From the IMG/VR virus record IMGVR_UViG_3300034073_002131, positions 34,029-98,028 of that record: a stretch of DNA of 64,000 bases. One strand, 5' to 3'. This DNA comes from a virus. Of the stretch, positions 1-64,000 are shown piece after piece (within the stretch, counting starts at the first letter, position 1; each line of letters opens with the position of its first letter). The notes under the pieces are model-generated. The model was not told the DNA's origin, did no database searches, and was given only the letters and a program-made list of their open reading frames with translations. Position numbers and translations under genes: made by a program.

Positions 1-432
1 GATATTTTGATTAGCATAGTCCTCAATAGCTTGAGCTACCATATCTAACATATCTTGTTCAATATAACCCTTTTGTGTAAGTAGTATTAAATCTAATGCT
101 TTTTTAGTACGTTCACGTACTATTTGATCGCGTTTAGCTCTAGCCCAAGTCTGAGCACCATCGCCGCCCCATAAATCCCAAGCTACTCTACCCTTACTAG
201 GAAATCCTTCTTGGCCGCTATAAAAACCTTGAGCTTTTTTATCCACTTCGTGACGGGAGAAGAAACTATGCATACGCATTACTGTACTTGCACTTAATGG
301 TTCTCGATCTTTTAATTGATTTGCCCTGGCTAAACCTACAAGGGTGCCGCCTGGTTTTCCTTCGTCTTTCCACTTTAGGGCACGTTTAGCTGCGCTAGCC
401 ATACCTGTAGTGGGTTTATATGTTTTTGCCAT
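1..432 (-). CDS. Conserved phage protein, partial (C-terminus beyond window)
   Basis: The reading frame starts at the ATG at 432 and is open to the window edge, giving 144 residues. The N-terminal half has a run of small and basic residues, then SASTVMRMHSFFSRHEVDKK (about residues 52-71) and GRVAWDLWGGDGAQTWARAK (about residues 83-102). Proteins with this pattern recur in unrelated tailed phages, but I know no proven function. It starts one base after the stop codon of phoH, so the two are probably co-transcribed. Confidence 0.75.
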   Translation of the reverse strand, partial: MAKTYKPTTGMASAAKRALKWKDEGKPGGTLVGLARANQLKDREPLSASTVMRMHSFFSRHEVDKKAQGFYSGQEGFPSKGRVAWDLWGGDGAQTWARAKRDQIVRERTKKALDLILLTQKGYIEQDMLDMVAQAIEDYANQNI

Positions 433-433
433 G

Positions 434-1123
434 TTAATCCTTATAGGCTATAATTATTTGTTTGCACATACGACTACGCACAATATCTTGTTCTAGGAAT
501 CTAACAACTTCTACGCCTTCTATCTGCTCTAGTCGTTTTATAGCATCTTCTAATCCAGAGTTTGAAATGTCTCGTTGATCAGGATCTCCGCTTAAAATTA
601 CTTTGCAATTTTTACCTACTCTAGATAGTAACATTTTAAGCTCTGTTTTAGTAAGATTTTGTGCTTCATCTACTAAAACTATAGCATTATCAAATGTTGC
701 TCCTCGCATAAAACCAATTGGTCGAGGCTCTATGTCTTTGTTTTTAAGAGCATATTCATAGAATCCCTTACCTAGGCTACGTTGAAATACATTATCAAAT
801 GGTTCTAGGTAGGGTGCGTACTTTTCATCAAGTTCGCCGGGTAAAAATCCAAGTCCTCGCCCTGTTTCTATATTCGGTCGAGTTAGTATAATTTTATTAA
901 CGCGTCTGTGAAAAAGCTCCCCTGCGGCATAACTGGCGGCTATATAGGTCTTACCTGTACCTGCGCTACCTACGCCAAACACAACATCATTTTGTTTAAT
1001 TGCATCTAAATATTGCTCTTGAATATAATTAAGCGGCTTTACATCTTTAAAGCCGTATTCAATCGGATTTTGTGGAGCATTAGACTGTTGTCTACGAGCT
1101 TTCTTACCTGATCTTGTTGCCAT
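434..1123 (-). CDS. phoH: PhoH-like P-loop ATPase
   Basis: The 229-residue protein has the PhoH fold signature: Walker A GSAGTGKT (residues 52-59) and Walker B IVLVDEAQNL (about 148-157), with the conserved TRPNIETGRGLGFLPGE segment after the first domain. PhoH proteins are cytoplasmic ATPases common in aquatic phages; RNA or phosphate-stress roles have been proposed but the phage role is unsettled. The N-terminal 20 residues are basic and likely disordered. It is the last complete gene of the leftward block, downstream of small secreted proteins. Confidence 0.9.
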   Translation of the reverse strand: MATRSGKKARRQQSNAPQNPIEYGFKDVKPLNYIQEQYLDAIKQNDVVFGVGSAGTGKTYIAASYAAGELFHRRVNKIILTRPNIETGRGLGFLPGELDEKYAPYLEPFDNVFQRSLGKGFYEYALKNKDIEPRPIGFMRGATFDNAIVLVDEAQNLTKTELKMLLSRVGKNCKVILSGDPDQRDISNSGLEDAIKRLEQIEGVEVVRFLEQDIVRSRMCKQIIIAYKD

Positions 1124-1163
1124 GTATAAAACCTTGTTAGTAAGTTAAAATTAAACACCTAAA

Positions 1164-1364
1164 TTACTTTTTTGTGTCTGGTTTCACCTCACTGGGTTTT
1201 TGTGCACTTTCTAATTTCTTATGCACTTTTATAGTCTTGCAAACTTCCTTTTCTACACCTTTGCTGTCTTTTTGTTTTTCACACACTCGCTTAGTTTCAG
1301 GTTCAGCATACACAAAACCAACTTGTGCAAGGGTTAACATTGCTGCAAATAGTAGTTTTATCAT
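1164..1364 (-). CDS. Small secreted protein with signal peptide
   Basis: The 66-residue product begins with a typical signal peptide (MIKLLFAAMLTLAQVGFVYA, cleavage likely after residue 20). The mature part is short, very Lys/Glu rich and has two cysteines about 14 residues apart that could form a disulfide in the periplasm. It follows the upstream membrane-protein gene directly, its ATG lying at that gene's stop. No function is recognised. Confidence 0.6.
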   Translation of the reverse strand: MIKLLFAAMLTLAQVGFVYAEPETKRVCEKQKDSKGVEKEVCKTIKVHKKLESAQKPSEVKPDTKK

Positions 1365-1805
1365 TTAAATCTCCGGCTGTGGTGCTTGCGGTGGTTTAGC
1401 TCTACCACCAAATCCAGTTTCTATACCACCAGGTTGAAATCCTAGTATAGGCTCTTGTCGTTGAACTGGCTGTTCTCGTGGTTTAATTGCCTCTATAGTA
1501 GCCTTAAAACCATCTTGTTGTTGTTTTTGAGCCTGAAGCATTGCTTGTTGATCTTCTGGTTTTGTACCAGCAAGCATAATGCCACTTAGTGTACCAGTTA
1601 AAAATGTAGCTATAGGTACGATAAGCTCAAAAAACTTTTGATCTATAGGACTCATAGCATTTAGCGGTTGCGTTACAAATATTATGCTGTAAAGCACAAC
1701 AAATACAATACCAGTTAGGGTAAGTGCTAGGCAGACTCCAATAAAAAATTTAAGTCTAGCCATTAGCTGTTCTTCAGTATAAATACGTATCTCCTTATTT
1801 TGCAC
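1365..1805 (-). CDS. Membrane protein with two transmembrane segments
   Basis: About 146 residues from a GTG start at 1805, chosen because GGGGGAG lies 6-12 nt upstream and the gene then overlaps the previous one by 11 nt; an ATG at 1763 is an alternative. Two hydrophobic segments (FFIGVCLALTLTGIVFVVLY and FELIVPIATFLTGTLSGIML) are followed by a Gln/Pro-rich cytoplasmic tail. Proteins of this layout recur in phages beside lysis genes, so a holin-like role is possible, but this is inference from position and topology. Confidence 0.65.
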   Translation of the reverse strand: MQNKEIRIYTEEQLMARLKFFIGVCLALTLTGIVFVVLYSIIFVTQPLNAMSPIDQKFFELIVPIATFLTGTLSGIMLAGTKPEDQQAMLQAQKQQQDGFKATIEAIKPREQPVQRQEPILGFQPGGIETGFGGRAKPPQAPQPEI

Positions 1806-2085
1806 CTTTTGCTCCCCCTTTATCTGGTTGACATTGCTGACAAGTTTGACCAATGGGTTCAGTTCTGGTTTCTGGTGGGCCTAGCCTAGGATCTCGCTGT
1901 CCTTTAAATATATGCTCTGGACAAGTGCGAGTAACATCGCATAGTGGTTTTTGACACTGTTTGGTTTCCCAGTTTTGAGGGTCTTGGCAAGGGTATCTAA
2001 ATCTATCGCTACCAAATGCTGCTAGTGCAACTGGTAAGCCTATTAGTACTAGTAAAAATAAAAATAGTTTTTTATCACTAATCAC
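1795..2085 (-). CDS. Secreted cysteine-rich small protein
   Basis: The 96-residue product uses a GTG start preceded by AAGGGG. It has an N-terminal signal or anchor segment (KLFLFLLVLIGLPVALAAFG) and a mature region with about seven cysteines, including CQQCQ, suggesting a disulfide-rich periplasmic protein. It lies between two membrane-protein genes downstream of the endolysin. No family is recognised. Confidence 0.6.
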   Translation of the reverse strand: MISDKKLFLFLLVLIGLPVALAAFGSDRFRYPCQDPQNWETKQCQKPLCDVTRTCPEHIFKGQRDPRLGPPETRTEPIGQTCQQCQPDKGGAKGAK

Positions 2086-2087
2086 GA

Positions 2088-2243
2088 CTACCCCTTTACT
2101 AAATAAACAATACTAGCTAGTATCATTCCTAGTACAACTATTGTTTTCCAGCTAATATCATCTATTTTAAGTTTAAACCAAGGGCTACTAACTTCGACTT
2201 TTTCAACAATGCCATCGTCACCCTTAATAGGTTTAGGTTCCAT
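2088..2243 (-). CDS. Small single-span membrane protein
   Basis: A 51-residue frame (start MEPKPIKGDDGIVEKVEV, end YLVKG) that begins in a TAATG overlap with the endolysin stop codon, which is strong evidence for translational coupling. One hydrophobic helix (TIVVLGMILASIVYLV, about residues 34-49) sits at the C-terminus after a soluble N-terminal part. Its position directly after the endolysin makes a holin or pinholin role possible; this is inference only. Confidence 0.6.
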   Translation of the reverse strand: MEPKPIKGDDGIVEKVEVSSPWFKLKIDDISWKTIVVLGMILASIVYLVKG

Positions 2244-2872
2244 TAGTGACCTCCTAGTACGTGTAGTGCGTGTTGGTAGTGTTTTTTGCGATCTTCTATG
2301 CCTATTGTACCACCATTAATTCGTTTTGTCAAGGTTAAAATATCACCTTGGTCTGCCCAACGATTTAGGCTGTTGGTTTCCCAAAACCAGCAAGCACTTT
2401 GAGCTGCTCCCTCAAAAGTCTCTAGATAGTCTGCTGCTTCTTCTGGTTTAATTTCTATGCTGTGAGCAAACCAAGTATAGTTATCTCGACCAGTTAGTTG
2501 AATAAGTCCGCGACCCCTATACCGCCAACCGTCACCCGAAGCCTCATCGCCATTACCCATACGACTAGCATATACACGGTTAGCTATAGCTTCTTGTTTA
2601 TTGGGCTTGTTAGCATATTGCTGGGCAAGTTCGTCTGTAGGAAAATATTTAGGAAATACCTTGCGTAAGCTCTGCCAGCGATAGTTAAGGTTTTCTTGTA
2701 GCACAGTAAATTCAGCCGACTCATGAGCACACTGTGCAATCCATGCTGCTTGACGTAGAGGTGTATTTATTTCATAGTCTGGAAATAGTTTGTTAATAAC
2801 ATCTAGCCAATAACTAGTGTACTTATTCCTGGGTATTAATTCACGTAATTGTTCTAGTGTTATAGGTGTCAT
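2243..2872 (-). CDS. Endolysin, glycoside hydrolase family 19 (chitinase/lysozyme type)
   Basis: The 209-residue protein is a single GH19 catalytic domain: AWIAQCAHESAEFT (43-56) holds the likely general acid Glu51, QENLNYRW follows with the likely second Glu60, and RYRGRGLIQLTGRDNY plus CWFWETN and TKRINGG are hallmark GH19 segments. In phages this fold cleaves the glycan strand of peptidoglycan at the end of infection. There is no signal peptide, so it needs a holin to reach the wall. It overlaps the o-spanin gene by 4 nt (ATGA), making a lysis cassette with the two spanin genes upstream. Confidence 0.93.
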   Translation of the reverse strand: MTPITLEQLRELIPRNKYTSYWLDVINKLFPDYEINTPLRQAAWIAQCAHESAEFTVLQENLNYRWQSLRKVFPKYFPTDELAQQYANKPNKQEAIANRVYASRMGNGDEASGDGWRYRGRGLIQLTGRDNYTWFAHSIEIKPEEAADYLETFEGAAQSACWFWETNSLNRWADQGDILTLTKRINGGTIGIEDRKKHYQHALHVLGGH

Positions 2873-3132
2873 TTTATACCTTCAAATAATTTGCGTTGAG
2901 TACGATACCACTCCTGCCACATACTAGACTTTAAGCTACAATCATGATATAGATGATAATTTTCTGTAACGGTTTTAGCCACATCGCTAAGTTTAGCATT
3001 TTGTTCTAGTGCTTTTAGTGTTGGGCATGGCTCTAGTAGTATATTAGGTGCTTCTGGAAATTTTGGTGTAAGTGGCACTGTGGTAGTACATCCTACAAGT
3101 ACTAAACTTACTAGTAATATTAAATATTTCAT
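2869..3132 (-). CDS. Outer-membrane spanin-like lipoprotein (Rz1-like)
   Basis: The 87-residue protein opens with a lipoprotein signal, LVSLVLVGC at residues 7-15, so Cys15 would be acylated and sorted to the outer membrane. The rest is a short periplasmic domain with Pro near the start and a helical TVTENYHLYHDC...WQEWYRTQ region. It overlaps the endolysin by 4 nt and the inner-membrane spanin candidate by 4 nt. Together they would fuse inner and outer membranes in the last step of lysis of a Gram-negative host. Confidence 0.8.
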   Translation of the reverse strand: MKYLILLVSLVLVGCTTTVPLTPKFPEAPNILLEPCPTLKALEQNAKLSDVAKTVTENYHLYHDCSLKSSMWQEWYRTQRKLFEGIK

Positions 3133-3563
3133 TGTATTTTTTCCACAGCACGATTATGGGCATCTACAAATGGTTGGGGAATTTCACATTTTGTATCATA
3201 CTTAACTACTTCTCTGTCAACATACTGCACTATATCTCGACCTCGTTCACGTACTACCTTCTGTTGCACTACCACTTTTTCCACAATCTTAATATTTTCT
3301 TTTGCAGCCTCAGCCTCAGCCTGTGCTAGTTTAACTTCTAGTTCCTTTATCTTAGCCTGCCAAGTTTGTTCATTAGCTATAGAACCTAACATATAAATAC
3401 CAATTACAACTAGTAGTATAGATGCTAGTTGTATGGGAAGTTTATAGTAGTGTACGATGGGTACAGGAATAAACTTAAGTAAGTAGGTTACTAATAATCC
3501 TATTAGTCCTGCAGCTAATATTAGGTAAAATAGCCACCAAGGTAGCCATTGAAGAATCCACAT
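3129..3563 (-). CDS. Inner-membrane spanin-like protein (Rz-like)
   Basis: The 144-residue protein has two hydrophobic segments at the N-terminus (residues about 8-30 and 45-62), then a long Ala/Glu/Lys/Val coiled coil (about 70-125) and a C-terminal CEIPQPFVDAHNRA motif of a kind common in phage spanin-like proteins. Single-span i-spanins are more usual; the second hydrophobic segment is atypical. Tight overlap with the o-spanin candidate supports the assignment. Confidence 0.7.
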   Translation of the reverse strand: MWILQWLPWWLFYLILAAGLIGLLVTYLLKFIPVPIVHYYKLPIQLASILLVVIGIYMLGSIANEQTWQAKIKELEVKLAQAEAEAAKENIKIVEKVVVQQKVVRERGRDIVQYVDREVVKYDTKCEIPQPFVDAHNRAVEKIQ

Positions 3564-3571
3564 TGTATCTC

Positions 3572-4195
3572 CTAGTTAGCTAATGGATTATCTAATGCTT
3601 TTTTAATTTTATCGTCTACTTCACGACGAATAGCTCTTATCTCACCATTAGTATCGCGTTCTATTCTGTTTACACGTTCATTTACAGCTTGTACTGTACT
3701 GTCTACTTGACGCTGCATTTCCCGTACACTAGTATCAGTACTTTTTCTAATTTCTTTAATCTCCATATCAATTTGTCGGCGAATCTCTGCAACCTCTTTT
3801 TCTACTTCTCGTTGAGCAACTTTACTACCACGTTCTACACCCTCTAGTACACCTTCAGTTCTACGTATATCGCCCTTTAGATTCTGATTAATATCTCGTG
3901 TATACCCAACCACCTTTTCACTGTTTTCTTCTAATCGAACAATACGTGCTTCATATTCACTAAAATCTGGTGCAACATACTCAGCAATTTTCTTTTTCAT
4001 GCCCATGTAGTCTTTGTAGGTTTCAAACACGCCATAAAGTCCACCCACTACACTACTTAAAATACCAGCAGCAATCATTAGTTTAGCAGGAGTAAAACTA
4101 TAACCACCAATACTAATTACAGTATCCTTACTCATATACTGTTTCTGGGCTTGCTCTAGTTTTTCTACTTGTTTATTTAAGTCTGTATTGCTCAT
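3572..4195 (-). CDS. Membrane-anchored coiled-coil protein
   Basis: The 207-residue protein has one hydrophobic segment (about residues 36-56, LMIAAGILSSVVGGLYGVF) followed by more than 120 residues of strongly charged heptad-like sequence rich in Arg, Glu, Ile and Val (REVEKEVAEIRRQIDMEIKE and similar), which should form a long coiled coil. It overlaps the upstream gene by 23 nt. Its place between lysis genes and secreted proteins does not define a function. Confidence 0.65.
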   Translation of the reverse strand: MSNTDLNKQVEKLEQAQKQYMSKDTVISIGGYSFTPAKLMIAAGILSSVVGGLYGVFETYKDYMGMKKKIAEYVAPDFSEYEARIVRLEENSEKVVGYTRDINQNLKGDIRRTEGVLEGVERGSKVAQREVEKEVAEIRRQIDMEIKEIRKSTDTSVREMQRQVDSTVQAVNERVNRIERDTNGEIRAIRREVDDKIKKALDNPLAN

Positions 4196-5177
4196 CTACC
4201 AATCTCCCATGTGTTAGATTAGAACTACCAGTTAAACCACGAAGTAGTCGTTGATTATCAACAGGCTGAACTGTTTTATAAATATCCTTGACCACATAAA
4301 AAGCGGCATCTAAGATAATAGTTTGCTGATACTGCTCCAAGCTAGGGGCCTGGCTAGTTATACCCGTAATAGTTACTAGTTGCCCCGTGTCTTGTTTGTT
4401 TTCCGCCTGCCTAGTAGCCTGAGTACTAACTCTAATAGCTTGGGTAGTTTTAGGCTTTTCTTCGCTAGCAGTATTACTAGATATGCCGCGGTTTAAGGTT
4501 GGTGGTTGATACTCGCGAATAATTGGTGGATTTTCTAGTACTTGATTTACTACTGGGTCTTGTACTAGTTTTGGTAGAGCATCCTTAACTGGATCTATAT
4601 AAGTTTCTAGTATTTGTGCAGGTAGATCTTTGGGTATTACCAGTTGCTGAGGTTTTTCTGGAATTGAGATAGCTGTATAGGTTAACTTATAGTATGGATT
4701 TGTTATACTAGGGCCTTGCCATTGTTTTTCCGACCACAGCTGTTGGCCTGTAAATTGCAAACCAAATGTTGTAGGTTTTGTAAGGTTTATTTCACCAAGC
4801 GGAGCCTTAGTTGCTACGCTACCAGTACCTATTAGTGAGTATGTTCTAGTGTAGACGCTACCAAAAGTACTAGTAGCTGTTAAATAATTTTTGCATGCGG
4901 TACAGCCTAGTGAGTAGTCCCAGCCATACTCTATGCCAGTAACTCGTAAGGGTATACTTAGTGAATCCAATACAGGCTGTGTAAGAATACCTGAGTATAG
5001 CACACTACCACCCGCCTTACCAAACACTACACCATCGCCAGGAGAAAACTTTATGTTGCCCTGTAGGTTTATACTAGAGTATGGCAGAAGGTCTGGGCTA
5101 GTTTCTTGGCTATAGGAGTAAGACCAATAGCAGAATAGTACCAATGCCAAAACTAAATTTTTTCCAGAATGATTCAT
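4173..5177 (-). CDS. Secreted phage protein of unknown function
   Basis: A 334-residue protein with a signal peptide (NLVLALVLFCYWSYSYSQ, cleavage near residue 24), a beta-rich middle with a CTAC pair, and a Pro/Gln/Thr-rich, probably unstructured region from about residue 190 to 290. It overlaps the upstream gene by 68 nt in another frame, an unusually long overlap; both frames look coding. No family recognised. Confidence 0.6.
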   Translation of the reverse strand: MNHSGKNLVLALVLFCYWSYSYSQETSPDLLPYSSINLQGNIKFSPGDGVVFGKAGGSVLYSGILTQPVLDSLSIPLRVTGIEYGWDYSLGCTACKNYLTATSTFGSVYTRTYSLIGTGSVATKAPLGEINLTKPTTFGLQFTGQQLWSEKQWQGPSITNPYYKLTYTAISIPEKPQQLVIPKDLPAQILETYIDPVKDALPKLVQDPVVNQVLENPPIIREYQPPTLNRGISSNTASEEKPKTTQAIRVSTQATRQAENKQDTGQLVTITGITSQAPSLEQYQQTIILDAAFYVVKDIYKTVQPVDNQRLLRGLTGSSNLTHGRLVDEQYRLK

Positions 5178-5655
5178 TTGTTGTAGCCTCTAGCGGTTTA
5201 GGTACACGATCCAAATTTTCTTGCCACAGCTGGCGGGCTTGGTCACCGATTTTGCCCTGTATAGGGCACGGTGTGCCTGCATCCTGCATAGCCTCAAATA
5301 CTCGTGGATCTTGACACAGGGTACTTACCGCAGCTACTTTCATGCCCATATCGTACAAGTTTTTAGCTAGCTTTAATCGTTCGCAGTTTAGATCACGCAC
5401 TGTGCTACCACCACTAATACCTAAGATCTGAGTTTGTACTGCTCCTGACACACCTACAACACATAAATCATTGCTTATAATAGTTATAGGTGGGCTAGTA
5501 GCACTAGGTGGAGGCGATTTAACAGTAGTCTCATTAATACTAGTACTAGTCGAATTAGATTGACTATTACTTGTTGATTCTGAGATAATCCTGTCTGTTG
5601 TTTGTGCAGTGGAAAGGGTTGAAATCAAAAATAATAGCCAAACTAATTTTTGCAT
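5110..5655 (-). CDS. Secreted or membrane-tethered phage protein with Ser/Thr linker
   Basis: The 181-residue protein has a signal peptide (MQKLVWLLFLISTLSTAQ), a Ser/Thr/Asn-rich low-complexity linker (residues 20-60), a globular part with the recurring phage motif KLAKNLYDMGMKVAAVSTLC followed by DPRVFEAMQDAGTPCP, and a C-terminal transmembrane helix. It would sit in the periplasm tethered by its C-terminus. The middle motif recurs in phage proteins next to tail-fibre and lysis genes, with no proven role that I know of. Confidence 0.65.
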   Translation of the reverse strand: MQKLVWLLFLISTLSTAQTTDRIISESTSNSQSNSTSTSINETTVKSPPPSATSPPITIISNDLCVVGVSGAVQTQILGISGGSTVRDLNCERLKLAKNLYDMGMKVAAVSTLCQDPRVFEAMQDAGTPCPIQGKIGDQARQLWQENLDRVPKPLEATTNESFWKKFSFGIGTILLLVLLL

Positions 5656-5670
5656 AATAACCTCTAAGTA

Positions 5671-6078
5671 TTAGGGATTAGTAGGTGGAGGCGGTGCTGG
5701 TACTGGTTCTGTAGGCGTTGTTATTTCAGACTGTGGTGCAGGCATTGGTTCGGGTACTGGTGCCCAAGGCATTTGTGTATCCGTTAGGCTCTGTTTTTCT
5801 AGCTCACGTTCAACTACTAATGCAATATGATCTTTAATACTAGGCAGTCTGAGTTCTTGTGCCTCAATCCACTCTATAACCATTTGCTCTGTAATCTGTT
5901 CTAGTGGTACAAAAGTTTGTTGTTCAGGATCAGCTAGTGTAGTAGTGTTTGGTAGTGCAAACTCTACTGTGCCGTCTTTGCCAGTAATAGTCCACTCAAC
6001 TCGTTTAATTACATTAGTTAGTCCATCTAGAGTATGAGTGTAAATTTTATTAGGTTTAATTGTATAGGTAATTGCCAT
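5671..6078 (-). CDS. Small phage structural-region protein with Pro-rich tail
   Basis: The 135-residue protein starts with a compact beta-rich domain (TIKPNKIYTHTLDGLTNVIK...VEWTITGKDGT), a domain type often encoded near tail fibres of T4-like and aquatic phages, then a helical segment and a C-terminal 30 residues rich in Pro (EPVPAPPPPTNP). AGGATT precedes the ATG. Virion or chaperone roles are both possible. Confidence 0.6.
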   Translation of the reverse strand: MAITYTIKPNKIYTHTLDGLTNVIKRVEWTITGKDGTVEFALPNTTTLADPEQQTFVPLEQITEQMVIEWIEAQELRLPSIKDHIALVVERELEKQSLTDTQMPWAPVPEPMPAPQSEITTPTEPVPAPPPPTNP

Positions 6079-6087
6079 GTTTAATCC

Positions 6088-6591
6088 TTATTGTGGCGCT
6101 TGTGGCCAAATTATATTAGTTGGAAATTCTTGTTGATCAGTTAAATCACGGAGTTGTTGTCTATAAGTAGCCCACTGTTCTTTTTGTTCCGTGGTTAAAC
6201 TAACATCTGGTAACTGCGTCCAATCACTTTGTGTTAGTAAACGATTTCTTTCATATTTTGCATTATTAATTCTGTTTTGTTTTTCTATACTAGCTCTAAT
6301 AGTAGTTTGTGCTATTTCTTCGGGAGTTAAATTAACTATATCATAACCTAAAAGCATATATTCTTCGGTTATCTCAGCTACTTGTCTAGTTAATTTTTCT
6401 GGAGTATATTTTGGTACGAGTTTTTGAGTAGCCAAATTATACGCTGGTTCTGGGGCATACTCAAGTGGGTATATACCAAATGCTTTTAAAACACTAGTAG
6501 CTATAGGAGATTTAAAACTAGTATTAGGAAATAGCTTTCTAATTTCTATTTGGTTTTGTAAAATTTTACCAGTTGATTCTTGTATATACAT
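6088..6591 (-). CDS. Tail fibre assembly protein-like
   Basis: The 167-residue protein ends with RNRLLTQSDWTQLPDVSLTTEQ...WATYRQQLRDL and a WPQAPQ terminus, the usual C-terminal pattern of phage tail fibre assembly chaperones. The N-terminal half contains a LFPNTSF...IYPLEYAPEP region like those of fibre-assembly proteins. It lies immediately downstream of the fibre genes, where such chaperones usually sit. Reaction: none; it is expected to help fold or trimerise a fibre. Confidence 0.75.
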   Translation of the reverse strand: MYIQESTGKILQNQIEIRKLFPNTSFKSPIATSVLKAFGIYPLEYAPEPAYNLATQKLVPKYTPEKLTRQVAEITEEYMLLGYDIVNLTPEEIAQTTIRASIEKQNRINNAKYERNRLLTQSDWTQLPDVSLTTEQKEQWATYRQQLRDLTDQQEFPTNIIWPQAPQ

Positions 6592-6609
6592 GTTTTATAT
6601 CTCTAAAAT

Positions 6610-8103
6610 TTAAGTGTATAAGTAAGTTGCCCAAGTGCCCGCACCAAAACCATTTGCTCCAGTACCCCCATTAATTGGGCTAGGTGGATTAATACTATTA
6701 TCATATGTAAATGATACTCCATATAAACTTCCCCCTTGGCCGTCTGCATTTGGAATAGTACCATACATAGCGGGCTCTTGTAGATGAAATCTAAAATTTA
6801 CTTGAGCTCCTTCTCCTGTAATACATTCTAAGTCTATATAATACCAAGGCGTAGAAGTATGGCCTGCATAAGGAGTTTCAAAATCATTTACTATATGATT
6901 GTAAAAAGCAGTAGCAAGTGTTGAGCCATTAGGAACACCGCCGGGGAATGTGCCATCATACCAATAAATAGTTAACTGAAAACTACTACTATCTATACTT
7001 ATACCATAGATATTATTACCAGATTGTTGAAGTGTAGTACTGCCACCTCCACCACCTCCACCACCTCCACCACCTCCACCACTTGGAGTATATTTAAACT
7101 GATATAAATAATATTTTGTAGAATCAGGAGCTGAGGAAAATATGCCTCCGTCTACTATTGTTGTTAATATAGTGCCGTCTGGACTAAGGCAACTATTATT
7201 AGGATAAATACTAGAATCTCCTACAAATTCATTAAGTTGATATATAGTGGCAGCTTCGGCGTTAGTTCTAGAAGTGGGCTGTGTATTACTTATTACTCCT
7301 CCATAATCCCATGAATTATTTCCAGAAGGTTTAGGGTAGTATACAAATGGTGTAGGATAGTTTAACGTATCCCATGTAATTAAATAATTTGCCGTAGCAC
7401 CTACAACAAATTCAGGATATGCCCAATATGGACTAGTTGCATTATAACCAGGATATGCTCCTTGCCAAAAAGGAATTGGAGTACTACCATAGTATGTATT
7501 AACAATAGTAGTTAAATTATAGGCCGTGTTTAGCTTGTATAGGGTAGCCGGATGATTACTACTTCCACTGGTTAAAAATGTAGTTCCGTTTCCTAAAAAT
7601 CTAAATCCATCTACTCCATTAGCAACGGGAACATACCCAGTATTTAGTCTGTACAAACTTTGACTAAAACCAGAATCTATTATTAAATTTGATACTTGAA
7701 AACCAATTTGTCCCGATGGTATATAATACCTATTAATAGTATTAGAATCAATATTACTAAAATATGCATAAAATCCTGTATTATCCCACTCTATAGATGA
7801 AGTTCTATTTCCCACTGTCCAATTAGGTAATTGATTTACTGAATAGTATTGAGGCTGGTTAGTACTTAGATCATATGGAGTAGATAGAACAAATCTTTGA
7901 ACCCAACCATCTCCTCCTGTAATATAAAACGCATCTCCAGCACTAGGCCCCGGTTTCCATGAAATATTTATATTAGAAGTAGTAATACTAACGCCGGTAG
8001 GTTTAGATAGTACAATAGGATTTGTAGTTAGTGGAGCCCACTCAGCCCAAAATCCTGTTAGAGATGTAGGTATAGGTTTTTTAAGTAGTAATGGATTTAA
8101 CAT
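6610..8103 (-). CDS. Tail fibre or adhesin protein with 14-glycine run
   Basis: The 497-residue protein is rich in Tyr, Ser, Asn, Gly and Trp, typical of a beta-structured fibre or receptor-binding protein. It has repeated short blocks around SVNQLPNW, YKLNTAYNL and IYQLNEF that resemble beta-propeller-like repeats. A run of 14 glycines (about residues 340-353) separates the repeat region from a distinct C-terminal domain of about 140 residues. It is the last of the fibre array, just upstream of the fibre assembly chaperone. Confidence 0.65.
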   Translation of the reverse strand: MLNPLLLKKPIPTSLTGFWAEWAPLTTNPIVLSKPTGVSITTSNINISWKPGPSAGDAFYITGGDGWVQRFVLSTPYDLSTNQPQYYSVNQLPNWTVGNRTSSIEWDNTGFYAYFSNIDSNTINRYYIPSGQIGFQVSNLIIDSGFSQSLYRLNTGYVPVANGVDGFRFLGNGTTFLTSGSSNHPATLYKLNTAYNLTTIVNTYYGSTPIPFWQGAYPGYNATSPYWAYPEFVVGATANYLITWDTLNYPTPFVYYPKPSGNNSWDYGGVISNTQPTSRTNAEAATIYQLNEFVGDSSIYPNNSCLSPDGTILTTIVDGGIFSSAPDSTKYYLYQFKYTPSGGGGGGGGGGGGGSTTLQQSGNNIYGISIDSSSFQLTIYWYDGTFPGGVPNGSTLATAFYNHIVNDFETPYAGHTSTPWYYIDLECITGEGAQVNFRFHLQEPAMYGTIPNADGQGGSLYGVSFTYDNSINPPSPINGGTGANGFGAGTWATYLYT

Positions 8104-8112
8104 TTATGATTC

Positions 8113-9309
8113 TCAAGTTGTTGTAGCTTTACCAACATGTAGGCCTGCTAGTCTAGACCCCCCGACACCAGGTACATAAACAGTCCAGAAAACAAAAATA
8201 TCTGGATAATCGGCATCATTAGTTAGAGTAGGCGCACTACTAGACCCTACCCATAACATAGGACTAGGATAAGTAATTGCTGTTGTGTTATACACATAAA
8301 CTACTGCAAATTCAGTTTCGTACGCACCACCAGATAAACCATTTGTAAGAGTTATACTACCACCACTACCATTTATTCTAAGATGTGCTCCGCTGTTTCC
8401 ATTGATTTGATGTGTGGAAGCACCGGAATAAGCATTCATTTGATTATATATGTTACCGTAAAAACTAACTGCATTTAGGTAAGGTGGTATAACTGGATAG
8501 TTACTGTAGTTGCCTTCATGAACTACAATATTGCCACCTACTTTAAGTACAGCACCTCCACTTTCTCCTGGATTATATACGTTTAAAGCACCATCACTAT
8601 CTAAGGCAATATGTCTAGTAGCAATGTTTTCATAATGCCAAGTTAGTGTAGGCTTGGCTCCACTGGCCCTAATTTCAGCAGGAAATGAGTGTCCTGACAT
8701 TCCACTAGTATTTCCACCATAGCTTGATGCATTAACTCTTACACCTAAAGTAACGTTAGTAGCAGTACCACCGCTTAGTGGAAGTGTATAGCTTGAATAG
8801 TTGCCGGCGTGAAGTACAGTATTACCACCAATAGTAATATTAAAGCCACTAGATACGCTTAAGTTATCGTCTATAGTAACTGCACCATTAAAATAACTAA
8901 TACCATTATTATAAAAGTCAAAGTTAGTATTATTAGCAGTGCCAATACCTAGCTGATTAACATGTGTAGTTCCCGCGACACGTAATTTATTGCCATTATC
9001 CGTACCAGTACCAACCAGTACATTACCACTATACTGTGCAAATTTAACTAGGCCGGTATCTAGGACTTCTATGCTGGGAATTCCACTTACGTCATTTACA
9101 CTATAAATAGTTCCGGTTAAACTATTAGTTACACTAAATAGCTGGCCAGCACTACCCTCTAGGCTAATAGTACCATTAGTAGTAGGATATACGCGTAGGG
9201 TAATTGTTTGTGGGCCTAGTGTGCTGCTTGCTCCAACAAACTCAATTTTAGGGTCGGCACTTTGCCCTATATTAGGAGTAATTAAAATATTTTTATCAGA
9301 CAAGGCCAT
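8113..9309 (-). CDS. Tail fibre protein with fibre-repeat motifs
   Basis: The 398-residue protein carries LHAGNYSSYTLPLSGGT and VHEGNYSNYPV, versions of the [LV]H.GNY..Y.LPL.GGT motif that marks the repeated shaft or spacer segments of the large fibre encoded at 12.5-16.6 kb. The rest is Gly/Ser/Asn/Thr rich and beta-predicted. AGGAATTAACT precedes the ATG. It is part of a fibre array transcribed leftward. Confidence 0.75.
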   Translation of the reverse strand: MALSDKNILITPNIGQSADPKIEFVGASSTLGPQTITLRVYPTTNGTISLEGSAGQLFSVTNSLTGTIYSVNDVSGIPSIEVLDTGLVKFAQYSGNVLVGTGTDNGNKLRVAGTTHVNQLGIGTANNTNFDFYNNGISYFNGAVTIDDNLSVSSGFNITIGGNTVLHAGNYSSYTLPLSGGTATNVTLGVRVNASSYGGNTSGMSGHSFPAEIRASGAKPTLTWHYENIATRHIALDSDGALNVYNPGESGGAVLKVGGNIVVHEGNYSNYPVIPPYLNAVSFYGNIYNQMNAYSGASTHQINGNSGAHLRINGSGGSITLTNGLSGGAYETEFAVVYVYNTTAITYPSPMLWVGSSSAPTLTNDADYPDIFVFWTVYVPGVGGSRLAGLHVGKATTT

Positions 9310-9328
9310 AGTTAATTCCTATTTGATG

Positions 9329-10582
9329 TTATATGCCGTAACGGCCTCTTAATGCGTAATAATTTTGAGCAGACTCATCCGCTGTTAGTTGACGATTATA
9401 CACTAATATTCTTGATAGTGTGCCGTTCATATTCCATGAGGTGCCATACCCAAACCAATCAAAAACTGTCCAGTTACTAAAATCTACACCTTTTGCTTCC
9501 CACATGTGATACACATTATTTCTATAATTTACTGGAGTAGCTGGATTTACTACAGTATTAAGATCTACGTAATTAACGGGACTACCACAGCCTTCATGAT
9601 AATAATTATTTCCATAACTTGCAGATAAATATACAGATCCACTGTTATTTCCTCTAACCCATAGCTCTTGTGTATCTGAAGTTTTATACCATAAAACTAC
9701 TGTGCAATTATTACTATTTCCTGTTAAAGAACTGCTTCTATTAAAACTATGAGATTCTGTAATATTAAAACTAGTTTTATCAGTAGTTAGAGTAGGCTGA
9801 CCATAAATTGTGTGATCGTTTCCTATACCACTAAGATCATATAATTTATTACCAGCATTAGTTAGTAGTTCAGATATTTTAGGTTCTGTACCGTCAACTA
9901 TATCAACTCTTGGTTGATACCATTGTTGATTAGTAGTAGTATCACTAGAGTAATATAGGAAACTGCGATGGTAAGAGTACGTATTTGTTGACTTCCATAG
10001 ATAATCTGTACAATTTAGTACTTTAGTTCCATTAGTATGATATACACCTGAATCTGGGTGTGTAGCACCTGTACCAGAATTAGCTGGCCAAATATGTCCA
10101 ACTACTAAATACCATTGATTAGCTGTAGCCCAACCCCAACCTTCTGCTGAAAAATATGGGTTTTGATTTGAGGCACCATTACTTCTATTTCTTACTTGTT
10201 GAGCATCTCCATCCCAAGCATGCGGCCCCATGTAAAAGTTACCATTACCTATAGTTTTTCTACGTACCCAAGTTGTATATCTATACATTTTATTAGGGTC
10301 AATAGTAAATGCAGAACCCCACCAACCACCATCTTCATCGCTTGCAGCATCTTGATTACTTACATCCCACACTACATCGGTAATACCAAACGGATTAGTA
10401 TCATTTATTCTTGAATTTCCATCACCATTTGTAGCATATCCAGTAGCTGCACCACTTGTACCAGCAATCCAAGAGTCCCAAGTAATAATAGAACGCCTAC
10501 CTTTACTAGATTTAGGATTTCCAATATCTAAATCTAATATTTTTCCTGCAGTAACAATATTTGGGCCTAAATATGTGCTCAT
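9329..10582 (-). CDS. LamG-like (concanavalin A-like) tail fibre protein
   Basis: The 417-residue protein ends with a LamG-like domain finished by ILVYNRQLTADESAQNYYALRGRYG, nearly the same ending as the next gene upstream. The N-terminal two thirds are Trp/Tyr/Gly rich and probably carbohydrate binding. It overlaps the upstream fibre gene by 4 nt. The domain type binds glycans in many proteins, so a host-surface or mucus-binding role is likely but inferred. Confidence 0.75.
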   Translation of the reverse strand: MSTYLGPNIVTAGKILDLDIGNPKSSKGRRSIITWDSWIAGTSGAATGYATNGDGNSRINDTNPFGITDVVWDVSNQDAASDEDGGWWGSAFTIDPNKMYRYTTWVRRKTIGNGNFYMGPHAWDGDAQQVRNRSNGASNQNPYFSAEGWGWATANQWYLVVGHIWPANSGTGATHPDSGVYHTNGTKVLNCTDYLWKSTNTYSYHRSFLYYSSDTTTNQQWYQPRVDIVDGTEPKISELLTNAGNKLYDLSGIGNDHTIYGQPTLTTDKTSFNITESHSFNRSSSLTGNSNNCTVVLWYKTSDTQELWVRGNNSGSVYLSASYGNNYYHEGCGSPVNYVDLNTVVNPATPVNYRNNVYHMWEAKGVDFSNWTVFDWFGYGTSWNMNGTLSRILVYNRQLTADESAQNYYALRGRYGI

Positions 10583-11787
10583 AATCCGTATAGCCCCCTT
10601 TGTGCAGCAAAATTTTGTGCTACTTCATTAGCAGATAGTGCTCTATTATAAATTTTTACATTACTAATAGATTTTGAAGTATATTCCCCATTCCAGCCAT
10701 TACCTATATTTAATACTTGTTGTAAAAAATTATTATTAAAACCTGTCTTTGACCCTTTTAAAGTACCATTAAGATACGCATATGCTACTGAAGCATTTCT
10801 TACTAGAGTTACATGATTCCACGTACCTGTTGTTAAAGTCCATCCAGTAGTTGGATAATTATTAAATTCAGAACTATAAAAATATATTGCACCATCTCCA
10901 GTATTAGCCTTTAAACCAAAAGTATACTGATCTGGTAATGCTACCATATGCGTATATCCGTTAAAATTTGTAGGATTAATCCAGCAATCAATAGTAAAAT
11001 CGCCTGTTCCAAATGCAAAACTGGAAGAGGCAGGGCATTGTAGTCGTGCATCTACATCAACACTCCAACTAAAAGTACCATTACTATTATAAGTCAAATT
11101 TTGTGCAGTAATTGTACTTTGTCCAGTTAAATCTAATACGGCTTGTGTGTTTGATCTAGTAGTGTCTGTATATGGTGTAGGAAATGTACCAAATTCTACT
11201 TGAGCACCACCAACTAGTATAAAACCTGTAAAAGAACCATCAGTGACACCAACTCTGTATGGATAAGCAATAATAAAATTTACATTTCCTGAACCAGTTC
11301 CTTGCAGTCCTTGACGTTGCCACGTGCCTTTACGCAATGTATCATATCCAGTCACATATCCTCCAGCTAGTGCAGATACGCTGGCCCCTTCAATTGACGA
11401 ATTCATTCCATCAATATTACAATTACTGCTTAAAAATGTATATGCAGACATTGCATAACTTTGTCCCGCTGTCATAGGTGCAGTTTTTAATACATAAGCA
11501 TAAGAATTGCCAGACCATGATGCTGATAAAGCACCAGACGTATATTTGCGAACTTTTCCCAAGTATATTCCTAAAGGTCCATCTACTCCTGGATGAGTAT
11601 ATGTGCTATCAACTACCCAGTTATTGCCATTCCAAAAATGCAGAGTTTGTGCTGGCCAAGTATAATATCCATCTAACGGATGCAAATTTGTAGTTGGTGC
11701 GCCTTGCCATGACTTCTTGGTATTCTGCATGTCATAGTAAAATACCAACCCATCTGTAACTACTCTAGGGGAATGAACTAATGCCAT
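10579..11787 (-). CDS. LamG-domain tail fibre protein
   Basis: The 402-residue protein begins with VVTDGLVFYYDMQNTKKSW, the entry pattern of many phage LamG proteins, and carries a C-terminal LamG domain (about residues 245-395) with DFTIDCWINP, GTWNHVTLVRN, AYLNG and the exit motif VKIYNRALSANEVAQNF. It overlaps the neighbouring fibre gene and shares its C-terminal ending. Likely a virion surface glycan binder. Confidence 0.82.
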   Translation of the reverse strand: MALVHSPRVVTDGLVFYYDMQNTKKSWQGAPTTNLHPLDGYYTWPAQTLHFWNGNNWVVDSTYTHPGVDGPLGIYLGKVRKYTSGALSASWSGNSYAYVLKTAPMTAGQSYAMSAYTFLSSNCNIDGMNSSIEGASVSALAGGYVTGYDTLRKGTWQRQGLQGTGSGNVNFIIAYPYRVGVTDGSFTGFILVGGAQVEFGTFPTPYTDTTRSNTQAVLDLTGQSTITAQNLTYNSNGTFSWSVDVDARLQCPASSSFAFGTGDFTIDCWINPTNFNGYTHMVALPDQYTFGLKANTGDGAIYFYSSEFNNYPTTGWTLTTGTWNHVTLVRNASVAYAYLNGTLKGSKTGFNNNFLQQVLNIGNGWNGEYTSKSISNVKIYNRALSANEVAQNFAAQRGLYGL

Positions 11788-12491
11788 TATCTTCCGTACC
11801 TTTTTGCGTGTGCTGTTTGATATTGCTGATTAACTTCAGCAGCCGAGTGTGCAGTATTGTAAACCTGCATGGCACCAAAATCACCTAACCAGTATCCCCA
11901 TCCCCAAAAAACTCCAATACTGCCCATATTGCCACCACCTAGATAACGCGGCGAAGACACATTCAATACATAATCTTGCACGCCATTTACGTACATAATC
12001 ATGTTTGTGGAACTTGTTCTTATAAAAGCAAGATGTACCCAATTGCCTGTGTTGACTGATACTCCAGTACTGGTATAATAATTCCATTGACCATCATATT
12101 GAAGATAGTATAGTTTTCCGTCATTTAGTCCGTAGCCTACGTTAACAGGGCCCCCACTCCAATGCGAAAATAATCCTCTCTGGCCGGTGGCAGTTGTTCG
12201 TACAGAAAAATATACTGTGCAGGCAGTTGGCAGTGTAAAATCGCTATGAGCAATATAATCATTTGATCCGTCAAATGATAGATATTTGATATTGTTAATA
12301 TTATTGAACGTAGGACCGTTAAAAAGCGTTCCTACTCTAGTGCCTTGTAAATCGTTTAGCGTAGTTCCTGAGTATGACAATGTTCTATTAAGATCTACTG
12401 CAAAATCTAAATTTGCAGATATAAGGCCTGCCCTAGAATTTTCTTTTGACAAATCAATCCATGTATTTGAGACTCCGTAGTTAATTGACAT
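11787..12491 (-). CDS. Short LamG-domain tail fibre protein
   Basis: The 234-residue protein is mainly one LamG domain: LSFDGSNDYIAHSDFTLP, TVYFSVRTT, GNWVHLAFIRTS, MYVNGVQ and an exit segment AMQVYNTAHSAAEVNQQY. It directly abuts the giant fibre gene upstream. Because it lacks any shaft, it may bind to another fibre as a tip or accessory subunit. Confidence 0.78.
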   Translation of the reverse strand: MSINYGVSNTWIDLSKENSRAGLISANLDFAVDLNRTLSYSGTTLNDLQGTRVGTLFNGPTFNNINNIKYLSFDGSNDYIAHSDFTLPTACTVYFSVRTTATGQRGLFSHWSGGPVNVGYGLNDGKLYYLQYDGQWNYYTSTGVSVNTGNWVHLAFIRTSSTNMIMYVNGVQDYVLNVSSPRYLGGGNMGSIGVFWGWGYWLGDFGAMQVYNTAHSAAEVNQQYQTAHAKRYGR

Positions 12492-15400
12492 TTAATCAAT
12501 CTCCACTTCCAGTTTGTCAACGTCTTTACGTTCACCATATACTGTATAAAAGCAGCTAACAGGTTTACCGGTTTCGTTCACAATATATACACAATTGTTT
12601 TCAACACGTTCAACGTATAATTGTTGTCCAGCACTAGCAGCAGTTAAGTTAACTGTAATACTATCAGCATGTACTAAACCAGTCCAGTAATCTGGTAGTT
12701 GGATAGAGCCTGTACCCTGCAACCTACCACGAACATATACACCATTTTCTGGACCTTCCAAGCTGCCGTAACGTAATTTTTTACCCGGTTTAGTTGGGTG
12801 ATCAATAAGGAACGACTTGGTAGTTGCACTAAGTGTACCATTAATAGTTACATTACCATTAATTGTTCCACCACTTAGAGGTAATGCATAATTTGTGTAG
12901 TTTCCGTCGTGTATTATAGTTCGCCAACTTTGATTAGTTCCTCCAGTTTTTCTACGAAATTGAAATGTATCACTAAAAAAACTTAAGGCTAAAGTTGCTG
13001 AGTAGTAGGTAGCTGCATCTCCATGAGACATACGAATAGCATAGTGCCACTCAGTACTAGGATTAAGAGTATTATCTCCAACTAATTGCCAATATTGAAG
13101 TGCATTAGATTTGGAACCAGTATCACTACCTAACTGCCACGAATTACTAGCATTTGAAGCAGTAGCAGCATTACCAGTTATACTTATACCCCAAGTACCC
13201 GACGCTCCGCCGCCTGTTAGGGTTGGTGAATAGCTGTTGTAATTTTGATCTGTTAAAGTTCTATTCCAAGTTTGCCAGCTGTCATTTCCATTCCAACCAC
13301 CACGAAAACATAAGTCATTACCAGCATGACTTATGTACATTTGAGCTCTGCCGGCTGTTCCAACACCTGGGTCAAATGTTAGTATAGTTCCATATGCATA
13401 ACCATAACTAGGTGGTTTATTTGCACTATTTTGTATATAGGCATAATACATTGAATTATATTCTAATGTATTAAAATCCATAGCATCATTACCGCCAAGA
13501 GCGCGCAAGTGTGCATTAAAACTAGTGTAGTTTCCTGCGGCAAGTAACTTGCCAGTTTGACTTCTAGTAGTCCATGGATTTACATATAGTTCACCATCGT
13601 TTTCATACAGTAGTGTTGCACTGTATCCTCCTCGATGAAAGGATATACCTGGAGCAGTATTATCCTCAGTATAAACTTCAAGATTTGAGCCTGTATATGC
13701 TGTGGTCCGGCCATTACGTCTAAATTGTGTGCGTGAGTAAAAAGTACTGTCTGCATTATTACCATAGGCTACTACAACAGCACCCCAAGTAGATAGTCCA
13801 CGGCTAGGAGTATTTGGTAATCCTCCACCCCAACCTGACGGATAGCCAATATCAACATTTGAAAATAGATGAATGCCTTGATTATCGGAACCACCAGTTA
13901 GTTGTCCTCGAACACCTTTAACTTGTATAGACTCATCAGCAGTAAAATAAGTTAAACCTGTTACGGTTCCGCCTGTTAGTGGTAGAGCATAGCTTGAATA
14001 ATTAGCGCTATGTAAAATAGTTCCTGGTAGACCAAACAGGTTATCCCAGTGAGTATAATCATTGGTACTAAAATTTTGATCTTCTTCAGCAGTCCAGCCC
14101 AAGCCCATTAGGTGTATACGACCTTTTCGTTGGTGAAATCTAAGGTGAGTATATAGTTCAAGACTGCTTACTTTATCTACGCGAACACCATCATGAGTGT
14201 TGCCAGTAGACTGATTACTAGCATTTTGGAAGCAGTTAATACGAGCTAAAAACTTGTATTCACCCGTACTGCGCTTACCGTATACATCAAAATATCCGCC
14301 ACTATCCCATGCTAGGTGATTTATATAACAGGTTTTTGCTCCATGCGGTACTAGGTAATCAATATACTCTGCACCACCAGAACTACCTGTACTACCACTA
14401 GTACTACTGTATACATATCCCACGTCGCCAATATGAAATCCAGCACCGCTCCACTCTGTGCTAGCACTGGCTAATGTAAATCCATTTTGAGCTGTGTACT
14501 CACTAGCAACATTTGTAGTAGCTAACCAAGGGCGAAAGAATCTGGTGCGCTCAGCCTCAAAATTTCTAGTTATTTCACTAACATTTAGTGCCTTGTTGTA
14601 AACTCGGGCAATGGCAATATAACCATTCCAAGTTTCGCCACCACCATCACCACCAATCCATAACTTATTTAAATTAGTAAACTGAGCTGCAGCATAAGAT
14701 CCCTGACCCTCTAATTGACCATTAATATAGTGATAGGTACTTCCAGCACTAAATACCCAGACCAAATGATACCAACGACCAGTAGCTAAAACAGGTCCTG
14801 ATCCGTAGTCTGGATAGGAAACCATTGTTCCGCCATTAGTACCTAAAAGAGGTCTTTCACTACCATTATCAAATATAGTATCGTAGTTACTAAACCCATC
14901 TGCCCATGCCCAAGCTTCATAGGTCATGGTAGTGCCTAGTACAATTCCATCAACTATTAGGTAACCGCCGGTTCCATTATTGTAGGTAGCACCAATACCT
15001 TCTTTAGTAGTAATACTAATATTTGAATTTGTTATGGTATAGTCTGTACCACTCAGGTTTTTAAGTGGTATGCTGCAATTTTTATTATTAAAGTCTAGGT
15101 ATAGGATTAGGCTTTCGGTTGTTATACCTGCACCACTTGTGGTGGTTCTGCCTATTTGCAGATATTTAGGGTCGGTATAGGTAGTGTAATTTCCAGCGTG
15201 TAAGATTGGATTAGTTCTGTATTTAAAATCTGCATCTGCACTACTGTTAAATACAATACCGTTTAGAGCCTGAGTAGAACCAATACTAATTTCGTTACCG
15301 TTTTTACCAAGGATCCAGACACCACCAGTATCTCTAATAGTATTTACTTGCAGATCGCCGGTTAAAGTTCCGCCAGTTAGTGGTAATGCATAACTACTAT

Positions 15401-16616
15401 AGTTACTACTATTAAGTACGGCATTGCCTTCCCAAGTTAACCCACTTGCACCACCATCTAGATCTACTGCAAGACGTACGGTACCACCACCAATAAATCT
15501 AACTTGATTGCTATCACCATCCCAACGAATACCCCAAGCATTAGCTACTGTTGCATGTGAAGGATAGTAGTCACGAGAAATGCCCCAGATATCAAAATTT
15601 CCATCGCCAGTATCTAGTCCCAGTATTCCGCCTGGAAACTGTGGACGAGTGTCTATACTATTCTGAAAAGTTGCTCGTCCATAAAAAGTAGTACTACCAC
15701 CACCATACCCAATACCTATAGAACCAGCATGAGCATATTGTAACCATAGAGTATCACTGCTTGTTTTTGTTTGTAGAGTATTGTAATACCCATTATACCC
15801 TACTTCAAGATTACCAAATACTCCCCCTACAGTATTATTTGCAGCAACTATAGCACCAGTAATGGTACCGCCAGTTAGTGGTAAGGCATAACTATTATAA
15901 TTATTGGAATGTAGTATGTCATAAGTACCTACATTATTTATCCACTTTAGGGCTCTACCACGAAAATAATAGTTTCCAGTATCAGTAGGCTCGCCCCAAA
16001 ATACGTCTTTGGCAGTTTGATAGTTATAAACACCGGAAATACTAGCGTGTTGTGATTTATGTACAATACGCCAAAATCCAGATGTAGGATCTATAGTATA
16101 AGTCGGTGTGGTAATATTAGTCCAGTCACCACTACCGCCAGCATAAGCTGAAGAAAATACTGCAGTACCTGTTAGAGTTCCACCAGCCAGCGGCAAGTAA
16201 TTAGCTAGAGCAGCTGAGCTTACATAGGTATTAGTATCTACCTCATAGGTATCGGCCCCAGTTTTCTTAATAAAACCACTACCTGCACCTGTCATTACAC
16301 CAGCCAGTGCTGTCAGTGCAGGGCCTACATTAACCTGATAAGTAGTATCAGTTGCAGTATTAGCACTAAATCCTGTGCCTGTACCAATGGAAACACTAGT
16401 ATTGGTTAGACCTGCTTGGGCTTGCAGGGTTAAGGTGCCGTTGCTAGGTGCGGCACCAGCACCTATAGATGCAATTGTATTATCAGATTTTTTGTAGTAG
16501 AGTGTACCAACTGCATAGTTAATAGCAAGTTCGCCATATTCAAGATCGCCCACCGCAGGTTGCTTTGGTACACCATCTTCTACAACTGATGATTTTTTAA
16601 GTATTAATCTAGCCAT
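12492..16616 (-). CDS. Large tail fibre protein with repeat spacers and internal LamG domain
   Basis: About 1374 residues from ATG 16616, chosen because AGGAAA lies just upstream. The N-terminus (MARLILKKSSVVEDGVPK, then GDLEYGELAINYA) is the usual phage fibre attachment-type start. At least six copies of a spacer (H..NY.SYALPLTGGT.TG) divide the protein into modules. An internal LamG domain lies about two fifths along (LILYLDFNN...YEAWAWADG...GRWYHLVWVFS). The C-terminus, FLIDHPTKPGKKLRYGSLEG then YWTGLVHADSITV, is a recurring tip domain of long fibres in marine T4-like phages. Expected to be a virion receptor-binding fibre. Confidence 0.85.
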   Translation of the reverse strand: MARLILKKSSVVEDGVPKQPAVGDLEYGELAINYAVGTLYYKKSDNTIASIGAGAAPSNGTLTLQAQAGLTNTSVSIGTGTGFSANTATDTTYQVNVGPALTALAGVMTGAGSGFIKKTGADTYEVDTNTYVSSAALANYLPLAGGTLTGTAVFSSAYAGGSGDWTNITTPTYTIDPTSGFWRIVHKSQHASISGVYNYQTAKDVFWGEPTDTGNYYFRGRALKWINNVGTYDILHSNNYNSYALPLTGGTITGAIVAANNTVGGVFGNLEVGYNGYYNTLQTKTSSDTLWLQYAHAGSIGIGYGGGSTTFYGRATFQNSIDTRPQFPGGILGLDTGDGNFDIWGISRDYYPSHATVANAWGIRWDGDSNQVRFIGGGTVRLAVDLDGGASGLTWEGNAVLNSSNYSSYALPLTGGTLTGDLQVNTIRDTGGVWILGKNGNEISIGSTQALNGIVFNSSADADFKYRTNPILHAGNYTTYTDPKYLQIGRTTTSGAGITTESLILYLDFNNKNCSIPLKNLSGTDYTITNSNISITTKEGIGATYNNGTGGYLIVDGIVLGTTMTYEAWAWADGFSNYDTIFDNGSERPLLGTNGGTMVSYPDYGSGPVLATGRWYHLVWVFSAGSTYHYINGQLEGQGSYAAAQFTNLNKLWIGGDGGGETWNGYIAIARVYNKALNVSEITRNFEAERTRFFRPWLATTNVASEYTAQNGFTLASASTEWSGAGFHIGDVGYVYSSTSGSTGSSGGAEYIDYLVPHGAKTCYINHLAWDSGGYFDVYGKRSTGEYKFLARINCFQNASNQSTGNTHDGVRVDKVSSLELYTHLRFHQRKGRIHLMGLGWTAEEDQNFSTNDYTHWDNLFGLPGTILHSANYSSYALPLTGGTVTGLTYFTADESIQVKGVRGQLTGGSDNQGIHLFSNVDIGYPSGWGGGLPNTPSRGLSTWGAVVVAYGNNADSTFYSRTQFRRNGRTTAYTGSNLEVYTEDNTAPGISFHRGGYSATLLYENDGELYVNPWTTRSQTGKLLAAGNYTSFNAHLRALGGNDAMDFNTLEYNSMYYAYIQNSANKPPSYGYAYGTILTFDPGVGTAGRAQMYISHAGNDLCFRGGWNGNDSWQTWNRTLTDQNYNSYSPTLTGGGASGTWGISITGNAATASNASNSWQLGSDTGSKSNALQYWQLVGDNTLNPSTEWHYAIRMSHGDAATYYSATLALSFFSDTFQFRRKTGGTNQSWRTIIHDGNYTNYALPLSGGTINGNVTINGTLSATTKSFLIDHPTKPGKKLRYGSLEGPENGVYVRGRLQGTGSIQLPDYWTGLVHADSITVNLTAASAGQQLYVERVENNCVYIVNETGKPVSCFYTVYGERKDVDKLEVEID

Positions 16617-16663
16617 AGTGTTTCCTAACAAGGATTTGTACTAGTAGTTAAAAAACTACTGTT

Positions 16664-18085
16664 TTAATAACTTCCGCCTTCAATAACTGCTATACTTACG
16701 AATCCACTTGTAACTGTAAACTCTGCACTATTAAATTTTGCTAATCCAAGTGTAGCTGCACCACTAGTAGCGGCCGCAGTTGCAGTAGGAATTGCTGTTG
16801 TAGTTACTGCAGTTACTAAGCCCTTGGCATTAACAGTTACTGTGGGTACATTGTAGCCATCACCAAATCCACCAACATTTGAATTAACAGTGGCTAGGGT
16901 AATTGCAGCACTTACTGCAGCACTACCATCTACACCCACTAGAGTAGCTGTAGCATCACCAGTTAAGCTTAGGTCGCGAGCTGTTTGCCATTTAGTAGTT
17001 GTAGCACTGTTACCAATAACTTCTGTAACTACTAAGTTCTTATTTAAGTTCCAGCGATCATCAGCACTAGTATAGGTAAAGGTTGCACCAGCACCTGTTA
17101 CACTTAATCCAGCTCCATTAGCTTGAGCAGCAGTTGTAGCATCTTTGGCTAGTTCAATGTTAATATCACTAATTGCAACTGCTGTGCTATTTACAGTGGT
17201 AGTTGTACCCTGAACAGTAAGGTTGCCAGTAATAGTTGCATTACCAGCTACACTAATATTAGCAGCTGTAATATCATCACTGCTTAGTGTACCATTTACT
17301 GTAACATTATTAAATGTTACATTATCTGTAGTACCAACAGCTTGACCAATACTAATAGTTACTGTATTATTAGTAACTGCTGTGGTGACTCCTGTACCGC
17401 CTGTAAATGTTAGGGTATCAGTTAGTAAGGCAACTGCATCAGTACCGGTGCCACCAGCAATATTTAGGTTAGTAGCAATATTTTGTGTACTAGCACTGGT
17501 AATTTGACCTTGTGCATTAACGGTAAGTACTGGTATTGCTGTAGTTGAACCATAGCTTCCAGCTGTTACACCAGTATCCGTAATACTAATTGTACTAGTA
17601 TTACCCGGATCACTATTAGTTACAGTAATGCCAGTACCAGCAGTAATTGCTCCACCTACTGTATCATAAATATATTCAGCAAGGCTGGTGCTAGCATCAG
17701 TATAAATATTTTTAATTATAGTAATGCCACTACCGTCAGGGGTAATATTTATATTACCATTACTATCAGTACTAGTAATACTATTACCATCAATAGTAAT
17801 ATTATCTACTAAGAGCTCATTGATCTTTTTATTTGCATCAACAATAATGGCTGAACTAGCAGTTAGTGTGCCGCGTGTATGGTCTAGTAGATCGGTAAAG
17901 TATTTACCACCGATTACTACGTGATTAGCAGCGTTACCGTTAGTTTCGGTACCCATACCAATGTATAGACGATCACCACCATTTGAATCATTGTTAATTA
18001 GGCCAGAGTAGGCCATTTCGCCTGCAGCTAGAACACTTGGATTTCCAGCTACCTCTGAACGTTTAATTCTAATAATAGAAGCCAT
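16664..18085 (-). CDS. Tail fibre / virion structural protein, Thr-Val-rich repeats
   Basis: The 473-residue protein starts with ASIIRIKRSEVAGNPSVLAA then GEMAYSGL and a YIGMGTE...VVIGGKYFTDLLDH segment, a widespread N-terminal module of phage fibre proteins. Most of the remainder is Thr/Val/Asn/Gly repeats (such as VTVNAQGQITSAST and VTVNAKGLVTAVTT) expected to form a beta-solenoid shaft. It may be the proximal fibre segment, with the next gene downstream as the distal one. Confidence 0.78.
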   Translation of the reverse strand: MASIIRIKRSEVAGNPSVLAAGEMAYSGLINNDSNGGDRLYIGMGTETNGNAANHVVIGGKYFTDLLDHTRGTLTASSAIIVDANKKINELLVDNITIDGNSITSTDSNGNINITPDGSGITIIKNIYTDASTSLAEYIYDTVGGAITAGTGITVTNSDPGNTSTISITDTGVTAGSYGSTTAIPVLTVNAQGQITSASTQNIATNLNIAGGTGTDAVALLTDTLTFTGGTGVTTAVTNNTVTISIGQAVGTTDNVTFNNVTVNGTLSSDDITAANISVAGNATITGNLTVQGTTTTVNSTAVAISDINIELAKDATTAAQANGAGLSVTGAGATFTYTSADDRWNLNKNLVVTEVIGNSATTTKWQTARDLSLTGDATATLVGVDGSAAVSAAITLATVNSNVGGFGDGYNVPTVTVNAKGLVTAVTTTAIPTATAAATSGAATLGLAKFNSAEFTVTSGFVSIAVIEGGSY

Positions 18086-18096
18086 ATTTATTCCCT

Positions 18097-18333
18097 TTAA
18101 TATTGTCCGGAATCAACTGTTTGTTGATTCAGTAAGGTAGTTGAAATCCATGTTTGTGTTTGGGTATTGTATACCAATATACTTCCTGGATTTAAATTAG
18201 TAGTATTTACATCTGATAGTCCTGATAAACTACTAGGCCCTGGTGGTCCCATAATTCCAGTGTATATTACTTGAGGCTGATTAGTTTGTACTACAACCGT
18301 ATTATTTTTATCAATAACTACAGCATTAGTCAT
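18097..18333 (-). CDS. Small fibre-associated protein with short collagen-like motif
   Basis: The 78-residue protein has a GIMGPPGPSSLSGLSDVNTT segment, a short Gly-Pro-Pro stretch of the type that marks fibre hinges, followed by a Leu-Asp-Val and WISTTLL pattern seen in fibre-linked proteins. It overlaps the upstream gene by 4 nt. Likely a minor fibre part or a connector. Confidence 0.6.
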   Translation of the reverse strand: MTNAVVIDKNNTVVVQTNQPQVIYTGIMGPPGPSSLSGLSDVNTTNLNPGSILVYNTQTQTWISTTLLNQQTVDSGQY

Positions 18334-18929
18334 CTTGTTACCTCCTTAACTAGTACTAAGTTACCTGTTAAGAAAGGTACTACTTTACCCTGTGCATCAA
18401 ATAATTCTATAGAGTAAACTGCTGTTTCAAAACTAAAATTTTGAGTAACAATTGCAGGAATTGTAAGAGTTATAATTTTTAGTGTATTATCGAACGTAAA
18501 CTGTCCTGCTACACTAGTAGCTTCATATATTACTGTAGAACTCTCAACAGTTTCACGAATCTGCATTCTAGCATTATAGCCAGTAAACTCAACAGGTTGA
18601 TTATACTCTACCACACCACCACTAGTATACTGAGTGTAGTTTAAACTATTTACCTGATTTAGGGTAATTTCATTACCAGCAGTACCAGTAGCTATATAAT
18701 AGGCATCTTCGTTAGTAGTATTAATCTCTTTCATTCCTGCAGCCCCTACCACACGAAATCTCCAGCCTAGGGGGAGGCCGGAAGCTGTAGTTGTAGTTAT
18801 TACACAAGGAGCTGCTCGAGAAATCTGTGAAATGGGTGTATAAACTTTTGTTTGTGATTCCCATCTATAAGTTTCTTGAAAAGTTGCTCCCTGATATACT
18901 TTATAATTAATTTTAGCTGGTTGTTGCAT
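18330..18929 (-). CDS. Tail-tip / baseplate-type protein
   Basis: The 199-residue protein starts INYKVYQGATFQETYRWES and later has ARMQIRETVESS, TIPAIVTQNFSFETAVYSIE and LFDAQGKVVPFLTGNLVLVK. This layout, a beta-rich domain ending in a Val-rich strand, is widespread in phage structural regions beside fibre genes, where it is annotated as a baseplate or fibre-upper-part protein. It overlaps the upstream coiled-coil gene by 17 nt. Confidence 0.6.
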   Translation of the reverse strand: MQQPAKINYKVYQGATFQETYRWESQTKVYTPISQISRAAPCVITTTTASGLPLGWRFRVVGAAGMKEINTTNEDAYYIATGTAGNEITLNQVNSLNYTQYTSGGVVEYNQPVEFTGYNARMQIRETVESSTVIYEATSVAGQFTFDNTLKIITLTIPAIVTQNFSFETAVYSIELFDAQGKVVPFLTGNLVLVKEVTR

Positions 18930-19266
18930 CTACATATGCTCCTTGTTTTGCTAGTCGTTTAAATATACCGACTTCATTAGTTAGTGCAACTACCTCAACC
19001 TGTAAGCGTTGGTTTTCTAAGGTAAGCTTTTCTAACTCCTTGTTCAGGGCTATAATTTGCTCGTGTAGTCTACCAAGCTCTAGACTTAGTTTAGTATTCT
19101 GCTCACCCATTCGCTCCAGTTCTCGGTGCATAATTTGTATAATCCCCGACTCTGCTTGGGTTGCTTTCCAATTTTTTATTAGCTGCTGGATGCCAAAAAA
19201 TGCGGCTACAACGGCTATAGCAATAAGGCCCAAGACTTGAATGACTTGTTCTGATATTTCTAACAT
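18913..19266 (-). CDS. Membrane protein with C-terminal coiled coil
   Basis: The 117-residue protein has one transmembrane helix (residues about 8-28, VIQVLGLIAIAVVAAFFGIQ) and then a long heptad region (about 45-105; ELERMGEQNTKLSLELGRL and LEKLTLENQRLQVEVVAL) consistent with a leucine-zipper coiled coil. AAAGGG lies upstream of the ATG. It is first in the operon driven by the promoter at 19348-19376. A holin-like or virion-membrane role is possible but not shown. Confidence 0.65.
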   Translation of the reverse strand: MLEISEQVIQVLGLIAIAVVAAFFGIQQLIKNWKATQAESGIIQIMHRELERMGEQNTKLSLELGRLHEQIIALNKELEKLTLENQRLQVEVVALTNEVGIFKRLAKQGAYVDATTS

Positions 19267-19347
19267 TCTTTACCCTTTCTTTCCGTATAGTAGCCCAAAA
19301 GGTTTGGCTCCTTGAAAATTTTAGTTTTGAAACGGACATTTTCAACT

Positions 19348-19376
19348 ATTGTAACACAAGAGCATAAAGTTGTCAA
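19348..19376 (-). promoter_or_regulatory. Sigma70-like promoter of the tail fibre operon
   Basis: On the minus strand TTGACA (19376-19371) is separated by 17 nt from TACAAT (19353-19348). It lies between the terminator of the large tail-tip gene and the coiled-coil gene at 19266, so it starts a separate leftward transcript for the fibre genes. Confidence 0.75.
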
Positions 19377-19377
19377 T

Positions 19378-19416
19378 GTAAAAAAATACCCGACCAGTTT
19401 AAGGTCGGGTATTTTT
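19378..19416 (-). terminator. Rho-independent terminator after the 1060-residue tail-tip gene
   Basis: AAATACCCGACC (19384-19395) pairs perfectly with GGTCGGGTATTT (19403-19414); on the minus strand the hairpin is followed by a run of T. It ends the tape measure/tail-tip transcript just before the fibre-operon promoter. Confidence 0.85.
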
Positions 19417-19427
19417 ATTAGATTTAA

Positions 19428-22400
19428 TTACAGTAAACTTTCAAGCTCTATACTTACGGTTGCAAAAGCAGGATTATCTATACTTATACTATATGTTTTA
19501 TAAAATCCATATATAGTTAAATTTTGATATTTGCTTTCATCACTCCCTTGCCAAATAGCAGGCTTAGCTCTTAGTGAGTTTAAAATAGTTTTTACTCTAT
19601 TTACCTCAGTTATAGGAACTAATAATTGTAAAGTTACTTTATCAGTATAAGGTCGCGTAACAATACTTATATTTCCAAATTCATCTATTGTTTTAACACT
19701 ATAATCTACTATAGATAAATTTACTCCTTTTTGAACATCTCCTATACTAGCTTCTGGATATCCAAAAAAAGTATTTGGAATTTTTACAATATCTTTACCA
19801 ATAAGTCTTATGTGATATATTAGTTTTGAATATTTTGTATAACCTGTAGGTATATCTGTTAAATACGCCAATGATGAAGATAGTTTATTTGAATCTTCTA
19901 TATTTAAAGATACTTTTTTGTAATATATAGGATTTTTTATTACTAAAATATTTCTTATTGGAGCTATTACCTTATGGTTAATATCTACAATAATATCTTT
20001 AAAATAAGCATCTGCTCCAGCAAATTTATTATCTAATACTTCTACAGTTGCATAGGTTGAATAAATACTTTCTAATCTATAAATAAACGGTGTACTTGTA
20101 AAAGATCCTGATCTGTATCCAAAACCACAAATTAACCAATTATTTAAAAATGAATCATATGTAATACCTAATGGATAGCCACTATCTAATCCATTATATT
20201 GAGTATTAAATAATGTACTAGAAATATTTTCTATATATAAATCACTAGCTCCAGGAAATATACGGTATAGTCCATTTATTCCTGAAACTAACCATTGTGG
20301 ATTTTTAGTTGAATTATTAAATTTTACATCATATAAAGCATTATTTTCTGTTAAATTAGCTACAATAGTTATCCACCAAGTATCTAAATCATCCGTCCAA
20401 ATCATAGTTGGACCAGACTCTCCTCCTTGACCAACACAAACTAATACGCCTGTGCTTAAAACACCCTCACCCCAACTAAGTTGGGTAGCATAATAAGGAT
20501 TAGTTGTGCTTGGAAGAGTTCGTGAATTTTCCCAAGTATAAGTTATACCATCTATACTTGTTAAAATTTTTCCAGTATAGTCTATAGCTACAAATTTATT
20601 TATATTTCCTGAACAGTACTCTACACAATAAATTCCATTTATTCCACTGGGTAAATTAGCTGCCTGAAAACTAATACCATCGTCTAAACTATATAAAATT
20701 TTTCCGCTTACTGTGACTCCTTGGCCTTGAAAATTATTTGGTCCACAAATTACAAACATATTTTTTAAATATTTTGCGGAATATGCAAGAAAAGGAATAT
20801 TAGGAATAATAGAAGGCTTCCATTCTGTTATACTTAAAGTATTATTTCTATTGTAATATACTAGTGGTGGATTAAGTGTTGGCGACGGTATACTATTTAA
20901 ATTATAGCTTACAGGAGTAGCGATTATAGTTGTACCAGTATTAGGGTTTTGAGCAATTAAATTAAAATCATTATTTACTGGATAATTATTTCCGCGAACT
21001 TGTTCTCCGTATGGATCTTCTTGGCTGTACAATAATTTAATCTCTTGTATTTGAAAAGATAAATTACCATAATAATTTCTAGGATCTTTTGCTTTATAAA
21101 ATATTACTCGATAGTAATAATAAGAATATATATTATTTAAATCATATATTTCAGTACTTTGTAGTCTAGTATCAGGTAAGTTAATTCCTCTATGATCTAT
21201 TAAGGTCCATTCTTGTCCATTGTCACTACCATATAGTACATAAACTGTAGGGTCTCGCCCAGGCTCATCATTTCCTGTTACAAATTGTATTTTTTGTACA
21301 CAACGACGAGTAAACAACTGTATTTGAGCCCACATATAATTAGGACCTTCTGGGGGCATTGCATCCCACCATTTAGAAGCTAAATCATTGTCAAATGCTT
21401 TTGTTGCACCTTCATCACTATATGGAGTAGTAGGACTATTAGTAGTTACATTACTAATATCTCCATAAGGTATTTGAACGTATGTTTGATTTGGTAAATA
21501 TTGAATATCACTAGCAGGTTTAAATGGGTCAAAATAAGTCCAAAAATTTCTTAAATTTCTATAGGCATCTACGCTATCATAATAAAGCTTTATTTCATTA
21601 ACATCTATTTGACTATTATTTGATAATTTTGTACCAATAAATAGTAGCTTATAATATAAATAAGCATTATCATCTAATATAAATTCGTATAGATCGCTTT
21701 TTGTTAATCTACTATCTGTAAGTTGTAGGTTTGTAGTTTCATAAACCGCTGTCCAACTATTGTTAGCGCCGGTATTGCTGCCAAAAATTAATAATTGTAC
21801 TGGATCATAATTTATATTATCTCCAGTAGTTATTTCTAATCCTTGTATAGCTATAGGTCTATAGAGTTTAATAGTTACTTCTGTACTATCATTTAGTTTA
21901 GTCCCTCTCCATCCTCTATTTATATCCCCACTAAAGGCATTCCATAGCTCTTCGCCAGACCCGTAATAATTAGGAGTAGTAAAACTTTCTATATCTAAAT
22001 AAGGCACTATAGGTACTAAATTTCTTTTATAATCAATAGCTGTAGGATCTGCTGTTATTTCTAATTCAGCTGAAACTACGTTTTGTAAATCTGTCATAGC
22101 TAATGCTGGTATAGTGTCCTTTTCATTTAAAGGAACGGAAGCTTTCCAAGTATATTCATTAGCAAAAGAAAAACTAGTACTAGACTGGGAGTCGAACTGT
22201 CTGAAAAAATTAGAGTATCCTAAAAATTCCCATTTTGTTGAATTTTGAAGGTCTGCTATATTTAAGGTTTGCGAAATTAAACTTTTATATAATCTATTAT
22301 TATACTCAATAACTTCTCCTACATCATATGGACTTGAAACGCTTATTTCATGATCAAATCCACTTATTCCTAATAGCTTCCAGTAAGTTGGAAATTGGTC

Positions 22401-22610
22401 TGGAATTTTTCCAGTATTAGATGTATTTAAAGGACTTATTGATTGATACCATTTTCCTTGATAACTAACTATAGTACCAGGTGCAATACCATAATTAACT
22501 TGAGAACTCCATTCAGGATATTGACTTAATGTATAATCATTTATTATATTAGGAATATTTGAGTCTACTATATCCAATATAATAGAATTATCTGGGACAA
22601 ATACTTTCAT
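19428..22610 (-). CDS. Large tail-tip protein with two discoidin-like (F5/8 type C) domains
   Basis: The 1060-residue protein has two discoidin-like modules: about residues 205-350 (VTIKLYRPIAIQGLEITTGD, LLIFGSNTG, YYKLLFIGT, NEIKLYYD) and about 395-535 (KAFDNDLASKWWDA, IQFVTGND, YVLYGSDNGQEWTLIDHRG, QEIKLLYS). The middle has Trp/Asp-box-like segments (SLDDGISFQA, WTDDLDTWW) suggestive of a beta-propeller. The C-terminal 130 residues match the C-terminus of the next gene. Such domains bind glycans; the gene sits right after the tape measure where tail-tip proteins are encoded. Confidence 0.75.
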   Translation of the reverse strand: MKVFVPDNSIILDIVDSNIPNIINDYTLSQYPEWSSQVNYGIAPGTIVSYQGKWYQSISPLNTSNTGKIPDQFPTYWKLLGISGFDHEISVSSPYDVGEVIEYNNRLYKSLISQTLNIADLQNSTKWEFLGYSNFFRQFDSQSSTSFSFANEYTWKASVPLNEKDTIPALAMTDLQNVVSAELEITADPTAIDYKRNLVPIVPYLDIESFTTPNYYGSGEELWNAFSGDINRGWRGTKLNDSTEVTIKLYRPIAIQGLEITTGDNINYDPVQLLIFGSNTGANNSWTAVYETTNLQLTDSRLTKSDLYEFILDDNAYLYYKLLFIGTKLSNNSQIDVNEIKLYYDSVDAYRNLRNFWTYFDPFKPASDIQYLPNQTYVQIPYGDISNVTTNSPTTPYSDEGATKAFDNDLASKWWDAMPPEGPNYMWAQIQLFTRRCVQKIQFVTGNDEPGRDPTVYVLYGSDNGQEWTLIDHRGINLPDTRLQSTEIYDLNNIYSYYYYRVIFYKAKDPRNYYGNLSFQIQEIKLLYSQEDPYGEQVRGNNYPVNNDFNLIAQNPNTGTTIIATPVSYNLNSIPSPTLNPPLVYYNRNNTLSITEWKPSIIPNIPFLAYSAKYLKNMFVICGPNNFQGQGVTVSGKILYSLDDGISFQAANLPSGINGIYCVEYCSGNINKFVAIDYTGKILTSIDGITYTWENSRTLPSTTNPYYATQLSWGEGVLSTGVLVCVGQGGESGPTMIWTDDLDTWWITIVANLTENNALYDVKFNNSTKNPQWLVSGINGLYRIFPGASDLYIENISSTLFNTQYNGLDSGYPLGITYDSFLNNWLICGFGYRSGSFTSTPFIYRLESIYSTYATVEVLDNKFAGADAYFKDIIVDINHKVIAPIRNILVIKNPIYYKKVSLNIEDSNKLSSSLAYLTDIPTGYTKYSKLIYHIRLIGKDIVKIPNTFFGYPEASIGDVQKGVNLSIVDYSVKTIDEFGNISIVTRPYTDKVTLQLLVPITEVNRVKTILNSLRAKPAIWQGSDESKYQNLTIYGFYKTYSISIDNPAFATVSIELESLL

Positions 22611-22628
22611 AGTATAGTTACGCCTGGG

Positions 22629-25097
22629 TTAAAATTGTAATAGTCCTTCTACTGAAAAGGTACAAAATGCATATTCGGGATATTGTATATTAATATTAAA
22701 ATCTTTATAGTAACCTAGTGCAGTTAAAAATGTATAATTAAAATCAGTGGGTTTAGGTGCACCTATCCATAAACATGCAGTATTTCTAATACCTGTTAAT
22801 TTTTTATAAATATCAGGTATTTTTGTTTCTGGTATAATAATACTTACATCATACCTTTCACTAAATCCTCTTTCTATAAATGTAGTATTTCCAAATTCAT
22901 CAGTAGATTTTTTACTATAATCAATAATACTTAAAGTACTATTTAACTGAGTAACTCCAAGAGTTTCTTGCGTTCCTGCTATTAAATTTTTTATAACTGC
23001 TACATCTTCTGTATTTTCTAATACAAAATATAAATGTACTTTAGTTGTAGTAGTACCATCGGTTGAAAGCGCACTAGACGAAGCGGATTGAAGGTTTGTA
23101 TAGTCTACTGGTATTGATTGTAAATTATGCGGGTATTCAGCTTCTAAATATCCTATTTCTTTACTTAGAACACAAATTGTACCTGTAGTTTTAATTTGTG
23201 CCATTGAAACATCATAAGTACCAAAAAGACTTTCTTTAATAAGTGTATAAACTGGTGGACTAAATCCTATAGCGCTACCATTAAGTGTATCTCTATTAAA
23301 ATCCCATCCAAAGGAAAATGTTCCTGCTGTATTTTTAGTTTTTACAATACGCATATTTTGAACATTGAATTGCTGTGAAGATACAGAACTTAAAGGAGTT
23401 ATAAGTTTTAAAATAAGCCCCTCACCTTGACTATATTTTATATCTGCTATAGAATACTGCTCTGGAGGAGCTCCTGGTCCCACCTCTTGAAGATAAAAAT
23501 CTAGTGCAAGCTCTTGACTACTTAGGGGCGCTAATGCTTGAATTTCAGCTATAGTTTTATTTTTTGCACTAAGGAGATAATATAATTTATTCTGCGAACC
23601 AACTAATAGTTCGTTTGATTGTTTATTATAAAAGGTTGATAGTTTTATATCAGCATATCTAGGTATACTAAATTCTTTATCTGGTAAAAATACGTCACCT
23701 ACATAGTTATTAGACTTTGTAAATATCCAAGCATATCCTTCTGTACTTACGCCTTTATCTCCTACTATACATATATAATTATATATTGTAGAACCTATAG
23801 TAGTTTCATCTCCTACATAAGCAATTTGATGAAACTTATATCCAGCAGAAGACGAAAATGTTTCAAATATACATTGCCAACTAGCACCATCTACACTACT
23901 CCATATTTGATCTTCAGTTATAGCTATTATTCTATCATCTGTATCTATAATATCTATAAAACCTGTTTGCCTATAAACTCCGCCAGTATAAGCAATAGGG
24001 GTATAATCCACTGTTTGCGAATATATCCAATTAATTCCATCAAAGCTCTTTAATATAATAATTCTATCATTAGTAATATCTGATCCTAGTGCAAAGAAAC
24101 AATCAAATAAATTAGACCAATATATTTTATTTATTTTTATAGTATTATATTGAGAAACTTGAGCTATAGGCAACGAATTATCTAGTGTTCCTATTTGCCA
24201 AGGATATGTTACACTATTACTAGGAAGTTGTGGACCTACAAAATCTACTGGATATTGAATAGCAGATTTTGTAAATTCTTTATTAAGAGCTACATCTTTT
24301 ATATACTTTATAGTTAGCTGATTATTTGCAACTATATAACCCATAGCTACTAATATATCTAACTTTTCGCTATAAGCAAGTGCGGTCCATTTAGTATTTA
24401 AAGTTATAGGTCCCGGTATAGGGCCAAGGGGGGCCCCAACTGTAGCATCTACTAATTGGTCATTAAAAATAAAAAAGGCACCAGTTAATGGTTTTTCAGT
24501 AGAAAAAATATGACTAATATTTTCTAAACCTAAAAATCCTAGTTTTGAACAGTTTTTGGGCTTTATAAAAGTTATTTCAGCATTTTTAAAAAATCTTGTA
24601 TAGCCTAATTTTTGATTTTGTAAAAAACTATATTTGTTATTGTAATCTGCAAACTCCCAGTAGTTTTCCCAAGTACCTGCTCCTGGCTGTTTTCCAATAC
24701 TTGAAACTATAGCTCTAAATATTCTGCCTTCAAATGTTCTTAAATCATTAGTTTGAATTGATTCTGTATATTTAAAGTCTGTTGCAAAATTATTATTATT
24801 TGTTAAATTATCTATGAGCTTCCAATAAGTGTTTAAAGGTAGCTCAGTAGATTCGGAAGGAAACGTAGCACCAACCTGATTATTAGATCTTACACTTTTA
24901 TAAATTTTTAACTCATTAGATTCAGTAGTTCCCCACCCCTTTGTAATAATAGGAGCAAGGGAACTACTTTTAGGCCAGACAGTGCCATTAAAAATCTCAG
25001 AAATATCACTAGGAATATTACTTCTATAGGTATCCCAAATTTCACTGGTACTACCAGGACTTTGATAAGCTATTTGAATTGGTACAATTAAATCCAT
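22629..25097 (-). CDS. Large tail-tip protein, paralogous C-terminus to its neighbour
   Basis: The 822-residue protein contains propeller-like segments (ILKSFDGINWIYSQTV, WSSVDGASWQCIFETF) and a C-terminal region with SIIDYSKKSTDEFGNTTF, ERYDVSIIIPETKI and NIQYPEYAFCTFSVEGLLQF that matches the end of the 1060-residue neighbour. Located between the tape measure and fibre genes, it is expected to be part of the tail tip. No enzyme motif was seen. Confidence 0.7.
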   Translation of the reverse strand: MDLIVPIQIAYQSPGSTSEIWDTYRSNIPSDISEIFNGTVWPKSSSLAPIITKGWGTTESNELKIYKSVRSNNQVGATFPSESTELPLNTYWKLIDNLTNNNNFATDFKYTESIQTNDLRTFEGRIFRAIVSSIGKQPGAGTWENYWEFADYNNKYSFLQNQKLGYTRFFKNAEITFIKPKNCSKLGFLGLENISHIFSTEKPLTGAFFIFNDQLVDATVGAPLGPIPGPITLNTKWTALAYSEKLDILVAMGYIVANNQLTIKYIKDVALNKEFTKSAIQYPVDFVGPQLPSNSVTYPWQIGTLDNSLPIAQVSQYNTIKINKIYWSNLFDCFFALGSDITNDRIIILKSFDGINWIYSQTVDYTPIAYTGGVYRQTGFIDIIDTDDRIIAITEDQIWSSVDGASWQCIFETFSSSAGYKFHQIAYVGDETTIGSTIYNYICIVGDKGVSTEGYAWIFTKSNNYVGDVFLPDKEFSIPRYADIKLSTFYNKQSNELLVGSQNKLYYLLSAKNKTIAEIQALAPLSSQELALDFYLQEVGPGAPPEQYSIADIKYSQGEGLILKLITPLSSVSSQQFNVQNMRIVKTKNTAGTFSFGWDFNRDTLNGSAIGFSPPVYTLIKESLFGTYDVSMAQIKTTGTICVLSKEIGYLEAEYPHNLQSIPVDYTNLQSASSSALSTDGTTTTKVHLYFVLENTEDVAVIKNLIAGTQETLGVTQLNSTLSIIDYSKKSTDEFGNTTFIERGFSERYDVSIIIPETKIPDIYKKLTGIRNTACLWIGAPKPTDFNYTFLTALGYYKDFNINIQYPEYAFCTFSVEGLLQF

Positions 25098-25114
25098 AAT
25101 AATTATTGCCTATA

Positions 25115-28100
25115 TTAAGTAACTACTGTAACATCTACTGGTAAACTATCTTCAGATACTGAAATAGTAATACTATCTCCAGCTTGAGTTACTCGTTCTA
25201 AAATTCTGGTAGTTTTTCCAGTATTTGTAACTGTAGCACGTGTTTCTGCTCTTAGATATTCTACTTCTTTTCTGAGATTTTTTAACTCTAATATTAGCTC
25301 TCTATTAGATTGTAGTGCAAAATCATTCATTGGTGTAATATCTGCTGTAACACCAAGCCTGCCTGTACTAGTTCTAGATAGTGGCATTATGGCCTCTGGC
25401 CCAGCTTCGCCCATTATACCCATGTTAAATGCTGTAGCGCCATCAAAAACTCCGCCATTAGCAAATTTAAACACATTCATAGGTACACCTAATTTGGTAT
25501 AATCAACACTCATTATACCAGCACGATTTTTACTAACAGCATTAGGATATTTTTCAATAACTTCTTGAGCAAGTACACCACGCTTTGTACCAGCTCCATA
25601 CAGAGCATTATAAGGTGCTTTGTATTCAAAGTCATAAAGATTTAAGCCATTGGATAGTGTATCTACATAGCTAATATTTTGCTTGACTCTAGCATCGGAA
25701 AGTAATTTTTTTGCCCATCTAACCGGAGCAAAGACAATGTCTACTACAGTACTAATAACTTTACCGGCACCTTTAAATAAATTACTTAGGAAGTTTCCGC
25801 TGCCAGATACAGCAGCACCTGGACTAGCTTGAGCAGCTGTAGCTAAGTTACTCATACTAGTAGCTATAGAAGCTAAATAATTAATTTGAGTTACCTGATT
25901 ATTAGATACAGTTTCTAGTGCACTAACGGTTCCGCTTGTATTACCTGCTACCGCTAATAGAGTAGAATTATTTTGTTCGGAAATAATTTTTGCTAAACCT
26001 TCTGTTCCTGCTATAGTTGCTTCAGCTACAGTATTTCCTGCATCTGCTATTACTTGACCTACCGCATCAGTAATTGTATTTGTAGTTTCAATATTACTAC
26101 TTGTATTTTCAGTATTAGTACCTACAGTACCTGTTGCTTCGGAAAGTTTAAGTAACCAATCTCCAGCAGTCGTATTATCACTACTAGTTAATTTACTTGC
26201 TATAGCCCCGGTACCACTTAAACTATCTTTTGTAGTTGTATCTAGGGTAGCTAGTGCTTTATTAATTATGCCTTCTACACCTAGACCAGCTGCAGTAGTT
26301 GCGTCCAGAACTCCTAGTGCTTTATCAATTACACTGCCGGATCCTAGGCCTAGCTCTGTAGTTGTATTTAAGGTATTTAGGGTTGTATTTATAGGACTGT
26401 CTACACTTAAACTAGATTCAGTAGCTGTTGTTAGTTTATTGATGCCTTCTCTAACTGCACCACTTAGTCCAGTATTTGTAGATATTTCGCGTAGTATTGA
26501 TTTAATATCTTCAACTTGTACTTGTAGTTTATCTGCATCTGCTTTAGCTATTTTATACTCGCTTACTAGATCTCGCGTAGCTTGCTCTAGTGGCGCTGAA
26601 ATTTGAAGTGCAACACTAACTGCATCTTCAAACTCTTTCTTAGCAGTAGCCATACTTTCTACAGCTATAGTTAGTGGATCTTTTGTAGTTTCAGGAAACG
26701 CCTGATCAACTTTGCTAGCTTGTTGTTCAGTATAGTCTGCAACCTTAGTTAGAGAAGCTAAGACTTGACGACGTGAACTTTCAAATTGTTGATAGGTACT
26801 GCTTGAGTCTTTTAAGGACTCTAGTAGGCCGCTTGCAAGATTTTGTAGTCCGGCAATATCCTCTTCACTACCACCAAGAGCACGAGTTACACTTGCCTCA
26901 AACTCTCTACGTAGTAGACTAACGGAGCGAGTTCCTGTAGTGCCAACGCCACTTTGCTCAGCTACAAACTCGCGTAAGGAGCCACCTAGGTCACGCATAC
27001 GTTTTGCAGCTTCAATTGCAAAATTAGCAACTTCTTTTTGTGCTTGCAAGTACTTTTGCTGTGCACTAACTACTCTGTTTGTTGCTTCTGCTTGTATACC
27101 TTGTACACGTTGCTGTGCTTGTTGTAAGTTTGCTTCTGCTTTGGCTAAGTCTTCTACTGCATATAGTAAAACTTTTAGTACTCTATTAGTTTGATCTAAT
27201 GCTTCAATTTCTTGTAAGCGTAGTAGGTAGGTTTGTCCAAAAGCTTGATATAGCTGAGTGTTTAGTTGTTTAGTTTCATCCGCTATTTTCTTAGCCACTT
27301 CAGCAGCATCTTCAGCAGCTTGTTTAGCAGCTTCAGCTGCTTTTTCTGCTGCTGCTGTAGCCTCTTCTGCAGCCTTATCTGCTGCATCACTGATTTCCTT
27401 CATGCCATCGGCTAAGGATAACAAGCTAATAAAGGTCTCTCTACCCCGTTCACTAGTTAAATCTTGTGCACGAACTAGGCCAATATACTGGTCTTTAGTT
27501 ATATTAGCAGTATAACCTAGGCGCTCCAATTCTTGATTTACATTTCTGGTAATATTAGCTAAGCGTTGTTCGTCCGTTAGGAAGCTGCTAGCAAAGCTAC
27601 CAGTAATATCTAAGAAATTGTCTAAGCCACCAGCAAGTTCTGCTAAGCTATCAGTTATATCATATGTAGTATTTTTAATTAGTGTAGGATCAAAGCTCAT
27701 AAAAGGTTTAGTAGTATCTTCCCATAATACTCCTATTCTTACACCAAATTCTTTAAGAGTATTTTCTATGCCTTTAAAACCTAGATTTTGTAATTGTGCT
27801 TCTACTTTTTTATTAGTATCTATAACTCTGGTTACAGTCTCCAATAACCCTTCACCAAAGTTTTGTAGTCGTCTAAAACTACCAAATATAACTTCGGCAG
27901 CATCATCCATTACAGCACTAAATACTGCACTAAGCTCTTTGGTAAAGTCTTCGCCGGTTAAGCCGCGAAGGCTAGCCATTTCATCTACACGTATTTTTCC
28001 TAGTACTTGATCTACTACTGAGGCTGTTTGGCCTGCTTGCTCAGCAGTTGCTATAAGCACATCTCTGCCGTAATCAAATACACGACTAAATGTTTGTAGC

Positions 28101-31100
28101 TCTTTGCCTACAAGATCGGCATAGTTTGTTGCAGTAGTTGTACTAGTTCCGCCACCAATACCAAAAAACCCGCCTTTAGTAACAGTAGTACTAACAATCT
28201 CAAATTGTCTAACAGTTCCCTGTACAGCATTAGCTAGGTCTAAGAATGTTCCGCGTAGCTGAATACCGCTATCCTGAATTTCACGACTAGTTTTGCTGCC
28301 AAATAACCAGCTTGCTATTCCACTTGTAGTTGTACCAGTTTGAGTACCAAAAGCACTTCCACCCTGTAGACCTTGTATTCTAAAGGCACCTTTTGCAACA
28401 TTTTCAATACTGGCACTTAGCTTTCTAAATGCTAAAAGTAACTTGTTATCATAGCCAAGGCTAGCATCACTGTTTTTACTAATAATCTCTAGTGAATTTG
28501 CAATTGATTCAGATTTTGCTCCGGTATCGCCAAAAACTCCTGAGCGTACTTGTACCTGATTACCTTGGGTATCCCAACCCATTGCTGTGCCTTGGGTCTG
28601 CTGACGTTGCTCAGCTGAGGGTACAAATATACCACTAGTACCGCGCTTGCCAAATGCGGCTAAGCCTATTGCGGCTACTAGGGCTGCTGCAACTGGGGGT
28701 CCAAATACACCTAATTGTCCAATAGTTTTTGCATAAATTTCTGATACATAAATACCTGCGCGAGCAAAAAATCCTGCACTTGTAGCTGCTGTTTGTGCTG
28801 CTTCAGCCCCTACTTTTGCCGTTGTACCAGCAATTGCAGAACCTATTTTTACAGCTAACTCTTTAGCATCCATTGCTAGTCGAACTAGGTGCATAGCTTT
28901 TTCTGTTTTATCTAGTACTTTATATGCAAGTGTTTTTTCTTTAAACAATTTCTTAGTAGAATTAAGTGTTGCTGCATCTGCTGTTAATTCATCTTTAGCA
29001 GCTCTTTGGCGAAGTTTATTTAGCTTTTGTTCCTCTTTGCCAGCATCTTGGCCAGTCATGTATAGGGTGTCTACTAGCTCTTGTTGTTGTTTTATTGCTT
29101 TATTATTTCGTTCTTCTAGTAGTGCACGCTTATCGATATTGGTTACAAGGTCGGCTAATTTTGTGCCAATACCTTCATATACAAAATCTAAATTTTTAAC
29201 TGCTTCTAGTTGTTTGCTAAAATCTTCCCGTTGTTCTCTGTAAGCCTGTACTGCATTAATGGAACTAATTCTAGCTGCTTTTTCAGCTTCTATTTGACTA
29301 ATTCTTTGGCTATGTGCTTCAACATCTAACTGCATTTGTGATTGTAGTCGATCAGCTTGAATATTAAAACCAATATCCCTTAATCTATTAACTTCTATTT
29401 GATTATTTATTTGTTGTTGAGCAAAACTTAAACTAGCGTCTTGTATTTGTTTAGTAGCATTTTGCTCTTCTCTTATTAGGTCCAGCTGTGTTCTGCGAGC
29501 CTGTAAAACTTCTGGAGGTAGACTTTCAGTTTGTTCTGCTCTTTGTAGAGCTATATCTTGTAGGGTTAGTGCACTTTCGGCACGAGCAGCAGCAATAGCA
29601 AGTTCTGCCCTACCTAAACTAATAACATAGTCTAATTCTTTTTTTCTGTAGTCAGCTAATTTATTAGCTTCAGCATTTGCTGCAGTTGCGGTTGCTAATC
29701 CTTTTCTATAAAAAGCTACTATTTGTTCTGAATTATATACTTGGCGAGCTTGTTTTAGTATTAATTCTGAATCCGCTTTTCCTTGATCTTCTTTGCCTTG
29801 TTTAATACTTTCATTAAGTACATTTTGTGCACGTAACTCTTCTTGAGCATACTTTCTATTAGCTTGATTTATAGCCTCGTCATAATCAAGTGCTGCTTTT
29901 TTATCAATTAAACTAAGCTTTTGTTGGTAATATTGCTCATAAGAAATTGTACCCAGCTCTTGTCTTTGATCAAGTAGTTGAGTATTAATATCAAGTTCAG
30001 ATTTTTGTAATCCAATATTTTGTTGTTGCTGAGCAAATATTGCGCTAACAATTGCTTGACGTTTATTAATATCTGTTTGCTCTATGGCTCTATCAATACC
30101 TTTTAATTGTGTAGCTAATCCAGTAGATACCTGTGCAGCAGCTATAATATTTTGACTATACTTTGCTAATTCTGGATTTCCTGACTTTATTTCTTCTTGA
30201 AGTCTGCTAAGGACCCCTAGTGGATCTTTATAAGCATCTTGAATAAAACTACGAACTTTAGTAGCTATATCTACCTGTTTTTGAGCAGCTTCGGCAGCAG
30301 CAAGAAGCTGAGGATCTTCTTTATTAGCTTCAAGATCTTTCTTAGCTTGTTGTAAAGTTTGTCTAGCAGTAACTAAATCTAGACTAGCTTTTAATTCATA
30401 ATTAGATCTAGCAATTTCTGCTTGTTGCCTAATAATTTCTTTATCATTATTAAGTTCTTCTACTTTTAGTTCAAATTGGCGGCTGGCAAGTTGCGGAATT
30501 GTATCAATACCAGCATATAAGTTTTGTAGTATTTCGTTAGCACCTTTTTGAAGTGCTGCACGCATTCCGGCCGCAATATTACTAAAATTATTCACAAGTC
30601 CCTGTTGTATGCCTTGAATAACTTGTGCACTAACTTTTCCTAGTTTTGTTTCTACTATACTTAAATCTTGATATAAATTACTTCTAATATCTTCTAATTC
30701 TTTTAATGCATCTTTACGTCTGCGTTCTGCACTAGCGGCAGGTCCTTGTTCTATTGTCCCTTGAGGACCAAAACCTGCCATTACATCTAGTTTTGTAATT
30801 TCTCTGATTCTGCTTTCAACTTTTTTGATTTCTTGACTAGTTTTTGTAAAGTTTTTACCTAGTAATTGAACATCTTCGTTTAAATTAAATAGTTCTGCAC
30901 TTACTTTTATACCAAAAATAGGTCTGTCACCTAGACTGGCAATACTGCCTGTTAGTGCATCTAAGTTTTCACGAAGTGGACCCTCTAGGGCAGTATTTAA
31001 TTTTAGTAATGCAGTAACATTATCACTAGCAAATTTTGTAACAGGATCACTTACTTGAAACTGTCTGGCTAAGTCTAAAAAGCTTTCTTTGGCTTTGGTT

Positions 31101-33370
31101 TGGGCATCTACAAACTCGCGACTTTTAGACGCAGCATTACCTGCCTCTATTGCGGCATCGCGTAATGCTTTTCTAATATTTTTTACCTTTTCGCTACCTG
31201 GCTCTAAGCCTTCAAGGGCTTTTTCTAGCTGTTTAAAATTAGTTACATCTTTTACTTCAAGTAATTTTTGTAGATTCTCTTTTACTTTAGTTTGAATAGG
31301 TGAATTTTCTAAATCATCAATAGCCCCTAGTATACTAGTACCAAGTGCTTTTTCAAAATTACCTTGTACGCCCCCGCCAAAAAAGCTAAAAATTCTATCC
31401 CAGAATTTATCCCATCCACTACTTGTAACAGCACTTTGAGCAGCTTTAGCAGAATTAGTAAACTTATCAAAGCTGTCTGCAACCTCTAACATTGCGCGAC
31501 CCTGTGCTTCTAGGGAGGTAACACTAAAAGGATTAGTTGCATATATACTTGACATTGTTCTGCCAAGATTGGCGGTGGACTCGTTTAAGCGCTCTATACT
31601 AGTTTTAAATTCACGAGTAGCTTCAGCACTTTTAGTAAAAAATCCATTAATAAGTTCGGCTATGCCAATTATAGCACCTGCAACCATACCTACAGTACCT
31701 AGTCTACTTACTACAGTACTAATAGCTCCGCCAATAGCTGCAAAACTTCCACGTGTTATGATAGCAGCTTTTTGTAAGCTGTTCATTGCTACTTCAGAAT
31801 TATTTAATTCTGTAGTCATTAGTCTAATAGATTTTGTAATCCCGATTAAACCACCATTATATGCAGCATTACTTACAATAGCAGAAGCAGTAGCTTTTCG
31901 CTCAGCTTCTTGTGCTGCTTTCTGGGTCATGGAATATACACTCCAACCCTTAGTGCCTTCAGCTACTTCTTGACGAAGCTTTTCTTTTGTTTTCTTAAGA
32001 TTTTCTTCTTCGCGCTGTGCACTGCGTATAGAATCACCTACTTCACGATAAGCTTCCGCCTCTTTAGTTTTACCAGCACGTTTAGCGCGTTCAATTGATC
32101 GCTCTAAGCGTTGAAAATCGGCTTGATCAACATCACGAATATCTTTTTGTAGTAGCTGATAGGCAACAGTTTGTTTAGCTATACTTGATTTTTTAAGTTC
32201 AAGTACGCGTTTTTCTGCAGCATCTACACGTGCAATCTCAGCATCTGCTCTGCGCTCTACTTCGCGCTGAATTTCTTGTGAATATTTTTGTTGAGCCTGT
32301 AAGGCTGCCTGTCCACGTTCTTTGGCTACAGCTTGAGCTTGATCAGCTGCAGTTTTTAAACCCAGCTTAAATTCGCCAATAGTAGGTAGGGCTTGTTTAA
32401 TAAGTACTGCACTTACTGCAGCTAAAGCTGTTAATAATCCTGTTGGGCTTTCTGCTAGTAATTTAACCATTGGCGCAATACCCTTGTTAACAGTCTCTAG
32501 GACACTTTGTAGGGTATTTTGTAGGGCTGCACTTAATTTAGTATAAGGATTTACATCTATATCAATAGCCTTAAACTTTCGTTCGCCTTCAGTTAAAACT
32601 GCATTAGCAAATGCCATGCGCTTTTCAAAATCAGTAAGCTGCTCAGCACTCTTGCCAATGCTACGAGCATACTCTCGGCTAGCTTGATCTACTTTAGTAA
32701 AAATACCAAGTTCGTCTAGTAATTCAGGTTCTAGTTTTGTTACACCACGGCTTAATCTACTTAGTGCATCTGCAGCATCTACGCCTAGTGCTTGTGAAGC
32801 TTGTTGTGCTACCTTACCTAGGCGTAGTACACTTTCGCTGCTTAGGCCTGCCGCAGTAGCTTTTGCAGTAGCTGTCATAGCTTCACGTAAGCTAACAGCA
32901 CCATCTGTGGTTTCTACTAGTCGTTTAGATAAGGTACCTAAGGCCATACCACTAGCAGCACCTAGTTGGTCTAAGCCTTTGATCATGTTAGTTGTATCCA
33001 TTGCCCTGCTCAGGCCCTGGAATGCAGCAGTTACAGCAAATATATTAGCAGCAAAAGTAGCATAAAGTCTAACTAATCCACCTAGACCTTGTGCTTGGTT
33101 GGCAAAATCTCTAGCACTAGCTCCGGTACTTCCTGCCGAACCACGAGCACGACCATACTCCTCGCCACTCATAAGAGCTTGCGATCCAGTAGGTGCTCCT
33201 GCCGCCCGAGCAGCAGCCTGCCAGCGCTTTTGGCCTTGCGCTTGCATTTGCTTAATAGACTGAGTGGTCTCTTCTACGGTTTTACGCAACTCTTTTACAT
33301 CTTTAATAACCTTTTTAGCTGAACCATTATCGTCTATATTTACGGTATAATTAGTACTTTTTGTAGCCAT
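25115..33370 (-). CDS. Tail tape measure protein with S74-type chaperone domain near its C-terminus
   Basis: At 2751 residues this is the longest gene. It has long Ala/Gln/Glu/Lys coiled-coil stretches, hydrophobic segments near residues 535-575 and 1480-1505, and the usual tape measure ending FANGGVFDGATAFNMGIMGE then AGPEAIMPL. The known ratio of about 0.15 nm tail per residue predicts a tail near 400 nm if it is not processed. Unusually, residues about 2558-2627 read SDARVKQNISYVDTL, LNLYDFEYK, RGVLAQEVIEKYP and MSVDYTKL, the pattern of the S74 intramolecular chaperone/peptidase, with the Ser-Lys pair (Ser2558, Lys2563) kept. It follows its own perfect promoter at 33445-33473. Confidence 0.92.
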   Translation of the reverse strand: MATKSTNYTVNIDDNGSAKKVIKDVKELRKTVEETTQSIKQMQAQGQKRWQAAARAAGAPTGSQALMSGEEYGRARGSAGSTGASARDFANQAQGLGGLVRLYATFAANIFAVTAAFQGLSRAMDTTNMIKGLDQLGAASGMALGTLSKRLVETTDGAVSLREAMTATAKATAAGLSSESVLRLGKVAQQASQALGVDAADALSRLSRGVTKLEPELLDELGIFTKVDQASREYARSIGKSAEQLTDFEKRMAFANAVLTEGERKFKAIDIDVNPYTKLSAALQNTLQSVLETVNKGIAPMVKLLAESPTGLLTALAAVSAVLIKQALPTIGEFKLGLKTAADQAQAVAKERGQAALQAQQKYSQEIQREVERRADAEIARVDAAEKRVLELKKSSIAKQTVAYQLLQKDIRDVDQADFQRLERSIERAKRAGKTKEAEAYREVGDSIRSAQREEENLKKTKEKLRQEVAEGTKGWSVYSMTQKAAQEAERKATASAIVSNAAYNGGLIGITKSIRLMTTELNNSEVAMNSLQKAAIITRGSFAAIGGAISTVVSRLGTVGMVAGAIIGIAELINGFFTKSAEATREFKTSIERLNESTANLGRTMSSIYATNPFSVTSLEAQGRAMLEVADSFDKFTNSAKAAQSAVTSSGWDKFWDRIFSFFGGGVQGNFEKALGTSILGAIDDLENSPIQTKVKENLQKLLEVKDVTNFKQLEKALEGLEPGSEKVKNIRKALRDAAIEAGNAASKSREFVDAQTKAKESFLDLARQFQVSDPVTKFASDNVTALLKLNTALEGPLRENLDALTGSIASLGDRPIFGIKVSAELFNLNEDVQLLGKNFTKTSQEIKKVESRIREITKLDVMAGFGPQGTIEQGPAASAERRRKDALKELEDIRSNLYQDLSIVETKLGKVSAQVIQGIQQGLVNNFSNIAAGMRAALQKGANEILQNLYAGIDTIPQLASRQFELKVEELNNDKEIIRQQAEIARSNYELKASLDLVTARQTLQQAKKDLEANKEDPQLLAAAEAAQKQVDIATKVRSFIQDAYKDPLGVLSRLQEEIKSGNPELAKYSQNIIAAAQVSTGLATQLKGIDRAIEQTDINKRQAIVSAIFAQQQQNIGLQKSELDINTQLLDQRQELGTISYEQYYQQKLSLIDKKAALDYDEAINQANRKYAQEELRAQNVLNESIKQGKEDQGKADSELILKQARQVYNSEQIVAFYRKGLATATAANAEANKLADYRKKELDYVISLGRAELAIAAARAESALTLQDIALQRAEQTESLPPEVLQARRTQLDLIREEQNATKQIQDASLSFAQQQINNQIEVNRLRDIGFNIQADRLQSQMQLDVEAHSQRISQIEAEKAARISSINAVQAYREQREDFSKQLEAVKNLDFVYEGIGTKLADLVTNIDKRALLEERNNKAIKQQQELVDTLYMTGQDAGKEEQKLNKLRQRAAKDELTADAATLNSTKKLFKEKTLAYKVLDKTEKAMHLVRLAMDAKELAVKIGSAIAGTTAKVGAEAAQTAATSAGFFARAGIYVSEIYAKTIGQLGVFGPPVAAALVAAIGLAAFGKRGTSGIFVPSAEQRQQTQGTAMGWDTQGNQVQVRSGVFGDTGAKSESIANSLEIISKNSDASLGYDNKLLLAFRKLSASIENVAKGAFRIQGLQGGSAFGTQTGTTTSGIASWLFGSKTSREIQDSGIQLRGTFLDLANAVQGTVRQFEIVSTTVTKGGFFGIGGGTSTTTATNYADLVGKELQTFSRVFDYGRDVLIATAEQAGQTASVVDQVLGKIRVDEMASLRGLTGEDFTKELSAVFSAVMDDAAEVIFGSFRRLQNFGEGLLETVTRVIDTNKKVEAQLQNLGFKGIENTLKEFGVRIGVLWEDTTKPFMSFDPTLIKNTTYDITDSLAELAGGLDNFLDITGSFASSFLTDEQRLANITRNVNQELERLGYTANITKDQYIGLVRAQDLTSERGRETFISLLSLADGMKEISDAADKAAEEATAAAEKAAEAAKQAAEDAAEVAKKIADETKQLNTQLYQAFGQTYLLRLQEIEALDQTNRVLKVLLYAVEDLAKAEANLQQAQQRVQGIQAEATNRVVSAQQKYLQAQKEVANFAIEAAKRMRDLGGSLREFVAEQSGVGTTGTRSVSLLRREFEASVTRALGGSEEDIAGLQNLASGLLESLKDSSSTYQQFESSRRQVLASLTKVADYTEQQASKVDQAFPETTKDPLTIAVESMATAKKEFEDAVSVALQISAPLEQATRDLVSEYKIAKADADKLQVQVEDIKSILREISTNTGLSGAVREGINKLTTATESSLSVDSPINTTLNTLNTTTELGLGSGSVIDKALGVLDATTAAGLGVEGIINKALATLDTTTKDSLSGTGAIASKLTSSDNTTAGDWLLKLSEATGTVGTNTENTSSNIETTNTITDAVGQVIADAGNTVAEATIAGTEGLAKIISEQNNSTLLAVAGNTSGTVSALETVSNNQVTQINYLASIATSMSNLATAAQASPGAAVSGSGNFLSNLFKGAGKVISTVVDIVFAPVRWAKKLLSDARVKQNISYVDTLSNGLNLYDFEYKAPYNALYGAGTKRGVLAQEVIEKYPNAVSKNRAGIMSVDYTKLGVPMNVFKFANGGVFDGATAFNMGIMGEAGPEAIMPLSRTSTGRLGVTADITPMNDFALQSNRELILELKNLRKEVEYLRAETRATVTNTGKTTRILERVTQAGDSITISVSEDSLPVDVTVVT

Positions 33371-33444
33371 TTTAGCTCCATAAGCCAGTTCTTAACTTTT
33401 TCAAACTACTTAAAATTTTTAAGTAAAGTTTTGAATTTACCACG

Positions 33445-33473
33445 ATTATAACATGTCGGCAAGTTTGTGTCAA
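33445..33473 (-). promoter_or_regulatory. Consensus sigma70 promoter of the tape measure gene
   Basis: Minus strand TTGACA (33473-33468), spacer 17, TATAAT (33450-33445): a perfect match to both boxes. It lies in the 144-nt gap between the tail assembly chaperone and the tape measure. Confidence 0.85.
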
Positions 33474-33494
33474 TAGTTAAAATTTTTAAGCAAT

Positions 33495-33534
33495 AAAAAA
33501 CCCCAGCACAAAAATTATTTGGCTGGGGTTTTTT
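33495..33534 (-). terminator. Terminator after the tail assembly chaperone genes
   Basis: AAAAAACCCCAGC (33495-33507) pairs with GCTGGGGTTTTTT (33522-33534). On the minus strand the stem is followed by T6. It overlaps the last codons of the chaperone T-part frame, so the head/tail-tube transcript ends just before the tape measure promoter. Confidence 0.85.
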
Positions 33535-33847
33535 CAGGAATGTTGTTTTTTACTTTTTGCTGTATTACTTCACTGCGAGCTTCATCTATGTATCTAATTA
33601 ACTCTAGGTATAAGAGTTGTTCAGGCCTTTCTAGGATCTCGTATAGGTCGAATAGTTGAAAAACTATACTGTAATCTTTACCTAGATAATTTCCGGCCAT
33701 AAACTCCCAGTTGTCTGAGAGCATACCGTAAATTTCAAAAGCCTGTTTAACTGTATCTTCAAAATCATCTAGTTCAACCGGAACTTCTTCCGGTTTAGGT
33801 TCGTTGCCCAGCATTTCACACATTTCGAAATACTGGTCTTTGGTCAT
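33515..33847 (-). CDS. Tail assembly chaperone, frameshift (T) portion
   Basis: The frame gives 110 residues from an ATG at 33847, but it is open upstream to the end of the preceding gene and is most likely read only as the extension of that gene through a -1 frameshift at 33916-33922. The joined segment LFYEQILELRTKVKNFF supports this. The acidic, helical sequence (VPVELDDFEDTVKQAFEIYG) is typical of the T domain that recruits tail tube protein to the tape measure. Start at 33847 lacks a good ribosome site. Confidence 0.8.
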   Translation of the reverse strand: MTKDQYFEMCEMLGNEPKPEEVPVELDDFEDTVKQAFEIYGMLSDNWEFMAGNYLGKDYSIVFQLFDLYEILERPEQLLYLELIRYIDEARSEVIQQKVKNNIPEKTPAK

Positions 33848-33894
33848 GCCGACCTCGCGATTTTGAAAAAAGTTTTTTACCTTAGTACGTAGTT

Positions 33895-34308
33895 CTAGGA
33901 TTTGCTCGTAGAAAAGTTTCCCAAGTCTGTGACCTGTTCACTAACAAAACTATCAAAGTTTTGAGAATTTTTCATTAGGTATAGTGCGTTTTCTTCGCTA
34001 TACTCTAGTTCAGTTTCAGGATCTTGGCCACTAATATCAACTGGGGCTAGTTGCTCTAGATAGGTCAGCTTTAAGCCTTTCCAGCCTTTAATACTAGCTT
34101 TTACATAAAGCTCTAAGAATAGTTCGTCATTTAGCTCTTCGATAGGTTGACGATTTTTAAAACTAGTTTTAGTAGCTTTTTTTCTAATTGTTTGCAGTGT
34201 CTCACGACTTAAGAATGCTAGATCAATTTTAAAATCTGGCATTCCAGGGTATTCGACTTCAATTGCTTTGGATGGGACTAGTAGAGATTTAAGAGAAATG
34301 TTTGACAT
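33895..34308 (-). CDS. Tail assembly chaperone, G portion
   Basis: The 137-residue product (ISLKSLLVPSKAIEVEYPG, FLSRETLQTIRKKATKTSF, LYVKASIKGWKGL) fits the tail assembly chaperone family that precedes the tape measure gene in siphoviruses. It contains the slippery heptamer GGGAAAC seven codons before its stop; ribosomes that slip there make a protein of about 264 residues by joining the next frame. The chaperone binds the tape measure and limits tail tube growth, and is not kept in the virion. Confidence 0.85.
   Translation of the reverse strand: MSNISLKSLLVPSKAIEVEYPGMPDFKIDLAFLSRETLQTIRKKATKTSFKNRQPIEELNDELFLELYVKASIKGWKGLKLTYLEQLAPVDISGQDPETELEYSEENALYLMKNSQNFDSFVSEQVTDLGNFSTSKS
33916..33922 (-). 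promoter_or_regulatory. Programmed -1 ribosomal frameshift site (GGGAAAC)
   Basis: In the zero frame the codons are TTG GGA AAC, so the heptamer G GGA AAC fits X XXY YYZ. The -1 frame is open from before the site through the whole downstream chaperone frame (CTT TTC TAC GAG CAA...). The same type of site, GGGAAAG, is used by lambda G/GT. Confidence 0.85.
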
Positions 34309-34339
34309 AAAAACCTTGATTTATTACTTAGGGATAGAA

Positions 34340-34366
34340 AACTAGGCTAGAAGGTCTAGCCTAGTT
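34340..34366 (-). terminator. Hairpin terminator between tail tube and chaperone genes
   Basis: AACTAGGCTAGA (34340-34351) and TCTAGCCTAGTT (34355-34366) form a 12-bp perfect stem with a 3-nt loop, followed on the minus strand by TTTTCT. A partial terminator here would explain high tail tube and lower chaperone levels. Confidence 0.7.
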
Positions 34367-34382
34367 AGAGTTTAATTTTTAA

Positions 34383-35495
34383 TTAAGCGTTAGGATGATA
34401 GTATTCTATTGTTAGCTCATTTGCTTGTTCTAAGTCAAAATCGCTTCCAGTGTAGCCTTGAGCTGTAAAGTTAATACTTGTACTTACAACTTGTTCAGTG
34501 TTTACAGTAGGAATACTTAGTACAACTGCAGGCATGCTAAGATCAACACGAATAGCTGCAGAGGCACTGCCACCAACACTTATCTTTAGGTTATAAGCAG
34601 GATCAACATCTGTTACGCTGTCTGTTAATAACTGACTCATTAGAGCAGCGCTAGCACCAGCACCAGTCTTTAAGTAGCAGTTTAGGGTACCACTAATAGC
34701 GCGAGTACCAGTAAAGTAGGTAGCAGGTTTGTTTACAACACCTAAGTTAGCAGGTGTTAAGTAGGTAACATTATTGCTAATTGTTAAACTACCACCAGTA
34801 ATAGCTAGAGTATAAGCTGTACCACCACTTCCAATTCCACTATCAAGAGTAATTGTGCTTAGTTTATTAGCAATAAATGGTGCTGTTGTATTTTTTGCTA
34901 AGAAATTACCAGCTAAAGTACCACTAAGTGTTCCGCTGCCAATTGTAGGAGAAGTAATTTGACGCAGCACGCTTCCTTGACCTGCCCACTGAATTGTTGC
35001 AATTGCATCTAGGCCAAAGTCAATAGTTGCAGTATTCATAACGCAATTATCAACCACAAAAGTTGTAGCATCTAATATAAATATTAAACCAAATTTTTGT
35101 AGTTGGTGTACATTTGAATCTGATACTACTACTGTTACTTTAGTTGTGCTTTCTGTTGCTGCACCACCGTCGTCACTAAACATTGCACCCCATAGTGCAG
35201 ATTCTTCACAAGTTACATTTGTGCCACCATCAGCAGGACGCATATAGGTAGAGAAGGAGAAATCGACGGGGTCTAAGCTAGTATTAAACTGACGCTGACC
35301 ACGAGTAGGTGCAGCACCTGCCTCGTTAAGAGTAACTGTTTCTGAAGTAGTATTTTGTGAAAAACTCATACCGTCCAGAACTTGAATTTCGCGAGTATCG
35401 GTAGCAGTAAAACCAGTTGCTGCTACTACACCAGTGTTTGGGTCCACGTTTGTAGTAAAGAATACTCGCGCATTACGAACTAAATTATAAGCCAT
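34383..35495 (-). CDS. Major tail (tube) protein
   Basis: The 370-residue protein starts AYNLVRNARVFFTTNVDPNT and includes RQFNTSLDPVDFSFSTYMRP and ESALWGAMFS, the pattern of long-tailed phage tube proteins. It sits between the tail terminator and the chaperones, the standard place. A Gly/Thr-rich second half (about residues 180-370) may be an added decoration or Ig-like domain. AAAAAGGAACAG precedes the ATG. Confidence 0.85.
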   Translation of the reverse strand: MAYNLVRNARVFFTTNVDPNTGVVAATGFTATDTREIQVLDGMSFSQNTTSETVTLNEAGAAPTRGQRQFNTSLDPVDFSFSTYMRPADGGTNVTCEESALWGAMFSDDGGAATESTTKVTVVVSDSNVHQLQKFGLIFILDATTFVVDNCVMNTATIDFGLDAIATIQWAGQGSVLRQITSPTIGSGTLSGTLAGNFLAKNTTAPFIANKLSTITLDSGIGSGGTAYTLAITGGSLTISNNVTYLTPANLGVVNKPATYFTGTRAISGTLNCYLKTGAGASAALMSQLLTDSVTDVDPAYNLKISVGGSASAAIRVDLSMPAVVLSIPTVNTEQVVSTSINFTAQGYTGSDFDLEQANELTIEYYHPNA

Positions 35496-35574
35496 ATCTG
35501 TTCCTTTTTATATTACTACTAATATATGTAAACTAGATATTTATCTGTTTTTATATATTAAGTAGAGGTTATAC

Positions 35575-36015
35575 TTACACAATATCATAGCGTACTTGTA
35601 AGTTTATTTCACCTACTGCATAGGGGGCTAGGATGCCCTCATCGGTTACAATAGATATAATAGTTATCTCTGTAATATCCTTGCCTGTTAGGGGGTCATA
35701 TACAAGAGTATTATTTGCATCTAAGCACTTTTCTATATCTTCTAGTAAGACTTCTAGTTCTTGTTGGGACTCTTCACTTTTACAATACACTTTTATACTT
35801 ACACCCAAATAACCCCACTTAAAATCAGCTGGATGATACTCTCGGGTTTCATTTCCAGGAGTTATATAGATACTAGGAAAATCTTGTACTTCGTCCCAGA
35901 ATTTTAGCTTTGGATAACTATTATTATAAATATTTGTTTTGTATGGAGGGTCTCCAGTAAGGCTCTCATTAAACTTGTTACTAAGAGCTGTAACTATGGA
36001 TGTTCTTCTAGTCAT
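35575..36015 (-). CDS. Tail terminator / neck protein
   Basis: The 146-residue protein (IVTALSNKFNESLTGDPPY, FWDEVQDFPSIYITPGNETR, WGYLGVSIKVYC) resembles the tail terminator family (lambda gpU-like), which caps the tail tube at the head side. It lies between the head-tail connector genes and the tube gene and overlaps the upstream gene by 4 nt. Confidence 0.75.
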   Translation of the reverse strand: MTRRTSIVTALSNKFNESLTGDPPYKTNIYNNSYPKLKFWDEVQDFPSIYITPGNETREYHPADFKWGYLGVSIKVYCKSEESQQELEVLLEDIEKCLDANNTLVYDPLTGKDITEITIISIVTDEGILAPYAVGEINLQVRYDIV

Positions 36016-37679
36016 ACTAACACTGCCCTTAGTCTATTTATTGCTTGTTGTTGCGCTAGTTCTCTAATTGACTTAGATATTAGCAGTTTAGGGTCTCTGG
36101 ATCTAGGATACTGCTGTCTACCGCCTTGTGAAAATGTTCCATAAGGATTACGCATATAATTATAAAATGCACTAATCATTCCACTCTTACTTTGGGTTAA
36201 ATTTACTATCTTTACACTTTCAGCAAATCTACCAGTTCGTAAATTTAAAATATCTTTGCGCGAGCCATCTCCCATATTATTTTTAACTTTATTTACTAAT
36301 TCTGAATTTAGTAAAGTTAGTAAATTTAATATAGTGTTATCTTTTTCAACTTTTATACTTCCAGTTACTTTTATTCGTTTAGGAGTAGTTAGTTGAGATT
36401 TTACAGTTTTTAATTCATTTTTTAATCTAGCTACTACTTTTTCAGTACTTTTTGCGCTTGAAGATACTTTTGCAGAATAAGGTTTACTTTTTAATACTGA
36501 AACTGGTCTTGTATTAACTTTTATTTTTCTATTAGTACCTTTACCAGTTAGTATATCGTCTACTAATTTTGGAATATAATCTGGTATACTGTCTGAAGTT
36601 CTAAGCTCTAATAGATAATCTGGATTATTTGTGTTCTTAAGAACTTCATTTAATCGCTGAGCATAGTTTTGTAATTTTTTATCAAAATCTAATAAAGCCT
36701 TTTCAAATTCTTTTATACTTGTGGCGGCTGGTTGACCTAATTGCCTTTTTCCGTCTCTACTTAATTTAGAATTTTGAATTAGATTTTGTAAAAACCCAAC
36801 TATTTGAATTGCCTGACTTATACTACCAGAATCTCTATTTTCTAAAATAGACTGTAGTTGAATATTCATTCGCAGATGATCAGAAGTAAAGTCTTTATTT
36901 GCTCTCGCTAGTAATTCGTTATACTTTCCATTTACAGTATTTAGACTTGTTGTTCCTTCGTCTAGTAGTTGATATAGTTTAACTATTCTAGTTAAAATAT
37001 TATCTTCAGCGGCTAGATCTCCTAGACTAACTATAGCCCTTCCATACGTTTGAGCATATATGTGTCCTCGATCATAACTTCCACTTAATATTTTTTCTAC
37101 ATCTTTTCTAGTTTTACCAGGAAATGCATTTAAGTCATGTAAAAAATGAGCAACATGTATTAGAGTATTTTTATGCGAAAAATTTAATCCACGTACAGCA
37201 ATTATATTTTCTAATTGTTCTTTTGTAAAACTATTAATTACGTCAGCTATAGTTTTTCTTTTATAAGAATAACTAGTTTCTTTGTCTAGTACAGTTCCAT
37301 CTGAAAAATATACTTCATAATGTCTGGCCATATAGGCTTTATAATTTTTACTGAGAAACTTAAGATAGGCTACTATAGGTTTAACATTAGATATTATATT
37401 AAATCTTTTAAATATATCTATTAAATCATCTTCTGTTAATATAAGAGCTGTTCTACCCTGTTTTTCGCCTAATTCTCTAAATCTTTGTGATAGATTAACT
37501 TCTTTACCACCAACTGTGACTTTTCCAGTACTAAGTACAGAAGCTGCTTGAACTATTCCTTTTTTATTAAAGGCTTTATCTGCTTCAGTTACAAAATTTT
37601 GTAATAAAGTTTGGGCTTCTGAAACAGCAGTTTGGTTTGCTCTATTTCTTAATGCTTCTGTAAATTCTTTAATACTCAT
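36012..37679 (-). CDS. Head-tail joining region protein, unrecognised family
   Basis: The 555-residue protein is Lys/Asn/Leu rich and helical. Its C-terminal 70 residues, with GMISAFYNYMRNPYGTFSQG and SKSIRELAQQQAINRLR, recall head closure or tail completion proteins, but the first 400 residues do not match any family I know. It occupies the position of the gp7/gp10-type joining protein of HK97-like phages and overlaps genes on both sides by 4 nt. Confidence 0.6.
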   Translation of the reverse strand: MSIKEFTEALRNRANQTAVSEAQTLLQNFVTEADKAFNKKGIVQAASVLSTGKVTVGGKEVNLSQRFRELGEKQGRTALILTEDDLIDIFKRFNIISNVKPIVAYLKFLSKNYKAYMARHYEVYFSDGTVLDKETSYSYKRKTIADVINSFTKEQLENIIAVRGLNFSHKNTLIHVAHFLHDLNAFPGKTRKDVEKILSGSYDRGHIYAQTYGRAIVSLGDLAAEDNILTRIVKLYQLLDEGTTSLNTVNGKYNELLARANKDFTSDHLRMNIQLQSILENRDSGSISQAIQIVGFLQNLIQNSKLSRDGKRQLGQPAATSIKEFEKALLDFDKKLQNYAQRLNEVLKNTNNPDYLLELRTSDSIPDYIPKLVDDILTGKGTNRKIKVNTRPVSVLKSKPYSAKVSSSAKSTEKVVARLKNELKTVKSQLTTPKRIKVTGSIKVEKDNTILNLLTLLNSELVNKVKNNMGDGSRKDILNLRTGRFAESVKIVNLTQSKSGMISAFYNYMRNPYGTFSQGGRQQYPRSRDPKLLISKSIRELAQQQAINRLRAVLV

Positions 37680-38245
37680 GAGTAATCTGCCATATATAGA
37701 TCAAATACTCTTTTAATATGTGCTGGCAAACTGCTACTTTGTATGTATTCTATTTGAGTACTATTTGTACCTGCTGCTTTAGTAGATTTTACAGCAGCTT
37801 CATTATCTTTATAATAGGTTAATAGATCCATACAAGCAACTTTTAAGTCTTCAGGTACAGTTTCATAACCACCAAAGTAAGCAATTTTATAACCACGAAT
37901 TAATTTTTCAAATATACCACTGGAATGTAAACTAATTATATCATCACCATCTTGTACCCAATCAGTAAATTTTACTAGAGTAGTCCAAGTTTGGCCGTAG
38001 TCTTTACTTTGTTGAACACTAGTAACATTTGCTACAGGTATTTCGTGTAGTAAAATACGATCAAATCCGCCTGGACTATATTGTATAATTGGATCGTTAT
38101 AGTAATCTATAAATGTACGTTTACAATACGTTTTTGTAAACTCTGAAACTTTAGGAATTAAACTATCAATTTGACCATCAGAATTTGAGCTAGTAATTCC
38201 CTTGTATGACTTATATTCTTGTCTGGTAAATAGGTTCAATCCCAT
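37676..38245 (-). CDS. Head-tail connector (gp6-like adaptor)
   Basis: The 189-residue protein shows the connector pattern: FTRQEYKSYKGITSSNSDGQ, IDSLIPKVSEFTKTYCKRTF, LHEIPVANVTSV, GYKIAYFGGYETVPEDLKVA and a helical end. This family forms the ring below the portal. It starts after the capsid terminator, in the order expected for HK97-like phages. Confidence 0.82.
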   Translation of the reverse strand: MGLNLFTRQEYKSYKGITSSNSDGQIDSLIPKVSEFTKTYCKRTFIDYYNDPIIQYSPGGFDRILLHEIPVANVTSVQQSKDYGQTWTTLVKFTDWVQDGDDIISLHSSGIFEKLIRGYKIAYFGGYETVPEDLKVACMDLLTYYKDNEAAVKSTKAAGTNSTQIEYIQSSSLPAHIKRVFDLYMADYS

Positions 38246-38266
38246 ATTAGCTCCCTTATGTTTCCG

Positions 38267-38316
38267 GGCTAGACTCGTTAGAATCTAGCCAAGAAACAGG
38301 GCTCTTAAGCCCTGTT
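38267..38316 (-). terminator. Double hairpin after the major capsid gene
   Basis: AACAGGGCT (38295-38303) pairs with AGCCCTGTT (38308-38316), followed on the minus strand by TTTCTT; a second hairpin GGCTAGA/TCTAGCC lies at 38267-38290. It would reduce transcription beyond the capsid gene. Confidence 0.7.
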
Positions 38317-38334
38317 AGTTCCCATCCCTGAGAA

Positions 38335-40254
38335 TTAGGCTACGTAACGTAGAGCACTTACGCCCTGACCGTTGTTTGTAGTAATTTGAGTCATACCAGT
38401 ACGTAGGCTGGCGACCATGACACGACGTTGTGTTTCAACTAGGTCGTCGGTGTCAACGCGTAGACCACGCTGGTTACCAACTACGAAGTTCATAGGAGCA
38501 AATGCGATTGCACCAACAACACCGGCAGCCTTGTCTTCGAACTCGCCACTTACTAGAACAGGTGAATTACCAACTGAACCAATTTGGCCAGTTAGGATAG
38601 TGGCTTGATTGCCAACTTTATCAACTGTTAGGAAGTTGTCATCGTCTAGTAGGTCAAAATAACCGTCTGTGCTTACAATGTAAATTAGTTCAGCAGGATC
38701 AAGACCCCAGACACCTAGATCACGACGCATTGCACGTAGTGCTGCAACTGTTAGTTTAGCGTTATCGCTAATGTCTAGGTTAACTGCGCTGCTTGCGTCG
38801 TATGTGGCTAGACCTTTAACGGGGTCTGCACCAGCACCGGCACCACGTAGCATTGCGCGATCAACAGCGCGAGCAACACGGCGAACCATTGCATCACGGA
38901 TAACAGGCATAATTGCTAGTAGAGCATCTTCTTCTTCTTCAAAAGCTACATACTCATTGGTAGCAACTTTGTAGGCGTTAAGAGTGATCTCTTTAAGAGT
39001 GTGAGTAGCGTTACCACCAGCACTGTTAGCAGTACCAAACTGAGCATTCTGAACCCAAGTTGCAACACCGGCTTCTGGGTTAACAGGAATAGTCATTACA
39101 TTGGTTTGCATTGCAATACCACGAATGGTAGGAGCAACTACTAGGCGACGGCGAACTTCAGCTTCCATTGCTAGGCTAACTTCTAGTTCCCAAGTTGCGC
39201 TAGGAACGTGTGCACCGTACTTTTGTACAAGATCACGACCTAGGCGTGTGCTGTCAATACTCTTGCCAGTCATTTTTGCTAGGAGAACAGCTTTTTCTTT
39301 GTCCTCATAGCTCATATCACCAGACTTGCCATCAACGAATTGCATTTTGCTTTTCTGAATGGCTTCTAGCTCTTGTGCTTTTTCTTTTAGAGCAGCTTCT
39401 AGGCCACTGATAACACTCTTGGTGCTTTCTGCTTGCTCTTGGAAACGCTTCTCTACTTCGGCTAGTAGCTTTTCTGCACCAGTTTCGGTAGGAGTTACTG
39501 CAGCAACAGCTGCTTTAATACGTGCTTGTAGCTCAGCTTCTGCTGCTTCTTTAGCAGCTTTTTCAGCTTCGGCACGAGCCTGTTCTTCTTTAATAGCTTT
39601 GGCAGCTTGCTGTGCAGCATCTTGAGCTGTTTGGGCTAGTAATTGTTTTAATTCTTCTGGAGTCATATCCAATTCCTCTTTGGTTGTGCTATTTGCTTGC
39701 CTAGTAGTGTCTAGCCCTTTAGCTGACTCGCTTGGGGGTGCAAATTGCGCTATAAATTCACGATACTCCTGTGTGGAGTTAAATGATTTTGAAAGGTTAA
39801 AAAGTGTGTTTTGATTAGCTGGTACCGAAACTACTGAAATTTCATGTAATTCTAAGTCTTTGACTAGGAAAACTTCTGCGGCACTATTATATTCCGCATC
39901 TTTAATTCTAAATCCAACTGAAAATGCTGTTAAAACTTCGTCTTTAATAAGCTGGTATACCTTTTCAGCAGCTTTTGAGATCCTAGCTTTAATCCACAAT
40001 CCTTTTGCATCCACTTTGTGTTCGGTCATGCGGCCAACTGGCTGTGTATGATCGTGAAATGCTAGGATAACAGGATTTTTTATGTAGTTCTCTAAGCCTT
40101 TTTCCCAAACTGAGGTAGGGATTACATCACCGTGTCTGTCAACATCCACAGTTGATGCATATCCACTAATCTCAATTACGTCTGGTTCTGCTGGTAGCGG
40201 CTCAGCTTTAGTAAAGACACTGTTAAAGTACAGAATCTTATTTTTGTCTACCAT
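38335..40254 (-). CDS. Prohead protease-major capsid protein fusion (HK97 fold)
   Basis: The 639-residue protein joins three parts. Residues 1-165 are an HK97-type prohead protease (VIEISGYASTVDVDRHGDVI; His67 in LAFHDH, Ser112 in AFSVGF, ELHEISVVSVPAN). Residues about 190-310 are an Ala/Glu/Lys-rich helical scaffold (delta) region. Residues about 315-639 are the capsid subunit (PEAGVATWVQNAQFG, AYKVATNEYVAFEEEE, LRVDTDDLVETQRRVMVASL). An internal ATG at 39666 with a strong ribosome site could make the scaffold-capsid part alone. Natural fusions of this type are known; the ratio of capsid to protease favours internal initiation. Confidence 0.93.
   Translation of the reverse strand: MVDKNKILYFNSVFTKAEPLPAEPDVIEISGYASTVDVDRHGDVIPTSVWEKGLENYIKNPVILAFHDHTQPVGRMTEHKVDAKGLWIKARISKAAEKVYQLIKDEVLTAFSVGFRIKDAEYNSAAEVFLVKDLELHEISVVSVPANQNTLFNLSKSFNSTQEYREFIAQFAPPSESAKGLDTTRQANSTTKEELDMTPEELKQLLAQTAQDAAQQAAKAIKEEQARAEAEKAAKEAAEAELQARIKAAVAAVTPTETGAEKLLAEVEKRFQEQAESTKSVISGLEAALKEKAQELEAIQKSKMQFVDGKSGDMSYEDKEKAVLLAKMTGKSIDSTRLGRDLVQKYGAHVPSATWELEVSLAMEAEVRRRLVVAPTIRGIAMQTNVMTIPVNPEAGVATWVQNAQFGTANSAGGNATHTLKEITLNAYKVATNEYVAFEEEEDALLAIMPVIRDAMVRRVARAVDRAMLRGAGAGADPVKGLATYDASSAVNLDISDNAKLTVAALRAMRRDLGVWGLDPAELIYIVSTDGYFDLLDDDNFLTVDKVGNQATILTGQIGSVGNSPVLVSGEFEDKAAGVVGAIAFAPMNFVVGNQRGLRVDTDDLVETQRRVMVASLRTGMTQITTNNGQGVSALRYVA
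39664..39680 (-). promoter_or_regulatory. Internal ribosome binding site and start in the protease-capsid gene
   Basis: AGAGGA (39679-39674) lies 7 nt before an in-frame ATG at 39666 (codon 197, start of MTPEELKQLLAQ). It sits exactly at the junction between protease and scaffold and would yield a 443-residue scaffold-capsid product. Confidence 0.7.
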
Positions 40255-40262
40255 AATTTCCT

Positions 40263-41465
40263 CTATTCACTTCCACCCTCAGGCCTGCCGCCTTGTGATG
40301 GATTTGCTGCACTACCAGCAATATTAGCTGGAATTCTTATCTCGTCAGCTCCCGCTAGTTTGTCATAGCGGAGCTCTTGGCGAGCTTCATTTGGTGTTAT
40401 AATACCGCCATTAACCAGTGTAGCATGATAGCTGGCAATATCTTTAATATCTGGTTGTAAGGCACTCACAGTTTGTGTAATTGCTTCTACATCGTATCCA
40501 AAATACCGTTCCACAGCACTTACCCAACTCTTAACAATAGGCATTACAGTTTCTAGATAGAACAGCCTTAAGTTAGGAGCAATATTAGCGTTATTGCCGC
40601 CCATTAACAAGATAGGTGGAACGCCTAGTGCCTGCAGGATCTTTTCTTGATGAGTCTTGATCGATTGATCAAAATCCATTTCTTTGAAACTGGTGTCTGT
40701 AATTTTTTGTGGCTTCAATCCACTATCCAAGATCACCGGACGTCGACCACCAACTTTAGGATTATACTTTTGTTGCCAGTACTGTATAGTACGCTCTTTG
40801 GCTATGGTCGATAGCGTATTTTCAGTGGTTAAGACCATACCAAACACAGCACCATTTTCAAAGAACGCGTCCTGAAACTGTTCCATGTTGTAGAGTGTCT
40901 TGATTGATCTGCTAGCACTTTCCAGCCTGCTAGATCCGCGATAGATACTCTCACTACTTAAATCTTTAAGAGAGAATACTTCCCCTTCCCGAAAATCTAC
41001 TAGCCCATTGTACCTATAACCTTTAATAAAGGTTTTTTCATCGGTGAGTATTTCTACCCTGCTAGCGGGTAGGTGGTAGAGAAATGTACCGTCGTAGTGT
41101 ACGAACACATTGCCCTCTAGTAAATAATCCGTAAATATGTTTTTACGAAAATCTTGTGCCGACTGGTAGGGATTGGGTCTGTAGTTTAGCAGTGTACTTA
41201 GAGACTTTTGACGAGTCCCTACCACTACACCTTCATACAGTTTGTCTTTTATATCGTAATCTAAGCCGCTACAAGCACTTACTATTAGGTTAACACCACG
41301 ATTAACCATCTCAACACGCTTAAATGCTTGCTGATAGGTAATTGGCGCAGTGGTACCAACCATGGTACCTTCTTCTTGTGCTATACGTACCTGCGCAGGA
41401 TTAAGTTTCCAGCGCAAGTCACTAAAAAATTCTTTAATGCCCATGTCAGCCTCCAGTAAACTCAC
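40263..41465 (-). CDS. Portal protein, HK97 family
   Basis: The 400-residue protein has the HK97 portal pattern: MVNRGVNLIVSACSGLDYDI, LLNYRPNPYQSAQDFRKNIF, GNVFVHYDGTFLYHLPASRV, GVPPILLMGG and a C-terminal GGIITPNEARQELRYD. It forms the dodecameric ring through which DNA is packaged. The gene overlaps the HNH gene by 20 nt and lies just before the protease-capsid gene. The start could be at residue 8 (MGIKEFFSDL) instead. Confidence 0.92.
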   Translation of the reverse strand: MSLLEADMGIKEFFSDLRWKLNPAQVRIAQEEGTMVGTTAPITYQQAFKRVEMVNRGVNLIVSACSGLDYDIKDKLYEGVVVGTRQKSLSTLLNYRPNPYQSAQDFRKNIFTDYLLEGNVFVHYDGTFLYHLPASRVEILTDEKTFIKGYRYNGLVDFREGEVFSLKDLSSESIYRGSSRLESASRSIKTLYNMEQFQDAFFENGAVFGMVLTTENTLSTIAKERTIQYWQQKYNPKVGGRRPVILDSGLKPQKITDTSFKEMDFDQSIKTHQEKILQALGVPPILLMGGNNANIAPNLRLFYLETVMPIVKSWVSAVERYFGYDVEAITQTVSALQPDIKDIASYHATLVNGGIITPNEARQELRYDKLAGADEIRIPANIAGSAANPSQGGRPEGGSE

Positions 41466-41877
41466 TAAACGGAGAGCCCCACGTAGGCTGCTTTAGCACT
41501 TCACCACTCTGTTTCTGACGTTGCAGTTCCAACCAAGATTGTTGCTTACTAGCGGTACCCAGACCAGGCGCTTTGCCAAATATCTGGTGTAGCCGAACGT
41601 GGTGCCTGTTACATAGTGTGTATACTAGTTCATACAGCTCACGCTGGTGCTCTTCAATGAACTGGTCCCTAACCCTAAGTACCTCATCATCCGTATCCAG
41701 CTGGATGCCTTGGAGTTGGCACCAGCGCTCTAGGAGTAAGGTGATACTGTGGGTATGGTGTAGTTCAAGGTCTTGGTTAGTTCCACAAACCCAGCACTGA
41801 GATTGCTTTTGGTAAGCACCCTTTGCACGGTCTCGGATCCATTTTACAGGTATACGTTTTTGAGTATTTTTTGCCAT
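41446..41877 (-). CDS. HNH endonuclease of the packaging region
   Basis: 143 residues from ATG 41877. It has CWVCG (28-32), LELHHTH (37-43) and LCNRHHVRLH (88-97): the Zn-binding cysteines and the H-N-H catalytic core. HNH proteins encoded beside terminase and portal genes assist specific cleavage of concatemers during packaging in phages such as HK97. The promoter -10 box ends 10 nt before the ATG, so the mRNA leader would be only a few nucleotides. Confidence 0.85.
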   Translation of the reverse strand: MAKNTQKRIPVKWIRDRAKGAYQKQSQCWVCGTNQDLELHHTHSITLLLERWCQLQGIQLDTDDEVLRVRDQFIEEHQRELYELVYTLCNRHHVRLHQIFGKAPGLGTASKQQSWLELQRQKQSGEVLKQPTWGSPFSEFTGG

Positions 41878-41886
41878 AATGTTAGT

Positions 41887-41915
41887 ATTATACCACCGGG
41901 GCACGAGGAGGTCAA
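41887..41915 (-). promoter_or_regulatory. Promoter for HNH-portal-capsid operon
   Basis: Minus strand TTGACC (41915-41910), spacer 17, TATAAT (41892-41887). Transcription would start near 41880, leaving an almost leaderless mRNA for the HNH gene. Confidence 0.7.
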
Positions 41916-41948
41916 TGTGGTAATTTTCCTAGCCTTAGAATTTTACAC

Positions 41949-41977
41949 TTGAACTGCCTACTAGAATGTGTTATAAT
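41949..41977 (+). promoter_or_regulatory. Possible plus-strand promoter facing into the terminase gene
   Basis: TTGAAC (41949-41954), spacer 17, TATAAT (41972-41977). It points rightward into the 3' end of the leftward terL gene, so any transcript would be antisense. Confidence 0.4.
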
Positions 41978-41979
41978 AG

Positions 41980-43293
41980 TTATCTAGTAAACGAGTATAA
42001 ACAGTATCTGAGCGCATCCATAAGGTGTGAATACTTGTCGTGTTTTGGCTTTTCCCGAGTCAAACCCTCACGATCATCCCACTTGTATTGATTTAGGGCT
42101 TCTATGGTCTTGGTACAGCCCGGGTCTACCCACAGTTTACCTTGTGCTACCAGTGTTTGTACATAGGCGATACCTGGTAGTACATCCTTTCGAGCACGTA
42201 CAGTAGGAATATCATACTGGTAAGCAAGGTCTTGGGCAAATTGTGCTGCTGCCGAGTCTATAAAGATTAATTCGATTTGGAACTCATCCGCTAGACCTTT
42301 AATCTGCTGGGCATGGTATTCAGTAGTCTGCTCCGCCTCCTCGTACTCACGGATAACCCAGAACCTGTCCTCCCCAGCATCGCGGGGGTCTGGCAGGTAA
42401 GCTACTACTAAGAAGGCTGTGGGGTCACGGTATCCAGGATCGCAGCCAGCAATAAACTGGGTGCTCCCATCTAGCTGCAGTTGGGGGTCCCAAGGGACAA
42501 TATTATCATCACCGAGTTCATAAATCTGACCCTCAAATGTGGTAAATGACGCCAAGTACTCCTGCTCAAACTCCTGCTTTGACATAGATCGTCTGGCTTC
42601 TTCAATGTCCTTAGGCGACATGCGTGGGTTTTCTTCATAGTCTGCCCACAAACTACACCACTCGGGAAACTCACTACTAAACCCACGATTCCAGAATCTG
42701 CTAAACCAGTTTTGCTTGCCACGGGGTGTGGAGATAAATATAGCTTTAGCGTCGACACGATCTAGGGTCGGTCTGAGCTGAATGTTAAAGGCTTCCTCGC
42801 CACCATCACCTAGTGCAGCCTCGTCAAAAAGGATAAGCTGGTACGAACGGCCTACCGTTGAGTCTACAGTGCTTAAGGAGCCCATACGCACAGTTGAGCC
42901 GTTTGATAACTCAATTACCCGGTCTTTAAGGTTATCCCGTTCCACTTCCAGCTCAAAGTGCTTGATAAACTTACGCTGAAGTTCGAAACTTATTGAGCTG
43001 AGATTGTAGTTGGGACTAATGACCAGGACATTGCAGTTGGGCACTAGGCTTACAAGTTGCGCGATAATATTTGCTATATAAGTTTTGCCAAGTCGACGTG
43101 CTAGTGCGGCTACAACAAAACGGTATTTGGGATTGTTGACGGCATTGATTAGTGCCAACTGCGCGCGGTTTAGCTGATCCCAAGCTCCGATAAGCTTAAG
43201 ATAGTTTTCGATTGGTAGTTTAATAAATCGGGTATGTGGGTCGAATTCTTGAATCCCGTCCCACTCAACATCGGACCTGGAGACTTTAAGCAA
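41980..43293 (-). CDS. terL: Terminase large subunit
   Basis: The 437-residue protein has an ATPase domain with Walker A-like ARRLGKT (65-71) and Walker B LILFDEAA (153-160), and an RNase H-type nuclease domain with Asp285 (GCDPGYRD), Asp346 (LIFIDSAA) and Asp426 (HLMDALRY). It powers DNA packaging through the portal and cuts the concatemer. It overlaps the small subunit gene by 8 nt. Confidence 0.95.
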   Translation of the reverse strand: MLKVSRSDVEWDGIQEFDPHTRFIKLPIENYLKLIGAWDQLNRAQLALINAVNNPKYRFVVAALARRLGKTYIANIIAQLVSLVPNCNVLVISPNYNLSSISFELQRKFIKHFELEVERDNLKDRVIELSNGSTVRMGSLSTVDSTVGRSYQLILFDEAALGDGGEEAFNIQLRPTLDRVDAKAIFISTPRGKQNWFSRFWNRGFSSEFPEWCSLWADYEENPRMSPKDIEEARRSMSKQEFEQEYLASFTTFEGQIYELGDDNIVPWDPQLQLDGSTQFIAGCDPGYRDPTAFLVVAYLPDPRDAGEDRFWVIREYEEAEQTTEYHAQQIKGLADEFQIELIFIDSAAAQFAQDLAYQYDIPTVRARKDVLPGIAYVQTLVAQGKLWVDPGCTKTIEALNQYKWDDREGLTREKPKHDKYSHLMDALRYCLYSFTR

Positions 43294-43753
43294 GTTTATC
43301 TCCCAGCAATTTCTGGATTAATTGCCCGTATCGGGTACCGTCTCCACCCTCGTTGATCTGTACATTAACCTGATTTTTGGGTCCACCTTGCCGGAGCTTT
43401 TCTAGCTGAATTTCACGGTCTAGGAGTTCCATTGACATTTTGTGTGAGAGTGCAAGTAGTTCACTTATGTCTTTAGTCGATCCGGTTTGCGACTCCTCTA
43501 ATTCCTGAAACTTTTGCTGGATTAAGGCGTCCATTGCACGGCGCATGCGGAATCGGTTGTTAAAGCCCAAGTCAAAGAATACCTGATTTATGTAGGATTT
43601 AACATCTGGACGCTTTAGGATTTGTGCTACATCATGTGGGTCTAGCTGAAGTACCTGGGCTACTTCTTGGGTGTTTTGATGTTCTAGGTAAAGATTGGCC
43701 ACCTCGAGTAGTTCGGGTGAGATGGGGATGGTGTCGGTGGGTAGTTGGTTCAT
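43286..43753 (-). CDS. terS: Terminase small subunit
   Basis: The 155-residue protein has an N-terminal helix-turn-helix-like region (LEHQNTQEVAQVLQLDPHDV, ILKRPDVKSYINQVF) and a central helical oligomerisation region (RRAMDALIQQKFQELE), matching the DNA-recognising terminase small subunit. It overlaps terL and follows two leftward promoters. Confidence 0.85.
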   Translation of the reverse strand: MNQLPTDTIPISPELLEVANLYLEHQNTQEVAQVLQLDPHDVAQILKRPDVKSYINQVFFDLGFNNRFRMRRAMDALIQQKFQELEESQTGSTKDISELLALSHKMSMELLDREIQLEKLRQGGPKNQVNVQINEGGDGTRYGQLIQKLLGDKLA

Positions 43754-43775
43754 GGGTGTTCCGGTAGTTTTTTAA

Positions 43776-43805
43776 AGTGTATCATATTCTGCGGTTTGGG
43801 GTCAA
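43776..43805 (-). promoter_or_regulatory. Weak promoter just upstream of terS
   Basis: Minus strand TTGACC (43805-43800), spacer 18, TACACT (43781-43776), about 25 nt before the terS ATG. Weaker than the consensus promoter further upstream. Confidence 0.45.
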
Positions 43806-43891
43806 TGGTGAAATTTTTTGAGGTGTTACACGCGTGGGTGGGCGCAGCGACCTTCGGGTATGTCAAGTCAAAAAACCGCCCCTATTTTACA

Positions 43892-43920
43892 ATTATAGTC
43901 TAGTATGGTAGTCATGTCAA
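43892..43920 (-). promoter_or_regulatory. Consensus leftward promoter of the packaging/head operon
   Basis: Minus strand TTGACA (43920-43915), spacer 17, TATAAT (43897-43892), a perfect match. It forms a divergent pair with the rightward promoter at 43986-44013, and this arrangement is the likely template for the repeated intergenic modules at 45-49.5 kb. The rest of 43806-43985 holds no gene. Confidence 0.8.
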
Positions 43921-43935
43921 GGCCTGTCCAATTGT

Positions 43936-43978
43936 ATTTTTCTATGGCAGCCTGGACTCGATTAATAAATACAATCAC
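43936..43978. repeat. Conserved upstream block, copy A
   Basis: TTTTTCTATGGC, then about 11 nt, then CGATTAATAAATACAATCA. The same block, with spacing kept approximately, occurs at 45045-45091, 45835-45875 and 48612-48660, each time upstream of a rightward promoter. It may bind an activator. Confidence 0.65.
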
Positions 43979-43985
43979 AATTTAC

Positions 43986-44013
43986 TTGCACAAAATTTTC
44001 AACCCTGTATAAT
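43986..44013 (+). promoter_or_regulatory. Rightward promoter of the first plus-strand cassette
   Basis: TTGCAC (43986-43991), spacer 16, TATAAT (44008-44013) preceded by TG. Drives the genes at 44048-44717. Confidence 0.75.
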
Positions 44014-44047
44014 TAAACACATCGAAGCACACAACCTGGTAAGCAAG

Positions 44048-44200
44048 ATGAAAAACACCTACACGATCAGTTACTACTTGCAAGGCAAGCAAGGCTCTGT
44101 TACACTACAGGCTCAAAGCGAGGATGAAGCTTGCCATCAAGTTAAGGCAATGCGCAAGGGTTGCCGTATTTTCCACGTTATGAATTATAATCTTTATTGA
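44048..44200 (+). CDS. Small hypothetical protein, 50 residues
   Basis: A 50-residue frame (MKNTYTISYYLQGKQGSVTL, then EDEACHQVKAMRKGCRIFHV) starting about 28 nt after the predicted transcription start. The leader sequence before the ATG resembles the one before the gene at 45159. Beta-strand then helix predicted; family not recognised. Confidence 0.65.
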   Translation: MKNTYTISYYLQGKQGSVTLQAQSEDEACHQVKAMRKGCRIFHVMNYNLY

Positions 44201-44207
44201 GGCTAAC

Positions 44208-44390
44208 ATGAAAAACATTCTAGGATTCTTTCTGGTTGTGCTGGCCGTCATTGTAATGGCCGGTACTGGTGGCGGAGCGGATACCATGCCGCCCGATGCT
44301 GGATTCGTGCAATGGGTTAGCCTTGCTTGCCTTGCACTAGGCGCGCTGGCTTCTGGATTCGTTGGGGTTCTTTTGATGCTTGAAGATTGA
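44208..44390 (+). CDS. Small membrane protein with two hydrophobic segments
   Basis: 60 residues with MKNILGFFLVVLAVIVMAG at the N-terminus and WVSLACLALGALASGFVGVL near the C-terminus, separated by a Gly/Asp/Pro-rich loop. It lies 7 nt after the preceding gene. The first segment may be a signal peptide or a transmembrane helix. Confidence 0.65.
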   Translation: MKNILGFFLVVLAVIVMAGTGGGADTMPPDAGFVQWVSLACLALGALASGFVGVLLMLED

Positions 44391-44393
44391 AAA

Positions 44394-44717
44394 ATGACTA
44401 CTGAAAAAACCGTGAATTATACCGCCGAACAAACCCTTAAACTTGTGGCCGACTACAAGGCGGGCACTAGCGTTGAGGATATCGCTAAAGGAATGGGTAA
44501 ATCTGTTCGGTCGATTGTTGCTAAACTCTCACGCGAAGGCGTATACCAGAAAAAGGAATACACAACCAAAACGGGCGAGGCTCCCGTCAAAAAGGATGAG
44601 CATGCCGATATGATCGGCAAGGCCTTGAACCTTAGCGAAGGGGACACCGATTCGCTTGCCAAGGCTAACAAGCGCGCGCTTGCCGCGATTGTGGAATTTA
44701 TCAAGGCTCGGGCTTGA
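44394..44717 (+). CDS. Small HTH-like protein, family copy 1
   Basis: 107 residues. N-terminal KTVNYTAEQTLKLVADYKAG, then SVEDIAKGMGKSVRSIVAKL and SREGVYQKK form a helix-turn-helix-like domain; after a basic linker a C-terminal helical part (DSLAKANKRALAAIVEFIK) follows. Three paralogues occur at 48747, 49846 and 51334 (minus). This sequence type is common in phages and is probably a small DNA- or RNA-binding regulator, though no function is proven. Its TGA stop lies inside the -35 box of the next promoter. Confidence 0.75.
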   Translation: MTTEKTVNYTAEQTLKLVADYKAGTSVEDIAKGMGKSVRSIVAKLSREGVYQKKEYTTKTGEAPVKKDEHADMIGKALNLSEGDTDSLAKANKRALAAIVEFIKARA

Positions 44718-44742
44718 CAATAGGGGCGCAAGCCCCTATAAT
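44714..44742 (+). promoter_or_regulatory. Perfect consensus promoter with palindromic spacer
   Basis: TTGACA (44714-44719), spacer exactly 17, TATAAT (44737-44742). The spacer contains AGGGGC GC AAGCCCCT-like dyad symmetry (44722-44737), so the same DNA can act as a hairpin at the RNA level for the upstream gene and as a promoter for the next. Confidence 0.8.
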
Positions 44743-44765
44743 AGAATCTTTACTAGGGGGATGAG

Positions 44766-44960
44766 ATGGGCTTTTTAACGCGCAGGGAACGCTACGATTT
44801 GCTTTGTGCTGTAAAGCGTGGAGACAACCCTAAGATTCTGCAACGTGCGCTAACTGTTGAGGAGGAGGAATTTGTCAAGGAATTCGCTACCGAAGAGTTC
44901 GACAAGATTATGCAAGACCCCGAAATTGTGGCGGTAATGCAACGATTGCTCGATATATAG
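44766..44960 (+). CDS. Small acidic hypothetical protein
   Basis: 64 residues (MGFLTRRERYDLLCAVKRGD, then VEEEEFVKEFATEEFDKIMQ), helical and Glu-rich toward the C-terminus. AGGGGGATGAG lies directly upstream of the ATG, and the gene has its own consensus promoter. Family not recognised. Confidence 0.65.
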   Translation: MGFLTRRERYDLLCAVKRGDNPKILQRALTVEEEEFVKEFATEEFDKIMQDPEIVAVMQRLLDI

Positions 44961-44967
44961 GCCTGGT

Positions 44968-44993
44968 AGCGTGTTGTATTTTTACAACACGCT
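44968..44993. terminator. Hairpin at the end of the 44766 gene
   Basis: AGCGTGTTGT (44968-44977) pairs perfectly with ACAACACGCT (44984-44993) around a T-rich 6-nt loop. No T-run follows on the plus strand, so termination may rely on the next palindrome as well. Confidence 0.5.
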
Positions 44994-44995
44994 GG

Positions 44996-45032
44996 CGCCA
45001 AAATTATATCATATAATTTTGGCGGGTGTCAA
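44996..45032 (-). promoter_or_regulatory. Palindromic leftward promoter module, copy B
   Basis: A 29-nt palindrome (44996-45024) with arms CGCCAAAATTATAT and ATATAATTTTGGCG contains a minus-strand TATAAT (45008-45003) exactly 18 nt from TTGACA (45032-45027). It would transcribe back into the upstream plus-strand gene. Five sister copies keep the 18-nt spacing. Confidence 0.7.
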
Positions 45033-45044
45033 GGGCTCTGGCAA

Positions 45045-45091
45045 AAATATTTTTCTATGGGCTTGGCTGGGTCGATTAAAAAATACAATCA
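45045..45091. repeat. Conserved upstream block, copy B
   Basis: ATTTTTCTATGGGC, 12 nt, CGATTAAAAAATACAATCA; lies between the leftward palindromic promoter and the rightward promoter at 45100. Confidence 0.65.
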
Positions 45092-45099
45092 ATAAAGGG

Positions 45100-45127
45100 T
45101 TGCACAACACTGGAAAGCCTGTATAAT
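45100..45127 (+). promoter_or_regulatory. Rightward promoter of the 45.2-45.7 kb cassette
   Basis: TTGCAC (45100-45105), spacer 16, TATAAT (45122-45127) preceded by TG. The first ATG at 45135 is too close to be translated, which places the start at 45159 or 45162. Confidence 0.75.
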
Positions 45128-45158
45128 TCTCTACATGAACACAACACCTGGGAACAAA

Positions 45159-45389
45159 ATGATGAACGATCCACAACAGATTATTGACCATGCAATGCAA
45201 TGTGGCGCGATTTGGGCTGGCATTGATAACCTTGCACTTCACAAGGATCGCAAAGCAGTTGCGGCATCGTTTCCACACTCACATGATGCGGAAGAATTCG
45301 TGTATCATGTATGGGATTGGTTGGACGATCACGGCTTCGAGGGTTTGCAAGTAACCCATGACGAAGAATTTGTTTTAATCTGGCTCTGA
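45159..45389 (+). CDS. Small hypothetical protein
   Basis: 76 residues starting MMNDPQQIIDHAMQCGAIWA; an upstream ATG at 45135 was rejected because it lies at the predicted transcription start. It is acidic and ends HGFEGLQVTHDEEFVLIWL. The pattern of a helix then two strands is typical of small phage accessory proteins; no family is recognised. Confidence 0.65.
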   Translation: MMNDPQQIIDHAMQCGAIWAGIDNLALHKDRKAVAASFPHSHDAEEFVYHVWDWLDDHGFEGLQVTHDEEFVLIWL

Positions 45390-45413
45390 AACTTAACCTT
45401 GAAAGGGTTTATC

Positions 45414-45746
45414 ATGCGCAACAAATTTGATTTTGTTTATCGTCGTAACCTTCTGGCCGACCTTGAAGGCGAAGGTGGTTCGCTTGTGTATGATGTTGAT
45501 GAAGGCATCACGGTTGCCGTTCGGCCGAGCGTACCCGAATCGTGGGCGCGTAATTCCGTGAATTGGGTAAAAATTGCGGTTGCCTACTGTTCAGACATTG
45601 ATACCTATGACCCGCTCAAAGGCGAGATTCTGGCAATGGAACGGGCTTTTCAGGGTGAGACGGTTTCGTTTCCCCGTATGCCCGGTGAAACCACGCTGGA
45701 AGTTGCACTGAACTTTTTGCGGTTTGTCAAGGGTGACGTAAACTAA
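45414..45746 (+). CDS. Hypothetical protein, 110 residues
   Basis: Begins at ATG 45414, preceded by GAAAGG at suitable distance. It has RRNLLADLEGEGGSLVYDVD near the start and ETTLEVALNFLRFVKGD near the end. It is in the same cassette as the preceding gene (25-nt gap). No recognised domain. Confidence 0.65.
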   Translation: MRNKFDFVYRRNLLADLEGEGGSLVYDVDEGITVAVRPSVPESWARNSVNWVKIAVAYCSDIDTYDPLKGEILAMERAFQGETVSFPRMPGETTLEVALNFLRFVKGDVN

Positions 45747-45753
45747 GGTAAAC

Positions 45754-45783
45754 CCCAGGTGTTGCCTTTTAGCAACACCTGGG
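45754..45783. terminator. Twelve-bp hairpin after the 45414 gene
   Basis: CCCAGGTGTTGC (45754-45765) pairs with GCAACACCTGGG (45772-45783) around CTTTTA. No T-run follows; the palindromic module follows immediately. Confidence 0.5.
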
Positions 45784-45818
45784 CGCCAATTTTATCATAT
45801 AAAATTGGCGGGTGTCAA
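45784..45818 (-). promoter_or_regulatory. Palindromic leftward promoter module, copy C
   Basis: CGCCAATTTTAT-CAT-ATAAAATTGGCG (45784-45810) contains a minus-strand TAAAAT (45794-45789), spacer 18, TTGACA (45818-45813). Confidence 0.7.
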
Positions 45819-45834
45819 GGGCTTGGGCAAAAAA

Positions 45835-45875
45835 TTTTTTCTATGGGCATGCGCGTGTGGATTAAAAAATACAAT
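45835..45875. repeat. Conserved upstream block, copy C
   Basis: TTTTTTCTATGGGC, 11 nt, GGATTAAAAAATACAAT. Same order relative to the rightward promoter as copies A, B and D. Confidence 0.65.
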
Positions 45876-45885
45876 GGGACTTGGC

Positions 45886-45914
45886 TTGCTGTAGGCTAAA
45901 TTTTCCTGTACTAT
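45886..45914 (+). promoter_or_regulatory. Rightward promoter of the SprT-HAD cassette
   Basis: TTGCTG (45886-45891), spacer 17, TACTAT (45909-45914). It overlaps an ATG at 45913, so translation must start further downstream. Confidence 0.6.
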
Positions 45915-45921
45915 GTTGTTT

Positions 45922-46263
45922 ATGAACTCAAACCCGCTCATGAAACCCTGGTACGATGCCTGCCAAATTTGGCCGGAATTGGAACTCTACAATCCGCCGA
46001 CCTTCAAAATCTCGGAACGGCTTACCCGTACCGCTGGCTTGTGTATTGTGGAGACTGGCGAGATTACCTTGTCCGGACCATACTTGCGCGAATACCGCAA
46101 TTATATGATGGGACAAATTCTCACCCATGAGACTGCGCATTATATCGACTACTGTTTAAACGGTTGGCACAAATATAAGCGTCATCATGGCAAGCAATGG
46201 CAGGAAATCATGTATAATCTAGGCTACAAACCCGAACCCTTTCACACAATGGAATTGAGATAA
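45922..46263 (+). CDS. SprT-like zinc metalloprotease, copy 1
   Basis: 113 residues from ATG 45922; the ATG at 45940 is an alternative. The motif QILTHETAHYIDYC (His69, Glu70, His73) is the HExxH zinc site, followed by a GKQWQEIMYNLGY segment as in SprT/Spartan-type proteins, which place further zinc ligands after the active helix. Phage SprT-like proteins are short versions; the substrate is unknown, possibly DNA-bound proteins. It overlaps the next gene as TAATG. Confidence 0.75.
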   Translation: MNSNPLMKPWYDACQIWPELELYNPPTFKISERLTRTAGLCIVETGEITLSGPYLREYRNYMMGQILTHETAHYIDYCLNGWHKYKRHHGKQWQEIMYNLGYKPEPFHTMELR

Positions 46264-46736
46264 TGGCAATCAAGCGAATCAGAATTTACGATATGGATGG
46301 CACAATTGTATGCTCCTTGCATCGTTACCGGACCATTATTGATGAGCGTGGCGAGCGTATCGACCTAGAATATTGGCGCGAGAATGAATACCGCGCGCTT
46401 GACGATTCCCTGCTACCGCTAGCAGAACAATATCGCGCAGACCTTGCCGATCCTGAATGCTATACCATCATTGCCACTGCGCGCGTACTAGGTGAACCAG
46501 ATATGCAATTTATTAGGGAGACACTAGGCGAACCCGATTATATCGTTTCCCGTAAATCGGGCGATACGCAATCGGGTCGAACTCTGAAAATCGGTGGGCT
46601 AGCAAAGTTTTTTAATCTTGTCAACTTCAAAACCGATGACGTTATCTTTTATGAAGATAACGCGGAATATCTGAAAGCCGTTTGTGACCGGTTTGATATC
46701 CGTGGAGTTTACATTCCAAGCCGTCAAGGGCACTAG
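46263..46736 (+). CDS. HAD-superfamily phosphatase-like protein
   Basis: 157 residues. RIRIYDMDGTIVCS (residues 5-18) holds the nucleophile Asp10 and acid/base Asp12 of HAD motif I, ECYTIIATARV carries motif II, and DDVIFYEDNAEYLKAV the late acidic motif. The size fits the phage HAD proteins thought to act as nucleotide or polynucleotide phosphatases. Its ATG overlaps the stop of the SprT-like gene, so the two are coupled. Confidence 0.8.
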   Translation: MAIKRIRIYDMDGTIVCSLHRYRTIIDERGERIDLEYWRENEYRALDDSLLPLAEQYRADLADPECYTIIATARVLGEPDMQFIRETLGEPDYIVSRKSGDTQSGRTLKIGGLAKFFNLVNFKTDDVIFYEDNAEYLKAVCDRFDIRGVYIPSRQGH

Positions 46737-46738
46737 AC

Positions 46739-46766
46739 AAACCGGGCAAATGCCCGGTTTTATTTT
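46739..46766 (+). terminator. Rho-independent terminator after the HAD gene
   Basis: AACCGGGCA (46739-46747) pairs with TGCCCGGTT (46751-46759), loop AAA, followed by TTATTTT. Confidence 0.8.
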
Positions 46767-46774
46767 GCCCACCA

Positions 46775-46796
46775 AGTTAGTAAGCACTTACTAACT
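46775..46796. repeat. Operator-like inverted repeat, copy 1
   Basis: AGTTAGTAAG and CTTACTAACT, 10-bp arms with CA between. The same sequence occurs at 48530-48551 and a variant at 49595-49616, each before a palindromic promoter module or repeat array. It resembles the dyad operators of TetR-type or small HTH regulators. Confidence 0.6.
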
Positions 46797-46805
46797 TGAC
46801 CTGGG

Positions 46806-46841
46806 CGCCAAATTTTATCATATAAAATTTGGGCGTGTCAA
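46806..46841 (-). promoter_or_regulatory. Palindromic leftward promoter module, copy E1
   Basis: CAAATTTTAT-CAT-ATAAAATTTG (46809-46831) contains a minus-strand TAAAAT (46817-46812), spacer 18, TTGACA (46841-46836). It is followed by the AATTGTAACAATGTGTAACT block. The 346-nt gap 46737-47083 has no gene; it holds this terminator, operator and promoter set. Confidence 0.7.
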
Positions 46842-46882
46842 GGACCAAATTGTAACAATGTGTAACTGTTGCTTTTTTACCA

Positions 46883-46920
46883 CGGGCACGATTTTATCAC
46901 TAAAATCGTGCCCGTGTCAA
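46883..46920 (-). promoter_or_regulatory. Palindromic leftward promoter module, copy E2
   Basis: CGGGCACGATTTTA-TCAC-TAAAATCGTGCCCG (46883-46914, 14-bp arms) contains a minus-strand TAAAAT (46896-46891), spacer 18, TTGACA (46920-46915). A second copy of the AATTGTAACAATRTGTAAC block follows, so this gap carries two tandem modules. Confidence 0.7.
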
Positions 46921-46998
46921 GGACCAAATTGTAACAATATGTAACAAGGCCTGGTCGTGTCGTTTTTTGTACACAAGGGTTTCCCCTACTAGAAAATT

Positions 46999-47027
46999 TT
47001 GCACGGGGCTGAATTGTGTGCTATTAT
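46999..47027 (+). promoter_or_regulatory. Rightward promoter of the exonuclease cassette
   Basis: TTGCAC (46999-47004), spacer 17, TATTAT (47022-47027). Confidence 0.7.
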
Positions 47028-47083
47028 CTGGGTGTGGCACTTGTCACGCGCGATTTCCGGCGCTTTCCGGTAAAGGGTAGAAA

Positions 47084-47782
47084 ATGGCTCGCAAACAATT
47101 CTTTTGTATAGTTGACACTGAAACCACAATCGAGGATACCGTAGCCGATTTTGGCGCGTTAATCTGCGACCGTGAAGGCAAGATTTTTACGCAATGCGCG
47201 GTTTTGGTTCGTGGTGAATATGGGGATAAAACCCTTTTTCACGATAAAGCAAAATCCGATATTTGGGGATATGCTGGCTTGCATAAGCGCGAACAGGATT
47301 ATATCGCAATGCTAGATTCTGGTTTGCGTATGCTTGCAAGCGTACAGGCGATTAATCGCTGGCTTGCCCTTGCGGTTGGTAAATATAATCCCATTCTCAC
47401 GGCATATAATCTAAACTTTGACGAGGGTAAATGTCGGAATACCGGAATTGACCTTCAATTATTTACCGATCGGTTTTGCTTGTGGCAAGCGGCGATAGGT
47501 AACGTCTGCGGAACCCGCAAATATCGTCAATTTTGCCTTGAAAATCACCTATTTAATCCGCCGACCGACAAGGGTAATATGTCATTTAAAACTACTGCGG
47601 AATCGGTTTGCGGATTTATTCAAGGCAAATTCAAAACGGAACCCCATACCGCCATCGAGGATGCGCGCGATTTTGAATTGCCGATATTAACCGGGATTGT
47701 CAAGCGTAAAGGTTGGCGCGATAATCTTAAAGCCCATACATGGTATGATTTTCAGGTAAAAAACCACTTCAAGGCGATTTAA
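47084..47782 (+). CDS. DnaQ-like 3'-5' exonuclease (DEDDh)
   Basis: The 232-residue protein has ExoI FCIVDTETT (Asp11, Glu13), ExoII LTAYNLNFDEGK (Asp113) and ExoIII PHTAIEDARDFELPIL (His188, Asp193), a full DEDDh set. It has no polymerase domain. As a free exonuclease it may proofread, degrade RNA/DNA ends or recycle host nucleic acid. First gene of a cassette of five overlapping or close genes. Confidence 0.85.
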   Translation: MARKQFFCIVDTETTIEDTVADFGALICDREGKIFTQCAVLVRGEYGDKTLFHDKAKSDIWGYAGLHKREQDYIAMLDSGLRMLASVQAINRWLALAVGKYNPILTAYNLNFDEGKCRNTGIDLQLFTDRFCLWQAAIGNVCGTRKYRQFCLENHLFNPPTDKGNMSFKTTAESVCGFIQGKFKTEPHTAIEDARDFELPILTGIVKRKGWRDNLKAHTWYDFQVKNHFKAI

Positions 47783-47783
47783 T

Positions 47784-48038
47784 ATGATGGATGCAATCGG
47801 TATTATTGGCTCGATTGCATTCGCAACCTGCGCAATTCCGCAGGTTGTAGAATGCTACCGTAAACGATCCGCTGAAGGTTTGTCGTGGATGTTTTTAATC
47901 TTGTGGGCTATTGGCGAAATATTTACCATTATTTATATCTGGCCTAAACAAGATTGGATTTTACTCGGTAATTATTTCTTTAATTCGCTTTGCCTTGCGG
48001 TTATGATTTTCTTTAAAATTGAGGATACTAGAAAATGA
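47784..48038 (+). CDS. PQ-loop repeat membrane protein (SWEET/SemiSWEET-like)
   Basis: 84 residues with three hydrophobic helices and the PQ motif FATCAIPQVVECYRKRSAEG followed by LSWMFLILW, the usual signature of PQ-loop half-transporters, which work as dimers. One three-helix bundle is the right size for a SemiSWEET. Unusual in a phage; the transported substrate is unknown. The ATG lies 1 nt after the exonuclease stop; a second ATG three bases on is an alternative. Confidence 0.75.
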   Translation: MMDAIGIIGSIAFATCAIPQVVECYRKRSAEGLSWMFLILWAIGEIFTIIYIWPKQDWILLGNYFFNSLCLAVMIFFKIEDTRK

Positions 48039-48382
48039 TTTTCCACAAATCAGATATTGAACTATTTCAGCGAATTGCGGAAACTGAAATTCGAATCCGC
48101 AAACCCGTTGTTTTGCAGGTTCAGAAAACCGTGAAACTAAATTCCGATTGGTGCATTGGCCTATGGGAAGATGAATGGGATTATCATTCTATTAAAATCT
48201 CACGCGCTGAAATTTGGAATCCCGTAGAATTATTCGCTACCATTATTCACGAATATGTCCATGCGTGGCAATCGGAAAATAACCTACCCGTAAACCATTC
48301 TCCTTCAGGTTATTTTCCACATTGGCGAAAATATTTTAGGCGATACTATGGCGTTAATATTGCAGGATTAAACCATGCGTAA
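48035..48382 (+). CDS. SprT-like zinc metalloprotease, copy 2
   Basis: 115 residues. FATIIHEYVHAWQSENN (His72, Glu73, His76) is an HExxH zinc site and HWRKYFRRYYGV follows. It is not closely similar to the copy at 45922 outside the active site. ATGA overlap with the PQ-loop gene. Function as for copy 1: a small metalloprotease of unknown target. Confidence 0.72.
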   Translation: MIFHKSDIELFQRIAETEIRIRKPVVLQVQKTVKLNSDWCIGLWEDEWDYHSIKISRAEIWNPVELFATIIHEYVHAWQSENNLPVNHSPSGYFPHWRKYFRRYYGVNIAGLNHA

Positions 48383-48491
48383 AATAATCGTTTGCGGGTT
48401 TTTGCTTGCCTTTTTAATTGCGGATAGGCGATACCCGGAATTAAAGATTGAAACTCAATATTTAATTCCGCATATTACGCTTGTGGTATAA
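48375..48491 (+). CDS. Small hydrophobic peptide, 38 residues
   Basis: MRKIIVCGFLLAFLIADRRY then PELKIETQYLIPHITLVV; the start lies inside the end of the SprT-like gene (8-nt overlap) and the stop is just before a terminator. The N-terminus looks like a signal or membrane segment. Possible but unproven gene. Confidence 0.45.
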   Translation: MRKIIVCGFLLAFLIADRRYPELKIETQYLIPHITLVV

Positions 48492-48493
48492 AT

Positions 48494-48520
48494 AAAAACC
48501 CCGAATAGGGGTTTTTATTT
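48494..48520 (+). terminator. Rho-independent terminator after the exonuclease cassette
   Basis: AAAAACCCC (48494-48502) pairs with GGGGTTTTT (48508-48516), loop GAATA, then ATTT. Confidence 0.8.
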
Positions 48521-48529
48521 ACCAGGCTA

Positions 48530-48551
48530 AGTTAGTAAGCACTTACTAACT
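48530..48551. repeat. Operator-like inverted repeat, copy 2
   Basis: Identical to the copy at 46775-46796 (AGTTAGTAAG ... CTTACTAACT). It lies between the terminator and the palindromic promoter module. Confidence 0.6.
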
Positions 48552-48566
48552 TGCTTTTGCTGGCGC

Positions 48567-48599
48567 CAAATTTTATCATATAAAATTTGCTCGTGTCAA
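48567..48599 (-). promoter_or_regulatory. Palindromic leftward promoter module, copy D
   Basis: CAAATTTTAT-CAT-ATAAAATTTG (48567-48589) contains a minus-strand TAAAAT (48575-48570), spacer 18, TTGACA (48599-48594). Confidence 0.7.
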
Positions 48600-48611
48600 G
48601 GGGGTTTTTGA

Positions 48612-48660
48612 AAAAAATTTTTCTATGGGCTTGCCCTAGTCGATTAAAAAATACAATCAC
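48612..48660. repeat. Conserved upstream block, copy D
   Basis: ATTTTTCTATGGGC, 12 nt, CGATTAAAAAATACAATCAC, as in copies A-C. Confidence 0.65.
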
Positions 48661-48667
48661 GCTACCA

Positions 48668-48696
48668 GGGCACGGGGCTGAATTTTCGTGTAGAAT
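48668..48696 (+). promoter_or_regulatory. Rightward promoter of HTH-like gene copy 2
   Basis: GGGCAC (48668-48673), spacer 17, TAGAAT (48691-48696). The -35 is poor, so activation through the conserved upstream block is plausible. Confidence 0.5.
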
Positions 48697-48746
48697 TCTT
48701 TTTGTGGCGAGTGCATGGGGCGCTTGCCCGAACTAGGGAAACTGTC

Positions 48747-49073
48747 ATGGCTGAAAAAACCGTGAACTACACTGCGGAACAAACCGCGAAACTTGTGGCC
48801 GACTATCAAGCCGGTGTAACCGTGGAATCAATTGCGGAAGGGTTGGGCAAATCAGTTCGAAGCATCGTGGCGAAACTGTCACGCGAGGGTGTTTACCAGA
48901 AAAAGGTTTATACCACAAAAACGGGCGAACCCGTTCAGAAAAAGGATATGACAGCCGACGCAATCGGTCGAATCTTGAACCTTTCGGAAAGCGATACCGA
49001 TTCGCTCACCAAAGCGAACAAGCGTGCTTTGAAAGCGATTTTCGAAGCGCTTGCAAACTCGAAACCCCTGTAA
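48747..49073 (+). CDS. Small HTH-like protein, family copy 2
   Basis: 108 residues from ATG 48747, preceded by AGGGA. AEKTVNYTAEQTAKLVADYQ, SVRSIVAKLSREGVYQKK and DSLTKANKRALKAIFEAL are almost identical to copy 1 at 44394; the two are the closest pair of the four. The basic linker between the domains is KTGEPVQKKD. Confidence 0.75.
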   Translation: MAEKTVNYTAEQTAKLVADYQAGVTVESIAEGLGKSVRSIVAKLSREGVYQKKVYTTKTGEPVQKKDMTADAIGRILNLSESDTDSLTKANKRALKAIFEALANSKPL

Positions 49074-49080
49074 ACTGAAA

Positions 49081-49106
49081 AAACCCTAGGCTTTAGCCTA
49101 GGGTTT
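49081..49106 (+). terminator. Terminator-like hairpin between 49073 and 49121 genes
   Basis: AAACCCTAGGCT (49081-49092) pairs perfectly with AGCCTAGGGTTT (49095-49106); the stem itself ends in T4. It may attenuate read-through into the next small gene. Confidence 0.6.
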
Positions 49107-49120
49107 TGAAGGGATAAATT

Positions 49121-49306
49121 ATGCTCAATCATTCTGTTATCGCTATAATGCGCGATGGTGAAGGCTTTGTATCCGTTGGGTATGGTACTGATCCAGAATC
49201 AGCACTGCAAGATTTGCAAGCAAATCTTGATGAAGAACTTTTAGACCATCGAATGATAACCTTTTACCGTTCGATGGACGTTAAAATTAAACTGTGCATA
49301 GAATAG
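49121..49306 (+). CDS. Small hypothetical protein
   Basis: 61 residues (MLNHSVIAIMRDGEGFVSVG, then SALQDLQANLDEELLDHRMI), alternating strands and one helix, preceded by AAGGGATAAATT. Likely a small soluble accessory protein. Confidence 0.6.
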   Translation: MLNHSVIAIMRDGEGFVSVGYGTDPESALQDLQANLDEELLDHRMITFYRSMDVKIKLCIE

Positions 49307-49324
49307 CCTAGCATAATTCGTGCC

Positions 49325-49348
49325 AGCCCCGAAAGGGGCTTTTTTTTT
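49325..49348 (+). terminator. Strong Rho-independent terminator
   Basis: AGCCCC-GAAA-GGGGCT (49325-49340) followed by T8. Confidence 0.85.
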
Positions 49349-49408
49349 GTGTCCAGACCCAGCCCGGCACGTTTTTTGCCTTAGCAAGAATCGTGCCAGG
49401 TCTGGGCG

Positions 49409-49441
49409 CCGATTTTATCATATAAAATCGGGTGGTGTCAA
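49409..49441 (-). promoter_or_regulatory. Palindromic leftward promoter module, copy F
   Basis: CCGATTTTAT-CAT-ATAAAATCGG (49409-49431) contains a minus-strand TAAAAT (49417-49412), spacer 18, TTGACA (49441-49436); followed by the AATTGTAACAATTTGTAAC block as in E1 and E2. No gene lies in 49307-49845. Confidence 0.7.
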
Positions 49442-49497
49442 GCGCAGAATTGTAACAATTTGTAACTGTTGCTTTTTTGTGTCAGGGTTTCCCCTAA

Positions 49498-49527
49498 TTG
49501 ACACCGGCCCGGCGCGTATGCTATACT
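49498..49527 (+). promoter_or_regulatory. Rightward promoter upstream of a Fur-box-like site
   Basis: TTGACA (49498-49503), spacer 18, TATACT (49522-49527). The predicted transcript would run through the Fur-like site, an operator repeat and the direct repeats toward the HTH-like gene at 49846. Confidence 0.6.
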
Positions 49528-49550
49528 AGAAGGTTCGGGGTTTTCTAAAT

Positions 49551-49569
49551 GCGAATGATTCTCATTTGC
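49551..49569. promoter_or_regulatory. Fur-box-like operator
   Basis: GCGAATGATTCTCATTTGC, a near-perfect dyad (GCGAATGA / TCATTTGC), matches 13 of 19 positions of the Escherichia coli Fur consensus GATAATGATAATCATTATC. It lies about 25 nt downstream of the -10 box at 49522-49527. Confidence 0.55.
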
Positions 49570-49594
49570 ACCAAGCAAGATTCGTGCCAGCCAT

Positions 49595-49616
49595 AGTTAG
49601 TGAGCGCTTACTAACC
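49595..49616. repeat. Operator-like inverted repeat, copy 3 (variant)
   Basis: AGTTAGTGAGC followed by GCTTACTAACC; differs at three positions from copies 1 and 2 but keeps the dyad. Confidence 0.5.
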
Positions 49617-49636
49617 TCCAGGGGGGGGGTTGCGCC

Positions 49637-49732
49637 AGTGCAAAACCTTGTCAAGTGCAAAATCTTGCGCGTGCGCCAGTGCAAAACCTTCAAGTGCAAA
49701 ATCTTGGGGTTGCCTGTGAGTGCTAAACCTTG
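49637..49732 (+). repeat. Five direct repeats abutting a promoter
   Basis: AGTGCAAAAYCTTG occurs at 49637, 49654, 49678, 49693 and, as AGTGCTAAACCTTG, at 49719. The last copy ends exactly at the -10 box TATAAT (49733). A run of nine G precedes the array. It looks like a multi-site activator or repressor array, or iterons. Confidence 0.75.
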
Positions 49733-49738
49733 TATAAT
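49710..49738 (+). promoter_or_regulatory. Promoter at the end of the direct repeat array
   Basis: TTGCCT (49710-49715), spacer 17, TATAAT (49733-49738), with repeat 5 filling the spacer. Confidence 0.65.
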
Positions 49739-49788
49739 ATTTATATTGAGTCAGTGATCAAGGCGTCCAAACCCTAAAAAATCCTGAC

Positions 49789-49817
49789 TTGATTCCCAAG
49801 CCTAATCCCTGTATAAT
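49789..49817 (+). promoter_or_regulatory. Promoter of HTH-like gene copy 3
   Basis: TTGATT (49789-49794), spacer 17, TATAAT (49812-49817) preceded by TG. Sequence from the -10 on (TGTATAATATTTATATTGA) repeats that at 49731-49749. Confidence 0.7.
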
Positions 49818-49845
49818 ATTTATATTGATTGATTGGAGAACCCAA

Positions 49846-50154
49846 ATGACTGACAAAGTAATGAACTATACCCCTGAACAGGTTCAGGAACTGGTCCAGA
49901 AGTATCAGCAAGGCGTTAGCGTTGAGCAACTGGCCGAGCAAGTAGGTAAATCCGTGCGTTCGGTGGTTGCTAAGCTGAGCCGCGAGGGTGTGTATGTGGC
50001 TAAGACTCGGAACACACAGGCGGCCCGAGTCACCAAAGCTGAGCTGGTAGAGCGCATCGCCCGAGTATGCGATCGTAATAGTGAACAGTTTGAAAGCCTA
50101 GAAAAAGCAAATCAGGATGTTTTGACCCGCCTGGTCGAAGTGCTCAAAGCCTGA
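49846..50154 (+). CDS. Small HTH-like protein, family copy 3
   Basis: 102 residues from ATG 49846 with GGAGAA upstream. KVMNYTPEQVQELVQKYQQG, SVEQLAEQVGKSVRSVVAKL and SREGVYVAK keep the HTH-like core; the C-terminal helical half (AELVERIARVCDRNSEQFES) diverges from copies 1 and 2. Its upstream region is rich in repeats and promoters, which suggests tight control. It is followed by the long non-coding RNA. Confidence 0.75.
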   Translation: MTDKVMNYTPEQVQELVQKYQQGVSVEQLAEQVGKSVRSVVAKLSREGVYVAKTRNTQAARVTKAELVERIARVCDRNSEQFESLEKANQDVLTRLVEVLKA

Positions 50155-50180
50155 TCCCCCGGGGCTGCAAAAATTTACTC

Positions 50181-50209
50181 TTGCGGCCTCCACCTAAACA
50201 GTGTATAAT
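50181..50209 (+). promoter_or_regulatory. Promoter of the long non-coding RNA
   Basis: TTGCGG (50181-50186), spacer 17, TATAAT (50204-50209) preceded by TG. Transcription should start near 50216, at the foot of a 12-bp helix. Confidence 0.75.
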
Positions 50210-50602
50210 ATTATTTATAGTTTGGGAAGGGCGATATAGATCGCACAAACAGAGTCCACTTAGCCAACTACAAGTGTACATACCTAAGTATTGGACTCAA
50301 GTTTGATTCCCAAACTATCTACTATACTTTATTACTAGGGCGACAGCGGTCACAGCGATATACTACTGCTATGTGATACGTCTTAATTGTGGAGAACTAC
50401 ATGACCGAGCCACAGCCCCACTCTCAGAAAGGCAGCAGTTAGTTACTGCTAGCAGATGGTAATATTGGTCTGTAGTTTTATAATGTCTGGCTCTGCTGGC
50501 GCTTGAGGCTAGTATGGGGTATCAGTAAATACTCCAGAACACAATATAGCGAGCAACCAGACCCTAAACTAGAGCAATCCCAACCATCGTTGCTGCTTTT
50601 CC

Positions 50603-50695
50603 CCTATTCCTCTGATGAGCTCACCGAGAGCGAAACCCAAACCCGAAAACTGGTGCCCCATGCCCAGCAGACTACGGTTTAGGGTCAGGAATTGG
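50603..50695 (+). ncRNA. Type I hammerhead ribozyme
   Basis: All core elements are present: stem I ATTCCT (50606-50611) pairs with AGGAAT (50687-50692), extended past a T-T mismatch by CC/GG; CTGATGA (50612-50618); stem II GCTC (50619-50622) with GAGC (50628-50631) and loop ACCGA; GAAA (50632-50635); stem III ACCC then AAACC (50635-50643) pairs with GGTTT, one bulged A, GGGT (50676-50685); cleavage nucleotide C50686, so the site is GTC. Predicted cut between 50686 and 50687. All invariant core bases, including the 10.1 G-C 11.1 and 15.1 A-U 16.1 pairs, fit. It would cut the long RNA into about 470 and 112 nt. Confidence 0.85.
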
Positions 50696-50767
50696 TCCTT
50701 TCACTTCCCGGTCTGCCAGGACGCTAAACTGTGCAGGGACGGCACAACCCTAAAAGTGCCTAGTCAA

Positions 50768-50797
50768 GCCCACCAGTGCAAACTGGTGGGCTTTTTT
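50768..50797 (+). terminator. Rho-independent terminator of the long RNA
   Basis: GCCCACCAGT (50768-50777), GNRA-type loop GCAA, ACTGGTGGGC (50782-50791), then T6. Confidence 0.9.
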
Positions 50798-50817
50798 ATT
50801 TGAGGTTAGGCGCCCCT

Positions 50818-50847
50818 ATTATACAGTGCTAAAGCAATATGTGTCAA
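50818..50847 (-). promoter_or_regulatory. Leftward promoter antisense to the long RNA
   Basis: Minus strand TTGACA (50847-50842), spacer 18, TATAAT (50823-50818) preceded by TG. It starts about 10 nt beyond the long RNA's terminator and points back through it; no minus-strand gene lies downstream for several kilobases. Confidence 0.6.
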
Positions 50848-50887
50848 GACGAAATTTGTAGGTGTTATGACCCTAAACTGTGTTAGT

Positions 50888-50922
50888 CTTTAATATGGGC
50901 TAGCCCGTATTAAAGTTTTCTT
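50888..50922 (+). terminator. Thirteen-bp hairpin with T-rich tail
   Basis: CTTTAATATGGGC (50888-50900) pairs with GCCCGTATTAAAG (50903-50915), one pair being T-G, followed by TTTTCTTT. The remainder of 50848-51022 shows no gene. Confidence 0.6.
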
Positions 50923-50972
50923 TAATTGACCCTAAGCCGTATGAAGTCTCCACAGGCCACACCCACCAAAAC

Positions 50973-51009
50973 AAAACCCCCAAGACCTATGCGGTTTTGG
51001 GGGTTTTTT
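50973..51009. terminator. Bidirectional terminator between ncRNA region and minus-strand operon
   Basis: AAAACCCCCAA (50973-50983) pairs with TTGGGGGTTTT (50997-51007). T-runs follow on both strands, so it can stop rightward read-through and end the leftward HTH-like gene transcript. Confidence 0.8.
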
Positions 51010-51022
51010 AACTTGCAACGAC

Positions 51023-51334
51023 TTAGGGTCGGTTATTCTTGGATAATTCGCGTTCGATGACCTCTAAGACACCTTTATTGACCTTTTCTAGACTTTCAAG
51101 CAGTTCAAGGTTCATGTTGAGCAGCAAGGCAATCCGTTCGATATATTCCGACTTTTTAACCGGGACCTCACCACGCTTGTTTAGGTACTGTTTTTTCTGG
51201 TACACCTCGAGCGAGCTGAGCTTGGCAATTATGCTCCTGGTTGGGACCTGGAGCTCTTGAGCCAGCTCCTCCACGGGGACCCCAGCCCTATATTGTTGTA
51301 CTAGACGGTCAGTGATTTCTTTAGTATATTTCAT
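51023..51334 (-). CDS. Small HTH-like protein, family copy 4
   Basis: 103 residues from ATG 51334. MKYTKEITDRLVQQYRAGVP, then VEELAQELQVPTRSIIAKLS and SLEVYQKKQYLNKRGEVPVK keep the family core, with more divergence than the other three copies and on the opposite strand. It follows a 260-residue gene by 4 nt and is probably its operon partner. Confidence 0.72.
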   Translation of the reverse strand: MKYTKEITDRLVQQYRAGVPVEELAQELQVPTRSIIAKLSSLEVYQKKQYLNKRGEVPVKKSEYIERIALLLNMNLELLESLEKVNKGVLEVIERELSKNNRP

Positions 51335-51338
51335 GTTG

Positions 51339-52121
51339 TTAGTCGTCCCAGGGCATATCTGCAACTTTAACGTGTTTTGGACCCTCAACCAGAGCACTTG
51401 CAAAAATCTCATCTGGTACTAAGGGTTGGGGCATCCTGTCCCAGGTCCACGGGTCTAGGATTAGGTAGGGTGTTCGAAGCTGTGGATGGCAAACCCAAAT
51501 TTGCGTCAACATGGTAAGTACAAGTTTAGGCACACTACGCCAAGGCTCCGCTAGCCCAGTAAGTTGCCAAGTTGTAAGTGCACTTTTATACCTACCCTGT
51601 TTTTGGCCAGTTTTGTATAACAACCCTTGCTGCCTGAGCTCAACTAACTCCTGGGACCCTAAATCGCACAGGTGTGGGTTCTGGCGAGCCCACAGTAGGC
51701 ACTCATATAAATCTTTGGAGATCACACGGTCTAGACCGATTAGCGGCCAGCTCTGGTATGGAACTCCCCGATCTCGTTTTTGTGCTAGCATGATAGTAGG
51801 AGCTAGTGAGCTCCAATTTACCGAACCAGGATCACTTTGACGCCGGACTAGGTGGCTGCGATTTACTCGATTTACTAGCCTCCACAAGCCCAAGTCCCAA
51901 TCGCTGCAAATATTGATACGGAGGGTTTTAGGAATGTCTACCACACCATTAGGATCTAAGATAAGATTCCAGCGGGTATAGTGTGCCACGATTTGAGGCC
52001 ACAGCCAATCTTCTTTTAGCTGTAGCTGTTGTTCCGCAACCCAAACCTCCAACACCTTAGGGTCAGTTGTATTAGCGATTTCATGTAGTGGGATTGCTTC
52101 CAGCTTATTTAGTTTTTGCAT
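51339..52121 (-). CDS. Hypothetical protein, 260 residues
   Basis: Starts at ATG 52121 (MQKLNKLEAIPLHEIANTTD). It is Trp/Leu-rich (KEDWLWPQIVAHYTRWNLIL, DPWTWDRMPQPLVPDEIFAS) and mostly helical. Not recognised. It shares an operon with an HTH-like gene and is preceded by a structured leader of about 230 nt, so its expression may be regulated at the RNA level. Confidence 0.65.
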   Translation of the reverse strand: MQKLNKLEAIPLHEIANTTDPKVLEVWVAEQQLQLKEDWLWPQIVAHYTRWNLILDPNGVVDIPKTLRINICSDWDLGLWRLVNRVNRSHLVRRQSDPGSVNWSSLAPTIMLAQKRDRGVPYQSWPLIGLDRVISKDLYECLLWARQNPHLCDLGSQELVELRQQGLLYKTGQKQGRYKSALTTWQLTGLAEPWRSVPKLVLTMLTQIWVCHPQLRTPYLILDPWTWDRMPQPLVPDEIFASALVEGPKHVKVADMPWDD

Positions 52122-52176
52122 CGAGTTTTTGTGTAAAAATTGGGGGTATAAAAATATATAATAATTCTTTAAAAAA

Positions 52177-52339
52177 TAAACAATTCGCCAACCTATTAAG
52201 TTGGTAGTGATTAACACCTCTAGTTTTAAAAACAACTGCACTAGGCTTACTGGTCCTCTGGGTCCCTCGCGAAACGTCGCCAGGTCCTGCATAGCTTTGT
52301 GCAGTTGTTTTAAACTAGGGTTTAATCACCAATTGTTTA
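52177..52339 (-). ncRNA. Structured leader RNA candidate upstream of the 260-residue protein
   Basis: Nested helices: TAAACAATT (52177-52185) with AATTGTTTA (52331-52339); hairpin CCAAC/GTTGG (52188-52204); GTGATTAA (52207-52214) with TTAATCAC (52322-52329); CTAGTTT plus AAAACAACTGCAC (52220-52241, 2-nt bulge) with 52299-52318, 20 bp in all; inside, CTGG/CCAG (52250-52283) and GCGA/TCGC (52269-52280). Promoter and downstream gene put it on the minus strand as a 5' leader. It could be a riboswitch-like or protein-binding element. It does not match a riboswitch class I know. Confidence 0.6.
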
Positions 52340-52359
52340 ATCTCTTTAGATATAACAAT

Positions 52360-52388
52360 ATTATATCATACTTTTTTGTGTTTTGCAA
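52360..52388 (-). promoter_or_regulatory. Promoter for the structured leader and downstream genes
   Basis: Minus strand TTGCAA (52388-52383), spacer 17, TATAAT (52365-52360). Start expected near 52353. Confidence 0.65.
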
Positions 52389-52415
52389 GCCAAAATTTAG
52401 TTGAGCCCTGAGTTA

Positions 52416-52607
52416 TTAGTCGTGTTGGACCCGGACATAGCAATCTGTGTACATTGGGGTACTGGTAAATACGTAGATTTCTTTGTGTGGAAATAGTTGG
52501 TGGAAGTATAGCCTAACCTGTTCTGAGTTGATGGGTTGGTGATTGAGGTTCTTGACCCACCAGGTGTTGTGGTTGAGTACTTCTATAAATTGTGGAGGGT
52601 TATTCAT
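52416..52607 (-). CDS. Small hypothetical protein
   Basis: 63 residues from ATG 52607 (MNNPPQFIEVLNHNTWWVKN), overlapping the upstream gene by 8 nt. Ends IYVFTSTPMYTDCYVRVQHD. Compact alpha/beta; unrecognised. Confidence 0.6.
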   Translation of the reverse strand: MNNPPQFIEVLNHNTWWVKNLNHQPINSEQVRLYFHQLFPHKEIYVFTSTPMYTDCYVRVQHD

Positions 52608-52782
52608 GGCGGTCTTTTTGAAAGTCAAACCACTCATCCAATTCACTCCAGATGGCTTGGTAGATTTGAGTGTAGACGTGGTCTGGTGTGGGGTTATCGG
52701 TATGTTTATGTGCACGTTGCCAGCCTAGTTGAATGCCGGTTTCAATGCATACATCTAGGAGCGGTAGAATTTTAGGTTTCAT
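52600..52782 (-). CDS. Small hypothetical phage protein
   Basis: 60 residues (MKPKILPLLDVCIETGIQLG, then YQAIWSELDEWFDFQKDRHE). This helical protein type, starting with a conserved L..C.E.GI..G pattern, recurs in marine T4-like phages. It overlaps both neighbours (8 and 11 nt). Function unknown. Confidence 0.65.
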   Translation of the reverse strand: MKPKILPLLDVCIETGIQLGWQRAHKHTDNPTPDHVYTQIYQAIWSELDEWFDFQKDRHE

Positions 52783-52969
52783 TTACATTCCAGGTTTGTG
52801 GGTAAACAATTTGGTAGAGTTGGTCATAGGCTTTACCGATCTGACCACTCTCCAGCAATTCGAGGATCTTTTCTAGTTCGTGTTGTTGAACTGTGTATAG
52901 TGCTTGGGTGATTTCGGTTCGCCATAGGTTGGTGCTGAAATCAGGTTTTTTATAGGTATCATCCCACAC
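52772..52969 (-). CDS. Small hypothetical protein
   Basis: 65 residues (MWDDTYKKPDFSTNLWRTEI, then HELEKILELLESGQIGKAYD), predicted helical. Overlaps the neighbouring small genes, which supports coupled translation. Confidence 0.6.
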   Translation of the reverse strand: MWDDTYKKPDFSTNLWRTEITQALYTVQQHELEKILELLESGQIGKAYDQLYQIVYPQTWNVNET

Positions 52970-53252
52970 AATATCTCTCCATAATGGTTCTAATACAATC
53001 GCTAATGGTGTTAATTTCCACAGTACTATGTGGTTCCGTGTTATAGTAGACCGGCATCTGCTCTAGTTGTTGCACACAGTCTTTGGCTACTAGTTGTACT
53101 AGCTGGATTATACAATCCCGCTGGTAGGGGTCTAGTTCATCCCAGCCACCTTGGGCTATAAGCCCGCTGTTATAGAGCAGCTCTTCAAAGGGATGGTGTG
53201 GAAAGTCTATAGGATTTGTGGTGTTTGTCTGGTGCATCATTTGTCTCGTCAT
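52959..53252 (-). CDS. Hypothetical helical protein
   Basis: About 97 residues if started at ATG 53252 (MTRQMMHQTNTTNPIDFPHH); further starts upstream (53300) and downstream (53240) exist, and the first would lie deep in the preceding gene. Middle part SGLIAQGGWDELDPYQRDCI and LVQLVAKDCVQQLEQ is helical. Unrecognised. Confidence 0.55.
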   Translation of the reverse strand: MTRQMMHQTNTTNPIDFPHHPFEELLYNSGLIAQGGWDELDPYQRDCIIQLVQLVAKDCVQQLEQMPVYYNTEPHSTVEINTISDCIRTIMERYCVG

Positions 53253-53406
53253 CAGGTATTCGTTCGCCGTCAGGCCCAATAATATCAAATCGGCCACCAC
53301 ATTGCTTACACCACCACCATGACCAGCCTAGGCCGTTGTAGTGAAATAATTTTTGGCCTGTGTGGTTGTTGGGCGGACAGGGAGTTCTGTCTAGGTTTAG
53401 GTTCAT
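53185..53406 (-). CDS. Small protein with CxxC motif
   Basis: 73 residues. GLGWSWWWCKQCGGRFDIIG carries a single CxxC and a Trp-rich stretch, reminiscent of a zinc-ribbon half. The C-terminus is hydrophilic. It overlaps the next gene by about 68 nt in another frame. Confidence 0.55.
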   Translation of the reverse strand: MNLNLDRTPCPPNNHTGQKLFHYNGLGWSWWWCKQCGGRFDIIGPDGERIPDDETNDAPDKHHKSYRLSTPSL

Positions 53407-53412
53407 AGTTCG

Positions 53413-53739
53413 TCAAAACATTTTTGTATGGTCAGTAATGCTATAACCGTGGAGGTTTAGTTTGCTTCGTGTGGGAATATTACCTCGCACATACTCATAC
53501 TTAACAAACTTTCCCAAGCCTTGATCAATTTCTTTTACAGTCTTTCCATGCCAAGGCTTGCCAAGGGTGTATTTGACTTTTACCCACTTTGCATTGTTTT
53601 CGGGAGTGCCTGTGTACTCACTTTTAAAACTGTAGTAATCACTGTGACCACCACTCATAGAAACAATATTTAGTGGACGACACCAGTCTTCTGGGTGAAT
53701 GTGATCACTATCTTCAAGAACTTGAATGGAGATCATCAT
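53413..53739 (-). CDS. Hypothetical protein, 108 residues
   Basis: Starts MMISIQVLEDSDHIHPEDWC and contains SEYTGTPENNAKWVKVKYTL and GKTVKEIDQGLGKFVKYEYV. Alpha/beta, soluble; unrecognised. Overlaps the upstream FGVE-family gene by 4 nt. Confidence 0.6.
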   Translation of the reverse strand: MMISIQVLEDSDHIHPEDWCRPLNIVSMSGGHSDYYSFKSEYTGTPENNAKWVKVKYTLGKPWHGKTVKEIDQGLGKFVKYEYVRGNIPTRSKLNLHGYSITDHTKMF

Positions 53740-54077
53740 TCAACTCCGAAATGTTGTTTAATTTCTTGATAGATTTCAAGACGAATACGCTGTTCTTTTG
53801 ACATACCATATTCTTCCCATCGGATAAGCCTAGCACATTCCCGGACAATCAACTCGGCGAACTTTTGTAAATTGACAGTTTCTTGTACCGTAAGTGTTGA
53901 TGGCACATACATCCTATACCTATCAAACTTTAACCCAGCCTGTTCAGCAAGTTCTCGAATTCGTTCGTTCATCTTGATAAATCTTCCTACATTCTTACCG
54001 CTTTTGACAATTGTTAGTTCTTGACCAATGGTAATACCACCATGTTTGTCAAGGGTTTTAAATTGTTCGTTCATCAT
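53736..54077 (-). CDS. FGVE-family small protein, copy 1
   Basis: 113 residues. After a short N-terminal part, MNERIRELAEQAGLKFDRYR, LQKFAELIVRECARLIRWEE and the terminal KQHFGVE define a family present four times in this operon. The pattern is frequent in T4-like and cyanophage genomes without a proven role. 4-nt overlaps on both sides. Confidence 0.7.
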   Translation of the reverse strand: MMNEQFKTLDKHGGITIGQELTIVKSGKNVGRFIKMNERIRELAEQAGLKFDRYRMYVPSTLTVQETVNLQKFAELIVRECARLIRWEEYGMSKEQRIRLEIYQEIKQHFGVE

Positions 54078-54385
54078 TCAACTCCAAAATGTTTCTTTAC
54101 GTCCTTCACAGCCAAATCGGCAGGCCGGGTTCTAAGTTCCACAAAGATATCGCAACATTCCCTAACAATCAACTGGGCGAACTTTTCAGGATTCAGCACA
54201 TAGACGTAATTGCTATACATCTCACCAGGCTTGGCACCAGCACCACCGTATTGAAACTTTTCCTCTAGCGATTGTTCGTAAAGTTCTAGAATTCGTGGGT
54301 TCATCTTTGTCTCTGACTGTTTTGTTTTGGGCATCGGTGGTATTTGCTTTGGTATCGGTAAACCAAACTCATCAAACTTTGTCAT
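54074..54385 (-). CDS. FGVE-family small protein, copy 2
   Basis: 103 residues with MNPRILELYEQSLEEKFQYG, LNPEKFAQLIVRECCDIFVE and the terminal KKHFGVE. A 28-residue Pro/Lys-rich extension precedes the family start; ATG at 54304 (MNPRI) could be the original start. Confidence 0.7.
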   Translation of the reverse strand: MTKFDEFGLPIPKQIPPMPKTKQSETKMNPRILELYEQSLEEKFQYGGAGAKPGEMYSNYVYVLNPEKFAQLIVRECCDIFVELRTRPADLAVKDVKKHFGVE

Positions 54386-54592
54386 TCATTCAACTCCAAA
54401 ACGTCCTTTGAAATACTTTTGATAATCAATATCCGTATCTCCCTTTGCATATTCTGCATATGCTGCACATTCCAGAATAATCAACTCGGCGAACTTTTCT
54501 GGATTCAGTTCCATATAAGAACCACCTAAACCTTCAACACCTGTTGACTCCATTGCCTGATTCATTAGTTCTTGAATTCGTAGGTTCATCAT
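54386..54592 (-). CDS. FGVE-family small protein, copy 3
   Basis: 68 residues: MMNLRIQELMNQAMESTGVE, LNPEKFAELIILECAAYAEY, GRFGVE. The shortest copy, essentially the bare family domain. Confidence 0.7.
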   Translation of the reverse strand: MMNLRIQELMNQAMESTGVEGLGGSYMELNPEKFAELIILECAAYAEYAKGDTDIDYQKYFKGRFGVE

Positions 54593-54879
54593 TATGTCTC
54601 AAAAAAGTCTACCACATCATTCGTCTGTACGTCAATAATTCTAGTCATAACAATATGGTCTTTTAGTTTAGACTTAGCGAATAGGCGTGCTTCATTCAAG
54701 TCCTCAAAATACATTTCATTACCAGCAATATCTGTACAACCATAACCAGTACCTTGTGCATCTTGCAATTCAATGTAATATTCGTTCATTTGGGGTTTTA
54801 TCTTGATGGGACCACAAAGGTGTGCATAGTCCCATGCAGGATCAAATTGACCACACTTGTAACATTGAATAAGCTGCAT
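54592..54879 (-). CDS. Hypothetical protein with N-terminal zinc-knuckle-like segment
   Basis: 95 residues. YKCGQFDPAWDYAHLCG near the start has Cys and His spacing of a small zinc site; the rest (EYYIELQDAQGTGYGCTDIA, NEARLFAKSKLKDHIVMTRI) looks like a compact alpha/beta domain. It lies inside the FGVE-family array. Confidence 0.6.
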   Translation of the reverse strand: MQLIQCYKCGQFDPAWDYAHLCGPIKIKPQMNEYYIELQDAQGTGYGCTDIAGNEMYFEDLNEARLFAKSKLKDHIVMTRIIDVQTNDVVDFFET

Positions 54880-55100
54880 TATTCAACTCCAAACCGCTGT
54901 TTAACAGCTAATATAACTTCTGGTGGCAACTCAAACCGTTCCGCCTCAATTGCATCTAAAGTTTTTAAAACGATTAGTTCACTAAATTTTTCAATAAAGT
55001 CTACTTGCGTTTGCCATGAGTTTGGTTGAGTCCGGCGATAGGCTATAGACCACGCTGCTTGATCCCATAGATCACTTACTAGTTTATTCACAGTTCCCAC
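54879..55100 (-). CDS. FGVE-family small protein, copy 4 (divergent)
   Basis: 73 residues. FIEKFSELIVLKTLDAIEAE and terminal VKQRFGVE match the family's second half; the first half (MGTVNKLVSDLWDQAAWSIA) differs from the other copies. Confidence 0.65.
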   Translation of the reverse strand: MGTVNKLVSDLWDQAAWSIAYRRTQPNSWQTQVDFIEKFSELIVLKTLDAIEAERFELPPEVILAVKQRFGVE

Positions 55101-55360
55101 CAGTTGTAAAAGTTAACGGTTTGTTTCACACTATTAGCCCAGCGATCAAATTGAGGAATAGGACAGCTTTCATCCACAAAGAACTCAGTACCAGGCCCCC
55201 AGTATCGGAAGCGATAAAGCCTGTTGCCCTTACGAGCCACACTGCCCAGCTTAAAAAAGTCACGGGTGATTTGGTAACCACGACGCCGCAACATGGTTTT
55301 AAATTGGCTAGGACTCATGCCCCACAACTGATCGCGATCGGGCTTGCTGTACTGGATCAT
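55088..55360 (-). CDS. Hypothetical basic protein
   Basis: 90 residues (SPSQFKTMLRRRGYQITRDF, KGNRLYRFRYWGPGTEFFVD), Arg- and aromatic-rich. Might bind nucleic acid, but no family is recognised. Overlaps the next gene by 13 nt. Confidence 0.6.
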   Translation of the reverse strand: MIQYSKPDRDQLWGMSPSQFKTMLRRRGYQITRDFFKLGSVARKGNRLYRFRYWGPGTEFFVDESCPIPQFDRWANSVKQTVNFYNWWEL

Positions 55361-55362
55361 GT

Positions 55363-55557
55363 TTACTCCTTGTAGTGTGCAAGTACGTTAATGGCCTCTA
55401 GCTGACCCCAAGTCAAAGCAAACCTCTGCCCATCCAGCTCGCAGTCAAAGCCCTCGCCATTCTGCCACTCGGTCAGGTAAAGTTGCTTGTCCTCACTCAT
55501 GTAGCAGTACTTGTCTAAGTCTAGTTCACGTGCAGTAACTTGGTAGGTTTTAATCAT
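55363..55557 (-). CDS. Small hypothetical protein
   Basis: 64 residues from ATG 55557 with GAGGAAAC upstream: MIKTYQVTARELDLDKYCYM, then GQRFALTWGQLEAINVLAHY. First gene after its own promoter at 55583-55611. Confidence 0.6.
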   Translation of the reverse strand: MIKTYQVTARELDLDKYCYMSEDKQLYLTEWQNGEGFDCELDGQRFALTWGQLEAINVLAHYKE

Positions 55558-55582
55558 GTTTGTTTCCTCATCAATATATAAT

Positions 55583-55611
55583 ATTATAGCACAAACAAAA
55601 AGGGCATTCAA
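55583..55611 (-). promoter_or_regulatory. Promoter overlapping a terminator
   Basis: Minus strand TTGAAT (55611-55606), spacer 17, TATAAT (55588-55583). The -35 box lies inside the stem of the terminator of the upstream gene. Confidence 0.65.
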
Positions 55612-55639
55612 GCGAATTATTTTTCGCCTAAATGCCCCT
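55596..55639 (-). terminator. Terminator after the 55647 gene
   Basis: AGGGCATT (55601-55608) pairs with AATGCCCCT (55631-55639, one bulge) and GCGAA/TTCGC stacks inside; T5 follows on the minus strand. Confidence 0.65.
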
Positions 55640-55646
55640 CAAGTGC

Positions 55647-55982
55647 TTACAGCTGAATCCAGTCAATCTCGTGTTTGTACCAAACACTCTCCATGCCATC
55701 ATACTCGTGTATAAAGAACTTTTTATGACGGTCTACCCAACATACTTCTAGCTTTTGCATATCATGGATTTCAAGACCCTCTAGCAGATTAGTGCATTCT
55801 AGCTCAGCAATCTCCTTAGCTAAATCTAGGGCATCTCCCCAAAAACCCTCATCAATAGCCCTGCATAGCTTGGCATCTACACACAACCTCCAGATACCGT
55901 GCCGGGTAAACCAACCACCGCCATACGCTCCACTAACCAGCACAGCAACTTGACCTTGTTCGTTTATGTAGTAATTACCCAC
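55647..55982 (-). CDS. Hypothetical phage protein
   Basis: About 111 residues if started at GTG 55982 (GNYYINEQGQVAVLVSGAYG), preferred because AAGGAG lies 10 nt upstream and the overlap is then only 8 nt; an ATG-like start at 56033 is possible. VSGAYGGGWFTRHG and LDLAKEIAELECTNLLEG occur in related phage proteins of unknown function. Confidence 0.6.
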   Translation of the reverse strand: MGNYYINEQGQVAVLVSGAYGGGWFTRHGIWRLCVDAKLCRAIDEGFWGDALDLAKEIAELECTNLLEGLEIHDMQKLEVCWVDRHKKFFIHEYDGMESVWYKHEIDWIQL

Positions 55983-56187
55983 GGTATGCCCACTCCTTAA
56001 TCTGAATTCTAGCTTGATCAATAGCTTCCTCACAGTGTGGTAGTGGCCCCCTATAGCTGTCTAGCAATACCTGATCTACTCTAGCCAGTAGAACATGAAT
56101 AAACCACTCGGTAGGTTCTACATTAAGTGGAGCTTGCATACGACTATCGGTCCACATCTGATACACTTCTTCACTTAGCTTGTTCAC
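55975..56187 (-). CDS. Small hypothetical protein
   Basis: 70 residues from a GTG start (NKLSEEVYQMWTDSRMQAPL, then ARVDQVLLDSYRGPLPHCEE), helical. The start overlaps the end of the next upstream small gene by 17 nt. Confidence 0.6.
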   Translation of the reverse strand: MNKLSEEVYQMWTDSRMQAPLNVEPTEWFIHVLLARVDQVLLDSYRGPLPHCEEAIDQARIQIKEWAYRG

Positions 56188-56347
56188 TGCAGTGCCATCC
56201 CCGTTGAGATTTGATTACTAGACCCCCGCGTTTCCAGCAGTCTTGGTGCGGGTCTAGTTGATACCTAATAAAATTGCCCACAACTGCTAGGGACACTAAC
56301 ACAAACATTATTGCTAGTGTCCACTTAAGTATGGTTTTATTTTTCAT
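56171..56347 (-). CDS. Small single-span membrane protein
   Basis: 58 residues (MKNKTILKWTLAIMFVLVSL, then AVVGNFIRYQLDPHQDCWKR). One N-terminal transmembrane helix and a soluble part with two Cys (DCWKRGG, GWHCSEQAK) that may be periplasmic. Overlaps on both sides suggest a real, coupled gene. Confidence 0.6.
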   Translation of the reverse strand: MKNKTILKWTLAIMFVLVSLAVVGNFIRYQLDPHQDCWKRGGLVIKSQRGWHCSEQAK

Positions 56348-56504
56348 TATTTATAGTTTTTAATCCGCGGTTGTAGGCTACATAGTCGATAAGGAGAATT
56401 AAGGCTAAGAGGCTAGAAAACTCGAGAGGTTTGTCTAAGACACTAATGCCTAGAGTATTAAGTAACAAGCCTAGCATACCGTATAGCAAAATATTTAAGA
56501 TCAT
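56337..56504 (-). CDS. Small membrane protein with two hydrophobic segments
   Basis: 55 residues (MILNILLYGMLGLLLNTLGI, then SSLLALILLIDYVAYNRGLK). Starts in an ATGA overlap with the zinc-finger gene and ends 11 nt inside the next gene. Confidence 0.6.
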   Translation of the reverse strand: MILNILLYGMLGLLLNTLGISVLDKPLEFSSLLALILLIDYVAYNRGLKTINNEK

Positions 56505-56710
56505 ACCATATCCATGTTGTGATACTTGTTGAGACCCTTGAGTAGCTCGGGGTTAACAATAGGCTGATAAGCACCCTTAGCAAGCGGAACTACACAGTGT
56601 GTTTGTTGGCGAGCTTTACGTTCGCCGCATTTAAGGCACAGCTTGCTGATCCTGAGATAGCGCTCGCGCGGCACGTCGTCTTGACACTGGGGATTAACGC
56701 AGAAAAACAT
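56501..56710 (-). CDS. Small zinc-finger protein, DksA/TraR-like C4 motif
   Basis: 69 residues from ATG 56710 (AAGGAA upstream). CVNPQCQDDVPRERYLRISK then LCLKCGERKARQ is a C-x4-C...C-x2-C site with the VP.R pattern that marks DksA/TraR zinc fingers; the long coiled coil of DksA is missing. It could touch RNA polymerase, but only the finger is shared, so this is inference. Confidence 0.6.
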   Translation of the reverse strand: MFFCVNPQCQDDVPRERYLRISKLCLKCGERKARQQTHCVVPLAKGAYQPIVNPELLKGLNKYHNMDMV

Positions 56711-56746
56711 TTGTGTTATTCCTTTATTTGATTTCGTAAAGAATAT

Positions 56747-56775
56747 ATTATACACGGCTAGTCATACATAATCAA
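56747..56775 (-). promoter_or_regulatory. Promoter of the zinc-finger/membrane protein group
   Basis: Minus strand TTGATT (56775-56770), spacer 17, TATAAT (56752-56747). Its -35 overlaps the last codons of the upstream gene. Confidence 0.65.
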
Positions 56776-56978
56776 GTGCGAATTCCTAGAGTTTTTTCTA
56801 CTTCTTGTTTGGCTACTTCAGGGCTAAGAAATTTACCTAATGTACGACCCTCAGCCATAGCAATCCAGTCCGTACTATGTAATCCAGGCCTCATTACGTG
56901 GGCCTGAATATGATTCCAACTATCTTTAAGAACCCAAGTAGCATTTACTAAAAAATGCCAAGTAAATTTTTCATTCAT
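56772..56978 (-). CDS. Small hypothetical protein
   Basis: 68 residues (MNEKFTWHFLVNATWVLKDS, then LGKFLSPEVAKQEVEKTLGI). Aromatic-rich N-terminal half and helical end. Overlaps the upstream gene by 8 nt. Confidence 0.6.
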   Translation of the reverse strand: MNEKFTWHFLVNATWVLKDSWNHIQAHVMRPGLHSTDWIAMAEGRTLGKFLSPEVAKQEVEKTLGIRT

Positions 56979-57342
56979 CTCTATTCATTGCCTTTTTAAG
57001 CATATAAACTAAGTTAGTAATAGTTTGTTTGTAGTTATTAATACTAGCACGCTGGCCCGGCAACCAATCGGGTCTAAGTGTAAGTGCTAGTTCATCATCT
57101 TGTGTAACAATAATAGGTTTTTGTGTACCGTCACTCCATCGAAGCCTGTAGCACTCTAAGATCACAGTTTTAGGTTCGTGCAAGGTAGTAGCATCTGCAT
57201 CAGTCATCCAAGTATTGCTAAGTGGTTCTTGGACTGCTACACGTACTCTGCCCTGCCGTTCCATTTGTTCTACTAGCCATAGGGGTAAGTCTAGGATTGT
57301 GATAGGTTCAAAGTCCCGGGTATAAAGTACTATGTTCACCAC
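56971..57342 (-). CDS. Hypothetical phage protein
   Basis: 123 residues: MVNIVLYTRDFEPITILDLP, then VQEPLSNTWMTDADATTLHE, VTQDDELALTLRPDWLPGQR. Beta-rich; the family appears in other phages near fibre or accessory genes without known function. Confidence 0.6.
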   Translation of the reverse strand: MVNIVLYTRDFEPITILDLPLWLVEQMERQGRVRVAVQEPLSNTWMTDADATTLHEPKTVILECYRLRWSDGTQKPIIVTQDDELALTLRPDWLPGQRASINNYKQTITNLVYMLKKAMNRDE

Positions 57343-58115
57343 AATCTCCTGTAGATGTCAACTACACGGTGTAGCTGCTGTTTATCTTCGGCTAGGTGGG
57401 CTTTTTCCAGTTCATTAAGCTCGTCTAGCATTTGTTCTACCCGAGCCCGAGTATCCTCGTCATAGTCTTTGCTAAGAAAGCCCTTACCTTTACGGCTTGC
57501 CGACCATTGGGTCCATCCAGTAACCTCATAAGGATCAGGACGATTGGGTCGCACCTGAGTCCACCATATATACAGCTCTTTAATCTCACGAGCAGCGTGT
57601 GCTTGATCTGGACTCTCGTCTCCGAGCTGGATCTCCCAGTCTAAGTAGTCTAGGCCTGCTTGAGCACACCGCCAACCGCGTGGATAAGGCCACCTAAACA
57701 TCCACCAAGGTACCCTATACTTAGTACGACTTTCAACATCCCAGCGTACTTGATCTAATGCTTTATCAATCTCTACAAAGTCCACTAGTTCGCTCATTAT
57801 GCAGGGTAAGAGCCTGTCACAAAAATCCCAGCCCGTTCCGGGCTTAATGTGTTGTTTATGCGATCTGAGCACATGCATAGGTCTTTGCCAGCGAGTATAC
57901 CACCAGTATACTAGGGCATCAATTTTTTCCGGAATCCAGTAAACTATGTCTTGTAGCTTTTGTAAACCAGTTTCAGCAATCCAATAGCGGACCGGATGTT
58001 TGCTCTTAGCCTCGGTATGCCAGTGATCCCAAGCATCCCACTCTAGGGCTGTTGGCTTAGCAATACCACGAATCCGATCTGCTAGTGGTGTACAAGACCA
58101 GTGTTCGGATCTCAT
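57336..58115 (-). CDS. Conserved phage protein of unknown function (260 residues)
   Basis: Starts at MRSEHWSCTPLADRIRGIAK (ATG 58115). Very Trp-rich with PTALEWDAWDHWHTEAKSKH, YWIAETGLQKLQDIVYWIPE and RPYPRGWR-like segments. Proteins starting R.EHWSC..LADW.RG recur in many phages of aquatic bacteria; none is characterised to my knowledge. It overlaps the neighbouring small genes. Confidence 0.7.
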   Translation of the reverse strand: MRSEHWSCTPLADRIRGIAKPTALEWDAWDHWHTEAKSKHPVRYWIAETGLQKLQDIVYWIPEKIDALVYWWYTRWQRPMHVLRSHKQHIKPGTGWDFCDRLLPCIMSELVDFVEIDKALDQVRWDVESRTKYRVPWWMFRWPYPRGWRCAQAGLDYLDWEIQLGDESPDQAHAAREIKELYIWWTQVRPNRPDPYEVTGWTQWSASRKGKGFLSKDYDEDTRARVEQMLDELNELEKAHLAEDKQQLHRVVDIYRRLW

Positions 58116-58312
58116 GCTCGACTCCAAGTGTGCGCGATCTTAACAAAAACACCAGCTATGCAGAGCAACCAAGCACCAGTAAACTTTGTAGAGTCCCAGT
58201 CTAGTACAACGGAATTACCAAACATAATTAATGACCACAAGTCAACAACTCCTACTAATATGGGTAGGAATAGTAATAGGGCTATTAGGTTAAATAGAAT
58301 ATTCTTTACCAC
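58112..58312 (-). CDS. Small membrane protein
   Basis: 66 residues with two hydrophobic helices (NLIALLLFLPILVGVVDLWS and GAWLLCIAGVFVKIA). Overlaps the thyX gene end by 7 nt and the next gene start by 4 nt. Confidence 0.65.
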   Translation of the reverse strand: MVKNILFNLIALLLFLPILVGVVDLWSLIMFGNSVVLDWDSTKFTGAWLLCIAGVFVKIAHTWSRA

Positions 58313-59268
58313 TTAGCTTCTCCTGGAATAAGTTTACGGTACTGAATCCATCCACAAAAATTGCCACTCCATAGTTGACCATGCCTGTCCTGGTGCGATA
58401 TACCAATACGCTCTAGAGTATCCCATGTAGTAATAGGAGTAGCTTGATGCTCAACTGGACTGGCGTGTGCAGGTTTTGATTCAACCAGTTGATCGTATAT
58501 ACGAATAGCTTTGGCTAGGGAAGTATCCTGCTTACGGTAGCTTACCTGCGCACAGCAACTAGCACTAATCTTAATAGCCTCTTGCAGCTTGATCTCTAGA
58601 CCTGTTTGCTCGTCTAAGAACATTTGAGTATGATTAGCAGCACGAGCCGATTTAACGTAAGGTAGATGCCAGTCTTCTGAATGTAGAGGTTTAGGCTGCG
58701 ATGCTTTGTATAGTCTGTGCATTATGTGGGCCAGTTCTCGGAATTCGGGCTGTGCATCCGTATGATCTCGCAACCAGAAGAAGTTTTCCCACTCTGTGGC
58801 AGTTACTACAGTTTTAACAATTTGAAATGGTTCTGTTAAACGGTTAGTAATTTGCTTGTGTACATCAAAGTCAGCTAGAAGTCTGCTGTATCTGAGTGCG
58901 CTATCACGAGCTTCCATCCAAGTTAGTCTAGCATAGTTTTGCATATCTGGCAGGATTTCTTCATCTGCTTGCATACCTGCTTTATTCTGACCCCAAGCCA
59001 CAGGGGCTGCAGTATTGTCACGAATGTGTTGGTGCATTTTTTCAACAGGAATTGCTCTAGAACTAGCAGTATTACGTGAAAGCATACGGTGAGTATTAAA
59101 CTCGGCTAAAATAAAGCGAGGATACTCAATCTCAAAAGTAGTAATACGATGTTGAGTAGGAGTATAAATACTGTCTAGGACAACGCTGGCACTTATGCCT
59201 TCACGACCCCTACAAGTTATAAGGTGTTGTGAGTTAGTCGTTTCTATGGTAAAATTATTTATTTGCAT
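58306..59268 (-). CDS. thyX: Flavin-dependent thymidylate synthase (ThyX)
   Basis: The 320-residue protein carries the ThyX signature region as EFNTHRMLSRNTASSRAIP (residues 56-74), a variant of RHRxxSxNxxSxR in which Thr replaces the first Arg, and an NHTQMFL segment later. ThyX makes dTMP from dUMP using methylene-tetrahydrofolate, FAD and NADPH. At 320 residues it is longer than the usual 220-250; the extra length is mainly C-terminal. Supplies thymidine for phage DNA. Confidence 0.88.
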   Translation of the reverse strand: MQINNFTIETTNSQHLITCRGREGISASVVLDSIYTPTQHRITTFEIEYPRFILAEFNTHRMLSRNTASSRAIPVEKMHQHIRDNTAAPVAWGQNKAGMQADEEILPDMQNYARLTWMEARDSALRYSRLLADFDVHKQITNRLTEPFQIVKTVVTATEWENFFWLRDHTDAQPEFRELAHIMHRLYKASQPKPLHSEDWHLPYVKSARAANHTQMFLDEQTGLEIKLQEAIKISASCCAQVSYRKQDTSLAKAIRIYDQLVESKPAHASPVEHQATPITTWDTLERIGISHQDRHGQLWSGNFCGWIQYRKLIPGEAKW

Positions 59269-59269
59269 T

Positions 59270-59695
59270 TTAGTAGTAAAATGTATGCCGACCTATAGTA
59301 GCCAGCTTTCGGTGATGCCAACGTGGACGAACTGTGTGGTTGTGAAAGTATAGTGCAGGAAAGTGTCGGGCATATTCATGTGCAAACTCTTGTGCAATAA
59401 GTGCTACCAGCATACTGTCATTCCAAGCAGTTTTATCAGTTACTCTAAGTTGTTTATTTTGAGTCCACTGAAATTGTCCTGGCTGATAAACTACTTTGCA
59501 TATAGTATTAGGAAACCGCCAATGTTTAGCACGATTTATAGTAGTTATAGCAACTGCCATCTTACCGTGCCAAGGTTCGCCACGGGCTTCATGATAAATA
59601 TTACGAGCCAAGCATTGTGTTTCCGTATCCGCTTGTTTTGCCCAAGCACCAGAAATTAGCACTGCGCCACACAACACAACAAAAAACTTTTTCAT
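59270..59695 (-). CDS. Secreted cell-wall hydrolase, SleB (Hydrolase_2) family
   Basis: 141 residues with a signal peptide (FFVVLCGAVLISGAWA, cleavage near residue 19). CLARNIYHEARGEPWHGKMA holds the catalytic Glu of the SleB family, and ICKVVYQPGQFQWT is the conserved second segment. As an exported lytic transglycosylase or amidase-like enzyme it could act on peptidoglycan without a holin. It is far from the GH19 lysis cassette and placed beside thyX, so it may act early or in superinfection control. Confidence 0.85.
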   Translation of the reverse strand: MKKFFVVLCGAVLISGAWAKQADTETQCLARNIYHEARGEPWHGKMAVAITTINRAKHWRFPNTICKVVYQPGQFQWTQNKQLRVTDKTAWNDSMLVALIAQEFAHEYARHFPALYFHNHTVRPRWHHRKLATIGRHTFYY

Positions 59696-59734
59696 TTGAG
59701 CCTCCTGGGTAGATTGCTCAAATCACACACTAGT

Positions 59735-59881
59735 TTAGTCTACAATTTGCCATACTTGCCAGTTCTTTCGTTTAATTCGGTGAAGATCAATTCGGTTCTT
59801 GTAACAATGAAGCCACGCATCTAGATAGAATAGGAATTCGTTAGCCAGAAGGGGTACTTTGTCCATTTTTACGATTTGCAT
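59735..59881 (-). CDS. Small basic hypothetical protein
   Basis: 48 residues: MQIVKMDKVPLLANEFLFYL, DAWLHCYKNRIDLHRIKRKN, WQVWQIVD. Basic and helical. It is the only frame between the SleB-like gene and the promoter at 59946-59974, and would be first in that operon. Confidence 0.55.
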   Translation of the reverse strand: MQIVKMDKVPLLANEFLFYLDAWLHCYKNRIDLHRIKRKNWQVWQIVD

Positions 59882-59945
59882 TTTTGGTGTGATTTGGTAA
59901 AGGTTGGTGATAGTTCTAGCCTATATAACGACGACTAGATTCTAT

Positions 59946-59974
59946 ATTATATCCTATCAACAAAAATAAATCAA
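59946..59974 (-). promoter_or_regulatory. Leftward promoter of the thyX-accessory operon
   Basis: Minus strand TTGATT (59974-59969), spacer 17, TATAAT (59951-59946). Divergent from the promoter at 60020-60049. Confidence 0.7.
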
Positions 59975-60019
59975 GTCCGAAATATAACCAGGTCTTGGGC
60001 AGGCAACAAAAATTTTGTA

Positions 60020-60049
60020 TTGCACAAGGTTCTGCTAGAGTGCTATAAT
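60020..60049 (+). promoter_or_regulatory. Rightward promoter of the 60.0-61.1 kb genes
   Basis: TTGCAC (60020-60025), spacer 18, TATAAT (60044-60049). Confidence 0.65.
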
Positions 60050-60073
60050 TATAAAAATTGTGGAGGATTTACT

Positions 60074-60256
60074 ATGCAAACAGATTACACTAAAAATCTA
60101 GAACAGGTTATTAGGCAGGAGCTACTTCCCACATACTTAAAGTATAATAGGGAACACACCATAGAAACAAGTCCAAAAGTAAATGAACTTATAGAAACAC
60201 TTGCTATTCGTCGTGAACAGCAAGTTCCTGCACTATTTAAACCACCAAAAAAGTAG
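60074..60256 (+). CDS. Small hypothetical protein
   Basis: 60 residues from ATG 60074 with GGAGGA upstream: MQTDYTKNLEQVIRQELLPT, then VNELIETLAIRREQQVPALF. Helical; unrecognised. Confidence 0.65.
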   Translation: MQTDYTKNLEQVIRQELLPTYLKYNREHTIETSPKVNELIETLAIRREQQVPALFKPPKK

Positions 60257-60258
60257 CG

Positions 60259-60287
60259 TTGACATAGTCTTCCACAAATGCTATAAT
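60259..60287 (+). promoter_or_regulatory. Perfect consensus promoter
   Basis: TTGACA (60259-60264), spacer 17, TATAAT (60282-60287). It starts within bases of the previous stop and leads into a stretch with no ribosome site. Confidence 0.8.
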
Positions 60288-60293
60288 ATTACT

Positions 60294-60480
60294 TTGCGTG
60301 GTGTTACAGGATTTGACCACGAACTGCTAGTTGCAAGAAACAACTCAAATGCCGTAATCCGCTATAAAATCTGGACAGTACACAGTCTGGAGGTACAAGC
60401 AGGATGCCACACTATAATTCCTGTGTACAGGTAAGTGTACCCCCGCGGCCAAGTTCTCTAACGAGACTTGGCCGCCTTTG
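60294..60480 (+). ncRNA. Candidate small RNA or attenuated leader
   Basis: Between the consensus promoter and the hairpin GCGGCCAAGT (60445-60454) / ACTTGGCCGC (60466-60475) there is about 180 nt without a start codon that has a ribosome site. ACAGGA (near 60309) pairs with TCCTGT (near 60418), closing the segment, and GTTG/CAAC closes an inner hairpin. A frame starting at a TTG is open through it (GFDHELLVARNNSNAVIRYK), so a short leaderless protein cannot be excluded. Confidence 0.45.
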
Positions 60481-60483
60481 TCT
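60445..60483 (+). terminator. Ten-bp GC-rich hairpin before the dATP/dGTP diphosphohydrolase gene
   Basis: GCGGCCAAGT / ACTTGGCCGC with an 11-nt loop, then CTTTGTCT. The T-tract is weak, so it may act as a partial terminator or attenuator. Confidence 0.6.
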
Positions 60484-60494
60484 ATACTATAACC

Positions 60495-60938
60495 ATGACA
60501 ACCATAAATTTTTCACAAACACCACTATACTCCCAACAAGACGTAGAAAAAATGAAACAGGCTGTTGAAACCAGTCTGTTTTTTGGCGGTCCTACTTGGC
60601 AAGAAGCACCGCCAAAACCACAAGGGACTGCACTAAAGTACGATAGTCACAAAGCTCCAATGAGTCTACTTAGCAGTGAAGCACTACATCAAACTGCAAT
60701 GGTCTTAGCATTTGGTAAAGAAAAGTACGCTGCACATAACTGGCGCAATGGATTTGAGTGGTCACGCCCACTAAGTGCAGCACTACGTCATATCTTAGCC
60801 TTTCAAGACGGTGAAGATCGTGACCCTGAGTCGGGACTAAGCCACTTAGCTCATGCTATGTGCTGCCTTATGTTCCTCCTAGAATTTGAAAAAACACACC
60901 GTGAACTCGATGACCGTTGGAAGCCTGAAAATAAGTGA
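60495..60938 (+). CDS. dATP/dGTP diphosphohydrolase-type protein (MazG-like)
   Basis: 147 residues from ATG 60495. LKYDSHKAPMSLLSSEALHQ, AFGKEKYAAHNWRNGFEWSR, PLSAALRHILAFQDGEDRDP and SGLSHLAHAMCCLMFLLEF match the phage family annotated as dATP/dGTP diphosphohydrolase (DUF5664), an all-alpha fold with metal-binding Glu/Asp. Such proteins are thought to hydrolyse deoxynucleotides and shape the dNTP pool. No ribosome site precedes the ATG; the gene may depend on read-through or leaderless initiation. Confidence 0.8.
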   Translation: MTTINFSQTPLYSQQDVEKMKQAVETSLFFGGPTWQEAPPKPQGTALKYDSHKAPMSLLSSEALHQTAMVLAFGKEKYAAHNWRNGFEWSRPLSAALRHILAFQDGEDRDPESGLSHLAHAMCCLMFLLEFEKTHRELDDRWKPENK

Positions 60939-61137
60939 ACTAGTAAAACGCCTAGAGCGTACTCGTGTTCCACTTAAAAAAGTATGCGATGAACTTGACC
61001 TAGACTATGACAGCATAGTTAGCATGGATATTGGTATAGAGCAGTGTACGCACTGTAATATATGGTCTAAAAGACTAATCTTAGACCTAGATCAAAACCC
61101 AATCTGTAGTGTTTGCAGAGACATTGCAGGTATGTAA
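60910..61137 (+). CDS. Small zinc-binding-like protein
   Basis: 75 residues from ATG 60910, 29-nt overlap with the previous gene. KISELVKRLERTRVPLKKVC, then EQCTHCNIWSKRL and PICSVCRDIAG give two CxxC pairs that probably bind one zinc. The N-terminal helical part may be a small HTH. Unrecognised. Confidence 0.6.
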   Translation: MTVGSLKISELVKRLERTRVPLKKVCDELDLDYDSIVSMDIGIEQCTHCNIWSKRLILDLDQNPICSVCRDIAGM

Positions 61138-61140
61138 ATA

Positions 61141-61215
61141 CTGGCCGTCGTTCAACGGATAGGACAGCATTCTTCTAAAGTGCGAATGGGGGTTCGATTC
61201 CCTCCGGCCGGGCCA
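61141..61215 (+). tRNA. tRNA-Arg (anticodon TCT)
   Basis: Full cloverleaf: acceptor CTGGCCG (61141-61147) with CGGCCGG (61205-61211); D arm GTTC/GGAC; anticodon stem GCATT/AGTGC with loop CTTCTAA; T arm GGGGG-TTCGATT-CCCTC; encoded CCA (61213-61215). Reads AGA codons. Confidence 0.92.
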
Positions 61216-61227
61216 AATATTTTAGTC

Positions 61228-61256
61228 TTGACCCTAAGGCTCAATAACTGTATAAT
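61228..61256 (+). promoter_or_regulatory. Promoter of the metallophosphoesterase gene
   Basis: TTGACC (61228-61233), spacer 17, TATAAT (61251-61256) preceded by TG; lies directly after the tRNA. Confidence 0.75.
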
Positions 61257-61285
61257 ATTTATTCAATAATCAAACTGAGACAATC

Positions 61286-62143
61286 ATGCGAGTTCATGTC
61301 GCTAGTGACCTACACATTAACTTTGATACTGGACGCGATCCGCTAGTCTTGCCCGGGGGTGATTTACTCTTACTGTGCGGCGACGTTATGGAGGCTGGAC
61401 ACATTCGCCTAGCCCAAAACGTGGGACGTGGTCAGAGTACACTAGATACCTATAGGCATTTTTGTGATACCCAGCTTACCAAGTACGATCAAGTTCTGTA
61501 CGTATTTGGTAATCACGAATACTACCAGCATGACTTTAGTACCGCTCGTGAGCGTATTGAGCCCCTACTACCGCCCAATGTAACTATTCTCCAAAATAGT
61601 TATGTAAAGGTTGAGGACTACCTCATCTGGGGTGCCACCTTGTGGACAGATAATAATGGTGGTAACCCAACAGTTAAGTACGCTATTCGTGGAGCTATGA
61701 GCGACTACCAAGTAATTAAACACGAACCGGCTAAGCTTGTTGATGGAGTTGGTGGTAAATACTGGACTAACAAGTTTTCACCGGACGACAGTGAACAAGA
61801 ACACTTGTACAGCCGTGCCAGGCTTGAGGAGTTCCTCTTAGCCTACCCAAGCCATAAAACTATTGTTATGACTCACCACGCTCCTCACTACGAGTCAATT
61901 GCTAGTGAGTACCGTGACCACGTACATGGTTATATCAACCATGCCTACTACAGCGATCTTACTAGAATCATGATAGATAATCCGCAGCTTAAACTGTGGT
62001 GTCATGGTCATGTACATACTATGAATGACTATCAAATTGGTAGTTGCCGTGTAGTCAGTAATCCCAGAGGTTACGCTGGCTATGAGCAACAGGCTGAAAG
62101 ATTTGACAAAGCCTCAAAGTTTGCGACTATTGAACTGGAGTAA
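61286..62143 (+). CDS. Calcineurin-like metallophosphoesterase
   Basis: The 285-residue protein has all five motifs: VASDLH (Asp8, His10), LCGDVME (Asp33), FGNHEYY (Asn76, His77), MTHHAP (His197) and CHGHVH (His242, His244). It should bind two metals and hydrolyse a phosphoester; the substrate in phages is unknown, with nucleic acid ends or cyclic nucleotides as candidates. It forms an operon with two small genes downstream. Confidence 0.88.
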   Translation: MRVHVASDLHINFDTGRDPLVLPGGDLLLLCGDVMEAGHIRLAQNVGRGQSTLDTYRHFCDTQLTKYDQVLYVFGNHEYYQHDFSTARERIEPLLPPNVTILQNSYVKVEDYLIWGATLWTDNNGGNPTVKYAIRGAMSDYQVIKHEPAKLVDGVGGKYWTNKFSPDDSEQEHLYSRARLEEFLLAYPSHKTIVMTHHAPHYESIASEYRDHVHGYINHAYYSDLTRIMIDNPQLKLWCHGHVHTMNDYQIGSCRVVSNPRGYAGYEQQAERFDKASKFATIELE

Positions 62144-62145
62144 CC

Positions 62146-62328
62146 ATGACCGACTTTGAAGTGCATGAGCGGGGGACACACAGAGAACTATTTCTAAGCC
62201 GACAACTTGCCCGAGAAATTGAGCAAGTCATCGCTCAGTACGGAGCTGTAGTACCTAAACAAGTTCTAGATAAGTATGAGTTGTTAAAGGCGCACTATGA
62301 CTACCAACGACAGTGTGAAATGCTGTAA
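62146..62328 (+). CDS. Small hypothetical protein
   Basis: 60 residues (MTDFEVHERGTHRELFLSRQ, then AVVPKQVLDKYELLKAHYDY), helical; starts 2 nt after the phosphoesterase stop and overlaps the next gene by 32 nt. Confidence 0.6.
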   Translation: MTDFEVHERGTHRELFLSRQLAREIEQVIAQYGAVVPKQVLDKYELLKAHYDYQRQCEML

Positions 62329-62512
62329 CGGTGATTGTAATCAAGGCAGAGATTGTCCCCTACGTAAAGAGTTACGTAGTCGTCCCCTAAACTGGAAAGC
62401 TGCGTGGCATAACTTTGTAAATGCTGGTAGTTTTACCATAACAGAGCGGATTGTACTAGTTGGGTCTAGTATACTAATAATGACTTGGTTATATTCTCTC
62501 TTGAATTACTAA
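62297..62512 (+). CDS. Small membrane protein with cysteine-rich N-terminus
   Basis: 71 residues. KCCNGDCNQGRDCPLRKELR near the start is a recurring pattern in small proteins of phages and prophages; a C-terminal transmembrane helix (IVLVGSSILIMTWLYSLL) follows. Function unknown. Confidence 0.65.
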   Translation: MTTNDSVKCCNGDCNQGRDCPLRKELRSRPLNWKAAWHNFVNAGSFTITERIVLVGSSILIMTWLYSLLNY

Positions 62513-62529
62513 ACCAGCCGTGCTATAAT
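62501..62529 (+). promoter_or_regulatory. Promoter of the UV endonuclease operon
   Basis: TTGAAT (62501-62506), spacer 17, TATAAT (62524-62529); the -35 overlaps the end of the membrane protein gene. Confidence 0.7.
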
Positions 62530-62552
62530 ATTCTTTCATTTGGAGAATAAAC

Positions 62553-62741
62553 ATGGCAGGCTATACCCGTGAATTTTTACTAGAATGTTTTGCGAGCCGT
62601 TATGAACCACTGGGACTTGAAGCCACAGAAAAGCAGTACAAACTGGCTAGGGAATTCTACGACCAAGTCGGCAAAGACAAATTCCGAGTCTACGCTAGCT
62701 TGGACGCCGAAACAATCCGCAACTACAAAAACAGACGATAA
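62553..62741 (+). CDS. Small helical hypothetical protein
   Basis: 62 residues (MAGYTREFLLECFASRYEPL, then QYKLAREFYDQVGKDKFRVY), with TGGAGAATAAAC upstream. TAATG overlap with the next gene indicates coupled translation with UvdE. Confidence 0.65.
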   Translation: MAGYTREFLLECFASRYEPLGLEATEKQYKLAREFYDQVGKDKFRVYASLDAETIRNYKNRR

Positions 62742-63742
62742 TGTTCAAACAATACCCACGAATTGGTTTTGCTTGCAAGATTCAAGAAAGCCATGATAAA
62801 GCAGCTCCAGGTCTAAACACTGGCACTACCACAATTACTTGGCTAAACAATCAGACCCGTGATGTAGCTGTGGCTAAGCTGTGGGGCATTCTTGACAAGA
62901 ATACAAATGCCGTTCGTAAACAGCTTGACTGGATCAGCAAACTGCCACCAAGTCAACGTATGTTTCGCCTCAGCAGCGATCTGCTTCCAGCATACACTCA
63001 TGACGACTGGTCGTGGTTTTACTGGCAAGGGGGTGTTGTCAGTGAACTAGAAGCTCGATTTGCACAGATAGGTGACCTTGCCAGACAACACGATATTCGC
63101 CTTAGCTTTCATCCAGGACAATTTTGTGTACTAGCTAGTGACAATCCTGAAATTGTGGAGAATAGTATTCAGGAGTTTGAGTACCACTGCGATCTTATCC
63201 GTTACATGGGATACGGCCGTGAGTTTCAAGACTTTAAATGCAACGTGCATATTGCAGGTAAACAAGGCCCGGATGGCATTAAGCGTGCAATGACTAAGTT
63301 GAGTCGTGAAGCTCGTAATACACTAACCATTGAGAATGCCGAGTTTACATGGGGCATTGATGCTAGCCTAGAACTAGTAGATACTTGTGCTCTTGTACTA
63401 GATATTCACCATCACTGGATTATGAGTGGCGAGTATATCGAGCCCCAAGACCCTCGTGTGCAGCGACTATGGGAATCTTGGCGTGGTGTCCGACCAGTCA
63501 TCCACTACAGCTTGAGTCGTGAAAATGTGGTGGTAGATCACGATGCTCAAACCAAGCCCGAGCTGAGTGAGCTGCTCCAGCAAGGTTTTACCAAAGCCAA
63601 GTTGCGAGCACATAGCGATTATTACTGGAATGAGGAGTGTAATCGCTGGGCAGCAAGTTTTTCTCCTTATGCTGATATTATGCTAGAGGCTAAAGAAAAG
63701 AACCTTGCCCAACAGGGTTTTGTCAAGCAAATGAAAATTTAG
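62741..63742 (+). CDS. UV damage endonuclease (UvdE/UvsE-like)
   Basis: The 333-residue protein matches the UvdE TIM-barrel family: RIGFACKIQ at the start, MFRLSSDLLPAYTHD, IRLSFHPGQFCVLAS, NVHIAGKQG, LTIENAEFTW and DIHHHW carry the metal-binding His and Glu residues. It nicks DNA 5' to UV photoproducts and other lesions. This fits a phage exposed to sunlight. It is coupled to the small gene upstream. Confidence 0.9.
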   Translation: MFKQYPRIGFACKIQESHDKAAPGLNTGTTTITWLNNQTRDVAVAKLWGILDKNTNAVRKQLDWISKLPPSQRMFRLSSDLLPAYTHDDWSWFYWQGGVVSELEARFAQIGDLARQHDIRLSFHPGQFCVLASDNPEIVENSIQEFEYHCDLIRYMGYGREFQDFKCNVHIAGKQGPDGIKRAMTKLSREARNTLTIENAEFTWGIDASLELVDTCALVLDIHHHWIMSGEYIEPQDPRVQRLWESWRGVRPVIHYSLSRENVVVDHDAQTKPELSELLQQGFTKAKLRAHSDYYWNEECNRWAASFSPYADIMLEAKEKNLAQQGFVKQMKI

Positions 63743-63744
63743 AC

Positions 63745-63773
63745 TTGCCCTAGCCCGGTATTTGTGATATAAT
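63745..63773 (+). promoter_or_regulatory. Promoter upstream of tRNA-Leu
   Basis: TTGCCC (63745-63750), spacer 17, TATAAT (63768-63773). A leader of about 95 nt precedes the tRNA. Confidence 0.65.
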
Positions 63774-63874
63774 ATTATTATAATGTGAATGGGGCGGCTA
63801 ACGCTGCAAAAGCTCAACAAGCGTCAGCTTGGGGTACATGAGCCACAACGATTAAATCCTTAGATCGTTACCAT

Positions 63875-63957
63875 GCCCAGGTGGTGAAATTGGTAGACAC
63901 GCTGGTCTTAGAAGCCAGTGCTTCGGCGTGACGGTTCGAGTCCGTCCCAGGGCACCA
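63875..63957 (+). tRNA. tRNA-Leu (anticodon TAG)
   Basis: Acceptor GCCCAGG with CCAGGGC (one A-A mismatch at 5-68); D loop with GGTAGAC; anticodon stem CTGGT/GCCAG with loop CTTAGAA; long variable arm TGC-TTCG-GCG; T arm GACGG-TTCGAGT-CCGTC; encoded CCA. Reads CTA, a codon that is heavily used in the structural genes. Confidence 0.9.
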
Positions 63958-64000
63958 TACTAGAGCATATTGGCACAGTAATATTTTAGCTCGGTGAAAG

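Follow-up and report, generated by a model that had tools for sequence, protein, structure and literature searches.

Hammerhead ribozymes are common in phage sequences, where their role is mostly unknown. The locus described here raises the question of whether a hammerhead-like motif in a protein-free region of a phage genome is a genuine ribozyme, and what its cleavage would do to the RNA that contains it. The window (the whole 64,000-nt stretch of DNA that was analyzed) is part of a 98-kb IMG/VR virus contig, and the phage terminase is about 49% identical to Vibrio T5-like phage terminases. Based on the observed sequence, predicted fold, conservation, covariation and modular architecture, it is likely that a genuine type I hammerhead serves as the processing site built into a modular and protein-free RNA beside a D5-like gene in a T5-like phage lineage.

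Identification of the hammerhead

The sequence-only reading had placed a complete type I hammerhead at 50603-50695, composed of a six-pair stem I, CTGATGA, a four-pair stem II, GAAA, a bulged nine-pair stem III and GTC at 50684-50686. This was borne out, with every element read directly at those coordinates. The elements are listed together with the upstream gene that served as family marker:

49846..50154, +, D5-like DNA-binding protein gene (102 aa), upstream neighbor and family marker, outside the RNA (PHROG 323/1725 matches)
50606..50692, +, type I hammerhead ribozyme, from stem I to stem I (reading, folds, descriptor, homologues, covariance model R3)
50606-50611 and 50687-50692, +, stem I, 6 bp, ATTCCT / AGGAAT (direct reading)
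50612..50618, +, catalytic core strand CUGAUGA, with G8 at 50617 (direct reading; homologue comparison)
50619-50622 and 50628-50631, +, stem II, GCTC / GAGC, with loop ACCGA (direct reading)
50632..50635, +, core GAA (G12 A13 A14) at 50632-50634 and A15.1 at 50635 (reading; homologues)
50635-50643 and 50676-50685, +, stem III, nine pairs, ACCCAAACC / GGTTT-A-GGGT, with A50681 bulged (direct reading)
50644..50675, +, stem III arm, unusual, containing an inner helix (fold; L016 has one compensatory change)
50684..50686, +, cleavage triplet GUC, with C50686/A50687 as the expected point of cleavage (direct reading; homologues)

Judged from its core, its stems and their order, the catalytic motif is a type I hammerhead. 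The CUGANGA and GAA core, the A15.1-U16.1 pair and an NUH triplet (the GTC) are all present, and three helices surround the core with the RNA ends exiting via stem I (folds, RNAalifold and alignment). The three-way junction is the minimum-energy fold of a 101-nt piece and is also contained in that of the 585-nt presumed transcript. A descriptor comprising CTGAYGA, stem II, GAAA, and stems I and III gave one match in the window and none in 300 dinucleotide shuffles (both strands, relaxed stems included), and a looser, stem-free pattern was observed once in the window against an expectation of 0.17; a chance match was thereby ruled out.

The Rfam covariance search that had been proposed as a check went against the reading, as no hammerhead family reached its gathering cut-off. 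The window scored 17.3 bits with Hammerhead_HH9 (below the cut-off of 52), L137, a member of the window's sublineage, scored 18 bits with the type I family RF00163 (cut-off 34), and another relative, L196, scored 23.5 bits with the type III family RF00008 (cut-off 48.5). The Rfam hammerhead models probably miss the window because the stem III arm is unusually long, and the gathering score sets what these models, which have a short stem III, detect; the mechanism does not depend on it. A covariance model (R3) built solely from relatives outside the window's sublineage matches the window with 44.3 bits and an E-value of 6.6e-11 in 180 kb, the E-values of our covariance models being rough as a result of short calibrations. 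The match to a further model (R1) does not constitute independent evidence, since R1 was trained with the window included. Overall, the motif resembles the type I hammerhead of Rfam (RF00163, clan CL00010) in its CUGANGA/GAA core, its three stems in type I order and its GUC site, but differs in having a stem III arm of about 50-65 nt, in being embedded in a large structured RNA, and in scoring below the Rfam cut-offs at the loci tested.

Homologous hammerheads and covariation

Alignment of the upstream D5-like gene led to 80 related loci, and the same ribozyme is found downstream of this gene at 45 loci including the window (38 distinct sequences). Because the homologue screen demanded CTGA[TC]GA and CGAAA, along with minimal pairing of stems I and III, these features are partly built in; stem II covariation and a GUC at every site were not dictated by it. 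The core strand is kept in all 38 distinct sequences, except for U or C at position 7 (CTGA[TC]GA having been required), and the GTC cleavage triplet is likewise present in 38/38. RNAalifold recovered the junction unguided, and 6 of its 12 pairs carried two-sided changes. When the structure was supplied, such changes were counted in 8 pairs and 45 cells, against 0 of 500 shuffles. The downstream gene at 51339-52292 and RNA patterns led to the window's sublineage (L010-L017 and L137). It comprises eight distinct hammerheads, among which L137 has two double changes in stem II and L016 has one in the inner helix of stem III. A hammerhead located in a phage non-coding RNA, as the sequence-only reading had it, is therefore strongly supported by sequence, fold, conservation and compensatory changes.

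More divergent members were added by R1 (L171, L193, L189/L190 and L203), with one further member each in the records behind L199 and L204. There appears to be an extra U between A9 and stem II in the hammerheads of L171, L183, L185, L189, L192 and L193; those of L185 and L192 carry CUGAAGA, and the cleavage triplet appears to be GUA in L189 and L203.

In most relatives stem I has 3-4 bp, and isolated minimum-energy folds contain the full junction in only 17 of the 38 distinct sequences, so that activity would depend on tertiary contacts. Type I hammerheads make such a contact between stem I and loop II; loop II and the flanks of stem I look conserved across the main family. The stem III arm was considered as a conserved aptamer: RNAalifold on the sequence alignment gave no shared inner helix within it, while individual folds contain an arm with shifting registers.

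Nearly full-length records mostly contain one hammerhead copy each, and the single contig with two copies has one near each end, as terminal redundancy would give. A circular RNA produced by two flanking hammerheads was rejected on these grounds.

The collections covered were IMG/VR, INPHARED and GTDB genomes, the last by one exact pattern that would miss divergent members and that gave no match. Among isolated phages there was no near record by DNA and none for the D5-like protein; the isolated-phage matches listed in one DNA search fell on the tRNA of L196, not on the ribozyme RNA. That dozens of related uncultured phages have the ribozyme at the same place suggests a new family of phage RNAs, putatively cut in two by their own ribozyme.

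Architecture of the host RNA

The RNA that contains the hammerhead would have its own promoter and terminator, with transcription predicted to start near 50216:

50181..50209, +, presumed promoter TTGCGG-17-TATAAT (consensus match; below promoter-scan threshold)
50217..50318, +, domain A, a long hairpin (fold; alignment)
50337..50418, +, domain B, a conserved pseudoknotted domain (20-sequence alignment; model R2)
50420..50599, +, domain C, variable and structured, separating domain B from the hammerhead (fold; aligned to L010-L017 and L137)
50560..50569, +, GACCCTAAAC, complement of the substrate strand 50677-50686 that might form a competing helix (reading; energies; distribution)
50693..50765, +, 3' part remnant (alignment; relatives)
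50766..50799, +, intrinsic terminator, 12-bp stem followed by a T-run (terminator analysis; relatives)

Across relatives, the host RNA family is modular, protein-free and about 0.4-1.2 kb in length. In the alignment, domain A is present in L010-L017 and absent in L137, while domain B is absent from L010-L017. Outside the ribozyme, the structure with the strongest support is domain B: among 20 sequences, 97.5% of cells are paired and seven pairs have changes on both sides, two of these in a helix that crosses another, forming a pseudoknot. In the window, the predicted pseudoknot pairs 50347-50349 with 50405-50407. Model R2 scores domain B of the window at 78.9 bits, the window sequence having been included in its training. 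Domain B without the hammerhead was found in L180 and L186-L188, which indicates that the ribozyme is not indispensable to the RNA. A second, weaker domain B match lies between domain B and the hammerhead in L150 (6771-6843; E = 1e-5) and L165 (6638-6712; E = 0.011), suggesting that domain C may be a diverged repeat of domain B.

Beyond the ribozyme, the 3' part is a remnant of 73 nt in the window and of 2-3 nt in L010-L017, and reaches about 700 nt in other relatives; an alignment of the 3' part from 19 sequences was too gappy for comparative structure. In relatives where a terminator was seen, it is located 3' of the cut. The hammerhead had been described as lying about 110 nt before its terminator, a distance that holds for the transcript end (the T-run ends about 113 nt past the cut) and not for the terminator stem (about 80 nt). 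A coding function for this region was rejected: a 62-aa ORF with its ATG inside the core loses its frame in L016 through an insertion of 1 nt, and its sequence diverges past stem I.

No Rfam family covers the host RNA, and in 12 loci searched at Rfam curated cut-offs a tRNA was the sole match; a description of the RNA was not found in the largely open-access literature searched. The host RNA apparently constitutes a new family, one that carries a conserved pseudoknot of its own.

In many relatives, a short separate module with a promoter-like sequence (GACAGTCGGGAAGGGCTTAA ... GACTGTC) is found just upstream of the RNA (seen in L148, L155, L159 and L184, upstream of domain B). A perfect TTGACA-18-TATAAT promoter (50818-50847, minus strand) lies just past the terminator, facing back over the RNA; it is common to all sublineage members checked and to L155, L159 and L184, is near-perfect in L183 and L196, and suggests an antisense transcript. 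The RNA gene is surrounded by three paralogous D5-like DNA-binding protein genes (48702-49073, 49846-50154 and 51023-51412), and its place among such regulator genes suggests a possible link to the phage transcription program. The motif GACCCTAA / TTAGGGTC is clustered around this locus on both strands (50560, 50686, 50869, 50928 and 51030); it includes the hammerhead substrate strand, and an inverted pair flanks the next terminator.

Proposed processing and alternative readings

Hammerhead cleavage, which depends on Mg2+, yields a 5' RNA with a terminal 2',3'-cyclic phosphate and a 3' RNA with a 5'-OH. In the window, the nascent RNA would fold into the hammerhead and cut itself after C50686. 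The 5' product would be an RNA of ~470 nt comprising domains A, B and C and ending in a 2',3'-cyclic phosphate, with the ribozyme remaining on it after the cut; the 3' product would start with a 5'-OH at 50687 and consist of a terminator tail of ~110 nt. As stem I is short, the 3' piece should leave easily.

The stretch between cut and terminator measures 7-8 nt in L138-L145 (the nearest relatives of the sublineage), about 80 nt in the window, and several hundred nt in most others. In the sublineage, where the 3' RNA would be the terminator tail alone, the outcome would be 3'-end trimming, and the suggestion of programmed 3' processing made in the sequence-only reading is plausible for the window's sublineage (the terminator hairpin being 7-8 nt past the cut in L138-L145). 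Applied to the whole family, this suggestion is too narrow: the 250-720 nt of protein-free RNA past the cut and before the transcript end in most relatives make the general role look like the separation of two RNA parts. Beyond the observations on sequence and predicted structure, we infer that the RNA is transcribed, that it is cleaved and that its products are used. We give roughly even weight to the broader proposal of an undescribed class of large modular phage RNAs (0.4-1.2 kb, with a pseudoknotted 5' domain) in T5-like phages, in which an integral hammerhead would make two functional RNAs.

An active hammerhead might instead regulate or destabilize the RNA rather than mature it, with the upstream GACCCUAAAC pairing with the substrate strand GUUUAGGGUC and keeping the ribozyme off until refolding. 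The 10-bp complement is kept in all sublineage members (with a G-U pair in L137/L146), and the two states are close in energy in some members, L011 favoring the competing helix; however, in the window the hammerhead state is 7 kcal/mol better, and the competing segment is absent outside the window's sublineage. We therefore regard this reading as unlikely for the locus, and a general switch based on the competing helix was rejected, the upstream complement being limited to that sublineage.

It is more doubtful still that the hammerhead exists for tRNA maturation, from an ancestral order of tRNA-Glu followed by the hammerhead, with the tRNA since lost from the window. A tRNA-Glu(UUC) does precede the core by 5-9 nt in L157, L183 and L196 and by about 100 nt in L147 and L166, and HDV-like theta ribozymes adjoin phage tRNAs (PMC10879173); however, most family members have no tRNA at this site, and since a type I hammerhead cleaves at its far end, no tRNA 3' end is created. 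That the motif is an inactive relic, or that something else such as a role as a DNA-binding site preserves it (GTTTAGGGTC is repeated nearby), is very improbable. The substrate strand does match a motif found repeatedly around the locus, and no Rfam cut-off is reached, but a DNA site leaves the intact core together with the compensatory stem II changes unexplained (33-38 distinct sequences).

For the preferred reading, in which the hammerhead is a processing site, the fixed place of the ribozyme in an RNA that could be transcribed, cut and knocked out as a unit renders the phage use of a hammerhead testable, and naturally occurring members that have or lack the ribozyme, the 3' part or the tRNA provide a ready comparison series.

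Among known systems, Perreault et al. (2011; PMC3088659) described intergenic hammerheads in phages and prophages, including PaP3 and tandem arrangements, and proposed that they cut long phage transcripts. The present hammerhead shares the phage intergenic setting, but those flank protein genes singly or in series, whereas here a fixed single copy lies inside a protein-free RNA with its own terminator. Phage hammerheads are thus already known; the difference lies in a single copy kept at a fixed place within a large RNA family that is protein-free and covarying. Theta (HDV-like) ribozymes (PMC10879173) are also small phage ribozymes, and the present one is directly beside a tRNA in some members; they belong to another ribozyme class, however, and the theta cleavage site adjoins the tRNA, while here it is on the far side of the ribozyme. 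A theta identity was rejected on the presence of the hammerhead core and on the position of the tRNA, where present, opposite the cleavage site. GOLLD, ROOL and OLE are likewise large, highly structured, protein-free RNAs of bacteria and phages (PMC12286853); identity with these was rejected, as there was no Rfam match at gathering, nor at relaxed thresholds in the stretches tried. Separately, many unrelated viral contigs (L019, L020, L023, L030, L068, L135 and others) were observed to carry type I hammerheads as series of several copies spaced a few hundred bases apart.
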